Origin: Powellomyces hirtus
Lineage: Eukaryota > Chytridiomycota > Chytridiomycetes > Spizellomycetales > Powellomycetaceae
Direction: 5' to 3'
Length of the DNA stretch: 64,000 nt
NCBI GenBank assembly: GCA_025526995.1
Contig: JAHLKG010000006.1
Coordinates: forward strand, 1 to 64,000
This document shows positions 1 to 64,000 of the stretch, one piece after another. Each line of letters begins with the position of its first letter. Within the stretch, counting starts at the first letter, position 1. The translations under genes and the position numbers were made by a program. The notes below the pieces were generated by a model. The model did not search any database, was not told the origin of the DNA, and saw only the letters and a program-made list of their open reading frames with translations.

Positions 1-2527
1 GCAGCATGAATTTCTCTAGGGCCATGATGATGAGCTGTTTCACAAGCGTTTCGGAGGTGACGTAGAATGATTTCGTGGATTCTGCTTTTTGCGCAGCGTC
101 CATCGTGACAATCTTGACTACGTCGCCGTCCCGGTCAATGTCTTGCAGTATCGCGCTAGCGGTGCTCGGCATGCGTTGGTGTCCGCTGCCGCCCGAAGCA
201 GATGCTTTGGCGGGGCTACAGTCGGCGCTGCGGAGTGCTGCCGTCGCGGCTGCCGCAGCCGCAGCAGAAAGAGCGGCGAGCTGCAACCTGCATTTTTGCA
301 GCTCGTGTTTCAGCACTTCCAGCTTCTTCCCCGACCGTTCCATCTGCGAATCCACTTCCAGCGGGGCAGCCTTTTTCGCCTTTGTGTGCAATTCCGATTT
401 GGCACGCGCAAGGTTATTAAGCCCATCTCTAATCTTCATCTCAATATCAATTTCGCGCTGGATGGCCTGCATTTTTTCAGTGATACGCTGCGTTTTATCC
501 GACAGAACCTCGGTCTGGTCTTCCACTTCCAGAGTGGTGCTCGCCTGGGTGCACGACACCCGCGTTTCTTTCCGACACTGCTTATGACACATGTACCCAC
601 ATGATTCACATCGGTATGTGTTGATGGGTCCCTCGTTACCATTTCTGAGCGTCCGGAAGCAGTACTCACAGAAAATCTGATCGCCGTTGGTATACTGCAC
701 AAATGTGTGCGCCAGATCATTCTTTGAGTAGGCGTTGGCATTCAGCTGGTTCTGTAAAGGCATATGCAAAATGATGTTAGATGGGACCCGACATTATACA
801 GCCGATTAAGGCTTAACTCACATTGGATGTCTTCCTCCACTCTTTCAACGCTGGCGTTGAGCTTTCCTCCGGAGTCTCAGAGCCACTATGCGATTTCCGG
901 GTGTCGTTGATATTGGAGAAACTCCTGGTCCGGGATGTTGCCTTCGATTCCTTCTCCTATGATTTGAAGGGGTTAGTATCGATTGACGCACGATGAGTAA
1001 CATGCCTTGCTTCGCATACCGATTGTTTTTGGGATGGGCGCCGGCCGACGGCGGCACCCACACCTTTCACACGAAACGACTCACAATTGAGCCCCATCTG
1101 CTCCAGCGACGACATCAACTTATCCCACACATCGTTTCCATCATACACGACCGGAGGCATATCCGTGATGCGCTCCGCAACGCGATTATACTGTACTGTT
1201 GTGAGATGCCGCGTACCTCTCAAGTCATTCCTCATGGCCTGATGCATCGCACTCGCAATGAAGCTGTTGCCGGAAGTGTCTTCCACTGGCGAGTTTGGGC
1301 CCTTAGTGATCCCATCGAGACGCGACTCAAATGAACCATTGTAGATGTCCACCAGCCAGTTGAGTACCATGTACGAGAGATCGTCGAATAAAGTGGCGTC
1401 ATGGTTGTCGATGTGGGCCTTGATGGTTTTGATGACCAGGTGAACGTTTTGATACGTTGATGGTACACGACGAAGAATGAACATTGGGGAGTTTTTCACC
1501 AGGTATGTGTTGTACAGGCGGTAGGCTTGACTCTTTCTAGCGGAGCTGTACAATGTCGGGTAGTCCAGTCTGAATTGCTGGGAGTCTAACCGAAAGTACT
1601 ACAATGCGTGACGGGCACAAATGTTAAACACAAGTGGTATGCATCGATCAAGCAAAGAAGCAATGGCCCCTTACAAATAGGTTCTCGTACTCTTTCCACA
1701 GCAAGAACATTAGGAAGTAACATCTGATAACAAGGGAAAGGGCTCAGATCCCATGTGGTGCATGGACTGTCACGCGTGGATCAAGATTCATACCGTGTGA
1801 TCGGATGATTCCACACTCCGGAAAAAGCTTGAGCCCCAATATCATTCAAGAAACGATCATTTTTCGAAATCACACTCGGGACGCCAGCGGATGGGCTGGT
1901 CTCTGTCGCTTTCCCGTCCGGAGATGTAGAAACTGTTGTTGGGGCAGAGGGCGCAACGGGGATCACAGCCGCGGCCGGCGCGAGGGACTGTTTCCGAATG
2001 TTGCGCATCAGATTAGGCACTGTCAGGACACTGTTCATCGCCTGAAACGAGTACGAGGAGCGCGATCTGACAACCGGCGCATGCGCGGGCTGACTATGCT
2101 GTTGATGTGATTGCTGCTGTTGAGGACCGCCGGAGCCCGCCGTCCCATCAGACGTCGCTGCATGGAGGGAGCCGCCAGAAGCCGCGAGGTCGCTGGATCC
2201 ATGTGCTATCAGACCCGGAAAATCGACCGGACTGGGGCTGACAATGGAAGGGCTGCCCGCTCTGGGATCGACGGACATCTGGTCCTTCACAGATTGAACC
2301 CTCCGCAGGCCTCTCAGCGAGCCCGCGCTGAGCTCCCGCGGGGCTGTTGGGGACGCCAAGTTGTCGAACGACCTCGCACCGCCGGTTTTCAGTGAAAAGT
2401 GCCCAGACTGTGGCCGCCAGCGGCTACTTGCGAGTTTCGCTGATTTCGGTGACATTCCGATGTTGTCGGCCGGCGGGTTCTGGGCGTCAAACATGGTTTG
2501 AATGTTGAGGGCTCCGTCGATGTCCAT
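1..2527 (-). CDS. RGS-C1-Ras-association domain signalling protein (3' end beyond window)
   Basis: Five exons on the minus strand: 2527-1794, 1723-1675, 1598-1020, 956-822 and 751 to the left edge; phases agree. The first 240 residues are a Ser/Pro/Ala-rich linker. An RGS-like box follows at about residues 245-330, split over three exons (FLMFLLWKEYENLF, then YSSARKSQAYRLYNTYLV). RGS boxes accelerate GTP hydrolysis by G-alpha subunits. Exon 5 opens with a textbook C1 zinc finger of the form H-x12-C-x2-C-x16-C-x2-C-x4-H-x2-C-x7-C, starting at HTFVQYTNGDQIFC. C1 domains bind diacylglycerol or phorbol ester, or act as atypical lipid/protein modules. After it come a charged coiled coil, an alanine run and, at the window edge, what looks like the start of a Ras-association domain (SFYVTSETLVKQLIIMALEKF). 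The last intron-3 branch site reads TACTAAC. The C1 call is firm, RGS good, RA probable. The C-terminus is not visible, so a catalytic domain cannot be excluded. Confidence 0.75.
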
Positions 2528-3660
2528 TGTGAAATGACGTGAACGGTTGAAATACAGATAATAATATTAATACAGAAAATGTGGACTCTAAAGAAACTGC
2601 AATGCTTCTGATATCCATATCGGCGCCAAAACATCGGAACCCAGGTTAGGGGTCTCTGCAAAAGGTAAATAGCAATTGCAAGCTGAATGAGCTAAAAATA
2701 GCGATCCCGAAGCTCAGCAGCTCAGCCTGCTTGTGGCCTGCCTCGTTCTGCTTATCCCCCAAAAAAAGAAGGTAAGACTATTATGACTCCAGTTGGGGTG
2801 CACAACCGCATTATGAAGGGAGTGTTTGAACAATGTTGGGAAGGGTCCCATTCTATGCTATGAGCTTTCAAACTTCCGAACGCGATACCTGGATGACCAA
2901 CGCCATTCTGTCGCGCTTGTGATAAAACACAATTCAAGCTCATTATGGTAATGCTTGCACCATAATAGAGCAGGTTGCTAAGGACTTGGAGCGACCAATG
3001 GATAGGATGTCGCAGATTGAAAGGATCAACTGAGAAGAGATGGCAGGGGCGCGGGACTGGTGGGAAAGGCATTGTTATGTTTCAACCGTCTCGCGCGGAA
3101 GATTGTTGTTCATTAGCTCCAAATACTCCCGTCACTTCAGGTGCAATATATCTACTGTGCACAGGGGCTATCATTGACCTTTAGAGACAACCACTTCCTC
3201 CAGATATCGTCAAAAAGCACAACAAGGTCTAGCAGTTTTGCCATATCATGTAGAGTTCACCGAGCGCTGAGATCAATTGATGAATTGATGACTAAATGGT
3301 AACCACTACACTGCTACACCGTTGAATGTGATCAATGTAGTCTTTTGCTGTTTTGGTAGACTTAAAACATTGTGCGTTCAAAATTTTCCCCATTTTGGCG
3401 ACGGCTTGGTTTCTAGAATAAATAGGGAAAACTAAGGCCACTTCATAAAGTGGATACTCTTACGCAACTGCCAGGGCTTACGCGCATCGTATCATAATAT
3501 AATAACATGTCTCGACAATTAGGCAAACAATGGATTGTGGATCTAATATAAATTTAACGGTCAGAGAAGAGAGAAATAAGTTCATGTGCATCTAATCGTC
3601 GTCGGAGAGTTCCACGTATTTTGTTGTGCATTCATGCGGTTGCCTCATCCGTCGCTGCTT
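2528..3660. other. Intergenic, nothing recognised
   Basis: This stretch holds the upstream region of the RGS-C1 gene and the downstream region of the seven-helix membrane protein gene. It is partly AT-rich (about 3220-3580). I see no coding frame with splice signals, RNA gene or repeat that I can support. Confidence 0.5.
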
Positions 3661-4981
3661 CTATGGGAACTCTGCGGACGCTACCGCTTTGAGTTTCACA
3701 CTATTCCGGGTACCGGTTTTGTCCCCCACTGTATCGTCCCCAGCGGATGTCTCTTCCATGGCAGTGCTAATTGCACGCACTCTAGCCATGTCGGTTATCA
3801 ACAAGTAGGGTTTTATGGGTAAGGCTTTAATGTTCCAAAGGACGGTTGCCGTTAGCGACAAATCGTCGTTTCCAGGGTAAATATTCGCCGTCGCCGCAAT
3901 GAGATCCGCCGCTAGAAAGAGCGCCATACGGGCACAATGGGCGATGAGGAAATGTAGGTGATCCTTCCCTTGGCTGTGAGCCGAGATGGTATAAAGCCTG
4001 CGGTGACAAGTTGGATGTGTCAATCAATGCAAGCGGGCTTTGGGTTGTTAGTCTGTTGCTCTCTGGTCAGAAAGGGTTCATACTTACGCCTGAGCAGTGT
4101 AGACTCCAATCGCGCAATCAATCAAGAAACCATAGACTAGTTTTCGGATGGAAGCAGTATGGCTAATAAGCAACAAGGAACGTTTGTCCCAAACAGACAC
4201 TGTCTTTTCCAAGTCGAAACTCACCCCAGTCGACGTTGACAAGGGCAATATTGTAAAGTGCATCCTCTTCGATTCTAGTTGAGACAAATCGGATGCCGGG
4301 CACGAGCTCTGAGGGAAGGACAAAGAAAAGAATGGGGCTCTACTGTCAGAATCAAAAACATGCAATCTGGGTTCTAAAGTCATCAAAAGAGTTATACCGC
4401 TTGCAAATGTTATGGGAAACTGAAGAAATACTGCAAGCTTGAATGCTTTGGCTACCAAGGGCCGGCCTGTGCGAGATAGTGCTTGGTCGATACGGCAGTA
4501 GTTGAGGTACACCGTAAGTTGCGCTTGCAATGAGTAGAGCACCGCTCGAACCAAATAGTAGAAAGCGGTCCCCTCAAACGTATAAAGCCAGGCCACGGTA
4601 TTTCCTGCCACAGGCGTATATGCATATCGAAAAGCATTAGTTGGGAGAATGTTGGTTGATTTGACGACACAAACGTACATTGAGGGACGCATGCTCACCG
4701 AGATAGACATGCACTAGGCCCAGAATACTGACTGCGATTGTAGCAAAGAAGACCCGAAGGGTTCGTTTGTCTTTGACAGCCATGATCCGATCAGCGAGCA
4801 TCGCAAACATATACGCATGCAATACCAAGGCGTTAAATTGCGTTGCCTTGTATGCTGTAAGACCAAAGTCATATTTCTCGAGAGCGACAGCATAGGCTAG
4901 ATTATAATCATAATCTTCTTGGGTGGAACATATCAACTCGCTTCCCGATTCCGTCCCATTGCTGGAGGTGTCCGGGTCCAT
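3661..4981 (-). CDS. Seven-helix integral membrane protein, family unknown
   Basis: Five exons: 4981-4699, 4604-4398, 4308-4225, 4136-4088 and 3997-3661. They sum to 960 bases, or 319 residues, with matching phases. The N-terminus is acidic and carries an NGTES glycosylation sequon. Seven hydrophobic stretches follow: about residues 48-66, 73-93, 98-118, 145-163, a helix around VYGFLIDCAIGVYTAQA, one around CARMALFLAADLIAATA, and a last one around LWNIKALPIKPYLLITDM. The C-terminal 45 residues are hydrophilic and Thr/Lys-rich. An extracellular glycosylated N-terminus with a cytosolic tail would suit a receptor-like protein. I see no retinal-binding lysine motif, DRY motif or transporter signature, so no function is assigned. 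The topology is my reading of hydrophobicity only. Confidence 0.65.
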
Positions 4982-5622
4982 TGGCGATCACACTGCGTAT
5001 CAGGTTGTTTGTATCCAGGCTTTTGGGTCACAAGTATCTTCGGATACACCGATGGACAATAACCGACAAGTGACAGATGTATACGGATCAGAAAATGTAG
5101 CTTACAGTGATCAGTATTATGCGTGCAAACGCCTCAGAGCATTAAAAAGAACAGATAAAGGGGCAGTTCGCATTGTAGTGGAATAAGGCCTCTGTTTGTT
5201 AAGCCTTTAGTGTGGGTCGGAGTTTCGGAAGACGTCAAAGTGGGCTTACGTAAGCACGAAACTTTCTGTCCATTTTCACGCTTAGGTACCCATTAACCAT
5301 TAATGTCAATTCCAAGAACAACGACACCATGCGAAAAAAGGAACCCTCCCAGAACTGTATCATTCCAGCATATCCGGGTGGGGGGATGTTTCTTCTTGGG
5401 ACATGGGTCTACAATCGGCTACCGAGACAGAACGAAAAAAACGCGACGCGTCCCGAGACAACCGCGAAAGGTTCGCCACTAATGTCCTTTACTCATTCCC
5501 TTCATAGTACAATGCCATTTGCCTCAGGTGAGTGGACGAACGGCATATCGGCAGCAATCATCCCATATATGTACGTTACTCAGATACAGACAGAAACTGT
5601 TTATCCTACTTCCGCTTGCTAT
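4982..5622. other. Intergenic, nothing recognised
   Basis: This lies between the start of the seven-helix gene and the stop of UBA1. It includes a 122-codon plus-strand frame starting at 5329, which overlaps the last UBA1 exon antisense and has no recognisable content. Confidence 0.4.
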
Positions 5623-8600
5623 CTAGGGTCTGATGACTACACGAATGTATGGGACTTCCACCTGAACAACGGACGGAGATGCTTCGTTAGCGGCTGAGTT
5701 TACCAGCAGCAAGCCTGATTACGCATCACTTACATCCTCTCCCTCGCGATCGTTGACGCACGACTCGATGACCAGAGCGCGGACATGGGGCGGGACCGGC
5801 TTCTTGGAGATGCTCTCAACGATTCTCGAGATTCTACAGACCCGCCATACATGAATATCGCCAAAGTAATAACCATGCGATGTGGTGGGTAACTTACGGC
5901 ATGCTCATACGCTCCTCCAACTTCTTTTTCGGCATGAAGAATGAGTACAGCATGCTGGCGCCGCAGGAAAGCATCTGGATCTCGAGTTCGTGCCTCTCCT
6001 TGAACAGGGTGATAAGCTCCTGCAGGGTAACATCACCCTCGACGTCGAAGCGATCCCATAGACTGAACTCAATGTCGTGGTACTGCAAATGGATTGGGAG
6101 CGTCATTAGTTGACCTGAATGAAATATTAGGACAATGCAGAGCATACCTTCAGTTTCGGAGCTGCGATGGGCTCCGAGAAGGCAAAGAATGGCAGAGCCA
6201 AGTTGACGAATCCGTTCTTGAAATCATCGATCTTGGCTTTACCCAGAACCTAGATACCAAGCCCATGTTTAGATCAACAAGTTCAAACCCCCAATTACTC
6301 CGTTCTACCGACACTCACCTTGTACAGCTCCAAGCAGACCAGACCAGTGACAAGCGCCGTTGTGGTGGCGATGGCGGGAATGATCTTTCCAGCGATGAAC
6401 TTGGTCTTGTGGCGGTCAGCAAGAGCAATGGCATAGTTGGAGGCTCGCAGGTTGGACGTCGCAGTGATGAAGTCGATGTGGAAGTTGGTGTCGTCATCCT
6501 TCTCAAACTCGACGGGTTTCAGACGGAGGCCGGCCAAGTGGGACGGTGGCGGGAGAGCTTTGATCAGCTCGTCAAGCCCGTCATGGTCTGATTGCAAAAA
6601 TATGTTTAGAATCGGTATTTCCAAAAAAACAAATCCTGCGCGGTCACTTACCAGAGCTTTGTGGTGCGGGAGTCTCGTTCTCCTGAACTTGGATCTTGAC
6701 GCCGGACTTTGGGACAAACTCGGGGACAGTAATACCTTTGAGAATGTCCTTGAAGTACTCCTGGTCAACGCGGCCCCGGATACCATAGTTGTAGGCGTGC
6801 AGGTTGGCAGCGGTAATGATGAAATCCATGTGAAGCGCCTGCGTGTGGAGGTCAGGCAGCTATCCCTTTCCCATCTCTTGAAGACATGTCAAACTTACGT
6901 TGCTGGCATCAAAGATGACCGGATCAGGTGCTCTCTTCGGGCCCGACCAGAATGCGGTTCCGCTGGAGGTAACGGCGTCTTTAGGAAAATTGAACAACAG
7001 CTGCTTGATCTCGTTGCAGAACAGCTCGTCAAACTTGAGACGAGCCCAGAGGATGCATTCCTCGAACAGAGTCGGTTTCTGCGTCACCAAGAAGTTGTAG
7101 ACACTCTCGATAGCCTCTTTCTGGTTTCCTCCCTGACTAAGGGTCTGTTCAACATAGTTTGGCTGGCTGAGGTACAAATTGACATTCTCCGCAGGTTGCC
7201 GGAACAATCCCTCAAACTTGTCGCGAGCCCACTGTTGTAGGAACGAGTTTGTTATTCAAAGTGTGTTACACAAAGAAAGGGAGTTTAAACCACTGCATAC
7301 CTGAATCGTGTGCTCGATGGCATTGGGGAAGTTCTTCAGGGTGCAGATGGGAATAGACTTTTCCGGGGGATCTTGCGAAGAAGAGTAGGATTCTGTCATG
7401 TGCGGAATGATCACCTATAGGCAGAGGCATCATCAGTATCGTATCACGCACAGTGCTGCTTAGTAAAGAAATGCTCATACCTGAGTGTTTCCTTTAGTAC
7501 CCAGAGTGCCAGATTCCACAAGAGGCTTGTGGAAGTATACGCATCGACGATCGACATATTTACGAGCCTCGACGTTGTCCAGCGCGTTGGCGACACCAGT
7601 GAGACCTTCCCAGAAAGTGTCATCAAAAAGATTCTCCGTCTCCGTACCAACACGCTCTTGGAACGCCTTGATTTTGCCATGCACATCTGGGTTCATTCGC
7701 TCAACGGCGGCCGCCGCGCATTCCGACTTCAGCTTCGAGACATCTCCCGGTCGGAAGAGGAACTGCCGGTTCAAGTTGGACTTTTCAATCGAGTCCATGT
7801 CAGTGACGTAGAGCTGGCCTTCCGGGCCAGTGCCGAGACCCATGAGAGCCCAGTTCTTGAGCATCTCGCATCCGATGGCTCCCGCTCCAACGACAAAGTA
7901 CCTGGCATTGGCGATGGTCTTTTGAAACTCAGATCCAAAAACGGCGACTTGTCCATCATATCGGGTTCCGGTGGGTTTGCACGACTCTTCGGTCAGCTTC
8001 AGGTCTTTGGGCAGCGACTCCAGAGAGTCAAAGTAGAGGTACTGGTGAATAGGGTGGAACTTTCCACTGCAGGCTTTGAGAACTTCCTGAGCGACGAGTC
8101 CTCCAATGACAGCCACCATCGGGGTCAGGTCTCCACGAGCTTGGTAAGCGAGCTCTTTGATCAACTTCTCATCGAGTTCGGCTTTTTCAGCAGCACGATC
8201 ATTGATGGCCTTGGCAAGCGCCAAAACCTCAAGAGCGTCTTTCTCATTGCGTGGACGTGGGAGTTCTCCGTTGTGATCTGCAGCGAACCGGTCCAAAGCC
8301 TGGAAACCAATGTGCAACTGGGCTGGGCGGTCGAACTTGGCAAAATCGGTAATCAAGAACTCGGGGTTGGCGAGAGAATCCTTTAGAGACTTGAATTGCA
8401 GAATCTTGGGCATCTTCACTTGCGTGTAGAGACCGCCCGATACGTAAGTTCCAAAGCCGCTAGTGTCGCCGATTTTGAACGTGTACGGTCCTGTAACTTC
8501 GACCTTCCTCGGTGTAATGCCATTCAGTTCCGGCATGCCCACGACTTCAGTGAACGTAACGTAATCTCCATCTTCCAGTCCGTGCCGAGTCTCCTCCAAG

Positions 8601-9533
8601 CATGCCACAACACCTTCAGCATCCTACATGTGTAAACAATCAACTTAATCGTCTCTCATTACTTCATCCGCCAATAACGCTCAATAACTCGACGAACCCT
8701 GGTGACGCTAGCGACGATGCCAGTTACCGGCTCTTCGCCAGTTTGGTCCACAACAACAAATTCTTTGCCGAAATCGTTGAAAGAGTAACCAAACAATCCT
8801 CGGGTGTCAGCGGCAATAAATGCAGCTCCTCGTTTGTGCGTAATTTCGTTGATGAATAGTTGTTTCTCCAAGGACGTTTCGGTACACACAACAACCTATT
8901 TCCCATCAATAAATTAGCGTAGACCATGGCTGTGGCGTTGGTATTCCGCTGACGCACCTGATAGTGACTCAGCTTCTCTTCTGTGAGCTCTCCCTCCAGA
9001 ACAGACACGGGAACGTAGGAATTGAGTTCAGCGACTCGGGGAGCAGTGGTCTTTGCTCGCGGTTTGCCGATGTCTTCTTTGTACAAGAAGAACTGTATAT
9101 AATCGTATGTTAAGCGCGAGTCGCTAATATTCCAGAAGCATCAAGCGTCGTCCATACCTGGGACGCCAGATCTGTAAGCTGCACCGGGTTGTCGTCGTGC
9201 AGGGTGACGGACTTTACTCCCGCAAGGATGACATTCTTGGCTGGAGAAACAAAGGGTAAGCGAAAGCTCTATGTTCCTCGACACCATCACAACGTCATGC
9301 CAACGCACCAATCTCGACTCCCAGGCCTTTAAGTCCAATAATGAGAACGTTTGAGTTGCTCATCTTCTTCATAGCCTCATGTCCGAGGACGTAACTACAG
9401 ATTCCTGCTGGTAAGCCTCGAGTGTTCCAAGTACCATATACACTACAGATATGCTAACGTACAGCTGACGAGAGTACAAGCTCTCATCGATCGTTGTCGC
9501 ATCGACAGAGGCAATCTCCATTGCGGTTGCCAT
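5623..9533 (-). CDS. UBA1: Ubiquitin-activating enzyme E1
   Basis: UBA1 adenylates the ubiquitin C-terminus, forms a thioester with it and passes it to E2 enzymes in cytosol and nucleus. Fourteen exons: 9533-9463, 9394-9309, 9240-9158, 9092-8958, 8895-8698, 8623-7481, 7414-7301, 7231-6899, 6838-6652, 6587-6319, 6249-6148, 6082-5898, 5833-5734, 5661-5623. They total 3045 bases, or 1014 residues, against about 1020 for yeast Uba1. Visible landmarks are the N-terminal inactive adenylation half ([17 protein letters not shown]), the active nucleotide site ([15 protein letters not shown], then the [18 protein letters not shown] stretch), the catalytic cysteine in [19 protein letters not shown] (Cys596, codon at 7343-7345) and the C-terminal ubiquitin-fold domain ending in [14 protein letters not shown]. 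Start chosen at MATAMEIAS; an in-frame ATG at 9581 would add 16 residues. The tiny last exon of 39 bases was found from the conserved C-terminus. Confidence 0.97.
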
Positions 9534-9944
9534 CCTGGATTTCGACTGGGGGAGGACATCAACGAAATGTCGTTCAACCATTCGAAGCCGACGTCAGGCG
9601 AGTCAATGTGCTCCTACCTTTCGTTTTGAAAATATGCCTCCAATGGTGGGAAGTTTGAGAAACAGAAAAGCGTGTATACGTAGAAAGATGAGGGATTTCG
9701 TTGATGAGAGTTTCACAGATCTCCTTGCGCGGACGGATCGACGTATGTTGAGTGACGAACGCATTATATAGAACTTAATCGTATGCTATGTCTAGCATGC
9801 AGTTTAGTAATCAACGCTCTTCAGGCGCGCCTGCTCTTCCCCGCTCGCCAAAGTCAATGTGGGAAGAAATAGATGGAAAAAATTGGAGACCCATGTCGAA
9901 CGCTATATGTACATGTATGTATTCACAAATATTTAAGGCTCACG
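9534..9944. promoter_or_regulatory. UBA1 upstream region and HSF-type gene 3' region
   Basis: About 400 bases separate the UBA1 start from the stop of the next minus-strand gene. They must hold the UBA1 promoter and the upstream gene's terminator. I see no distinct element I can name. Confidence 0.3.
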
Positions 9945-11403
9945 TCATGCGTTCAGGAGAGCCCCCAGCTCATCCACAAAACCATCCGTCATGCTTGCCA
10001 ACAACCCTTCCATGTCCTCATCGGTTCCCAAGTCAGATGGTGTTTGGTGCACATTGTATGGGCTGAGCGGTATCAATGTGTTGAGTGCAGTCGTGTCAGT
10101 CCATGAACTGCCGTACGGTGGTTGATGAGTGGTGGTTGGAGTGGGGGTGTTGGCTGGGACCGCACTGGTCGTGCCAGGCCTGATGTTATTGATAGCGGCA
10201 AAGTGAAATCTGTTTCGGGTGTGGTTGTTGATGAGAGGTATACAGGAGTTGCCGCATGGCGGGGCCAGGCACTCCATGAAGTCGAACTGTGCGGCATTCG
10301 GGTCAAATGCTGCAACTGGTACGGATTGCTGTGGTATGAGACGCGGCTGCGAGCTTGGCGGGAGATGTTGCGGCTCGAATGACGGTCTACTGTGTATCGG
10401 CTCTGACTTGATGGGCTCCATTGGCTGAAGCTGGAGCACAGTCGGCGGGGCATTTGTCACGTTCGCAAACTGCTGTTTCATAAAATACATCATGTTCTTC
10501 ATCATTTGCTCTTGAACAGCCTGCTTCCTCTGACTCTCTGCAAACTGTTGGGCCAGATCAGCACATTGCTCCTCCAGCCGATGGATCTGCTGGGCCATAT
10601 CCGCCTGGTTCAGATGCATGATCTGCATTTGCCCGTTCAGGTCGCCTGATTCGCGCCGGTACGCTTCTGAATCGACAGATTTGCGCTTGATGTCGTCTAG
10701 CAGATGGGGTCTGTCCCGCAGGAACTTTAGGTGCGAGAACTCCCAGATCTGGTTTTCGGCACCGGTGCGGGATCCTCTGGGTGACTTGTTGACCTTGTGG
10801 AAGCCGTACATATTGAGTTGGCGTACAAAACTGGCAAAGTTGTTGTGCTTGAAGTCTGCAACGAAAAAGGGATCCGAAAATTAGTATTCATGTGCAAGAA
10901 AGTGTAACCGTGAAGGAGAGGGCAAACTTACGTTTAGGCAGAACTTCCCGCGAGAATTCTACCAGATTACGAACAATGAACGATGTGCCGCCCCAGTTCC
11001 AGTTGATGAGGTGCTGGTACCGTCTGTCCAGGACCACATGATGCAGCTTGTAAACAAAGTTTTCCCTGTTGTGACCAGATGCGTTTTTGGTCTGAATGCC
11101 GTTGGGTTCAGGTACTTTGGATTCCAACGGGCTTGTAAGGCGAGCAGAGCGTGATGAAAGAGAGTCTGGGCCTGTGCTCTCCGAACTGGAACCAAGAGAT
11201 TCAGAGGAAGCGGAAGCGGCAAGCCTTGCGTTGTTACCGTTCGCAGGAGTGGCGCTCCGCTGACCGTTGGGAATCGCCTGATACGTGGACATCATGGTCT
11301 TGGGTGCTGGCGAGGGAGGATTCATAGGTGGCGCGGAGAAGGCGGTGTAGCGCTGTTGCATGAAGTTGTGGTGGTGAGCAGAGGAAGGCGGCTCTACCAG
11401 CAT
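9945..11403 (-). CDS. HSF-type DNA-binding transcription factor
   Basis: Two exons, 11403-10932 and 10855-9945, giving 1383 bases or 460 residues. The heat-shock-factor DNA-binding domain spans about residues 115-215: FVYKLHHVVLDRR, the helix run INWNWGGTSFIVRNLVEF, then [20 protein letters not shown] and FHKVNKSPRG, closing with WEFSHLKFLRDRPHLLDDIKRK. The intron falls inside the recognition region after LPK, as in many HSF genes. Downstream is a heptad-like Gln-rich coiled coil (MAQQIHRLEEQCADLAQQFA, to about residue 290) that would serve for oligomerisation, then a Pro/Gln-rich tail ending in an acidic stretch (TDEDMEGLLASM) that looks like an activation segment. No response-regulator domain is present, so it is not Skn7. 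It could be Hsf1 itself or an Sfl1/Mga1-like factor; the sequence does not decide. Start chosen at MLVEPPSS; frame 11466-11404 lacks an ATG. Confidence 0.9.
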
Positions 11404-12196
11404 GCTGCTGCAACTTTGGAGGCGGCGAAGAAAGAGTTGGACGACAAAGGAGCGGCCGTCATGCACTGGAGCGCGTTGTGCGAATGTTTAATGAAGAAAT
11501 GCGGGTTTGGTGGGATAACAGTGAGTGTGGGAATGTTTATGGGAATGCCAAGGCAGATGCGTAGGAATATCTCAAGTTCAAGAAGGTATAAGGGCGGACA
11601 GGCAAAGACGGGGTGTTTTGTTCTGTTCCGTGGTTAGTTCTGTTGTATCACTCGCTTGTTCTTTCTTTCTTTCTTCTCTTTCTGTGTGGGTTGGCGCCGG
11701 TCCGAACGGAACTCAGCACTCGGCACGAACTTGAACGCCTCAGTTCTATCACGTTTGATCATCAATCAAGGCGCCGCACGACGGAACGCGACGTCATGAT
11801 CCGCGGACAAGAACACTCACAGGCACTGCATAGGACATCAGTCACTGAGGAAAGTGTTCCTTTTTGTCGCGAGGCGAAGTTGTTCTTAAATTCTGTTCTT
11901 TTTTGCGCGTTGCCTTCTAATTTATGGCGCATGAGTTCTGTTTGTGGAACCATCCCGGAGCATTGCCACAATACACAAGTCACGTGGATATGGGAGAAGG
12001 TGCAAGTTCGACGCCCCGGTTGTTCAACCAGTTTTTTCAGTTCGCTAAGGCATCGCACGGAATTGGGCTTATCTCTCTGTCAAACAATCTTTCTCTTCAT
12101 TGAATAGCATGCATATGTGAACAAACTCTCTACTCTAACCAACGGGCTCCTGCACCACAGTGGTCGATTGCGGGTGGGTGGGTGGGTGTGCACTTT
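11404..12196. promoter_or_regulatory. Upstream region of the HSF-type gene
   Basis: Nearly 800 bases without a supported gene lie between the HSF-type start and the stop of the PB1-like gene. The region has pyrimidine-rich stretches (11640-11690). I could not find a convincing heat-shock-element array (nGAAn repeats) by eye. Confidence 0.35.
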
Positions 12197-13281
12197 TCAA
12201 GCGCAACGGCCAGGGACGAGGAACCACTGGGCCGACTTTGACTTTTCGGTCAAAGGCTCAACGGTGACGAGGGAGTTCTCCATGCTGCGGTCGGTGAGGA
12301 TGCGACCGTCGGGGGTCTTGATGTAGAAGCTCTTTTGCACGGGGTCGGCAATCTGCATCTTGAAGACGGTGCCGCAGTGGCCAGTCTTGATCTGCAAGAG
12401 GAATTCAATGATAAGTACGTGTGTGACGAATCCTGCGTGCAAAGTGCGGACAAGACCATGTACTAGTCCAATCAGCTGTACCTTGTTGGAACCCTCGCGC
12501 ACGACCATGAACGAGTCTTCAGATCCTTGGATCTTGTATCCGCCAAGGTACGGCACCAGCTTGAACCTCTGCTGCCAGTGGAAGTAGTCAGTGGAGCGGA
12601 CCTCGCCTTCACCGTCCTCGTCTTGGGTGACCTGCAGGAAATGCTTGGTGCGGGTGCTCATGAAACCAACGTATTCAAAGACACCTACAGATCAGAAAGG
12701 GAGTGGATGATTAGATGGGATGCTTCTATAAAGCCGTTGCTCTTTTGTTCCAGCACTCGAACTAGACGCTTACCGAGTTCTTTCAAGAGATCCTTCATGG
12801 TGGAGATCTGCATGTGCTGCATCATCTTCTCGTGTGGCAGGGCCGGGTGGTCCATCTCATGATGGACGGTCCACATGGTGGTGGTAGACTTGGCTTTGGG
12901 CATGACAGCAGCCGAGTCACCAACCTGAAGGCCCAGATTCAAGATCTCATTAGGCTTGTGGTCAATCTCGCTAGTGCTGTACAGTAAGTACAAGTTCTGC
13001 AGTCCCGCCGAGGTGCGAAGGACGTAGGAAGGACCGAAAGCATCGTCTCGTTCGCAGAACAGAGCAATCTTGGATCCGGACAGGTCAAGTTCCTGGCAGA
13101 TCTGGTCTTGGATTGCGGTCCAGGTTGTCTCAGCAGAGAGGCGCAACAGACAGGCCTTCCCTCGATGGGTGACTTCGGCGAAGATGTAGGGCTTCGTGAT
13201 CTTTTGTTCGGGCTTCTGCACCTGCTGCTGCTTCTTGTCGTCGGAGGCAACGGGCTTTTTGGATTCGCATTCACCCATCAT
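12197..13281 (-). CDS. PB1-like N-terminal / beta-trefoil-like C-terminal protein, intact copy
   Basis: Three exons, 13281-12774, 12684-12482 and 12391-12197; 906 bases, 301 residues. An N-terminal Lys/Gln-rich leader is followed by a PB1- or ubiquitin-like fold (about residues 30-100: IFAEVTHRGKACLLRLSAET, then WTAIQDQICQELDLSG, then LRTSAGLQNLYLLY). The C-terminal 130 residues have short beta-type repeats (KHFLQVTQDED, FKLVPYLGGYKIQG, FYIKTPDGRILTD) that resemble a beta-trefoil of the fascin/actin-crosslinking kind. I do not recognise the family by name; both fold calls are inference from pattern. It has two relatives within 3 kb (15306-16162 minus and 14504-15075 plus). The upstream region of this gene, 13282-14503, is shared in part with the divergently transcribed copy. 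Confidence 0.7.
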
Positions 13282-14503
13282 GATTGCTTGAGTTCTGTGT
13301 CGAGAAGAGAAGCCACGAAAAGGAACGAGAAGAGAGCGAGGACCTGGAGAGGAGCGAGAAAACCGAGAGGCGATGTTGTTCAGGGCGTGCCCTTTTTGTA
13401 ACTTGAAGGTTTATACTTACATCATCGACTCAAAATCCCCTCGTGGCAGCCGCAACTCTTTAACAACATTGGTTCAACCCATGAGAGTCAGACAAATGAG
13501 ACTGACGGCAACACCGTTGGCGGGAACTCCGCATGGCCGAACGCGTGGCCAAAATCCCAAAAGAGGTGTGAGAAAACGCGCATCGCCTCGTCCAAGCCAC
13601 ACCGTCATCATAGACTCGGAACCGCGTCTTCTCCCGCCTTTGTGCCTTCCGGCTTTTTCACACCATTGTACACATCATAATCATACCCCTGTATAACGAG
13701 GCTGAACATGCTCTCATCTGGGACCACACGTTTGCTTGAATGCATGGTTATACACTGCAAATTGGCACGATTCCATACTAAAGAATTATGGCATATGCTC
13801 GCTGCAATCAGACAATCATGGAGGAGCTATATTTTGTGCTAATGAACACTCTACTTCGCTCACATTGTTGTAAAAGAGAACCCTGGTTCCCCATCTTTAC
13901 AGACGTAAGGTCTTGATCTTCCGCCTTTGTAAACTACACACGTACAGCGCTATGCTACATCCTAACTCGTTGCTCTCAACGCGAAACCTTTTCGTCATAC
14001 TCAGGCTCGACAATCCGCAGCGCTCGATTTGTTTCGTTGGTCGGTGCATTTGAGCTGACTTTGATATCAGCGTCGCCTTGGCCCATCTGCATGCGATCAT
14101 ATGCTGTTTTGATGTGAAAGCTGTTAATTACATATGAGGGTCAAAATCCATTTGTTAGGCGTCAGTGGGATGGTGAACTTGTACAATGCAAAGAAAGCTT
14201 CTGTCTTGTTAGAGGCACAAAGGGAAATTGACAGCACATACGCATAGCGGTACACGTCAATCAGCAATGAGCTAGTTTTTATCTGTGAGTCAAAATTGCG
14301 TCTGGTTTCAGAGCACCACACGTCCCTGACAGTTGAAGATGCGTGACCCATTCATTCATATAAGGATCTTGGGCCCATCTGGAGCCTGCTCCTCACCGTT
14401 CTTCCCATCACCACTCAGAAGAAGACACGACAACAACCAATACGTGAGTGAGAGCTGAAAAAACACTGTAGCAACGTCAGATGCGGCAGGGAATACTGAT
14501 AGA
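13282..14503. other. Intergenic between divergent PB1-like paralogues
   Basis: About 1.2 kb separates the start of the intact minus-strand copy from the start of the plus-strand copy. A TATA-like CATATAAGG lies at 14356-14364, about 140 bases before the plus-strand ATG. A GT-rich candidate 5'-UTR donor (ACGTGAGTG) lies near 14441. Nothing else recognised. Confidence 0.35.
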
Positions 14504-15075
14504 ATGACAGGCACAGTAATCGACGACGTCTCTTCCCCTCAGCTTGACGCAACTCGGAGCGAAATGCAGCTTACTATTCCCACGCACGATAAAAGTGACC
14601 GCTCGATCAGCCCGTCCGTAAGGAGCACAACGAGCATGTAAGGATGAATTGTTGGCTTTGCTCAGTTGAGTGCCGCGTCTCTGATTTCTGAAAGTTCAGC
14701 CCAGATGAAGATATTCTGGTCAAAGTGCGCTTCGGCAGAGACAGCTGAATTCTGCGCATATCGACGTTCTCCAAGTGGGAAGACGTGGAAACACAGATCT
14801 GTCACGAGTTCAACGTCATGGGTGCCAGACTCACGCTGGTTTTGGAAATTGGTATCTCTGACCGTGTGACGGTTCGCACAAGAGCGGGGTTGCGAAACCT
14901 GTACTCCTTGATGACAGAAGACGACACTGACACTACCGTCGGCCTCGATTGCCTTGATAATATGACCACGCTCCTCGCAGAATTCAAGCACCCGGGCTCG
15001 GGGCTGGTCTTGAGTCCTCCTGCAGAGGAAAAGTCGCAAGCGGTGATGCAAGTGTCGAAGGTTGATCGCCAGTGA
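14504..15075 (+). pseudogene. PB1-like paralogue with an in-frame TGA, beta-trefoil part absent
   Basis: Two exons, 14504-14637 and 14700-15075; 510 bases in one frame, so the splice model is sound. After a Ser/Thr-rich leader comes the PB1-like domain (ILVKVRFGRDS, then ILRISTFSKWEDVETQICHE, then RTRAGLRNLYSLM). It aligns without gaps with the intact copy at 12197-13281. Between the first two blocks is a TGA at 14746-14748. In the gap-free alignment this TGA sits where the intact copy has Cys (TGT). The frame is otherwise open for 109 codons after it. The C-terminal trefoil-like part of the other copies is missing; the protein would end in a short hydrophilic tail. The simplest reading is a pseudogene or a base error. 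Start at a downstream Met would remove the first beta strand. Confidence 0.55.
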
Positions 15076-15305
15076 TATCATGATAGCAGTAAAGGAGTAT
15101 CATCGTTGTGATGCTGTCTATCGAAGATTATGCTCAGATTACATAGTCTCAAGTGCATTTGAAGAAAGTGAGAAACAGATCCCCATCTCGTATATAGCCA
15201 TTTTACATTCAGATTCACAATTGCAATGCGTGTTACAATTCGGTCAAAGAACTGATTTCGCCAATTTTGCGTATCATACTAAGCGCCAGTGTGGGCGACG
15301 ACCAT

Positions 15306-16162
15306 TCACTCAAACGACTTTGAATCTTCGTCCAGTGCCACAGCCGTGACTATGGGGCACCTATCCACGAGCAGCCGACCATCTGGTGTCTTGATGTGAA
15401 ACCTGTTGCGCACAGGGCACGCCATCTTGATGGTGAACACCGTTCCGTTGGCTCCGTTGCCTTTCATCACCGTCTGGGGCCAACCGTCTGCCCAAACAGA
15501 ATCATGTTGATTGAAAAACGGAGTCATGTGAAGAGGTACATTCAGAGAATCGCCATACCTTTTTCAAACCGTCGTTCATTGGCACAAAGGTGTTATTCCA
15601 GGCCTTTATTTTGTACCCGCCGTCACAAGATATCAAGGTGAAGCGCTCCCAACCGTCAATGTTGCCGACCAACGCGAGAGTATTATTCTGGTGGGCTTGA
15701 AGAAATTGATACGTTGAAGCGTTCATACTTCCGACACGGGGCCACGTTCCTGCTAAGGCAACAAAACGGATTGATCACGGTTCGAGCTTGGTATGACCAC
15801 GCAAGCGTCTCATTACCGTTACCAGTTTCTATCTAGACTACCTCGAGACTTGTACCTTTGGTCATAACTTGACTGAGAGGCATGTTGGCCTGGGACAGAA
15901 ACTCCGCCTCCAACCTGGGTTCTTCGCGCATTTGTTCGTGATTTTTACACCACAAAAAGAGGTTTTGAAGCGCCGCTGACGGACGTAAGGCGATCCGCGT
16001 GTTGTTTTCGTCGCGTTTACAGAACAGAGTAAAGTTTTTTCCTGTGAGGTCAAAGTCCTTGCCAATCTGCTCTTGGGTGGAATCCCAGTCCGATTTGGCG
16101 AAGAGGCGGAAGGTTCATTATTACCATGAAAAGCGTTGGCGGGACTGGCGATGAAGAGGCAT
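15306..16162 (-). pseudogene. PB1-like / beta-trefoil-like paralogue with three consecutive in-frame stops
   Basis: Three exons, 16162-15856, 15749-15559 and 15473-15306, 666 bases. Both introns lie at the same places as in the intact copy. After ATG and 12 codons the frame reads TAA TAA TGA (16123-16115), then continues open into TFRLFAKSDW, QEQIGKDFDLTG and LRPSAALQNLFLW. These align without gaps with the PB1-like part of the intact copy. The rest is fully conserved in kind: YQFLQAHQNN, FTLISCDGGYKIK, FHIKTPDGRLLVDR. The last of the three stops falls at the same alignment column as the TGA of the plus-strand copy. Translation from a later Met would leave a trefoil-like protein. A decayed N-terminus is the likeliest explanation. 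TATA-like ATATATAAT lies at 16245-16253. Confidence 0.55.
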
Positions 16163-17839
16163 AGTGATCGCAAGCGTTTCTTGTGAAAGAATGTAGAATG
16201 CCAAAAGACTTCGGTTATATGGCGAGCAAATGGAATTCGGATGGCGGATTATATATTTGTGAGTTGACTTTATCCGCCCCAGACACGTCAATCATCTGGC
16301 AGTGGCATACATCAGAGACGTGAGACAGTTGTTGGAAAGGACATCAGCAAAGGACAGACGCGCTCCTCAGACGTGGCTTGTGCACATGTGGCTGTGCAAA
16401 GCCCCGCTGCCTTGTGAGAAACGCTTTTATTTACTTAAATACTGTAGGAAGTGAGCTGCTTTGTCTGGTATAGTTATAGGAAAGTGTAGCTGGTCGTGTT
16501 CTCTAGGTCACAAGAGGCCAAACACCTCTCAACCTATTATACTTTCTCTTAAAACAATTTCGCAGTCGTCTCAGAATGTTGGACCCAGATGGAATTCACA
16601 TGTTTGACATGTGGAAGCCGTGCGTGGTGTGGCTTGTGTAGACCGTTGTGAATCTTCTAGATGGAAGTTAATGTAGGTTGTCTTTTTATCTGTAGAATGG
16701 AGAGATAAAGAATAACCTGTTTCTTTCCCAAACCTCGGACGGGGAGTGTGAGCTTAATCATGTCCTCGACAACTCTTAAACAAGGGCGTGGCCGCCCATT
16801 ATGCACGGCTGTCTCTATGTAAGACACGACCGCCCATTCTGACAACTCCGTCACGGTTTCCAGCGTGATCAGGAACAAGTTCTTGTCTGCCAGAAGCTGT
16901 ACCTGGCAGCGCCATCATGTACGCGACTGAAAATGCGCGTATGTTGATCATGATGAAGAAGATCTACGATCCTTCCATGTCACGAATACTCATTGTATTT
17001 TGACGTATAAATTGACCTGGTAGGCGACGAATTGGGTGAAAGTAAATGCATACCGCACATGCTTTCCCATTGAAGTATGTTTCATCCAAGGTCCGTGATT
17101 CTCTAATCTACACACTTTCATTGCGCAATGAGTGGAACAGCTCAAGCTTGCGCATAGCAGAGCAATTTGAGTTTTTGGAGGGGTGATGTGGTCTTTGCGC
17201 GATTGGATGGTGAAGGGCCTCCAACTCTGAATCTGATTTTGAATGCCGTAAAGGTATCATATCTCCGTAGGAGACCTTGGCAAGCAAACGGACAGGACAA
17301 ATCAGGAGGCTTCATGACAGTGTCATTCTTTTGAGTGAATAACTCGAATGCTGCGAGTTGGGGGGGTTCTGTCAGACGTTCAACGTTTGTGCCAAGTCCC
17401 TACCTCTAACCAAGCAATCTATATTGACGGACTAACGGGGGGTGGGGTCGCCGAGACAGGCGGTGTCGCCTGCGTTGCCCGACCATTCCTCGTCTCTCGC
17501 ATCGCATCATTGCGATGCAATCTATGGCCATGGAGGACCATCAACGAATGCACTTTCCGCACCGCTTAGGACCTAGCGTACATTCGAAAATGGCAACGCT
17601 TCATCTCACCTGACTGACGCTGCGACAAATCCTCAGCTTACTTAGAGTTACGTGGACAAGGAAACGGCCTTGACACCACGTTGTATCGGCTAGTTGGAAC
17701 CCCCTCTTCGTGGGTTAATGCCCCATCGATCGACCCGTGATTGACATGGAAAACTGCAACCCTACATCTTCTCCATTGATCAGACGAAACCCAACCGTAC
17801 GATGTCGACAAGACTACAACCAAGAATCCCGACGAAGGA
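16163..17839. other. Intergenic, no gene recognised
   Basis: About 1.7 kb without a supported gene. A 73-codon minus-strand frame (16657-16878) has no recognisable motif. The right part, from about 17640, runs into the copia remnant and may contain more of it beyond recognition. Confidence 0.4.
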
Positions 17840-18430
17840 GAATATCGCGAAATCCGAGTCATCAGTTCCTTGATGTACGTCATGATCTGCACGCGTCCTG
17901 ACATGGCTGTCGCGGTCAGGCGTCAACATTTGGGGGACATCTACCTTCTCCTTCCGTCTCGGCGGCGACATCGTCAAGCTCCACTGTCAAATACGGTCGA
18001 TGTGTCATGGGATACCTTTTCCACCTCGGTAAATGACCCAGGTCCCGTAACATGGGCAGCAAAAGACAGGCGACTGTCACGCTTTCGTCGACAGAAGCAG
18101 AATACATGGATTCATCGCTTGCAACACAAGAAAGCGCTTGGTTACGTTAAGGACACTCCGTATCAAGGCTACGACATTGACGACAGAGCCACGCCCACTA
18201 CGAACGATCGCTTGTTCTTCTGTCTCGATGGTCGCCGCCATGCTTTGTAGTAGTCGAGTGCGTAGATTGTCGGAACTCCATTACGACAGTCTTTCAAAAT
18301 TCGACGACGAACGAATACCTCGAGGTCATCTGCCAGCGAATACTGCTGAAACTGAACACTCTGCAGAGCAGATTGTTGAAGTCGTCGAGTACGATAGCTG
18401 GCAGGTCGGAGCGCAACGTCGTTGAATGTT
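17840..18430 (+). mobile_element. Decayed Ty1/copia-type retrotransposon fragment (RT end and RNase H)
   Basis: Two blocks in the plus strand match the conserved end of copia polyproteins. At about 17840-17936 the frame reads EYREIRVISSLMYVMICTRP, then DMAVAVRRQHLG, the usual copia segment after the reverse transcriptase. At 18058-18147 another frame reads SKRQATVTLSSTEAEYMDSS, then LATQESAWLR, the copia RNase H STEAEY signature. The two blocks are in different frames and stops interrupt the rest, so the copy is dead. I could not find long terminal repeats. Residues further right (to about 18430) may be the polyprotein end but are not clear. Confidence 0.75.
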
Positions 18431-18870
18431 CATCAAGGTTGATTGAAAGCGTGGATGATAAAGAGAGCAGACATCACTGGGCTGAAGCCTGAAACCGCGT
18501 CAAGCGCGTTGGAATACCGTATTCGCAGCGCAAATGGAAAGGCAGCGAGAAGAAAGAGACGAATAAACATGGATAAGGATATGATGGGGACATGGTCGAA
18601 AAGGTTATATGCCATCTAAATAACATGTGCATAGTGTATTTCGCATCTTTTTGGTCCCTCCACAAAGGCAGTATCAATAGGAGGCGATCAGCATACAATT
18701 AAAAACGCAGCGGGAATAACATAGACAGGGAGAAGCTAGGGAACATGGTCGTGCAAATCACAGTGTAAATTATCATAAAAAGAACATTAAGCTTAAATGC
18801 AAGGAGAAAACTTTGAGAAGTGAAGGGTTATCTACGTATATGTCTACGAAAGAGATGAGGCAAAACGATC
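18431..18870. other. Intergenic, nothing recognised
   Basis: This AT-richer stretch downstream of the acyltransferase stop has an AATTAAAAA run near 18706 and several A-rich segments. It probably holds the 3' UTR of the minus-strand gene. No coding content seen. Confidence 0.35.
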
Positions 18871-20902
18871 TTAGTTGCCAACGATGGCATCGCCTTCAAC
18901 GCCAGCCGCGTCTCTCAGGTTTTCCAGCTCACGGACAAGAAAGAGGGCGAGTCGTTCGGGTTGCAGAACAACCGATCCGTCAACGACAAAGTTCATGTGG
19001 ATCGCATCACAGTAGCTAACGGCCGAGAGCTGGTTAAGCACGTTGGAAACGCAGGGCTGCACGGCAAGAACAGGCTCGCCGGCAATGTACATTCGCTCGG
19101 TAAAGCCAGGGACGTTGGTGAAGACGATCGAGTGGCGAGCAAACACGTCGAATGTTGTCTGCGCAGACAGATCATGTCCCAAAAGTCGGTAAGCGAGCTG
19201 CTGCAGCTGGATGGCGACGAGGGGTTCCGGTGATGCCTTGATCGCGTCCATGCGCTTCTTTGTGGCTTTAATGCGGGCAAGTGGGGTTGCATCAGCGACG
19301 GGAAGCTCAGCGCTGATCATGGTCCATTTGTTGTGCAAATCATCGAGCGGCCGCGGGAAGGAATATGGCATCAAAGCACGCATTTTGAGACTCGAGCCGC
19401 GGACCAGAAGAGCATCATCGCTCCGGTACTCGAGGTATTTGCGAATAGCACCTCCGAGAGCGGCAAAGAGAACGTCATTGACGGTCACATTGAGCTTGTT
19501 CTTGATGGACTTGACGAGGGCCAATGAAAGTGGTGGCACTGGGATGAGGACGCGGTTGCTGGACGCAAAGAGGGAAGGGGGAACGCTCATCAAGGTTTGG
19601 GAGTCGCCGCCCAGGATGGGCAGACCGAGGACTTTGACGAGTGCACGACCGGTGTTGGCGGCAAATATGGCGTTTTCCAACACCCGGGACATCAGACTCT
19701 TTGGCTTCCGGCTTCCCTGCATCATCCTCTTGAACTTTTTGTCGTCAATGGTCAGCGATTTACCGTTGACGTCAGAAACAATGTCGCCCAGAACCATAAC
19801 CTGGCTGATGCCGTCGCCTAGGACGTGGTGAACTTCAATAACGATGGCGGAGCGTCCGCCGGGCGCACTATTGCGGACAAGGTGGACAAACCACATGGGT
19901 TGTGTTTTGACCCATGAGCGGCAGAACAGGGACTGGACATATTTGATGATGCCAGACTCAGAGTCGACGGTCGCGTGGAGGATGTGAGCGTCAAGACTGA
20001 TGTTTTCGTAAGGTACCCATGAGATACTGCCATCGGCAGCCTCAACCGGTACGGCACTAAACCGGTGGTATTTTGGCAGAATGCGCTCGGAGAAAAGGTT
20101 CTTCACGCTGGCTGTTGATGGCAGCTTTTCCAGGTAGAAAATGCTGTCGACAGTTGTAGGCTGCAAACAAAACGGGACATCAGGACAAGCTCGCATACAG
20201 ACAAGACATCCGCTTACGGATGTAAGAGAGCAACGGATACGTACCGCAATTTTGGATGAGGTGGGGAAAGCACCGCTAGGGTGAGCCAAGATTTGGGAAA
20301 AGAGCGACATGCGTCTTTCGCGTTTGGGAAACTTTAACGTGTATGGGGCTTCGACGGTGGCCGTGCTGGGAACAATCCTCTTTTTACCGTTGGGGCAACT
20401 CGGCGAATAGCATTCTGACGGTTTGCCGAGAGCACAGCTCGACGAGTAGCAGACTGCAAGCGGGCCTTTCGGAGCAGGAGCGCGTATCTCGACGGTTTCG
20501 ATGGCGTCGGTGTCAACAACGGGAACGGGGGGAGTTGGCCGACGGGGGGCACGATACTGCTTTTCGAGTTCACGGTTGAGGATCTCCTTTGACTATAGAC
20601 CACCGAAATGAGTACATGTTGTTTTCTCGACGGGTTTTTGCATACGAGACGCGCGCGCCTCGTCGAGCTGGGACATGAACGAGCAAACTTACAGTTTTCC
20701 TCGCCAGACCTCTCGCCGCGCCTGGCCCTGTAGCTATCTTCAACTTGAGCTTTGTGTAGGCCGCTCCGATGAAGATGAGGAGGACGGCGACCGCGCTGAT
20801 AAAAGGAAATGAGACTGGAATGAGGACCCATGCGATGTTCCACTCCAGAACGATAATTGATACATACGCGACGAGTCGCAGCTCTGTGCTATGACTCCAC
20901 AT
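18871..20902 (-). CDS. Wax ester synthase / diacylglycerol acyltransferase (WS/DGAT family)
   Basis: Three exons, 20902-20693, 20586-20245 and 20160-18871; 1842 bases, 613 residues. WS/DGAT enzymes transfer acyl groups from acyl-CoA to fatty alcohols or diacylglycerol, making storage wax or triacylglycerol at the ER and lipid bodies. The acyl-transfer motif HHxxxDG is present as HHVLGDG (about residues 295-301). The C-terminal WSD half is clear: NVTVNDVLFAALGGAIRKYL, then FTNVPGFTERMYIAGEPV and AVSYCDAIHMNFVVDGSVV. Unlike most bacterial members, an N-terminal extension carries two hydrophobic helices (LVAYVSIIVLEWNIAWVLI and FISAVAVLLIFIGAAY), followed by a Cys/Pro-rich linker to the catalytic start at MSLFSQILAHPSG. 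The extension is spliced in frame and so probably real. Which acceptor alcohol is used cannot be told. Confidence 0.88.
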
Positions 20903-21494
20903 GGTTCTTCGCAAGGCAAATGCTTGTGGGGAGTTGAGCCGATGGAGCGTGGGAAAACACAATATACAGTCCGTCAACGGAGGTGCAGGAAGCAAGGGGT
21001 TGGGTGGGTGCGGCTTGCGGCTGGCCAGGGGAAAAATACGCGTCGTGCCGAGACATGTGCAAAAGGCCTCAGTCCAATAGTACAAAATACGGTCGGAAGC
21101 GGAAACACTCGGACTCTTTCTACTACTCAGACTACTACTACTACGATACCTACTACGATGTCAATTATCTCTTAACGGGCTTTGTTTTTTCGCCCTTCGC
21201 GGCTTTGCTCTTCACGTTTGCCTTGCCGTATTTGTGTTTCGTGCAAAGCAAATTTGATTGATAGCTCTAAAGAAACAACGCGCTTTTTTCACTCGGACAC
21301 AACACGAGCATAGGAGCAGTATGATGATTATGGCGGATGGAATTACGTGAGGGCTATTCGAATACTGCGTCCTGATCCCTTTAACAATGCAGGCCTCGAG
21401 CTTTTCGAGCCTTGGCAAAACATGATGATTTTGTTAAAGCCTTCAAGATGACGGCAGCACATCACGTTGCCCATTAGAAGTCAGCAAAAGTAAA
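20903..21494. other. Upstream region with a TAC-rich microsatellite
   Basis: This lies between the acyltransferase start and the tRNA-His gene. It contains an imperfect (TAC)n tract at about 21118-21160. No gene seen. Confidence 0.4.
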
Positions 21495-21565
21495 TGCCAA
21501 AGGGCGGAATCGAACCGCCGTCCTCACGGCCACAACGTGATGTGCTGCCACTATACCACTTTGGC
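21495..21565 (-). tRNA. tRNA-His (anticodon GTG)
   Basis: Read on the minus strand, a 71-base cloverleaf starts GCCAAAG and ends CTTTGGC plus discriminator A. The acceptor stem pairs perfectly. The anticodon arm is TCACG-TTGTGGC-CGTGA, giving anticodon GTG for histidine. The T arm reads GGCGGTTCGATTCCGCC. No intron is seen, and the extra 5' G of mature tRNA-His is added after transcription. Confidence 0.95.
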
Positions 21566-22759
21566 TCGATGGTTGGGGGCAGCGCTGCAACGGTAACATT
21601 GTTATGTTAACCTGGTGGGCCTTTGTTTTCCATTCCTTATCGCTGGCACCACAATGCCCATCATCTTGAAGGCTTCAACAAACTCATTGATCCATGCCTG
21701 TGTCCTGGCGCAACCATGCCCTTGTCACTATGCAGAGAACCCATTGGCCAAGCTCCGTCTTATCGCCCCGCCGATTCACGAGATGCTTTAAAGAACGCGG
21801 TCGAACACAAGTGGAGACTGCTGCCGATATCGTACAGCCGATGTGGAGACGATCATTGAAGCTATGGATAGCGCGGCCCTTAGCTACTACAAACTACAAG
21901 GGGCTTCTGTTCTTCGAAGGCGGTGCTTCTTTCTATCGGAAGCGCAACTACTAACGTATTTAATCGTAAAGTCTGCTATGAAGTAAAGGATTTGCCGATC
22001 CCGTTATTCCTACATTATCGATTATGCGACGAATGCGTATTCCTCGACATAGCGCTTGAAAAAATTCCGGAGCTTTTTCGACGGGGCGATGTCCTGCTTG
22101 ACCATCTCTCTCTTTGTGACGGTGCGTCCGGGTGCGCCAAGTAAGAGATTTTTCCACGATCACCTCCTTCTTGAACGCACCCCGGCCGAGGGGGTAGATA
22201 TCCTAGTATGTCTCATCGAGCGAGGATTTGTGATCAAGTGGCTGGATCTGTAGGGTGGGGTGACTACTCGCTTTACGACGACCGCAATCGTTTCCATTTG
22301 CGCCTGATAGAAGCTATCGTCAGCGGACAATTAACTCTCAGGGACAACCTTACGGCATAGAAATTGACATTGATCATCGTGAGCGTACTTGCATACCCGA
22401 GTATCAGGATGCATTCTCCATGTTTCTCCGGTGGTTATCTAAGCGATGGGGAAAGCGCTTACTAAAAGTGGCAGCTTGCGTGCCCGAACATATTCACACC
22501 TGTCGTCGAGCAAAAGGTTTGCCGATCTTCGCTCCCCCGTACCGGGGTTGATGTGTGAACTCCAACTGCGCCATGGATTTAACCAGCTGCCCGGGCGTTG
22601 GCGTCGGGGGGACGCTAGTCCCCCTCCATGAGCGTAGTCGGCTACCCACTGTGAACCCGCAACCCCCGCATAGATTCGCTGCAGTGCGGTTTCAGCGGGG
22701 AAAACTATGATCTCTCGACGGCTGTCATGGGGATACTCCTCCAGGGTTCATGTGTAGTA
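21566..22759. other. Intergenic with a possible gene remnant
   Basis: No intact gene. Around 22350-22550 one plus frame is open for over 55 codons (DIDHRERTCIPEYQDAF, then MFLRWLSKRWGKRLLKVA), which could be the remnant of a gene or mobile element. I cannot name it. Short open frames near 21960-22140 likewise have no recognisable content. Confidence 0.3.
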
Positions 22760-22981
22760 TATTTCAATTCGAGCCCGCCTCTCTCCACCAATCCAGCAGC
22801 TCGACGCGCCCCTTGCAACTTGGTATGGTTATCCCTCCGAAGTCAGACAAATGACGTCGCAACCCTCGATTGGTGGAAGACGAATGGGCTTAAATTGAAA
22901 ACATCTCAGTGGACCCTCGATAAGACAAGCAACCTGTCAGCTCCCAATTGGTGGAAGACGAGCGGGCTCGAATTGGGATAT
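22760..22981. repeat. Inverted-repeat element with an internal third copy
   Basis: The left arm at 22765-22792 (starting CAATTCGAGCCCGCC) is repeated in inverted orientation at 22947-22975 (ending GCGGGCTCGAATTG). The arms differ at few places, and similarity extends outward over ATAT on both sides. A third, direct copy of the right arm lies at 22867-22895. The total span is about 220 bases. It looks like a small non-autonomous inverted-repeat element. No coding capacity; no certain target-site duplication. Confidence 0.6.
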
Positions 22982-23772
22982 TCAGAGGGAGCAATGTAAT
23001 CCTCGAGCGAAAGAGGGGAGATATCGCGGTGTTGGAGTGGTGGAGAAGTGCGTTCTCGTTGGTAAATTCTTGTCCTACTTATACACATCGAGGAAATACA
23101 GACTTTCTGCATCATGCACAAGTCAACGTGAATACAGAATGACTGATGTGACGTCCTAAACCGTCATTGCCAATACTTATCACCATCCATTCGCCTGGTA
23201 ATAGCCTGCTACCAAATCACTTGTGATATAGTCAGTCAAAGCAATGAAACAATTTCAGAGTCTGACCGCACGGCTTTGTCGCTGATGTGGAGCGAGACGC
23301 GTTTCCGCACCCGGCTGTTGCAATATATGAAGAAGTATCTATCAGATCCGCAACGAACTCTTCGAGCATCAATCTATCGGCCGTTATGCATTTCGGCACC
23401 ACGCACAGAATGAAATATGCAGACGTTGGGAAGCGTGGGCTTCGACACAAGCCAAGAGTGCGAGAAAGAACATCGAAGGGATGATTCATGTAATCAACAT
23501 CCAGCCACGCCTGAGGACGATTATTTGTGTTTTTCATATCGATTTTATTCAAGGAAGGCAAAAAAGGAAAAATAGAAATAGCCCCGCAGGCGTCCCAATC
23601 GACTTTTTTTTCTTTATACAGGACTAGCCACGACACCAACCACGAGTATGCTCGTTTGCAGTCTCCCCTGGTGTCGGTGGCTTACGATTGTTCTGGTCCT
23701 CGCCGCGGGTGGGGTGTGGGAATCGGGGGAGGAAATAGAGGGTTGTGATGGGGGGGATGATTTATGTAAGTG
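22982..23772. other. Intergenic, nothing recognised
   Basis: This lies between the inverted-repeat element and the phosphatase stop. A 135-codon minus-strand frame at 23232-23639 has no motif, no clear start context and no splice partner. I leave it unannotated. Confidence 0.35.
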
Positions 23773-25600
23773 CTATACTGTTTGATTCGCCGCATGTGCC
23801 GCTTGCATGGCAGCGGCGGCCGCCGCGACAGCCGGGTGCGGGGGCGTGTTCTCCAAAGTAGTATCCAACACCATCGTGACATCATCACAGTTTTTCAGGT
23901 CCTCCAGAAACGGGATGAGGTCGAGGAGTTCCGTGTCTTGGGGGTCGTTGAACCACGACGAGATGGGGATGGCGTTCATGGGATGGAAGACGTACGAAGC
24001 GGGCGAATTGTCGAGAATGATGACTTCGTTGAGGTCCCGGCCCAGCATGGACAGGTCTTTGACGTAATTGCCCCGATGCTGCATGCAGGCCTCGCGGAAG
24101 AGGCGGTGTTTGACGACCCGGTGGATGTCGAGGTGGTCCAGGACGGGGTCGGCGTACTTTTGTACAAGAAAGGGAAAAAATGTCATTCCACAGATATTAT
24201 CAAGGAAATTTGTTTTGCTTTCTCAAAGACTAATTCTCGGGAAACAAACCTTGGGTAAACTGGCTGTGAAGACCACGACTTCGAACTGCGATCCCAGACG
24301 TTTCAAAAAGTCGTCGACACCAGGTCGTTTCAGCACGTAGACGCTGTGAAAAATGCCTTCGATTTCGACAGGAATGACGTAGTCTGCGTCTGGTACTTCC
24401 TATATAACAGCAAAAGAGAACCAGAAGAAATTATTTGAGTGACTTTTGTTCGACTGACGAATTTAAAATAGCAGTGAAGATATCGACGAAAGGATTCCAG
24501 GTTGCTTACTTTAAATGAACTGTGTACCAGCGTCTCGTCCAGATCCAGGACAAGGCATTTCTTTCCTTCATCGGCAGCATCAAGAGGCGGGAGCAGGGCC
24601 ACTGGTTTCTACATTTGGCAATGCAAAGAGTAAAGTTATTTCACATGATGCGACACATTGAGCAATGTGATTTTGGTGATGATGCACAAACAGATTAGAA
24701 GGCTAGACTAACCTGTTGCTTGGGACCTCCTGACGAGACGCGTTTGGATTGCGGTGTGGGCTGACCAGACGATGTCGCATCGTTGTCGACAACCGCGGCC
24801 GTAGCAGCTCCTGGATTGGCACTCGTACCCTTGTCCACTGTTTTTCCTTTTGTGACAGCATCTGCCATTGGCGGCGGGGTGAGACTATTCGTCTCTACGT
24901 CAACTTCGGAATGCGAGATGGACGGATAACAGCATGAAAAGAGCGATGCCAGCATCGACTTCCAACTTGAACGTGGAGGCGGAACCGCGGCGGTTGCGCC
25001 GGAAGTTGTTTGCGCTGCAGCAGTGGTGGATGGTGGGAAAGCCGCGGTTGGTTGAGATGATATGGCCGCTCTTGTCGAGGGCTGCTGTGCTTGCTGTTGT
25101 TGTTGGGCGACTGATGGAGAGAAATTCATAGCCCCATAGTTAGCATAGCCTACGTGATTATTGATTTTAGGCGGATGCAACATCAGGGGGGCAGTGACAG
25201 TCTGCGGCAACGAGGACGAGACGTAAGGGGTGGGCGCGGGTGGTTTAAACCATTTGCCCTCCCAGTACCCCCAAGTGTTGCCGAACGCACCATTGTTGAC
25301 GGTTTCAGGGTTGTCCGATATGGCGGATGACGACGGTGGGGCGGCGGCGGGGGAGGTGGAAGACAAGGATGCGGCCGTTTCGGCGGCGGGAGCCGAGTGG
25401 TGTACAGTTGGGACAGAAGCAATTATGCCTGCAAAGGCGTCTTTGTCTGCGTCTGCCTTGCCATTGCTCGGCAGCTGTTGCGTTGACGGCGATTGTGAAT
25501 GTGATTGCGGCTGCGGGGGTTGGACCTGGGTAATCAGGTCGCCAGGACTAGATGGCGGTGGCTGTTGGACCTGCGTGATAAGATCCTCCGGACGTGACAT
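23773..25600 (-). CDS. FCP1/SCP-family (Psr1-like) protein serine phosphatase
   Basis: Four exons: 25600-24713, 24608-24510, 24399-24250, 24156-23773; 1521 bases, 506 residues. The HAD-type phosphatase core is complete. The catalytic motif is [14 protein letters not shown] (DLDET at about residues 318-322; first Asp is the nucleophile). Then come [20 protein letters not shown], the [20 protein letters not shown] segment, [18 protein letters not shown] and [19 protein letters not shown]. This order is that of small CTD phosphatases and yeast Psr1/Psr2. The first 290 residues are Pro/Ala/Gln-rich with low complexity, and contain a hydrophobic cysteine pair ([11 protein letters not shown], about residue 222) that could be palmitoylated. 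The C-terminus ends in an alanine tract. Psr1-type enzymes act at the plasma membrane in stress signalling; that role here is inference. Start chosen at MSRPEDLI; upstream in-frame ATG at 25792 is less likely. Confidence 0.92.
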
Positions 25601-28370
25601 GATTGTTATGTCTGTGGTGCGGGTATGGGCAGCGGTGGGCCGTGGCGTGTGTGTGTGATATGAGGGGTGGAGGCGAATGTGCGAGGTTGATACTGGGAGT
25701 GCGATATGAGGCTTTTTTTGTCGCGCAAGATTCGGGGTGCCGCGCGGGTATATGTGAGAGGCGACGGGTGAGGACCAGAAAGCCAGAGCCAAGCGGCGAG
25801 AGAGTGTGTGTGAATTTCAGCAGTGAGACAATGCCGGGTAGGTATGCGAATCAAGAAACACAAAAAAAAATAAAATGAAGATGGACAGGAAACCGCCCAA
25901 AAGTACTGTACTGATCGGTGATGTGTAGGGCCTGTGAACCGTGTGCCGATGGGTGCAAATCAAGTGTGTTACTTGACGACTTGACGCTATGCTGCCACAA
26001 ACGGACTGATACCACACAGACAGATAGACACGACAGACAGGAGAGACGGACAGGCAGCGGATTTACAACTTCAACAGGGACGAGGGATGATGGCTGGGGA
26101 TGAAGGCGTCTGCCTCGCTTGCCCAGTGCGGGTTCTGCAACTATATCAACGAAAGGGCGACAACCAACGGGTGTGAGACTACTGTGAGACTACTGTGAGA
26201 CTACTACCGTACTTTGGCAACTGGCAAGCAGCCGGCCAAGGGACCCCCACTGGCATTTGGGGGGATTTTAACGGGGATTTTCAGTGAATGGGCCGCCCAA
26301 ATTCAAGCGGGAAATGGGAAGTGTTCCTTTTTTTAGGAGGGGTGTGAGGTGTACTTTGTAAATCCACACGTTCACACCTTCAAAACTTCACACTTCTCAC
26401 ACTTCTCACAGCGTCATTCACACCTCTTACAAGAAAAAGGAAAGCGGCTCTTTGTGTCCCTGTACCATCAACTCGGTTCGGTACTGCGGACGGTGCTTAC
26501 CACCGGTATGGCAAACGCGCGTTCGCTTGCTTACTAAGCTACATCAGGAGTTACCCCCGTAGGAGATGTCCGTTGGAAGACCCTCCGATCAGGGTGGGGC
26601 CAACTTGAGAGAACTCTCCGAAAAACATTTATTTGACAGAGCCTGTCAGCTGAAAGGCGACGAACCACAGAGGGTTAAAGAAGTTTTGGCAAAGGAGGCA
26701 ACTGTAGAGTCATGAAAAGTCAGAAAGCTCAGAGATACCGCGGACTTTGAGTACATATATTCAATCGAAGGATGTGCTTTCACCTCTTGACAACCTCTGG
26801 GCTTGAAGAGCTTCCAACGCTGTCTTGCACCACATCGGGCTACTAGACGATCCAACTCTCAACAATCCCGGCCAGCGGGGGCCATTCAAAGTACCACACC
26901 CGTTTGTTTGCCTAAATAAGGCCCAAGTATCGTTGGCACCCCATAGAAACTAAAGACACATCTCTCGGAAATTGAAATTTAACCCTGCTCTCAGAGTAAT
27001 GGCAAAGGCAGACGCGTTTTCTGAATGCTACCGCGAGGTTGCGTACCTGTGCGACAACAGGAATGAAAGATGGTACACATCTGCTGGTGTAAGCTTCGGT
27101 CAATTCACATTGTCCGTGTCAATCGCGTTACAACCCTTCAACGCTGCAACACCATTCTGGTTAGCATATTGCTGTGAGTGCTCATACCAGGTACCTTTTG
27201 CTCTACTGGTATGCAATACAGGCCTTTCTCTCTCTGTTCGCAAAGCATCTGCGCCTCATTCTCGCAGCTCTCGGTGGATCCCAAATGGAAGTAGCACATG
27301 ATTCTCGTCCCGGTTGTTAGGGGCCGTAATTGTTGTCTCGGGGTTTGAATCAACTCGAAACCGTAGGGACCTTACTTTGTCGTGCTAACCAAATATCAAT
27401 GTGCCATCTGTTTGAAGCGGTCGGCCGTCCTCGTGGGCTACTTGGAGCCTGGCTCCCGCGTGGTGCAGCTACGGTGTTAACATTGGTGCATGGACATGTC
27501 TACATGCGTTTGCGGCGGTCGCTGTGCTGGCTCGGCTTTTCGTTCTCGTGAGCGCAGTGGACCGCCATCAGTTTCCAGATGTTCCAAATGCGGGTTTGCC
27601 AAACAAATATTCGTCAAAAAATCCGCGCTCGTCGTGCTGCGATGCTGGAAAGACCACCATGTAGGCGAATGCACAACAGGTGGGACAGGCTGATGAATGG
27701 TCTTGGGTGGACACACAACCCGAGCGGGATGGGGCGGGCGTCTCTTCGTAGTCATGCTGCTGTTAATACATATCTCCTTCTTCCATCGCTGCGATGTATT
27801 CTTCTCCATCATACTTTTCTCATAACAGCATGGTTAAACCTCACTCTTATAATTTGAAATTTCCAATCACACCCCCTCGGTGATCCCATCGCACAGCTCG
27901 CGCGTCAAAGGCCCTACGTAATCACCGCTGCGCCTCACTCGCACCGCGTCGCATCACCCCCAAGCTTTCCGCGAAACTTTCTCTTGAAGATATTTCCCAA
28001 AAACCGAACCCCGCATATCCCAAAATACTTGAGCTTGACAGATCCGACATTCTTCTTCTCGAACACGGAAAACGAGCCAGCTGGAGTTACGGGGGCGCGT
28101 CGTGGCATAGTCTACTCACTGCGACGATTGTAAATGCGAAAGCGTTTCGAATACGGATACGGATACCCTCGGCTGCTTTAAAACCATTGGCCCTGTAATA
28201 TAGCGCCTGAGCAGTAGACATCTCCTTGTGAAATAAAAAAGCCACACCCGCTCCTCTCGACTCGCTGAAAAAAAGTTGGAGATCTTAATACCTCACCACT
28301 CCGTTCGGCAACAACACCACCTCAACCCTCGTTTCTCACATACCACCATAAGCTCTTTCAACCACCCACA
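25601..28370. other. Long gene-free stretch
   Basis: About 2.8 kb between two divergently transcribed genes. It contains a short tandem repeat near 26175-26210 and pyrimidine-rich repeats at 26390-26430. The last 500 bases must include the RhoGAP promoter. Short frames such as 26972-27301 (+) show no motif, no conserved composition and no splice signals that join them. The region could contain a fast-evolving or non-coding gene that I cannot see. Confidence 0.4.
26174..26210. repeat. Short tandem repeat, 11-base unit
   Basis: Three consecutive copies of the unit TGTGAGACTAC, in the gene-free region upstream of the phosphatase gene. Confidence 0.7.
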
Positions 28371-31300
28371 ATGAAAAAGTTTCTCCGCCGCTTCTCAACT
28401 ACCGCCGCGCCGCCATCCGTCTTTGGATCGCACCTCGATGTCCTGGTCGCGAAAGATCGTGCCGCTGGACGCACCTCGGGCGACCCGAATGTGCCATATA
28501 TTATGAAGAAGTTTGTCAAATGTTTGAGTACTGAGGAGGGTAGGTTTTCTGCAGAGGGAAATTAAGGGCTATATGGGGTGTAGGGGTTGGAGGGTGAAGT
28601 CTGGCACGACTCTGACGCCATGCACTTCGTTTTTGTTATGTAGCACTCAAAACGGAAGGTCTCTTTCGCGTCAGTGGATCTGCAAAACTGTCGAAAGACC
28701 TTAGGGAAAAGATTGACAAAAGTAAGTAAGCCTATGTACTTTTCCAAAGGGTGAAGAAGTGCATCGTAAATGGCACCGGCATTGAGAATGACAATATTGC
28801 TGGTGAATGTGCTCACTGTCAACTTTGCTCTACCCAGCTGGAACAATTGATCTGCATGACGTGGAGGCTCATGATATCCCCGCTGTCGCGTCCGTGTTTA
28901 AACAATGGTTGCGCGAGCTCCCGGAGGCGTTGGTGCCGGACACGTTCTATGCGGCGGTTGAGGACGCAGCCGGTAAGAGATCGAGTTATTAGAAAACAGA
29001 AAAAAGACCCGGGATTCCGCAAGTCACTCTCTAACAAAAACCTCACTCCAAGGCTCCGTCGACGACCTTCGCACGGTCCTCCTCACCCTCCCACCGCTCA
29101 ACTTTGCCACCCTCTCCTACCTCTGCCGCTTCATCCACAAAATCTCCACCTACTCGCACGACAACCGTATGCCCACCGCCAACCTCAGCGTCGTCTTTGC
29201 TCCCAACGTCTTCAAGTGTCCCTCGGAGCCTAGACCGGGCGCATCATCAACAATGGCAGGCGTTCCGCAGACGCCCGTCGCGTCCGGGGACCAAACGGGA
29301 TATTTTGCGGAGTCCCTCGTGGTGTCGAAAATTATGACCTTCTTACTGGATCATGTGAGAGAGGTGTTTGGGGCGGTAGGTGATTGGTACGTTTCTTGGG
29401 CGGTCCCTTGCACCGGCTTGGCCCTGGTCAAGATTCTGTCAACTGGATCCTGATTTAAGACGCTCACGTACCATCGACTCCCTACTATCTCCCCCATCTT
29501 GACAGGATGACGTCCCCGATTTCATAGACACCGATCCTGATCCGCCACCACCAACCAAATCCGAAAAACCATCCACCAAACGCCGGTCATCTGACGCCAC
29601 CGCCATCCTGCGCACCGCGGAAGCATCGGACCTCGCCCGCCCACAATCCCCACCCGTGGAACCCCACATCAGGTCCGCGTCGAATTCTGCGCGGGATCTG
29701 ATGGTGCAGGGAGAAGAGTCCAAAATCCCGGTGGCGGAGCAGCTGCTGGGTGATCTGGAAGGGGCGGCGTCTGCGATACCAGCGGAGATGCAACCGGCTC
29801 AGCAACGAGGAAGGTTGGGTTCATTGGGTGGATCGTTCTTTGCGATTGGGCGGAAGCGAGGAGCAACTGTGACTGAGGTTTGTTAAAACACCCCTCCACA
29901 ATTCTTCATTCCGTGTTGGCCACTGTCGAGACATTATCCAACGTTCTTCTCAAAAAACCAGACTTCAAACCCGACATCACAACCTTCCCTACTTAACCCC
30001 GCTCTGACCAAACTCAAACATCGGCAACGCTCTTCCTCCAACCCGCCCGTTCCCGCTACCACATCCTCTCTCCAAAACTTCCACAATCTCCCTACTTCTA
30101 ACAACACCAGCACTTCCAACACCAGCACTCCCAACACCAGCACTCCCAACATTCCAACCACCAACATGACTCCCGCTCCCATTGTCAAGCGCGAACGTCG
30201 CAAATCGCTCGTGGATGAACTCAAACATCGCTTTGCAAAACCTAAAGCAGAAACGGGACAGCACTTACAGCTACAGGCACAGACACAAACTAACACATCA
30301 GCAATAGAAACAGCAGCGGAAATGCACTCCGATTCGGAATCTGAGCAATCGTCAATACCTGCAAATGTGGGGTTAGAATTATCCACTGGGTCGGAGTATG
30401 AGAGTGAGAGTGGGAGTGAAGAAGAAGACGAAGAAGAGCCGGAAGAAAGCGACGAAGACCAACATCAGGATGATGACAAACAAAGCCAAGACGACGCCCG
30501 GGATGCTGATCATAATGAGACTGATACGGAAAGCGGTGCATCGGCGGGTTCTGTCGAGCATCGCAAGTTGGAAGATGTAGGGCCAGTTACAACCAATCAC
30601 CAACGTCCTCCGTTTAAGCATCGTAGCCACACTGACCGGCATCCTCCTGTCGGGTATGTATGATCCCTCGCTCGCTTTCCACACCACGCGAAAAAATATT
30701 TTTCACACCCCTTCTGTTATCTGGTGTTTCCTAGACGTGACGATTTTGATTCGGAAAGCGCCGAAAGCGAAGATGATGAGGTAGACCACGACGAGAACAC
30801 AGATGAGGAAGAAATCGAGAACCGCGCGTTGATCATGGGCGGGAAACGGCAGCAACACGTCCCGCCAGAAAAGCATACCGGTACTGCCCAGAAGTCCGAC
30901 GAGGTAATTTGATCCGCGGAGATCAGCAGGCGGCGGATGGTCAACTGAGTTTTTTCGCCTCCTTTTGTCACGGTAGAGCACGCATAAGCGCCTACTTAAA
31001 CATTCCCCCGTCGAGACCTCTGCTTCCTCATCCGAGAACGAGGAGGACGGCGCTCACGCCACCACACAGTCAAAACCTGTACCCACACCCACATCAACAA
31101 CCGCACCATCCAAATCACTATCCAAACCACCCCCACCTGCCATCCCCACCTTTCCCTCCTCGTCCGAAACCGACTCGGCCCACCACCACCGCACGCACGC
31201 AACCAAACTCCGGCCCGCTTCCGCAACCTCCGCATCTAGCTACGACCACCTTGCAGCCACGAGCCCATCATTTTCCACGCGAGCACGGTCCGCTTCCACC

Positions 31301-33929
31301 CCGATCCGACCACCACACCCAACACCGACTACCACTTGCACCCAGCCCACTCCATCCTCCTCACATTCGAACTCGCATTCGGATTCGCACTCACACCGCC
31401 CCCGCATCACCCCGCTCCGCCAGCAAGACCGCCGCAAATCAGTGTCCTTTCAAATGCCCGATTCAGCCGATGAATTGGGAGAGGATGAGAATGAGACGGG
31501 ATCGGTGGACTCCTCCGCGACGGATGAAGGGTCGGAGACGGAAGAAGATGAGGAGAGTGGGAGTTATAGTGAGATTCAGAAGCGCTCGGCAACGGAGCAG
31601 GCGTCCCGACGTCGGCAACAGCAGCAATACAACGATGACAGCCACAACGATACCATATCATTCTCTCATTCCCGACCCAACACCACAACCAAACCCCGCA
31701 CACACCACCACCCCCACACCACCCTCGCCCCATCATCTCCCACGACCAAAGCCGCTCCAACGCGGCCCGCCCCGCTTCCTCCACCCCTCACCACCGCCTC
31801 ACCCCAATCCCGCTCCCCACTCTCCGCACCTCAACCCTCCGCCTCCTCCTCCCCCCTCCGCAACCGGGACCGAGTAGACAGTCCCCGTCCGTCAACCACG
31901 GCTCAGCGACCCACGACGCTGCTGAGAGCTGTGATGACCAAGACTGCGGGTGGAGGAGTGCAAAATGAGACCAGTAGTACTAGTGTCGATACGAATACAA
32001 CAACAACCACCAGTTACACAACATCGAACTCGACTGCGTCAACCGCAACGTCAGAAGATGAGGAATCGCCGTCGGAATCATCATGGACGGGGAGTGAGGA
32101 TCCCCGCCATCACCATCCTCAATATCATAGTGCAGCTAAAGTCAAGCATCACGAGGTGGGACAACGAATTGGTGGGGGGCATACGCATCATCAACAACAG
32201 CAGCAACAGCATCTGGCACTATCGGCCCGTGAAGCAGTCTTGAAGAGACGCAACTCGGAAATGAATGTTGGCTCGAAATTGAGTGGCGATTCTAGTTTGG
32301 GTAACGTAAGTAAAAAAACAAAAAAACCGTCACCTCCTCACTCATTTCGGATCGCTTTCTCTAATCATCTAATTTTCCACACACACACACACACACACCG
32401 CACAGCACCTCACTCGCCCAGCCTCCTCGTCCAACCCTCTCCTCACCACCAGTCCCGACCAGCGGCCACCCGTTTCCGCAACGCACGACTCGAGCGCCAC
32501 CTACCACGAAGCCGAAAGGCAACGCCGGGCGGAACACGCGCGGAAACGCGCCCAGACGCTGGGTGGAGCCGGGAGGCCTCGTGGTGCGGATGCGGATGGC
32601 GAACCAAATTTGCATGTGCAAAGTGGGGCGTTGTGGAGATCGGATCATGCGATGCGGGAGAGTGAGGAGGCGGCGGCTTCCGCCTCCCCAGCACAGACAC
32701 GTCCACCACAAGCGCAAACAGGCAGTGCTGGTAACATCAGCCATCCAGGCTGGTCGACAACGAATGGACGGGCGGGGCGGCCACAAAGGTGGGTATCCAA
32801 ACACACATCCACCCACGTCCACATTCCTCCCTTCCTCACAATCCCTCTTCTTTTTATCCCACACAGCGCCCTCCCACTCACCTCTCACAACAAACCCACC
32901 CCGCACCACCACCCCACCTCTGGCACCTCACCCAGCTCCCCCGCCCCGCCGCTCTCCCCTCCGTCACTCACTCTCATTGCCACGCCACCGTCCCTCCCCC
33001 ACATCCGCGCCGAATTGTTAGCTCTGTACGCCCAAATCAAAGAAATCAAACAGGCCGCAGCCGCTAAAGCCCATGACGACGCGGACCGCGCATCCGATGT
33101 GGTGGTGTTAAGGGGACTGGTTGCGAGATATAGGACTGTCAAGAGTATAGTCAAAGGTGTGTTGCCCTCTTACCCCTTACCTCCCGCCCAAACCCCCCTT
33201 GTTTGCTCAATTTTTTTTTACGTATCCTCAGCATCCTCCGCTACACCATCCTCGACACCACCACTCACCCTCGTCGCCCTAACGCGGCTCGCCCAGTCGC
33301 GGCACGCTGCGCACCGCCCATACGCCCTCACGGCAATGACACCCGCGCACCTCGCTGCCGAGCGCAAGGACCTCAAAGCGGAACTCGTGGCGCTCAAACA
33401 CGAGTTTGCGCGACAGAGAGGCGAAAATGCAAATTCCAATCAGAGTCGCGTCGACACCAACAGTGATGAGAAATCGGTTGTGAAGGCATTGTATGCGCGA
33501 TACACCGCCATCTGCGCTCTTCTCTCTTCACACAACACCAACAACGAACACGTTACATCCCCCACAACACCACTCACACCACTAACCCCACCGCCCTACG
33601 CTCACCCTGATGATACAACCGCTGACCTCGTTGCGGAGAAAAAACGCGTCCAGGCCCACCTCCGCCACTTCCAACTCGAGTTTGAGCATACGCATGGCCG
33701 CCCCGTGCGCTCCGGGCCCGATCGCGCGCCCGTTGCGGATGCGTATCGGCGGTATAAGGTAGGTGGAGAGCACAACAGAGGATTGGACGGTGGGTGGGGG
33801 AATCTAACTACTAACTAAATAACAAACCCTATCTACTTTCTCGCGTTTTTTTTTTTTTTTTTTCCGTTTTGTATCGGGGAACAGGAACTGAGAATGATAT
33901 TAGGTAGTTCATCCCATCCCGCCCCATAA
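28371..33929 (+). CDS. FAM13-like RhoGAP protein
   Basis: Twelve exons: 28371-28539, 28644-28721, 28838-28972, 29053-29375, 29506-29877, 29962-30653, 30735-30903, 30977-32305, 32406-32788, 32867-33156, 33232-33758, 33885-33929; 4512 bases, 1503 residues, all phases agree. RhoGAP domains switch off Rho-type GTPases. Here it fills residues 20-235: PYIMKKFVKCLST, the arginine finger in ALKTEGLFRVSGSAKLSKDL, FKQWLRELPEALVPD, and LSVVFAPNVFKCP. A long Ser/Glu/Asp/Pro-rich region with basic patches (RKSLVDELKHRF) follows. The last 230 residues contain three related helical units (RAELLALYAQIKEIKQ, AERKDLKAELVALKHEFARQ, VAEKKRVQAHLRHFQLEFEH), the last followed by THGRPV..DRAPVADAYRRYK ELRMILG. That is the signature of animal FAM13 C-termini. 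RhoGAP plus this C-terminus is the FAM13 architecture. GTPase specificity cannot be read from sequence. Confidence 0.88.
30088..30163 (+). repeat. Coding tandem repeat (NTST-P/S)
   Basis: Within exon 6 of the RhoGAP gene the 15-base unit AACACCAGCACTCCC (or TCC) is repeated about four times, coding for NTSTS/NTSTP. It lies in a disordered Ser/Thr-rich region. Confidence 0.7.
32380..32400. repeat. (CA)n microsatellite in an intron
   Basis: The CA dinucleotide run lies just before the acceptor of exon 9 in the RhoGAP gene. Confidence 0.75.
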
Positions 33930-34737
33930 AGAAAAAAAAAGCGATAAAGGAATTCAATTCTGCCGGAAGAAAGGAGAGGAAAAAAAAGTCCACACCGCAC
34001 CTCCTCCATTCCCACCAAACCTCATCACTGGATGCGAAGACGAAGGAGTGCTGATGGACCGCTACTGGGGGCAGGGGGGGGGGGGAGGAAACTTTTTGTG
34101 AGTTTCATTTTTGTGTAATAATATTTCTTAGCATAACGGAGATATTCAAGCGTTGCACGCACTGTTAAGCGCGAGATAATGGGTTGGGGGAATATGACCC
34201 CCAAAATCCAAAAAAAACCGAGGGGGGGGGGGGAGATTCCTAGCGGTGCATCTATCCACCCCGTCACTCTCGAGACCGGGCGGGGACAGCGAAAAGGGGA
34301 CTACACCCAGGGGACTGTTTAACTTTATAAATTGATGTCGAGATCGGGGGGGGGGGGGGGGGAGGGGTTATGAATATGAAACGTGGAACGAGTCAGAGGG
34401 GGGGGGGACATGTTTGGTTTACAGGATGGGTGGATGAAATAACGGGCAGGGAGGTGGAAGTGGGCACCGTTTAAAGGGAGGGGTGTGCTCCTTTTATTGC
34501 AAGTGCGGACTGTTTGTCTATCTGGGGTTGCCGTAGGTGTGTGTTTCGCTACCCGGGCGAGATGCGTTGCGAGTGTAGGCAAGAATCTCTGGGTCAGGAC
34601 GGGCTGAGAAAAGCGGGTCGTGTGGTGGTGCCGTCGAGCTCCACTTGCTTGAATACGGTATCGGGAGTTTGGAGTGATTTCTCTCACCCCACCCCCGCAT
34701 CATGCCCGCCCATTCGTTCCCTACGCGCTTATCAAAG
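33930..34737. other. Convergent intergenic region with clustered poly-G tracts
   Basis: This lies between the RhoGAP stop and the BLUF stop (convergent genes). It holds G runs of at least eight bases at about 34074-34085, 34223-34233, 34347-34363 and 34399-34407. No gene seen. Confidence 0.6.
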
Positions 34738-35307
34738 TCAAATCCCGCTGTTCAATGACGGGCGGGGCCATGACTCGTTGTTCGATGCATGCGGGCTCGG
34801 TTCTGTTGCCGTAGTCGGTGCTGGATTCTTCTCGCGCCTCTCGGCCACAAACGCCGCCAACAATTTCACACACCCACTGTCCTCCACAACCACACCCTCC
34901 AAAAAATCACAGTCGACCACATGTCCCTCATCGTCCTGCACACAATCCAGCCACCCTTCGCTCGTCGCATTGGTATAATAATCCGCCAAATCCCTAAACC
35001 CCATCAACCAGCACTCAAACAAGCGGTCGCGGACTCTCACATCCAACAACACTTTTGCCTGAGAGTGTCTTGGATCCTGCGCAATCGTGGCGTAGAGCGC
35101 GCCAACGGCTTCGGGCGGGCCTTCGAGGACCTGCATGAATTCGCCCGTTCCGTGGAGGAGCAGACCCGAGATGCCCCGCGTCGCGTTGAGCGTGCGGGAC
35201 GAATACAGTATCTGCGCAATGTCGCCCCCCGTGAGCGTCGGTGAGGCGAGGCTGCGGTACACAAGTTGACGGTACGGGAGGGAGGTGGCGGGGTGAGGTG
35301 TGGACAT
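34738..35307 (-). CDS. BLUF-domain blue-light photoreceptor
   Basis: One exon, 189 residues. BLUF domains bind FAD and respond to blue light through a Tyr-Gln hydrogen-bond switch. The domain fills residues 13-107: LVYRSLASPTLTGGDIAQIL, NATRGISGLLLHGTGEFMQV, LEGPPEAVGALYATIAQDPR and CWLMGFRDL. Every key position is present with the spacing of the bacterial protein AppA: Tyr17, Asn41, Gln59, Trp100 and Met102 (AppA Tyr21, Asn45, Gln63, Trp104, Met106). The 80-residue C-terminal extension is acidic and then Pro/Ser/Asn-rich, with no recognisable output domain, so it should work by binding a partner. The absence of introns beside heavily spliced neighbours is consistent with gain from bacteria, though short intronless genes are not rare. 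The convergent neighbour is the RhoGAP gene. Confidence 0.93.
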   Translation of the reverse strand: MSTPHPATSLPYRQLVYRSLASPTLTGGDIAQILYSSRTLNATRGISGLLLHGTGEFMQVLEGPPEAVGALYATIAQDPRHSQAKVLLDVRVRDRLFECWLMGFRDLADYYTNATSEGWLDCVQDDEGHVVDCDFLEGVVVEDSGCVKLLAAFVAERREKNPAPTTATEPSPHASNNESWPRPSLNSGI

Positions 35308-35601
35308 GCTGGTTTTTGGCGTCGCGATGAGGAGGCGAGGAAAACGGAAATGATCTTCTCACAACACACTCGCTTCCGTTCTTCGTGTAGTGTGGCACCC
35401 GAACGTTCCGCAGTTGTCCCTGTTCCGCAAGCCAAATATCTCAACTATTCCAAAGCCCAACCAATATGTGGGACAAAAAGGAATGGAAAAGCAAAGGGAA
35501 TGAAAAGTCCCGTCGCTCGTCTCACTGTTATTTTATTTTATTTTTTTATTCTACTTTCCGTTGAACGATGTCTCTCTCGCTGTCGTCGTTCGAAAAGTGG
35601 C
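35308..35601. promoter_or_regulatory. BLUF gene upstream region
   Basis: About 290 bases upstream of the BLUF start, with a T-rich run at 35530-35556. Presumed promoter; no element identified. Confidence 0.3.
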
Positions 35602-36391
35602 TTATTCATTCAAAAAATGTGCATATAGACGCAACGTCTCGAGTGCTTGGAGAAACATACTCGCGGAATTGCGATCATCTGCCATTGTGGTTGTGACACT
35701 AAACTCGTGTCCGGCGACGCCAGTGCATTTCAGAGTCAAGTGTGATGGATAGGGAATCTGGGCGATAAGCTGTGGATCTCTGTGGTCCCACTGCAGGAAC
35801 GATCCCGATCGCATTGTAACCAGCTGGGCTCCAAAGAGTGGTTTCAACGCAGAGGAGGGTACAGCTTATGGCGCCTCTAGGGTCGCGAACACAGCTTCTC
35901 GACTCCTGTGAGACTAGTTGTTTGGATGCCTTGAGTGCTGAAAGACTCTGTAACGGACGCTGTGCTCCTGTGGCTATGGACTGCAATGGCTTCAGAGGTG
36001 CGCTCGCGACATTTCTGACAGCTGCTAGCGCTTCTTGATTGAGTCTTGAGCCTCCAGCTATCTCATCGATGATCATCATTGGAGGACCTGTGCCTGTAGT
36101 TAGAGACACAAGAAGAATTGTACCCGTGAGTACTCCGGTAACTAAGATGGCCTTGGTTGCGCTTTCCATCAACGCCATCATTCCCTGCATCTTCGCCGCA
36201 TCCAGCGGATCCAGCGTAGGCAATACCTCTTTGAGCCGGTTTGTGGTCACCCTGATACCAACTGCTAGGACGTTTGGCCCCTCGTTTATTGATCTGAAAA
36301 CAACAATCAAATAGAACTCAACATCATCAGCATCGTCGTCTTGCTGATACGGCTTCTTATGTCTGCCATTCCTGCTCATTTGGAACACAGT
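35602..36391 (-). CDS. Hypothetical protein with one hydrophobic helix, probably two-part
   Basis: A minus-strand frame starting MSRNGRHKKP is open for about 200 codons. It has an acidic stretch, then a strong hydrophobic segment (AILVTGVLTGTILLVSLTTG) and a helical region (NQEALAAVRNVASAPLKPLQ). Near 35850 a second frame (FGAQLVTMRSGSFLQWDHRD, ending in HFLNE at 35602) overlaps it with a shift. Joining them needs an intron I could not place or a frameshift. I recognise neither part. It may be a gene of unknown family or a decayed one; the exact 3' end is uncertain. Confidence 0.35.
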
Positions 36392-36553
36392 TCTCACGAA
36401 CTCGTCGGTGCACAGGTAAACTTGTCACTTCGGAGGGGCCTACCTAGTGTTCTCAGTCTATCAGGGTGTCCTAGCTTCAAAGCTGGTTTTTCAGGTAGCA
36501 TACCCACTTACAATTAGTGAACACTTCATAGCCTACCATACTTCCATCGCTCA

Positions 36554-36781
36554 ATGAGTTTTACAGCCTCTGGAAGTGGAGATAGGTTTATCGGCCTCCT
36601 GCCTTCCGAGAACTCTGGCTATCCAGCCTGGATGTGCGAATGGACTCCTAGTCACTTCATTCCTCCGATTGGCAGCACCGCAGAGACGCTCGGTGTGATA
36701 TCCACTGCCGCCTTTGTCGCCTCTGTTCTCTGCATACTCTCACCATTACCCGCTGATGAGCCGAGCCCTAGGAACTGTTGA
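36554..36781 (+). CDS. Small ORF, 75 residues, one predicted membrane helix
   Basis: An ATG-started frame with a C-terminal hydrophobic segment (LGVISTAAFVASVLCILSPL). No homologue recognised. It is one of several small membrane-type frames between 35.6 and 38.3 kb. Coding status is uncertain. Confidence 0.3.
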   Translation: MSFTASGSGDRFIGLLPSENSGYPAWMCEWTPSHFIPPIGSTAETLGVISTAAFVASVLCILSPLPADEPSPRNC

Positions 36782-36908
36782 AGTAAAACAGGGTTGTACC
36801 TGGGTGGCACCTACTTCGTCCGTCTATAAAGAGAGCAACGGGCCTTTACGCCGCTCGATAGAGAATAAGGAAAGAACAGAGAACAGAACAAGCGCGTCTT
36901 TCATACTA

Positions 36909-37080
36909 CCGTAGAATAAATGCTCGCTTCCCCCCCGCTCTCGGCTGGTTCCAAGTGTGGCGCAGGTCGACGGCTCCAAAACAGGCTTCAGCGCCGAGGC
37001 AATTCCGCAATCCGCGTTGGGCTGCGCCACGATTTCCAGCCAAACCAGCCGAGGAGGGGGAGCGAGCATTTATTCTACGG
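36909..37080. mobile_element. 172-base foldback MITE with TA target-site duplication
   Basis: The two ends are inverted copies: left end CCGTAGAATAAATGCTCGCT and its exact reverse complement at the right end, 20 of 20 bases. Similarity then continues through a C-rich/G-rich stretch and CTCGGCTGGTT, and further in through GTGGCGCAG, so arms are about 60 bases. The element is flanked on both sides by the dinucleotide TA. TA duplication and long inverted repeats without coding capacity are typical of a Tc1/mariner-type non-autonomous element. It sits among the small ORFs of this region. Confidence 0.88.
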
Positions 37081-37131
37081 TACTGTAGTGACAACAGGAA
37101 CGACTCAAGCCTCGCGAGCACTCAAGCTAAG

Positions 37132-37788
37132 TATGACCAGTTATGAAGAAGCTTGGTACGATGCCGCACTCTACTTCAGTGCACTGGCAGTCTCCGCAAC
37201 TCTCAGTGGTAGAGAGGCGCCAGAACTGTGAGCCCGTGGCGTATGTACAGTAAGCAGGTACGACCCAGCAACCTTACTGCAACAGCCTCACCAAGTCTTC
37301 CACTGGTTCAACCATGCTCACAAGATCCCGTCGAATGGCCCTCCGACACAGCGCCTACCGCCACGATGCCGCCTAGAACCTCAAAACGCGTACACTTCCA
37401 AGTCTTCAGCACCTCTGAATGTGAGGCTGACTCTCTTGTAACTAGCAAGAAGAATGACTTTGCTTCCATCCTATGCCTTGAAAACCAGCCCAACTCCATG
37501 CACTACGAGCTCATCTGTGTCTCAAGACCTAAAGACGCCTACATTGCCAGAGTGTGCCTCGTACCTGGGGAATGCACTGTCCAACAGTCTGTACCTCTTG
37601 ACCACTGTGTGAGCCTAGGAACAAAGTCCGTCAGAATCACACAGCATGTCGCAGTTTCGGAACCTTGTAGCTTTGCCTCCCATAGCGATCCTCATGATTA
37701 TTGTGCTTCTCATGATGCGGAAGTTCTTGGGGCTCCATCCCGCGGCAGCAAAGCCTGTGATACAATCGGGCGTATAGAACTAGAGTGA
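37132..37788 (+). CDS. Small overlapping plus-strand ORFs of unknown function
   Basis: A 33-codon frame (from the ATG at about 37132, ending TGA about 37231) is followed at once by a larger frame with ATGs at 37243 (MYSKQVRP) and 37366 (MPPRTSKRVHFQVF), ending at 37788; from 37366 it codes for 140 residues. The larger frame is rich in Cys, His and Ser (QQSVPLDHCVSLGT, HSDPHDYCASHDAEV). No homologue recognised. No introns seen. I cannot tell whether these are genes or chance frames. Confidence 0.3.
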
Positions 37789-38093
37789 AGTGTGCATTGC
37801 AGCGAATAGATTAAAACTGGACTGAGTTCCGCAGCTAATGGACTACAGTCAAGTCTTCGAGCTTTGGTGCATGGTGGAGCGCCCTCGTCGTGGGTGGAGC
37901 GGGGGTGGTCTCCGCTGAGCTCACCAAGGTGGAGATGAGATACCGTAAGCCGGTGCAAGAGAAGCAGTACATGAGCAGCAGCTCAGAACTTGCCAACAAG
38001 CGCCTAGTGTAGTAGCGTCAGCCACTTGTTATCATTAGACAGAGTGCTGTTAAGGCAAGACAATACATTAAAACACAACCACGGCTGTAGCTA

Positions 38094-38246
38094 ATGGTTG
38101 CAAGCATCACGTCAAGTCGCCAGGTCTGGCGGGACGTCATTTTCCTTCTTGGGCTGGGAGCAACTCTCTGCTTCCTCGTCATAGGATTGGTGCGGTACCG
38201 CAGATCGGTGCCTGATGAGCTTCGAATGGACAGCATTCCGATGTGA
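38094..38246 (+). CDS. Small ORF, 50 residues, single membrane helix
   Basis: The frame starts MVASITSSRQVWRD. It has one strong hydrophobic helix (VIFLLGLGATLCFLVIGLV) followed by RYRR and a short tail, the layout of a single-pass membrane peptide with its positive side after the helix. Unknown family. Coding status uncertain because of its size. Confidence 0.35.
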   Translation: MVASITSSRQVWRDVIFLLGLGATLCFLVIGLVRYRRSVPDELRMDSIPM

Positions 38247-39869
38247 TCAGCGGAGTCCCAGCATACCATCCTCAGTCACTCGTCAATACTGAACAGACTA
38301 TCTTTGAGAGAAGACAATCCATTGAAACAATCACCCACGATGAACATCCAAGTTACTGCTACTCCCGTTAGCCGCACACCCAGCCTTCGGTCGACCCAAT
38401 AGAGTCTTGGCCCCCCGAGGGTTTCTCTCGCACAGTGGGCTGGAAGGTAGCGACAAACCATCCCATGCTCAAGATCGGTATGTGCATCAGCAACATTGCA
38501 TCGGCCCCTAAGGGTCAATCGTTGTACTTGATCGAGCTGTTGGAGCGCGTCGGTTACAGGGAGTGCAACAAAGAGTGCACTAACCGTTGACAGATGGACC
38601 GGATTCAGCTGCAACGGCAGATGCCCTCGCCACTTCTGTCGCCTTGTATATGCTCTGACAGCCACACGTTGAAGCGGTGAACTTTTAAGATACACTTGAA
38701 ATGATACATTATAACATTCACAACAGATCGGCTAGGCTCTCACCCTAAAACCCTGTAGGGCCCCTACTACCGTGAGAAGTTGCAGAGGGCTTGCACTGGC
38801 CGACTTCACACCGGTCTAGGAAATCAGATCTAGCCCGACCAACTAACCAACTAACCAACCAACTGACTGACTGCGGCGTGCGTTCCACGCGTGAAACACG
38901 AACAGCAACAGAGCAAAGCAAAGCAGTGGCTAAAGGAAACGAGACGATATTTACATCTGTAAATTCTTACCTCGAACATCTTGGACGACGCGAGACCCCG
39001 TGGCGTCGATTCGATCCTCGAGAACCCGCACGCGTGGAAAACAGATTCGGGCGTGGGTCTGAAAAATGTGCAGCTCGTGGATCGAAATCGCAACCAAAAA
39101 AAAGTGCGTTGCGGGACGTCATACCGATACGGCTCTACGCGCTCTTCGCACCCCGTGCTGCAAGTGGCGTGAAAAAAAACAGCGGTGTGGATAACGTGTG
39201 TGTGTGGATAAACGACGAAAACAGACGAGGTCGGGGGCAGGGGAAAACACGCACCCTCGTTCGTTGGGGCTTATGAAGAGTCACGCGGGGGGCGTACTGG
39301 AAAACACACGGACTTTTTGCCCTTTTTTTTTGAGTGCCAAACATACCGGGGGTCTTGGTCGTGTATGTACAGTAACACCGCGAGAGTCGTTTGATATACA
39401 CGTATGTTGCAACGCAAGAGGATCTGGGGGCACCGTTGCCCGTGTGCAGAACAACGGGTGGCTGAGGTGAGAGGAAGAGAGTTGTTGCGCGTTGAGGACC
39501 GTACAGTATGAGCGAGGAGGGTCACGTTGGGTGCGTCAAGTTATGTACCATATCATAATGATTGCGTTCAAGGTATTTACAACGCGTTTGTTAAAACGCA
39601 TACAAGGGGTAGGGTGGGGTAGGGTGGGGAGGGGATTCCAGTACTGAATCGGCACGGAGGAGGATACACGGGGGAGATGGACGCAACTCGACGCAACGAT
39701 GATAGAAAACAGTAAAAAGAAAGGCAGCGAAAAAAAAAAAGAGAAAAAAAATATGTACATACACACACACACACCCATGCACACCACCTCCTCCGGGTTA
39801 CTCAAATCGCAATTTCCGAGAAAAAACAGGTATCTTAACACACCGGCCCCCGACATCACATCACATCCC
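38247..39869. other. Gene-free stretch with G-rich and simple repeats
   Basis: No supported gene. It has an (ACTAACCA)-like run at about 38840-38870, and at 39604-39634 a G-rich array of TAGGG and GGGG blocks with at least four G3+ runs, able to form a quadruplex. The right end is the 3' region of the IKS1-like kinase gene. Confidence 0.45.
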
Positions 39870-42800
39870 TCACGCGGAGATGCGCACCAAGCCCACGCGC
39901 AAGCGCACCGCAGCGGCCCACGCCGCCGCATGGAGGGCCAGGACGAGTGCGGCCGCCCCCGGGTGGCGGGCTGGAAAACCCCGCATGTCATCGGGGGGGT
40001 GCGATGGGACGGGGTGTGTGGTGGCAGCGATTATAAAGAGGAGATGGAGGAGCGATGCGAGTGTGATTGTAGCGACGCGGGCGCGCGGTGTGTGGGGCAT
40101 ACGGAGGCTAGAAAAAAAAAAGTGTCAGTCGAAAACCGGGGGTTCACGCGCTTCGCATACACAACTTACACGACATGTTCACCGACCGCCCACGCGAGCA
40201 GCGGGAAAAACACCGTACTCGGGACACTTGCGCGGCAGAACGGGAGGGACTGGGGGGGGGGGTTTGGGAGAAGTTGGGTTAAAAAAAAACAAACGAGGGG
40301 GCGGGAAAAAACACGAAAGAGTGAGAAAGAAGAAAAAAAAAAAAAGGAATGGAAAGAAAGCATTGGGGTTGCTTTGCCGGGTCACGCGGTAAAAAAAAAA
40401 ATAGCGGGTGGAATGAAAGGAGGAGGGGGGGGGGGCAGGAAAGGGGACGAATGTGTTGTTTTGTGTCTTTTTTCTTCTCAAGTTTCGGTACTCACGACAG
40501 CGAGGGCAAGACCCGTCTCCATGGCCGCTGTTGTCGCTGCGTGCTGGGTGAGACGCAAGGGTTGTGGGGGGTGTTGGTTACGGGGGGGAGTCGTAGCTGC
40601 TGCGGCCTGTAAAAAAAATGAGCAGGCAAAAAAAAACATGAGTTCAAAATTGCTGATTGTTGCAAAGCTCAAGAAAGTGGCGCAAGGGGGGGTTTTTGGT
40701 TTTGCTTGACCTTGGCTGGCAGTCGTGTGACGGTTTCCGCAAACTGGACTCTCGCGTGGGTTGAGGATCCGGCTGGGACGAGGTTGACGGGGCCTGGCTG
40801 CGGCGGGCGGTGGGTGCTGCCCAGCAATGCCAACGAGGGTGCCGAGGCAGGCCGCAATGCCACAATACTAGTCCGATCACCACCACCCGCTGCTGCTGCT
40901 GCTTCTCCAGCCGCGGTCGGCGTGCGATCAGCGCCACCCACGCTCTCTGCTCGCGCCGCTTTGGGATTCATCTCGCCCGGGGCGGCCGGTGTTGCTGCCG
41001 ACCCTGGGGGTGGTTTCGCGGTGGTGTGCTGCTGGAGCGGGGTACCAAGATGCCCGTACGTGTTGAGGATATCCTGGGCCGTGGGCCGGTCGCGGCCGGA
41101 GCGGGACAGGAGCGCGGTGATGAGGTGTTGCAGTTCGGGCGATACGCGCGAGCCGTGGTCCGGGAACGTGACGCTGCAAACAAAGAAAAAAAGAAGAAAG
41201 AAAAAAAAAAGCGGGTGTTTCATCATTTAACAACGGTTCGCTTTTTGTGAAAGGCTGTTTGGAACTCCCCCAAAACGAACGATTACCTTCTGAATGCAAC
41301 AATCTCCTCCCGCAATGCATCCACATCCTCAATCTGCGAGTACGGCACGGTCGAATAACACAAAAAGTAGAGGACGACACCCAGGGACCACAAGTCCGCG
41401 CTCGGGGAATGCTGGTCATTGAAGAATGACCCGGTAGCGGGATCCTTTTCCAGCAACTCGGGAGCCATGAATTCGAGGGTTCCCGTGGCGCCGGTGCGTT
41501 CGCGGTGCGTTTGCGTTTGCGTTTCCGCCAAGACTTCACATTCTCCGAAATCCGAGATGAGGACGCGGGGGATCTCGTTGCGTTCGTTCGGGTCCGCGAA
41601 TTGAAGGAGGAGGTTGGGCGGTTTGAGGTCCCGGTGGATAATGCCGTGGGCGTGGAGGTGGGCGAGGCCTTTGCAAATGTCGAGAAAGAGACACCAGATT
41701 TCCCAGCTGTTCAGGTAGCGCACTTTACGGCCGTGCGGGGTGGCGCGGCCGATGCCGCCGTAGAGTTGGGCGCGGGTCGGGGCTGGGGTCCGGCGCGCGG
41801 CGGTGGAGGTGGGTGGGAGAGGTGCGGCGGCGGTACTGGCGGTTGCGGAATCCGGCAGGGTGGTGGAGGACGACAGGCGACGACGTTTGCGGTCGCGTAG
41901 TCGCACGGCGCGTTCGCGGGTCGTCAGGGTCGGGGGCAGATCCGAGTCGGACGAGTCGTCGTTGATGGTTTTTGTGGTCTGCTGCGGGGTGCTGGTCTGA
42001 GTGTCTGGATGCCATTGCACGAAAATGTATTCCTCCAGATTTCCCCTTTGAAGAAAGAAGAAGCCATCAGGTCCTCATCCACAGGACGCCCACAACCTCT
42101 GCTACACTTACCCATTTGCCAAAGCCATGAGAATGAAAAGGCAGGGAACCTCCGGACCTGGAAGGGATGATCTTTGGTGAGAAAATGCGGGGTCACGACG
42201 GAGAAAAACCTCAGAGCACCATCATCATCATCATCACGTACCAAATAAGGTAAGCTGGCGATTCTCCAGCCACGCATGTTTGTATTCGGTAATGTTGGGG
42301 TGTCGCAGGCGTTCGAGCAAGTGTACCTCCTTCAACATGCGCACGAGCCACGCGTGGGACGTGCCGACCGGAATGGCCTTCACGGCAAATTGCCCAAGTG
42401 GGACTTGGTCGAGAACCTGGTAAACAAAAAACCCCGTCCATCAACACGCGGGACTTTTTAGCAGGCGCCCATTCTGGTTATAGGTTTCCCGACCACTTAC
42501 ATGCTGACAGAGAAAAACACTGCCTCTCAAACCCCGCCCCAATTTCCGCTCCTCAACAAAAAACCGGTCATAATAGCCTTGGTTGAAACTACTCGCATGC
42601 AATCCAGACGATGATGATGATGACGCCGCCCCCGCCGCCGAGGCCGCCGTGGTTGCAGCAGACGTGTGCATCGATGCCGCAACCGACCCACTCTGATCTC
42701 TGCGCCCCTCTTCACTCTCCTCGTGCTGACCACCCTCATCCACCTGCTCCACAATCTCATCATTTTCACTCAAAGAGTCGGGCGCCACCAGCGCCAACAG

Positions 42801-43367
42801 CCCAAAATACTCTGCATCCCCCAACCGCGCTCCATTCACTTGCGTCTCTCCCCCATCCTCCTGCCCACGTTCCCCCGTTGCCTCAACCCCCGCGTCTCGC
42901 GTGCTACCCCACGGTCGTCTACATAGCGGGCAATACCCCGCCCCGTCCATCCTCCCCGCATCCACATCATCATCGTCGTCGTCATCATCATCACCATCAT
43001 CATCAACATCCTCACTCCCGTCATTTCCACGTCGCGGCCTCCTCCGCCTCCTCGTACCCCTCCCGCCGCCTCCATTCCCACATCGCTGAACCGCCAATTT
43101 GCGTTCAGTCGCATTATACAGCACCACAGCAGCATCCCGTCGCGCACTGCTGTGGAGAACGACAGTCCACGGCGGTGACGGGCGCGGGACATGGATCAGC
43201 GCGGTACTGGGTCGCCGACGCGGGGAGACAACCATGGACCGCGTGGTGTTGGTGGTGTTGTAGGCCGCTGTGGTTATGGCGGTGGTTTCGGCGCCTTCCT
43301 GGGTGCCCGGGTCGCCGGACCAGGGGAATGGACGGGAACGCTGTCGCGGTGCCATAGCGTGATGCAT
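39870..43367 (-). CDS. IKS1: IKS1-type serine/threonine protein kinase with C-terminal membrane helices
   Basis: Eight exons: 43367-42501, 42416-42242, 42157-42112, 42045-41287, 41173-40711, 40606-40496, 40249-40170, 40107-39870; 2739 bases, 912 residues. The kinase domain (about residues 285-640) has GRGLRGSVFLCQH (Gly loop), FAVKAIPVG (Lys), HRDLKPPNLLL (catalytic Asp), ISDFGECEVL (DFG) and APELLEKDP. Before it are features of Iks1 kinases: WTVVLHSSARRDAAVVLYN and a CPLCRRP zinc motif, plus a run of nine Asp. KEVHLLERLRHPNITEYKHA followed by WLE and PEVPCLFILMALANG are family hallmarks. A long disordered insert splits the N-lobe from the C-lobe. The last two exons add three hydrophobic helices, so the kinase may be membrane-anchored. 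Exon 7 (80 bases) was placed by phase and by its good splice sites; it is the least certain part. Role in yeast is little known. Confidence 0.88.
42964..43016. repeat. CAT/CATCAT microsatellite coding poly-Asp
   Basis: An imperfect ATC trinucleotide run in exon 1 of the IKS1-like gene, read on the minus strand as nearly continuous Asp codons. Confidence 0.7.
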
Positions 43368-44902
43368 GTCGTTTTTTGGGGGGTTCGGGAAGCAATGTAG
43401 TTGGTAGTGAGTTTTCAGGCGGTGGGGGTTCACAATGTACTATTTGACGACAAGAAGCGTTGCTTTAAACTGTGCGTTCGGAATGTTGTGAGCGGGATTG
43501 AATTCTACAAAGAGACAGGAATATGGCAAACACGACACACTTCAAACTACGCGTGACTCATCAGCTGGATAACTCGTTGAATCAACTACCACAGCCACAA
43601 TTCGCACTTTGGTCAACTTTAACTGTCCTTTCTCTTAGGACCCGCCTGTGAAACCCCATAACAAAAGAAGGTTGATAACATGAGTGAATCTTTCTTTATC
43701 ACTATTGTGTAAGTTAAACCTCAGCTTACTAACGACGTTTGCCCACGATAAAGTTATCCTCATAAAGACGTCGATCTACGCCTTTCTCTTGGAGCAGGGT
43801 GGCATCAATAGCAGATGTCGTTGGGTGCAATCACAAATGACCAAATCAGCGCCATATTCTACACATGTAAAAGTGGTCCCGTGAAATCAATCAGGTAGTC
43901 CGAAACGGAAGCAACGACCTTTAGCGGCAAGGTGTTGATGGAAGAGGAAAAAGCAATATAATATGAAGAGGAAATGAAAGAGAAAAAGACAAAAAAAAAA
44001 AAGAAACAAACAGATACGCAACTAGCTACATAGTGGCCACGCCATAAGCCCCTCTCCTAGTTCCGAAGGCCTCTCTCAGACAGTCCTTGGCGTTTCCATC
44101 AATACACGCCCCATCATCTGGTATTTACAAGATCAGGAATATCATCCTACCCAAGGCCAATGTCCTGCCCCTCCCCTGACGGCTTCCCCTGCAGACTATT
44201 CACACTGTACAGATAAATGGGGGAGCGCAAAACCGAAAAAACAATGTCGCAAAACTCGGGGTTGGGGAAAGGGAGGGAAGAAACAAAACGCCACGGACGG
44301 GTAGGAAAAGGGGTGCGTGTGGGTGATGGTGGGTGGTTGTTGATGGGGAACGGCAAAAGGGTGATGAGAGAGGGAGGAACGTTGAATTATATCTACAATT
44401 TCGGAGAGGTTGAATGTGAAGGACAACGTCGCGAGAGTCCCGTCTATAAATAAGAAAAAATGGGGAAGAAAAAAACTCGCCTGGCAATCAAAATTGCCAA
44501 GGTACCGCCATCGTGGTCGACTCTGTCCGGTTGGGTCGGATCCATCGTTGTTGCGTCGAAGAAATGATTATGTTTGAAGTTTGTTGATTGTTGTACAAGT
44601 AGTCTCTCCCACGCCCCGAATTTTTCGATCCGTACGTCTATATCGAATGTTTGTACGGTCGAGAGCAAAAGGCAAAAGTGAAGCGTGGGGATTTTCGAAA
44701 CGCAGTATCGCAAAAGGTGTAGAGAAAGTCGAAAAGGAAAATTCAAGAAAAGGAGAGATCCGCGGTCCCAAGTCCGGATATAGGAAAATGTCACTGTACA
44801 GTCTAAGCGGGAGGGATGTCTCGAAAGGCAGGCGATTTGAATGGGTCGCCCGTAAGGTCGTCGTTGCGGAAGCACAGGGCGGGGACGTGGGCGATACGCA
44901 AA
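43368..44902. other. Intergenic, nothing recognised
   Basis: About 1.5 kb between the IKS1-like start and the stop of the next minus-strand gene. Short frames only. A-rich run at 43990-44005. No RNA gene or repeat identified. Confidence 0.4.
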
Positions 44903-45670
44903 TCAATAGTACATGTTTCCGCCGTAGGCAACGTTGCCGCCGGCTCCGCCGCCGCCAGAGCCAACATACCCGCGGCTGCGTGCATGCAGAGGGTAGTACG
45001 AGTGGTGCTGGTATGCGCCAAAGTCGGCGCCATGGTGACCTGCTGCGGCTGCAGCGACCGCCGCAGCGTGGTCCCAAGTATAGGCTGATTGAGCGGCGAA
45101 TTGAGCGGCGGCGGCAATGGAGCATCTCTGATAGGCTTGGATGGCGGCAATTTCCCTCTGGCGGGCGTAACGCCGCTCGGCCTCAAAGGCCTGCTTTCGC
45201 AGCTTGAGCAGCTCACGGGTGTAGTGTTGCATTTCGGCCCGGTACAGGAGGAGTTCAATGAGATCATTCTTTGTGAGGGGCTCAACGTCGGTGCTGGTGC
45301 GGTCGTACTCGTCGGCTCCCCAGGTGTAGGCCACGGTCACATACTCGCGGAAGGAGACGCCTTTTTGGCGCTGTTGAGCGGGCATTGGGTCGGCAGCAGG
45401 GGTTCCAGTGTCGGCCTGGGCGGATGGGTTGGAGCGCAGCTGCGGCTGCAGGTGGTTGTTGGTGCGATCGTTGGCAGCGGGAGCAAGGGCGGTGGCGGGC
45501 GGATCCTGACTGACAGCAGAGGGGCCGCTGCTGCTGCTGCTGTTGTTGTTGTTGTTGTTGAAGAGGAGAGGGGGGAGGTTGGGGAGCATGTTGGCAAAAC
45601 CGGGTGGCGGCGCAACGACGCCGACGCCGAAGGGCGAGAATGGGACGGGAGCTGGAGAGAGATATTCCAT
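44903..45670 (-). CDS. Small protein with a possible PP1-docking motif
   Basis: One exon, 255 residues. After a Pro/Asn/Ser-rich N-terminus (Asn6-Ser5 run from GTT/GCT repeats) the only conserved-looking block is residues 101-170: KGVSF (fits the K-x-V-x-F form of the PP1-binding RVxF motif), then YTWGADEYDRTS, then LTKNDLIELLLYRAEMQHYT and a basic helix. Fungal proteins that combine an RVxF-like motif with a following EYDR block are often PP1-associated; that link is inference here. The C-terminus is Ala/Gly/Tyr-rich (HHSYYPLHARSRGYVGSGGG). I do not recognise the gene by name. Start chosen at MEYLSPAP, the first ATG in frame with the conserved part. Confidence 0.7.
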   Translation of the reverse strand: MEYLSPAPVPFSPFGVGVVAPPPGFANMLPNLPPLLFNNNNNNSSSSSGPSAVSQDPPATALAPAANDRTNNHLQPQLRSNPSAQADTGTPAADPMPAQQRQKGVSFREYVTVAYTWGADEYDRTSTDVEPLTKNDLIELLLYRAEMQHYTRELLKLRKQAFEAERRYARQREIAAIQAYQRCSIAAAAQFAAQSAYTWDHAAAVAAAAAGHHGADFGAYQHHSYYPLHARSRGYVGSGGGGAGGNVAYGGNMYY

Positions 45671-47007
45671 AGCGGGGGAGTGACAGATGGGTGATACTCG
45701 AGGGAGGGAGGGACCAAAATATGTGCAGAACACGGGGACGATAATAATTACAAAGAGGAGAAAGTTTATCGATACAAGAAGGTAGGTGGGGGGTGGGAGG
45801 AAGAGGGGAGACAAGTGTTTTTTAGTTTCGCATTTCTATGTGTATGTGTGGGTGGGAATGGAGTTGGGGGGTGGGAGTGTAGGAAGTGTATGTATTCGTA
45901 GAGGGATAGATAGTAGTTTCTAGCAAGTCGAGGAACAGGAACAGGAACAGGTGGGGCCAGAGCGACGGACGGACGGACTGCCACTCCCCTTTCTCTCTAT
46001 CAGGCAGGCAGGCAGTGGTGACTCGTGGGTGGCTCCTCGAGTATCGATATAGGAGGACTCGTGTGGGAAAGGGACTCGATAGGCAGTGATGTGACTCGTG
46101 GGACTGGAGGGAGAAAACGCGCTGCTTTTTTCTTTCTTTTCTTGTTCAGCTGACTGACTGACTGACTGACTGACTGACTGACTCTCCCTCCATCCATGCT
46201 AGGCTTAGCATCCATTTGTAAGAGCAAAGTCACGCGACTCACACACTCACACGCCTGCTGCCATACAACCAACCAGCCAACCAACCAACCCGTTTATGGA
46301 AGGACTCCCTCCCCTCGCTCTTTGACTGACTCTTTGACTGACAAGGGAATGACTCGCTCGCCCTATCACTGACTGACTCTTCAAGGGACTTTCCATTGTT
46401 TCATTTCCGCCCTTCGACTTTCGACCTATATCTGGGTGCTACACCCAGCATCCCCTGTCTCACTTCCATCGTCTATCGAGAGTGGCTTAGTTACGCGTAT
46501 GTCCGTGATGAATCTTCTCCGTCCCACCCTTTCACACCAGACATACCCATGCCAGTGTGCATTTCACTTCCAGAGCCCACATGCAACCCATGCAACGTAT
46601 CTCTTTGCCACAGTTTCTCGCTCCCCACGACTGCATCGGGGTTGTGCGTAACATCCCGTGAGGCATTCCGTGTCGCTTGTGCACACCCTTATCATCACAC
46701 GAGCTCTTTCCGTTTCTCTCGTGCTCAAGAAAACAGGTAGGGGTCGTGAGATGTAGTTGCAGACAACTTGAGAGCGTTCTGCGCACAAAGCCGCCGTTTC
46801 ACAGCTCTGATATGTCGATGGCAGGAATGGGTTGGACAGGAAATGCACCTTGCTGTGTACTTTGCAGAGATCAATGACACAATGTCCATAAGAAAAGCAA
46901 AAAACCTAATTTTGATCCAAAAATATAAAGAGCTCTCTACCCGCTCCCACTCCCCTCCCCCCCACCGCATCAAGCTTCCACTTCTCCTTTGTCCAATACT
47001 GCAAAAC
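45671..47007. other. Divergent intergenic region with GACT microsatellite
   Basis: Upstream regions of the PP1-docking protein gene and the alpha-galactosidase gene. It contains a perfect (GACT)n run at about 46150-46182 and shorter relatives nearby. A TATA-like AAAATATAAAGAG lies at 46920-46931, about 80 bases before the galactosidase ATG, and probably serves it. Confidence 0.5.
46150..46182. repeat. (GACT)n microsatellite
   Basis: About eight tandem GACT units, in the presumed 5' region of the minus-strand gene. Related short blocks with GACTGACT recur at 46323-46380. Confidence 0.85.
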
Positions 47008-48690
47008 ATGCATCTCGCTCGCACGCATCTCCTCTCCCTGGCCACGCTCGTCGGCAGCGTCGTTTCCTCGGTGACCGCACAGCAGAAACCCATCGAGCGC
47101 CATCTACCCGCCATGGGCTGGAACTCATGGAACAGCTTCCATTGCAACGAAATTGACGAGAAGCTCATCCGAGACACGGCGGATATCCTCGTCTCGTCCG
47201 GATTGGCGGCGGTCGGGTACACGTATTTGACGATTGACGATTGCTGGGTGAGTGGTGAGGCATTGTACCCACAGACCCGGACCCTTGGCGATAGCGTACG
47301 TTTTTGTGTGCCCATCTGTTTTCTGAATCGCCCATTGCACGTCACGTCCCCGCGCCCCCTCAGAGCTCCGGCCGTGATCCCAAAACCGGGGACCTCGTCG
47401 CCGACCCCCAAAAATTCCCCTCGGGCATGGCCTCTCTCGGCGCCCACATCCACTCCCGCGGGCTCAAATTCGGCATCTACTCGTCCGCCGGCACCCGCAC
47501 CTGCAATGCCCCCGCCGACACGGGCTCCCTGGGTCGCGAAGCCCAGGACGCCAAACTGTGGGCGTCGTGGGGCGTCGATTACTTGAAATACGACAACTGC
47601 TTCAACGAGGGCCAGTATGGAACGGAAGAGAAGAGTTTTGAGAGGTACAAGAAAATGGCGGATGCGTTGCTCGCTACTGGGGTAGGTGAATGGTTTTGGG
47701 CAATGGAGTGACATGCGTTTGGTCCTTCGTCCTCATTTGTTTGGGAAACGTATGTAGAGACCCATTTACTACTCGCTGTGCAACTGGGGCCAAGACTTTC
47801 CCTGGAAGGTGAGCGATTCCCGAATTCGGTGGTGAGAGTCGCATGCTCTGATCCTCACTGTTTGATCGTCTCGACAGTGGGCTAGCAAGATTGGCAACAG
47901 CTGGCGAACGACCGGCGACATGTGCGTTCCCCGCCTCGCAGCGTTCAACCTTGATCGCAAAAAGTACTAAACAATACCTCCCATTTCCCTGCCCGCACAG
48001 CGGCCCATCCTGGAACACCCCGTCTCCCTATTGCAAATGCACTGTCGCCGGCTGCGACGCCTACGGGTCCGTCAACTGCCCGATCATGAACATTCTCGAC
48101 AAAAACATTGGCCTGGAGCCCTACGCGTCGCCTACGTTGGGTTGGAACGACATGGACATGCTAGAAGTCGGGAACGCCGGCATGACTACTGCGGAACAGC
48201 TCAGCCATTTTGTCCTGTGGGCCGTCATGAAGAGCCCCTTGATTCTGGGCAATGATCTGAGGACAATGGATAAAGCGACACGAACCATCTTGGCCGCGAG
48301 GGAGATTGTCGCCGTCAATCAGGACCCGTTGGGTGTGCCCGCGCGTTTGGTCCAGGATTGGGGCAAACGACAGCAGGTCTTTGCAGGGCCACTTGTCGAC
48401 GGACATGTTGTTGGTACGTACCTAAACCGTTAAACCCTTGTTTCATCACACAAAATAGACGTTCCGATCAAACTAACGCTCCCCCGACCGTTCCAAACCC
48501 AGTACTGCTCAACCGAGACTCTGTCCCCGCCAAAATCACCGCTTCGTTCGACAAAATCGGTCTGACTTCCACCACGACTGCCCGCGTGCGCGATCTCTGG
48601 CGTCGGCAGGACATTGGCACTGCGACGGGCTCATTCACCGTCGACGCTGTTTTGCCCCATAGCGTGATTATCGTCAAGTTGCAGGTGTGA
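47008..48690 (+). CDS. Secreted alpha-galactosidase (GH27)
   Basis: Six exons: 47008-47295, 47364-47681, 47758-47808, 47878-47921, 48001-48413, 48503-48690; 1302 bases, 433 residues. The enzyme hydrolyses terminal alpha-galactosyl groups from galacto-oligosaccharides and galactomannan outside the cell. A signal peptide ([18 protein letters not shown]) is cut near residue 23. The GH27 core is clear: [38 protein letters not shown], the nucleophile in DYLKYDNC (Asp173), the acid/base in WRTTGDI (Asp233), [12 protein letters not shown] and [22 protein letters not shown]-terminal beta domain ends in [14 protein letters not shown] strands ([13 protein letters not shown]). A 27-base stretch after DDCW begins GTGAG and ends CAG but is in frame and too short for an intron, so I keep it as coding. 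Length fits fungal and plant GH27 enzymes. Confidence 0.95.
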
Positions 48691-48899
48691 GAGAAACGCT
48701 TCGTAGATGGAACGATAGTTCCAAAGTGTGGTGTTGTTTACATACTACTGTATATCACGAATGAATATATATGAGTTATCTGATGATCTGGAAGGCAGTG
48801 TTGTCTGTTTTGTTGTCCGCTTCTGTTTTCCGTGATGTACAATACATTGTAAGTGTTTATCATAGAATACAACATACATCATGAGCAACGCGCTCACCA
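48691..48899. other. Alpha-galactosidase 3' region
   Basis: Short AT-rich spacer between the galactosidase stop and tRNA-Ala, with AATGAATATATATGAG-like sequence suitable for 3' processing. Confidence 0.3.
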
Positions 48900-48972
48900 G
48901 GGGAATTAGCTCAAATGGTAGAGCGCCCGCTTTGCATGCGGGAGGCAGTGGGATCAATGCCCACATTCTCCA
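48900..48972 (+). tRNA. tRNA-Ala (anticodon TGC)
   Basis: A 73-base cloverleaf: acceptor GGGGAAT pairs with ATTCTCC (one G-T pair), discriminator A. The D arm is GCTC-AAATGGTA-GAGC. The anticodon arm CCCGC-TTTGCAT-GCGGG gives anticodon TGC for alanine. The T arm GTGGGATCAATGCCCAC has ATC in place of TTC at the loop start, an unusual T loop. No intron. Confidence 0.94.
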
Positions 48973-49261
48973 TTCTTTTTGCATCTAAATATTGTACCTC
49001 ATGGCTTTGGATTATGTGAGCAGAGCGGCGCCTCCCCCCTCCCTTGCATGTCTTTGTCACTTGTCTACCCATGAGCCATTAACGCATCGCGTTAAGTCGT
49101 CAACCCAGATTGGCAAACGAACCTTGGATCCCATCACTGGTGATAAGCATTGGTGTTGGTATTATCACAAACAACCGCCTGCATTTAGTGTTTTTTCTCC
49201 AACTCGTCGCGCCCACCCTTCTTTACAAGTTTGAACTCAGCAGCCACTCCCATCAACCATC

Positions 49262-52200
49262 ATGCTCCGAAAAGGCAAAGAAACCCCGCAACCGGCCGTG
49301 GTTGTCCCACCCAAGACCATTGCCTCGTTACCACCTGACCTGATCATCCGCACCTTCACCTTCCTCCCCATCCTCGACCTCTCCACCGTTGCGCGCGTCT
49401 CGCGTCGGTTCAAGATCCTCGCGTACAATGACGACGTGTACGAGTCCAAACTGCGGGCGTTGGAAATCGGCGGTGATGATAATAGCAACAGCACTGACTC
49501 GGCACACACTCAACATCGGCCGCTGGTCGGCGATGCGGCTGCGGGTGCGGAGGGGGATGCGGACGGGATGATGGTCGATATGCTATCAACGAGGTTGAGA
49601 CAAATGCCCGGAGGGCATATGTTGCCGGGGAGTACAAAGTATCTCGAGACAGGGACGCTGTGGAGCTCGTTGGTGGATACGAATGACGCGGTGGAGAGTG
49701 GAGACACGGCGAGCAGGCTCGAGGGTGTGCAGGAGACGGGGGAGGAGACGAAGCGGGAGGAAACTCCCGCGCCGCTACCGCAAGTCGCGCCGGAGGGAGA
49801 GATGGACATTGCGATGGAAGGGCCCATTGAGGATCCCCTTGAGCAGGTTGTTGCGCCGATCGAGGAGTCTGCGGCAACTACTCCAGGAGCGGACGCGACG
49901 TCTCCAGCTACACCTCAACAGTCGATCACGTCGACACTGACCGTGACCAAACCGACGGCGTCAAGCATCACCATCGGTCACGGGGGTTTGAAAAACGCGG
50001 GCAAACAGCCGAGCAACGTGACGGTCGGGGGTTTCAGAAAGCAAAACTCGGGCCTGTTTGGCACGTCAGGAAAGACGGGGCGGGAACTGTTTCGCCAAAT
50101 GTATATCCAGCTCAGCCCATATTATCTTGATTTCCGCAAACACCAGAAGGACTCGAAGGTGTTTAAAGATTTCAAAGACCTTTCCCAAATCGCCCTTATT
50201 TTGCGCAAACTGAAACTGTTCTCGGACGCTCATTTCATTCCGGACTGCGACGACATCCATTTCGCGATCGAAACCACGATCGAGTGGTTCGAGTCCATGC
50301 TCCTCGGCCAGTTTGAGCGCGCGTACGATGCCAACAATGTCAACGAGATGCGCCGGAACGCGTGGGCCGCCTACAACCTCAACGGTGGAGCAGCCTGCGT
50401 CCAACTCTTCATCTCGAAAAACCCCGTCTTTTTCGACCCGACTTACAACCCAACCCTCGTGGCGTCCAAGCTCGCCGGTGGGGTCGGTGCTGCGGTCGGG
50501 TACACCCTCGCAGACGATTTTGCCAAATTCTCGGACCATACCCTCAACAACTGCCGCGCGCAAGCCCGCGTCATTGCCAACGTCTTTCCCCCGGAATCCG
50601 ACGCCCTCACAGCATTCGTCAACAAAGTGTTTGAAGACTCGGTCGCAGAATACCTCGGCGCGGTCCTCGCCGCTGCGAAAGAACGCGAGGGGACTGGGAT
50701 ATACCTGCATACACTGGCAACGGGGATACATTGCTGCATGCAGTTTGCAGAGTTCATTGCCAATAATGATGCGGGTGTCCCCGTTGAGACGGATAAGCTG
50801 AAGGCGGTGGTACTGAACATCACGAAACCGTATACGAAGACGTACATGAAGCAGGAGTTGGACCATATGAAGGGCAAATTTGAGAAGGAGTTGCAAAAGT
50901 GGAATAACAGGGTAGGTTTTTTGCGTGTGGCTTGGGGTGAATGAGTTACACCCTCTGCCCCCCAATTTGGGTCCGCTGTCACTTACCAACCCTTGTGTTC
51001 CACCTCTCGTAAAAACAGAAAGGCGACGCGAAAAAGAAAAAAGCCGGCCACAACCCTGCCACCTTTATCGCCGACCAGGACAAGGCGCAAGCACACAAGC
51101 GCGAAGTCATGAAAACAATGAAAACCATCATGTTTGCCCCCGTCGCGCTGGGCAAAATGGTCACGGGCCTCGGCACGACCCACAATAAAGTCAAACCGCA
51201 CCTCCAGTCCCTCCTCGCCAACGCCGAACCCGTAACCCACCTCCCCGTCGCCCCGCCCGTCCAGCAGGACGATAACGTCACGTATCATCTGGACGATGAT
51301 AACTCGCTCAATGGGCTTGTGAGTTTGGAGTTGTGCTTGCATCTGATGCATACCAATAAGGAGGCGTTGGGGAGAGTATTGGTTATTACGAGTGCGACGG
51401 ATGCGACAAAGATGTAAGTGTGCAGTGGCGAGTCGAATCATGTCATTAGAGAATGATGATCCCTCATCATGCATGTTCTTTGGATAGCCGCGGCAATGTC
51501 GAAAAAGTGTTTTGCGCGCTCCTTGATGTGATTGGCCCGAACCACATCAAACCGGCGTTCGACACGGCCATCTCGCGGCTGTCGACGGCCAAACTCTCTG
51601 ACGCGCAAGACGAAAAAGCCGTGTCGCCCGACTCGCTCCAGTTTTTCGAACTCGTCCACATTGCCGACCTGATCCAACAAATGGTCGAAGTGTACTACCA
51701 GGAAGACGTCAAGACCTGGATCGACGAGTCGGATTTCCTCGCCGACATTGTCGTTGACAAGAAAGCATTCGAACGCTTGCTCGACGACTGTGTCGCTGCG
51801 GGAATGGACAAGAGCATCCAGGTCCTCGTCAACCAGGTCGACTATATCTTGCTCGTCGAGCAGAAAAAGGAGGACTTTAACCCGCCCGAAAAAAATGTCG
51901 TGCTGGATATCAAACCGACCGTCGCGTGTCGCCGCGTCATCGAGTGTCTGAATTCCCATGCCAAGATTTTGTACGGCGTGGCGGAGAAACATACCATGGA
52001 GGTCTTTTTTGGTGAAGTCGGCGTGCGGATATTCAAGTATGGCCCTTTCCCCTTCCCCCGCTGGCTGCTGCCCATACTGCTTTTGTACTCGCTCTCAACT
52101 CACTCTTCACTCACTACACGCTTCCTACCCGCGCATTTGTAGCGTCATCTGCAAAAACATCAAACGGCTTCAAATCTCGCAAACGGGCGCAATGCAACTC

Positions 52201-52458
52201 ATTCTCGACCTCAACACCTTCTACACGTGGTCCACCACGCTGCGCGTGTCGTCGGTCAAAAAAATGTTTGAAGTCCTCAAGGAAATCGGCAACCTCTTTC
52301 TCGCCGACGGCGGCGAAGAGCTGCGCAAACTCGTCCACGACCTCCCCCGATACCAGGGCCAGCTGCGCATTGAGGAGGTGTATGAGTTGCTCGCCAGTCG
52401 CACCGATTATAAAAAGATACAAAAGTATATGGAGAGTAAGGAGTGCTGTATACAGTAA
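49262..52458 (+). CDS. RCY1: Recyclin-1-like F-box / Sec10-domain protein with CaaX end
   Basis: Four exons: 49262-50911, 51019-51413, 51488-52036, 52143-52458; 2910 bases, 969 residues. Yeast Rcy1 is an F-box protein of endosomes that is needed to recycle membrane proteins to the cell surface. The F-box is at residues 20-65 (IASLPPDLIIRTFTFLPILD, then VARVSRRFKILAYND). A disordered acidic region follows to about residue 260. From about residue 275 to the end is the Sec10-like helical domain: ELFRQMYIQLSPYYLDFRKH, IEWFESMLLGQFERAY, FIADQDKAQAHKREVMKTMK, HIADLIQQMVEVYYQEDVK, then LQISQTGAMQLILDLNTFYT. The last four residues are CCIQ, a CaaX box for prenylation, as in yeast Rcy1. This supports membrane attachment and the recyclin call. 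Confidence 0.93.
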
Positions 52459-54102
52459 AAAGGAGCGAAATTGCGGCTGCGGCAGTCTGGGTAGCGGAAT
52501 GGTCGGGGCTCCGTTGACGCAGGCGCGGATTCTCTGGGACCGCTCCTCCACGGACCCGATCATGCGGCATCAGCGGATATCCGACCTCCCTCGCTCTCTA
52601 CCACCCTCTCCAAACGCTTTCCCTTTTGCGGGCTTCAGTACAGATGGGTCTCTCTGTCTCTCTCTCTGTGGCTTTTTACGCCCAAAAAATCAATATATTG
52701 TGGATTTTTTTTTTTGCATTTGGTTGGGGTTCGGTGGGTTGCTGTTTCTGCTTTCCGAGCTTGCGTCGTGGGTGTCACATGATTTCGAGCGTTTGTGTAT
52801 AATATAATAGAATGATGCATGACCCCGGCGCGCCCGCTTCTCTCCCCCAATACACGGAACCGGAATTCTCACTCGTGTATACCGCGAGGCCGCCCATAGG
52901 AATGAATGCTTTTGGAAAACCTTGGACCCGTCGCATCCCAACTGTCAGGCACATAGGGAATATATAGATATATAGCCGTCCAGTCCAGCCCAGCTTAAGG
53001 AGATTGAATTTTGGATTTTTGCATGCGGATGCCACCTCGGGCTTTTTCTAACCCTTGCATTGGGATTACTGTATTTTGAACGTGACGAATAATGGGGACT
53101 CGTCAGGGTAACGTCATGGTCGTATTGGACATATTGAGGACGTTTTTCGGCGCTTGTCGTCTTCACAACCTTAACCTATATACCGTGACACGAACACGTA
53201 CCGTAACGAACTTGTAAGTACTATCTCATCTGCGTGCATGTACACACTACATTCGGTGCTTAAACGACCCATTACAGTCCTCTGCAAAACGGGAGACGAG
53301 AACTACTCTGAAGGAAACGTTTACCGAGAGTCTGTGTGAATTCCGGTCATTCCCCTGCAAAGTACATTCAAACCGTAACCGTACACTTCTCCAAGAACGG
53401 CATACCCGCTTGTGGTTGCACTGTTTGGTTGTTGATATCTTGGATTATGTATTGGGTAAGACAGTGTTCATCAATTCTGTTTTGTGCACAGCCACGGGGA
53501 TCCCAATGTGGGACATTGTATCAACAGTGAAACATATACAGTGTGCTACCCGTGTCCTGTTTTGTTTCGGGCTGGGGATAATGGAATAGTCCATTGTTGT
53601 GTTGCATCATTTGGTAAAAAACTTTTGGTCGCTCAGTGTTAGGAAATCTCTGGCAGTGAGGGTTCGGGCAAGCAGTAGGAGGTCACGAACAATGATCCAA
53701 GGTCCTACACAATAACCGTTCAACGCCATCAGCGCTCGAAGGAGTACGTCGTATGCATCAGATTGCGATGCAGGTGGTTTGAAAAGGCTTCCAAATGCCC
53801 GCGGTCCGATTGAGACGCAGCTTTCGTCGATGATGATGCCTGAATCGAGTGCGGTGGATGACATGACGGAGGCTAGAGATGATTTGCATGATTATGTGGG
53901 CGAAAGTGGTCAATGGCGATCTGCTGGAATGGCGCTTTGTCGCGTGAGAATTGATAAAGGGTTCGAGCAGCACATCCAAGTCATTTTCCAGTGACTCAGA
54001 CAACAAGAGAGAGAATATGTATTAAATATGTATAGAATGGGGAGAGCGGGACGGGGGGGGGGGGAGGGGAAGAAGGGAGACAGACCCAAATGAAGAACCC
54101 CA
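52459..54102. other. Convergent intergenic region, nothing firm
   Basis: This lies between recyclin-1 and the kinase-AAA-GAF-PDE gene (convergent). Two overlapping minus-strand frames at 53607-54006 (e.g. MSSTALDSGIIIDESCVSIG, 85 codons) are open but share no recognisable motif. A poly-G run of 12 bases lies at about 54053-54064. Possible small gene, not supported enough to annotate. Confidence 0.35.
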
Positions 54103-57100
54103 CTATGACGATGCCACGCCCGTAGATCTATTCGCGGCGGCCGCCGCGGCACTATTCGAATTCCTCGTTTCTGACGGGGCCCGGGACCTCACGGGCGTCT
54201 TATCCTCGTCACTCGCCGTCGCTGAGGTTGTCACCGAGCTGCGGGGGACGGAGGAGAGTGCGGGTAAGAACACCTTCCCGCCCGTTTTCGCCGCTGTGAT
54301 TGCTGCCGACGACGATGGCGTTAGGTGCGGGGAACTCGGTCCCGATCCAGCGTAGTCGCTGGAACTCAGGGTGGAACCGGTCCCCGCTATCGACCGTCGT
54401 CGACCCGAGAGTGCGCGCGCTGCACTGTCGGCCGTGTATGCTTTCTCCCACGGTGCTGTGTTTGGGGGCGTGAGTGGCGGCGCGTGGTACGTGTTGTAGT
54501 GGTGGTGCGAGTGGTCCGACGTCCAGCTCGTAACACTGCCCCCCGACGACGATTTTTGCAGCCGCGCGAGAGGAGCGGGAGGAGGACCGGGCGAGGATTC
54601 GCCTTGGCGTGGGACCCCACTTGCGCTGTTGGAGTGTGGTTGGGTCGTTGGGGGTCCCATGCCGGTGCGAAACACGTGCGGGCTACTCATCCTCCGCCCC
54701 ACTGGATCGCGTTTCCCAATAAACCCCATCCCCGCCGCCTTGGCTGCCACCAGGTCCCCTGCCCCTCCGGCACCACCACTACTCGCTCCATCTTCCACGA
54801 TCGGAGGTGTCCCCCTCGGTTGCGGCGTAAAAGGCGGGGTCGACGGCGCCGTGATCTGAAAATCCTCGCGTTCATCCTCGGGCGGAGCGGGGAACACGGG
54901 GGTCGCGTCCGGTTTATCCAAGATGGATTCCCAGTGGCTCCGGTTCAACGCGATCATTTCCATGCATTTGCGCGAGAAAGGCGTTTGGATGCACTGGCTC
55001 CACGAATCAAAGAGGGGAGTGACGAGGATGTCGATGAACCCGATTTGACATTTGGGGATGTGCGTGTCGTACCGGTCCATGAATTTGGAAACGGGCATGC
55101 CGAGTTTGCGTTCGCGGTCGCCCTGGGTGCCAATAAAAAAAAATAAACACAAGACGGGTCCTCAGTACATGCTCATTGTTCAGAATATAAGAGTTTGGGA
55201 AAAGCGTACCTGTAAAAAGAACTCTTGCATCACCTGGAAGGCCCATTTCCGGGACTGTTCGAGCGGTTTGGCCGAATTGTTGAGATCGGCGCATTTGATT
55301 GCACATTCCAATATCAATCCGCGGTCCGACGATTCTTCCCAGTTGAGCGCGGAGGCAGCAATCTTGCCTTTCAGCTTGTTGATGTAGTGGAAGTGCTGGG
55401 ACATATCTGGTGCAAGCAAACCGAAATACAAAAATGCGGTCATGAGCAACGGTGAAAAAAATGAGTCGTTTGGGCGGTCATTGTGTTTTGGGGGTGTCCG
55501 TACCTGTAGCCACCACCATACTGATGATCAATTTCCGTGACTCGCGGTACTGCTCGTTCGTGAGGCCATCAAACACGTTGGTTTCTGGCCGTTTGGCAAT
55601 CTCGAATGCTTTGGCGGCGTGGTGGAACTCGAGCACCGACATGTCGTTGTAGAAGATGGCGAGTGGGTGCGAGGACTGGACTAGGAAGTTGTTGTTCAGG
55701 CCCTGGGGAGGAAAATGAGAGACATGTGAGTATGCAGATATTTGAAGGAGAGGGTCTTTTATACGTACTGGATGATCAACATCGTGGACAGCACTAGCAA
55801 TGCACGCCGAGAACACCTCCAGCTTTGTGAAATTCGCCGCCATTTTCGGGTCACTCAACAGCAGCATATTTACAGTCTGGAGGACGTCGGCGCCATGCGT
55901 GCTGTTATGGTAGGGCAATGGGTGGTAGGACGCCTCAATCTGTTCAAAAAACAGTCGCAGCTTTGTCTCGTCCAGCGAGAAATGCTGCAACAGGCCCCAA
56001 TGCTCGAGGAGGTGCACGCCGAGGAAATACAGCGGGCGCCCGTTGGTGGCTTCCGCAAGATCGTAAATGTTGAAATCCAGCGTTGTGGATTGTGCAAGGA
56101 GGGCGTTCACCCGTGTCATGTTGAGTAATGGGATTTCCTGCGTTGGACGGGCGATTGGGCGGACGGTGGGATCGTCTCCACTAGCAGGAACACTCGGGGC
56201 GGTGCTGCCGACGGGTGCCCCGCTGGTGTTGGGACCCTTGATTGCAATCATGAGATCCTTCGAGTCCAGCCGGCTTCTCGTAGGGCGGGATTCGCGTTGA
56301 AGCAAAGAATTCTCAATCCAATTCTTTGTATCCGAATCCAACCCCTTGCCCGTTTCATCATTGATAGCGTCAATATTGGACGAAAAGAAATCCGTCGACG
56401 TCAGTGCTTTCATGATAAAATCAATCTGTATGATCCCGGGGTCCCCCGGCGGGAGGCGGAACTTGAAACTCTGCAGCATATCAATCGTTTTCTTGATCGG
56501 TCCGTCGAGGTTATACCGCGGCCCTGCTTTCGTGCTCGAGTCGCGGAGCGCCGCCGTCAGTTCCGTGTTGGTTTTGCTCAATTTCGCGTTTTCAATGGAC
56601 ATGGACGCTGCAGCCATGAGAGACTGGATCAGTTCCAGCCGGTCGCCCGTGAAGGCACCACTTTGCAAATCGTTTTCGAGGTACACAACCCCCGTGACGG
56701 TGTTTTGATGCATGATGGGGCAACACAGAGTGGATTTCGTCCCCCGTTTGGAGATGTACGGGTCCTTGCCGTACGTCTCGTCCTGCACAGCTTCTACCAA
56801 CACGAGTGGTTCCCGGGTGCGGTACACGTAGTAGATGATTGATAACGGCCCGCCTTCTTCGGCCTTGGCTTCTTCGATTGGGATCTGCTGCAGAACCTGG
56901 TGGCGTTCCTCACCACCTTCCCCAATAATCCCCAACGCCTCAATCAGCAATTTCCCTTCGTGTTGCAACACCAGCAACCCTTTCTCCGCGCCCGCATTTT
57001 CCATCACAAATTTGATAATTTTCGTCAATAGGATCTCCAGACTGGTTTCATTACTCAGACTCTGCGTCGCCTTCAACACCGTCGTCAAATCCAAATCAAT

Positions 57101-60100
57101 CGAATTCGAATCCTGCGCCTCCGTTCCACTCGACCGCTGCGTCGTCCCCAAACTGTGCGAGTATCGGCTCCCCGACGATCCCTTGGTCAGCACAACCAGA
57201 TCCACAACGTCGGGATACTGAGCTTGCAAGTGCTTGCATTTGCCTTCGCTGCCCCAGGAGTGCCACAGCATGTAGGCGTCGTGCAGACAAGACCGCGCAA
57301 GTCGCCGAGACCCTAGTTCGAGCCAGAATTTGCCGTACAGCTCAGTGATGATCGCTTCGTGGAATCGGAAGCCGTGTTCGTGAGCGACATCGAGCGCCGA
57401 GTCGTAGTTTTGGCGGGCACCGTCAGCGTCACCACTAATGCGACACTGTCGAGAAAAATAGAGAGAAACAACAGATCAGAACCAATCTCACACAAACATC
57501 TTCTCGTACAATGGTCGCGGCACCCACCCGCTCTGCTGCAATGATGAGGAATTTGCATTTGATCTCCTCAGGCGGCTCTGACGAAAACATCTTGACCTTC
57601 TTGTACGCTACGTCCATCTCCTGCATCAGTCGCTCCTTGTCCTGGTCCGGCAAATTGTATTCGGACGCGGCAATCAGTGCTTGGAACACGTACACATCGA
57701 TGAATCTGGGGAAAACAAAGAATGGCAGGATAACGCGGTATGTCAGGGTAATTTATACAAAATTCCAAGAAACACTCGAAGTTTTACCATACCTGGGAAG
57801 ACCAATGTACGCATTCATCGTATCGTCATTCATGTACTGCTCTAGAAGTGCGCGCTTGTCTTCTCGATCGTAAAGAAAGGCGTTCACCAGACGGTAGTAG
57901 TACACCTGCGCACGGCTCATGCCCGTTGCCATCACGTCTCGGTTCTGGAACACGCACAAACCCCCATTGGCAATTGCCTCCAGCTCAGCCATGGTGCCTT
58001 TCCACACGTTCAAAAAGTATCCCTTGAACTGCTCCATAAACTGCCGATAGCGGGTTTCCCAGTCCTTCCAAGCCGAGACGGGACGGCCATACGACAGCAA
58101 AATCCCGGGCCACGCACACATGGCGTAGATGATGACCGAGTAGTGCGCAGACTCCATACCCGCAATGATGCATTTTTCGACATTGTCCTCAAATTCCCGG
58201 AAGGAGGACACGTACACGTATCCATTTAGCATCAACCCGAGTCGCGCCCGTGATTGGATCTCGGGCGGTGCTTTCTCGAGTAGCTGAAATACCAGCCGTG
58301 CTATCCACCGCATCCGCGCGAACTGGGGACCCCCTTCAGCGGCGGTGTACGTTCGCAGCACGTGAGAAAATAGCACGGCGCTTTGAGCCCCGAGACCGTT
58401 CTGCAGTGCCAGAAGGCAACCCTTCATGTAGAAGTACTGGGCGAGAGAAAATCGTCCCAGAGATGACGCCGCACCCCCGACGAAAATCAGCACCGTCTCG
58501 AGCATCCGTGTTGTTACTTCGCCGATCTTTAAGCTCCCAGCGATTTCCTCCACCGAGGTATTTCCCAATATGCTTTCGAGAACCGCCCACTCTTCCTTGG
58601 CCAGCCTATCCGCATGACTTTCCGTCTCGGGCGCCCGAATATTAAATACCTCAAGCTCCTTCATTCCCATCTCAAGGATATCGTTGAACAGTCCCTGAAT
58701 GTAGCATGAACTGACGAGAATACTTGTAGCGGTCAGCTGGTCGGTAATCGAGCGGGCGCGGTGGGACAGATCCTTAAGCACCACATTAGCCTGATCATAC
58801 GCGCTCTCCACGATGCAGACCTGCGCGATTGCTTTCTTGATATTGAACAGCAAGTCGTAATGCGCATCCCACGCAGCAGCCTTCGCGACCGGGTCGCTCG
58901 GTTCGACTAGTGAAAGAGCGGTATCCAGCATCCGCCGCGCTGCGCTGTGGGTCCCAGACCGCTTGACCCGCATTGCCGCTTCGTAGTTTAGTTGGGCGAC
59001 GTAGACGCGTTCTTCATCGTCCGTCAGTAGGTCTAATACTTTGTTGTATTGGATGACCAGCACGAACACGTTTTCGTGCATCTCTTCTTCGGAAAGGTTA
59101 CGCCGGACTAGCCGCGCGATTTGCAGATGGAGTGATTTGCGCCGGCTTTCTTCGATCATGTCGTAGCAGGATTGATGCAGCCGCGAATGACAGAACTAAT
59201 TAAAAAAGGCGCTGCAATGAGTGCCAACGGAGAATGACATGAGTTTCTGTCAGGGAGTGGCGCTTAGCATACCTTATAAGACATGACCATTCCACCAATG
59301 GACCTGTTAACTAACGATAGTGACGAGCGGTGGCCATGTCTGCTGGTTGTATTGTGGCTGCTAATAGAGCCGGAAGAGCTCCGTGAAAGAGCCGACACGG
59401 TTCGAAAAAGCGATGCATCGTGCGACTGTGGAAGGAGAAATCCCTCCTTTACGGCCGCCCACAGATGTGTCGCAACTTGCACAATGCTCTGGTCTGCGAG
59501 GAAGGACAGTAATCGCAGATCGAAAGTGTCACCGATACATGCTGTGGGAAGCAATGAGGCACATCAGTAATCTGAACTGTATACCCTTTCTCCTACATCG
59601 AGAAAGAAGTGACGGAAAGGCAATTACCAGCCTGCTGTAATAGCGTCTGCGTGTCGGCCGGAAACTGCCTCAACCGCGTAAGCAGCAGGTCCGCCACACT
59701 CTCGCTAAGCACCGTCTGCCTATCCAGTTCCTGGATATCCCACGCCCAACCCGCCGCTATATCATCGAAATAAATGAGGGAGCTTTGTTCAGCGTATCGA
59801 AGAAACTCGCGGATGTGGAATGGGTTGCCCATGGTTTTGCGGTATAACAGTTGCGCCAACAGGTCAATGTCCTCTGCCGCGGGTTTGAGCGTATCGGCCA
59901 GCATCTCCCGCAGACCCGACATGGGTAGCGGCCCGAGCTCTATGCGTCGTAACCGCTGCGGGGCCTCGAATTGGATCCGTTGAACGGTGGGGCCGTACGC
60001 GTTGGACAGAGCCCCGTCGGCGTGTGGTTGAGTCGCAACGATCAGGAGGTGGGCGATCTTTTTGTCGAAAAGCACGGTTTGGAGTAGCTTCTGCGATGCG

Positions 60101-62385
60101 GGTTCCGCGTACTAACATTCAAGAGAAATGAGTCGTAAGCCATCACAATGGAAATGAGAGAAAACAAAACAGGATGAGTACCTGCAAATCATCCAAAAAC
60201 ACCACCAACGGATGCTCCGCCTTCGCAAAGCATCCAATCAGGGCCTGCATTGCTCTGATGAAAGTGTTCTGTTCAGCAGATGTGGAGTCGATGCGAGTCG
60301 AGTCCAAGTTCTCCTGTGGACCAACAATCATTTCCAAATTCGGGAGGACGTCGGTGACAATAGCCATGTAAGCGGCGCCGAGCGCCGTCGTCAGCTCGTT
60401 CTGCCACTTTTCTAACACGTGCGCGGGCTCGCCTAGCAGTTGACGAATCAGCATGTCGAGCGCTTGCACGAGACCGCCGTATGGACGGTCGCGATTATAT
60501 TGTGTGTATTGGCCATGCACTATATCGCCATCGACGAGTCTCGTTAGTCTTTGCTCTCATCACCAATGTAGGGAGGGGTTTGTGACATTCTCACCCACCA
60601 AAAAAGCCTCTTCGGCCCATGACATGCTTTCTCAGATGATTGATCAAAGAGCTCTTGCCCTCCCCGCTGCTTCCACACACCAGACAGAGTTCGCTACGGG
60701 ATTTGCCAACAGCAATGTTCTCATAAGCAGTAGTGAGTTCCTGGGTCTCGCGCTCACGACCATATAATTTGTCCGGAACGTTGATGTGCGGTGAATGGTC
60801 GCGTGCTCCGACCTGGAGCTTGAAATTGGAGAACGCCTCCGCAACTGCAGCGTCTGATAGACGATTGATGTTCTGCTCGGCACGCGCCCGCTGGAGGTGA
60901 TGCAGACATTGCATGAGGTCGTAGCGGAGACCGGAGGCGGATTGGTAGCGATATTCCGGGGCTTTGCTGGCAAGCTGTGCGCGGACGCGAGTACATGAGC
61001 GTGGCGTATTACAACCCTCTGTTCCCAGAGATGGCTCTTCTTACCTTGTCTATGATGTCGGAGAACGCTTGCGGGATCAATGGGTCATGAACTCTTGGCG
61101 ATTCAATCTCCTTCGCAAGATGGGCGTGCACGTATTCCTATTTGCATCATGACATAAATGAAGTTGTGTTATATTTCACCCTTATGGAGAGACCTGCTCC
61201 CATTACAATTTGCACGTACCGTAGCATCGTCGAACTGAAATGGCGGTGCGCCAACAAGAACCTCCCAAAGCGTTAGGCCCAAGCTGTAGAAATCTATAAA
61301 ATCGGAAATCCACGGTTGGTGAGCATTGAGAGGCGCAGGACTCTCCTTGTGGCTGCTGACTTACCAGTGCGATAATCGACGACGCGTTGCATTCGGCCCG
61401 TTTGTTCCGGTGACAAGTAGGCTAGCGTTCCTTCCAAGTAATTGCGCTGGCCTTGGGAGCCCATGTCGGTGACCTCCGCGAGGTTGAAGTCGATGAGCTG
61501 GACACCAATCTGTCCGCCAATGCGTTTGACCACGATGTTGTCCGGGTTGATGTCTTTGTGCATGACTTGCGCGGCATGCACAATTTCAAGGGCTTCCGCG
61601 AGCTGGACCGCAATGCACAAAAAGTCATCCAGACCGATCTGGCGCGTGCGTGGCGGCAGTATGGTAGACGTTGATGGGGCAGATTTCTGCGCTGCTGGTG
61701 TTGGTGCAGCAAAGCCACTTGTTGCCAAAGAGGGATCGGTATCTTGTGCACTCCGAGTATCTGGCGGGGTATTTGTCGGTTTTCCGAGAGCAAATTCACG
61801 CAATGACACGCCCTTGTAGTCTTCGAGAATCAGCACATATTGCCCATTGTACTCTTCCAGAGACAATGGCCGAATAATCCGGTCATCTAGACAGCCCTGG
61901 ATAGAGTCGTGGCTCAAACTAGTGCTACGCGGGCGTCGTCCTGATGTTATGGTTGGACGTGGCCCTGCAGGTGGTTGTGGGGCCGGTGTCTGACAGCCTT
62001 GCTCTCCCTTGCTCTCTTCTTTGACCGGCGGCAGGCCGGTCGAGTTTCGGTTTTCACCGCCTTTTGTTCTGCTATATGATGTGGCAGCAGAAGATGGCGC
62101 CGCGTTACTCCCCGGAACAGCGGAATCATTGTTCGCACTGCTGGTACTCCTTGGACCAGTGCGTACACGACCAATGTCTTTCAAATTCGAGTGTATCAGG
62201 TTGAGGAGCTCAAACTCGTGCTTTAGCTTGATGACCTCATCCTCGTCGTAGTACGTATTGCCCTTGCAGATCACAGTTTCGTCAGGATTCGCAAGTCGAT
62301 GCCCGCGCTGGATGACGAGCGACGTGCGATTATTGTAGTGGATCAGTTCCAGACCCCGGTATCCAGGAACGTTTATCGTGTCCAT
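54103..62385 (-). CDS. Kinase-like / AAA ATPase / helical-repeat / GAF / cyclic-nucleotide phosphodiesterase fusion protein
   Basis: Thirteen exons: 62385-61365, 61293-61220, 61137-61045, 60974-60595, 60539-60182, 60111-59628, 59541-59273, 59195-57793, 57705-57510, 57445-55769, 55702-55504, 55406-55210, 55122-54103; 7371 bases, 2456 residues, every phase agrees. Order: (1) protein-kinase-like domain, residues 1-395, with HKDINPDN (about 276-283) in place of HRDxKxxN, IDFNLA in place of DFG, and a large disordered insert; (2) AAA-type ATPase with Walker A GSSGEGKSS (about 497) and Walker B VVFLDDLQ (about 635-642); (3) helical repeats to about 1550; (4) GAF, about 1559-1716 (EKGLLVLQHEG, CCPIMHQNTVTGVVYLEN); (5) class I PDE, about 1860-2190, with YHNSTHGADVLQT (metal/acid His), VHDVDHPGLNNNFL, IKCADLNNSAKP and EFFLQGDRERKLGMP; (6) Ser/Pro tail. 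Parts 1-4 match Mak/Phk-type hybrid histidine kinases; no histidine kinase motifs remain. It should hydrolyse cAMP or cGMP under sensory control. Exon 9 end could also be near 57498. Confidence 0.9.
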
Positions 62386-63635
62386 TATGTTGAACAAGGG
62401 CGATTGGAAACCTCTTCTTTTTCCGCTCGTCGACCAGCTCAGCCGGCGATTGAACTAGATGGCGGCCTATTCGCTGATGAGGTGAGTGATTTATGGTGCG
62501 GGTGAAGAGGCTCTGGGCCAGGATGACCGTTGCGGAGGCCAGTTGAGAAGGCCCTTGGTTTCTGTGAGGTCGTTTGATGCAGGGCTCTGCGTGTCACACC
62601 GCGACTCTCATACGCAATGTTTTGTTCAATGTAGCTTCCAGAAGAAAAATCAAAAAAGGGAAAAGCGGCCCCAGAAGAAGGAGGGAAAGGAAAACCGAAT
62701 CGCTGAGTTCGGTATTCTACTAGCACTCGGTCTTTCAGCGATATTTTGAGCACCGATAAATTCCCGATGAGGGAGTGAGACGATGGTTTGTTATGGTGAG
62801 GAGGAGGGTGCCACTGAGGGTTCACTGGTGGAGTGTGTGATCAGAGAACCTGCCGACTAGCAGAAAGCACCAGCTGGAGGAACTCTTGACCGTTTTTCGC
62901 GGAGTGAAAGTAAAAGGGAGGCCTATTGGGAGGCGGAACTGAGGATAGTGCCCAAAAGGAGGGATTTGTGATGCAACTGCGCATGTGCTGTGGGCCGGGT
63001 TCCGACCAACAAGGCAGGGACGGGGATAAGCGCACAGACAATGGCGGGGTGAGCCCGCCGCGTCACGGTAGAGAACAATAGAGAGAAAACGCCCGCGAGC
63101 CCCAACACCCGCCGATCGGTCGGCGGTCGTTCCGGATAGTTGGAATGGTTGTTTGGAAATACAGAAGCACCCAGATTTCAATATGCCATACTTTAATATA
63201 AATGCTTCATTCATACCATTAGACAAGAGATGTAGTGCAACGGAGAGCCGTTGTACGCGGCAAGTGTTGATGAAAATGGCACGGGAATCACTGGAAAGCC
63301 GGCTGAAAAAAACGGTGCATATGGTTCTGGAATACGTATGGGTGCATGCATGTGCTAGTAAATACCTTTGCATTCCATGGCATTGGAATCCGCGCAAAAA
63401 CTCCGCTTGCTGACGAGGCGCGTCACTCATCCAACGATAACTCCGGTATATGAGCTTTGAGAGCGAGACTGAAGGAAATCATCTCATCGTAGAGTGTGAC
63501 GCTTCGTTTCAGATGAGAGTCCCGCTTTTATGGTGCCACGGCACTGCGGCGAGGAGACCAATACTAAATCCACTCACACCCACGATCAGGAAGCACCTCT
63601 TCCCACGATGCCCGCAAAGAACCTACACACGAGCA
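62386..63635. promoter_or_regulatory. Divergent promoter region
   Basis: About 1.25 kb between the divergent starts of the PDE fusion gene and the right-edge gene. A 202-codon minus-strand frame (62822-63430) exists but has no motif and poor composition. No element identified. Confidence 0.4.
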
Positions 63636-64000
63636 ATGCCGTCCTCTACCAAAACCTCAACATCCTCGGCCACCGATAAAACCACGGAAGATCCAATTGA
63701 TTTCCCGTGGCAGCTGAAATCGTCACCGCCACGTGTCACCGGTCCGCAAATTCAGAGGTCCGCTTTTGCAAGTTATATTCTCGATCCAATGAAGCTAGAG
63801 ATACAGCAAATGATTGCTCAGAAATATGTGCATCATGCATATGGCCAAAGGTATGTACCAGTGCTGAATGTGAAGCTGAACGGACGTGAAAGATAGGCGG
63901 TTGGGATCCAGTTTCCTCCTACCCGGGCCTTCTTCCTGTCCTTTTTCTTTTGTAGTCAATTGGGAAAAAGAGATTTACTGACTGTTTCAGATAAGCTACG
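63636..64000 (+). CDS. Hypothetical protein, 5' part only (3' end beyond window)
   Basis: Exon 1 is 63636-63850 (MPSSTKTSTSSATDK ...), exon 2 begins at 63956 and runs off the edge; phase 2 joins them in frame. After a Ser/Thr-rich leader the sequence is helical: QRSAFASYILDPMKLEIQQM, then IAQKYVHHAYGQSQLGKRDL and LTVSDKLR. Only about 87 residues are visible. I do not recognise the family. The good splice pair (AAAG-GTATGT and TTTTGTAG) supports a real gene. Confidence 0.5.

Follow-up and report, generated by a model that had tools for sequence, protein, structure and literature searches.

A minus-strand gene in the Powellomyces hirtus window (the whole 64,000-nucleotide stretch analysed) encodes a single protein of 2442 aa in which a kinase-like domain, an AAA_16 ATPase, a long helical region and a GAF domain are followed by a class I phosphodiesterase (PDEase_I). 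Judging from sequence comparison, it is likely that this protein is a one-component sensor-effector, in which a histidine kinase-type chassis carries a cAMP-type class I PDE in place of the HisKA-HATPase-receiver output, acts without a phosphorelay, and arose by joining of the chassis to a linker-PDE cassette.

The gene extends from an ATG at 62385 to a stop ending at 54103 (54103..62385) and comprises 13 exons: 62385-61365, 61293-61220, 61137-61045, 60974-60599 and 60519-60182 (exons 1-5), 60111-59628, 59541-59273, 59195-57793 and 57705-57528 (exons 6-9), and 57445-55769, 55702-55504, 55406-55210 and 55122-54103 (exons 10-13). Splice motifs and domain continuity guided the manual building of this final model. 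All 12 introns are GT-AG, phases are consistent, and the spliced length is 7329 nt including the stop. The first-pass annotation had described a 13-exon model closing exactly at 7371 bases and 2456 codons; the exon number and phase agreement were recovered, but the size is 42 nt smaller. A second model, built by dynamic programming (DP) on codon usage, reproduced this exon plan but chose another donor in three cases and ended elsewhere (2436 letters), and certain splice sites are uncertain, as the two models differ.

Pfam matches were obtained for the kinase-like domain (Pkinase, aa 257-410, E 1.7e-21; 60933..61617, introns within), which contains HKDINPDN and DFNLA, for AAA_16 (aa 465-659, E 3.5e-29; 60037..60770, introns within), with a Walker A GSSGEGKSS at aa 497 and a Walker B VVFLDDLQ at aa 627, and for GAF (aa 1548-1696, E 6.4e-12; 56594..57040). 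The intervening helical region (about aa 886-1500; 57182..59195) has no Pfam match of its own and is probably TPR-like; it is co-linear with the genome's own hybrid histidine kinase (HHK) and with bacterial chassis. A signalling helix and helical linker (about aa 1697-1830; 56192..56593), supported by AlphaFold, co-linearity and a shuffle test, connect the GAF to the PDE catalytic domain (aa 1924-2149; 54985..55912, exons 10-13), and a Ser/Pro-rich tail, of low complexity by eye, closes the protein (aa 2150-2442 plus stop; 54103..54984). PDEase_I scores 274.5 bits against a cut-off of 24.8 (E 1.1e-81), with YHNSTH at aa 1924, HDVDHPG at aa 1966 and CADLNN at aa 2076, which confirms the motifs given in the first-pass annotation. 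The sensor front and the full class I PDE at the output end, both proposed earlier from the letters alone, are borne out by these matches, the helical stretch by its co-linearity with the own HHK.

The junction between the two halves lies within a single exon. Exon 10 (55769..57445 on the minus strand), an open frame of 559 codons, holds the end of the helical region, the entire GAF, the linker and the start of the PDE with both metal motifs (HNSTH and HDVDHP), so that the fusion does not depend on splicing guesses. The 227 codons from GAF to PDE contain no stop in the coding frame, whereas the two remaining frames of the strand have 7 and 10; an equally open stretch was found in 32 of 20000 Markov-simulated sequences and at 6027 of 200000 random window positions, true genes included. 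In all 10 windows taken along the exon, no frame but the coding one had a positive coding score. A misjoined gene model, which the first-pass annotation had likewise thought unlikely, was rejected on account of the single-exon junction. That two genes were merged more generally, by the model or by misassembly, is highly improbable: the structure is a predicted one and the two models differ in part of their splice sites, but the junction sits 56 kb into a contig of 1.29 Mb, inside one long exon where coding statistics single out that frame. A histidine kinase remnant between GAF and PDE was also considered and rejected, that interval giving no such Pfam match.

The chassis is, by its sequence relationships, of the STK-AAA-GAF histidine kinase kind. 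P. hirtus encodes a canonical HHK (L025) that ends in a histidine kinase and receiver, carrying HisKA, HATPase_c and receiver by motif as well as a HATPase_c match. It is 29% identical to the chassis and co-linear with it, and the likeness ends after the GAF. Probing the genome with the helical region recovered at least these two copies. Fungal group X HHKs (Chk1, Mak2/Mak3 and Phk-type) have the same STK-AAA-GAF front. The order of kinase-related domain, AAA, helical region and GAF is shared with them; in contrast, HisKA, HATPase_c and receiver gave no Pfam match anywhere in the 2442-aa protein, and a PDE stands in their place. The sensor domains of fungal histidine kinase groups include a serine/threonine kinase related domain and GAF, and group X has a role in oxidative stress (PMC4965123).

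Among bacteria, the best 80 loci, mostly cyanobacterial, match within residues 141-1713, and 38 bacterial chassis rows share 26-42% identity with the GAF piece, which disfavours an animal-type origin of the GAF. In a free quick tree of 82 rows, the chassis falls apart from the own HHK and near Acidobacteriota and Myxococcota rows. This placement would suggest that the chassis and that of the own HHK were acquired separately, the former from bacteria and possibly with an output other than a kinase already attached, the PDE being gained later. Such a history is very unlikely, since branches in the tree are long, its eukaryotic side consists of a single reference HHK, and the AU test on 47 chosen rows did not uphold a separate origin: holding the two P. 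hirtus chassis together gave a log-likelihood 25.11 higher (p-AU 0.765).

The output domain most resembles cAMP-specific enzymes. The following relates to the best 60 of 151 PDB matches, of which the closest is PDE4D (E 4.5e-68), followed by PDE4A/4B/4C, an entry named only 'Phosphodiesterase', PDE8A and PDE7A, all ahead of PDE3A/3B and PDE1B. The metal-site His/Asp residues, CADLxN and the invariant Gln align with those of PDE4D, and presumably play the same roles here as in that enzyme. The active-site residues are, by this alignment, intact. The domain probably hydrolyses cAMP, and a preference for cAMP over cGMP is judged from family resemblance. The earlier proposal that a phosphorelay chassis is rewired to cAMP/cGMP breakdown holds as regards an HHK-type chassis and a full class I PDE encoded in one gene; that sensing controls the PDE is not implied by the motifs.

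The linker-PDE part resembles another P. hirtus PDE gene (G000:C34); the linker is also like that preceding the C28 PDE. Pairwise comparison of the linker with C34 scored 93, with 0 of 1000 shuffles as good and a best of 39 among 80 control pieces. Scores were lower for C28 (51; 1/1000 shuffles as good), C9 (39; 4/1000, equal to the best control) and C6:159k (34; 39/1000, within the controls). When the linkers alone were run in tblastn, C34 was absent from the matches of the window linker up to an E of 5, and an unrelated locus was the best match apart from the linker itself (E 0.11), matches being at chance level, so that linker kinship rests on the pairwise shuffle test and co-linearity. A search of the C34 PDE for sensor domains gave no Pfam match in any of 6 pieces.

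We propose that the chassis, ending directly behind the GAF exit helix, was joined to a linker-PDE cassette resembling the one in C34. In the AlphaFold model the GAF has a pLDDT of about 90 or more and its last helix extends to 40 residues, continuing into helices of lower confidence. The 50 Foldseek matches listed include GAF parts of PDE2A, 5A, 6 and 10A and a GAF-HD-GYP protein, at TM-scores, normalised to the query, of only 0.35-0.46. The protein, presumably cytosolic, may dimerise through the GAF and the extended helix that leaves it; when the N-terminal modules sense an input, this exit helix would change and thereby raise or lower cAMP hydrolysis. The GAF could instead serve for feedback by cyclic nucleotides, like the GAFs of PDE2/5/6/10, with kinase and AAA as mere scaffold in a cAMP- or cGMP-autoregulated PDE. 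GAF-PDE coupling has the same layout, a PDE10A GAF is one of two PDB sequence matches, and the Foldseek matches include, besides the PDE GAFs named above, a cAMP-bound GAF (Lcd1). Such feedback is nonetheless unlikely, given the above identities to bacterial chassis GAFs and the absence from the protein of the NKFDE-type motif, searched as a pattern. Control by phosphorylation rather than through the helix, with an active Ser/Thr kinase domain acting on its own PDE or tail, appears less probable still: HKD and PDN are retained, as is the DF of DFN, and the tail is Ser-rich by eye, yet DFN replaces DFG, the predicted model of the own HHK suggests a degenerate copy (HKN, no DF), and 50 of 69 captured bacterial ORFs have DFS at that motif.

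The sensor-effector favoured here has partial counterparts among known systems. GAF-regulated animal PDEs (PDE2, 5, 6, 10 and 11) share with it a GAF, exit helix and class I PDE; the P. hirtus GAF, however, resembles kinase-chassis GAFs and is single by Pfam, with no tandem GAFs as in those enzymes, and its PDE is closer to PDE4/7/8 among the best PDB matches. PDE8-like enzymes have a receiver-like/PAS N-terminus, and neither PAS nor the PDE8 N-terminal domain was matched in the protein (Pfam, E up to 0.001). Dictyostelium RegA, a receiver plus class I PDE, likewise couples two-component parts to cAMP breakdown, but it ends a phosphorelay, whereas the P. hirtus protein gave no receiver match and unites sensor and PDE in one chain. 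The amoebal phosphorelay controls a cyclic AMP pathway (PMC4965123). In the available part of a study of early-diverging fungal histidine kinases (PMC5285503), 'phosphodiesterase' occurs solely where GAF is spelled out. A search of an open paper library found no paper on a chassis-PDE architecture, which may nevertheless have been published already.

Outputs attached to the chassis in bacteria also include cyclase, SpoIIE, GGDEF-EAL and STAS. By predicted domain content, this class of event, in which the chassis has an output other than a kinase, already exists in bacteria, cyclases included, and the swap has more precedent than the first-pass annotation held. No PDEase_I was found in 44 genomes of bacteria bearing such chassis. 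Bacterial STK-AAA-GAF proteins with a class III cyclase (L092, L097 and L119) have the same chassis, and in them too a cyclic-nucleotide enzyme follows closely on the GAF; their expected role is to produce the messenger that the P. hirtus protein should destroy, and their catalytic domain is unrelated to its PDE. The chassis would then be output-modular in a eukaryote, as in bacteria. More tentatively, and with the balance somewhat against it, the protein may represent a conserved zoosporic-fungal receptor family that lowers cAMP directly on a group X stress cue without phosphorelay, a catabolic mirror of the chassis-cyclase proteins. If the sensor-effector reading is right, a single protein would allow the histidine kinase sensor front to be read by a simple enzyme assay, making chassis input testable by cAMP hydrolysis, and a direct link between sensing and cAMP may exist in flagellated fungi. 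Class III cyclase matches are present in the P. hirtus genome, making cyclic-nucleotide signalling likely in this organism.

The window gene lies on the minus strand (ATG at 62385, last base of the stop codon at 54103), with 13 exons and GT-AG introns, and its joined exons comprise 7329 nt encoding 2442 residues, near to, yet not the same as, the 7371 nt and 2456 codons of the first-pass annotation. A second model, built by dynamic programming on codon statistics, has an identical exon plan, with different donors at three introns and a different end. Pfam matches above their cut-offs were obtained for Pkinase (residues 257-410), AAA_16 (465-659), GAF (1548-1696) and PDEase_I (1924-2149).

Exon 10 (57445-55769, minus strand; 559 codons without a stop) contains the last part of the helical region, the entire GAF, the linker and the beginning of the PDE through HDVDHP. 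The 227-codon GAF-PDE interval has no stop in the coding frame, whereas the two alternative frames of the same strand contain 7 and 10; equal openness was reached by 32 of 20000 Markov-simulated stretches and at 6027 of 200000 random window positions, true genes counted in. Coding scores were above zero in the coding frame only, in 10/10 windows across the exon. Given that GAF, linker and PDE start share one open exon, with the junction 56 kb into a contig of 1.29 Mb, the join cannot be put down to the choice of splice sites or to the edge of a contig, and the GAF-PDE fusion is real. The earlier proposal that chassis and PDE form one gene is borne out by the stop-free exon and its frame-specific coding scores.

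The same genome has one canonical hybrid kinase (L025, on contig C8), in whose predicted protein H-box, HATPase and receiver motifs come after a kinase-like, AAA, helical and GAF front, its HATPase_c being a profile match. The window chassis is 29% identical to it and co-linear through the end of the GAF. A helical-region probe recovered at least two copies in the genome, only the window gene and L025 among the matches listed. In whole-model tblastn against the own-genome loci compared, upstream chassis parts were matched together only in these two genes, and L026 gave a single weak kinase match. The kinase-like domain of L025 looks degenerate in the predicted model (HKN, DF motif missing), to a greater degree than the one in the window's PDE gene product; this site falls at an exon junction of the model.

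Of 581 stretches in GTDB genomes that matched the pattern, at least 570 code for a relative. The best 80 bacterial loci are mostly cyanobacterial, with matches confined to residues 141-1713 of the window protein. HKD is retained in 69/69 bacterial ORFs captured by pattern (89 rows looked at, 20 escaping it), and the DFG position reads DFS in 50 and DFG in 19. Since DFS is common among these relatives, the DFN of the window gene fits a family in which DFG is often not kept; activity of its kinase-like domain appears doubtful. In a quick, unconstrained tree of 82 rows, the window chassis stood apart from that of the own hybrid kinase; a tree of 47 rows picked from these, constrained to unite the two, had a log-likelihood 25.11 above the free search (p-AU 0.765), both rows being long branches. 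A common origin of the two chassis seems the more likely, short of proof.

Outputs were surveyed in the part following the chassis match at 80 bacterial loci, 79 of which were scanned (L106, with an 8-residue tail, was omitted, and the tail of L103 is probably in the wrong frame). These 79 tails contained HATPase_c (66), SpoIIE (5), Guanylate_cyc (3), STAS (2) and EAL (1), the lone EAL tail also carrying GGDEF. PDEase_I was absent from the 25 commonest of the 89 families matched in them, and no HDxxHPG motif was found in the 80 tails. PDEase_I searches matched 0/22 and 0/23 bacterial genomes (44 distinct, covering 47/80 loci, with L134 outside), a zero that by itself does not show absence, 14 control genomes also being without a match; the same search gave 20 matches in the own genome. 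As PDEase_I went unfound in these 44 chassis-bearing genomes and bacterial outputs are varied, the window gene, judged by sequence, joins an enzyme not found in these bacteria to a chassis already taking several outputs there. L092, L097 and L119 (Spirulina, Symploca, Thiomargarita) share the STK-AAA-GAF front of the window protein, but have a class III cyclase at the output end instead of its PDE.

Among the best 60 of 151 PDB matches to the PDE part, PDE4D is closest (E 4.5e-68), followed by 4A/4B/4C, an entry called only 'Phosphodiesterase', 8A, 7A, then 3A/3B and 1B; the alignments inspected were all to PDE4D. Conserved against it are both His of YHNSTH, HD of HDVDHPG, the Asp of CADLNN and the Asn three residues later, and the Gln of CQIGFID, which we take to have the same catalytic-site roles as in PDE4D. 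From the resemblance to PDE4D and its kin we infer a preference for cAMP.

The nearest of the genome's other PDE genes lies on contig C34 (50% over 61 residues), as seen also in whole-model tblastn, and its linker is co-linear with that of the window gene (30% identity, 20.4 bits). In pairwise linker tests C34 scored 93 (equalled by 0/1000 shuffles, the highest of 80 control pieces reaching 39), C28 51 (1/1000), C9 39 (4/1000) and C6:159k 34 (39/1000, inside the control range); tblastn of linkers by themselves gave matches at chance level only. The likeness of C34 in both PDE and linker is consistent with a linker-PDE cassette, which would have been attached to the chassis behind the GAF helix. 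By eye, the product of the C34 gene (L031:2094-7518; G000:C34:95093-100517) seems to begin like a signal peptide and to continue with a long part of extracellular appearance and a transmembrane helix ahead of the linker and PDE, and is perhaps a receptor-type membrane PDE; Pfam matched 0/6 of its pieces. Hydrophobic membrane-like stretches, also seen by eye, directly precede linker and PDE in the C28 (L030:4253-5122) and C6:159k (L032:3764-4426) genes.

An AlphaFold model of the GAF-linker piece (44 rows) has a mean pLDDT of 80.9, with the GAF at about 90 or more; the last GAF helix is 40 residues long (1679-1718 of the protein, 160-199 of the piece) and is followed by linker helices of lower confidence. 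Among 50 Foldseek matches listed, a GAF-containing HD-GYP protein was best, with bacterial GAFs, phytochromes and GAF parts of PDE2A, 5A, 6 and 10A also present (TM-scores normalised to query, 0.35-0.46); a GAF sequence search of PDB matched the HD-GYP protein and PDE10A only. The simplest model follows the known mechanism of GAF-coupled enzymes, dimers with helix-borne control of the catalytic pair: the window protein would form a dimer, and its chassis would act on the PDE pair through the long GAF exit helix, a step that we infer together with its sign and input. Group X fungal kinases are linked to oxidative stress (PMC4965123), which by analogy suggests oxidative stress as the first candidate input. 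At G000:C5:1439865-1440925, a GAF 27% identical to that of the window directly precedes class III cyclase matches, possibly a GAF-cyclase gene.

The genome (29.3 Mb, 60 contigs) has 39 HATPase_c matches, two of them below cut-off, and 16 cyclase matches, both counted per exon. It also contains radial-spoke matches, so the organism is probably flagellated; the hybrid-kinase content and the first-pass annotation suggest a fungus. Histidine-kinase matches near contig ends, at G000:C16:2064-2402 and G000:C43:32003-32341, have identical scores and frame lengths, and these ends are possibly duplicated or allelic.
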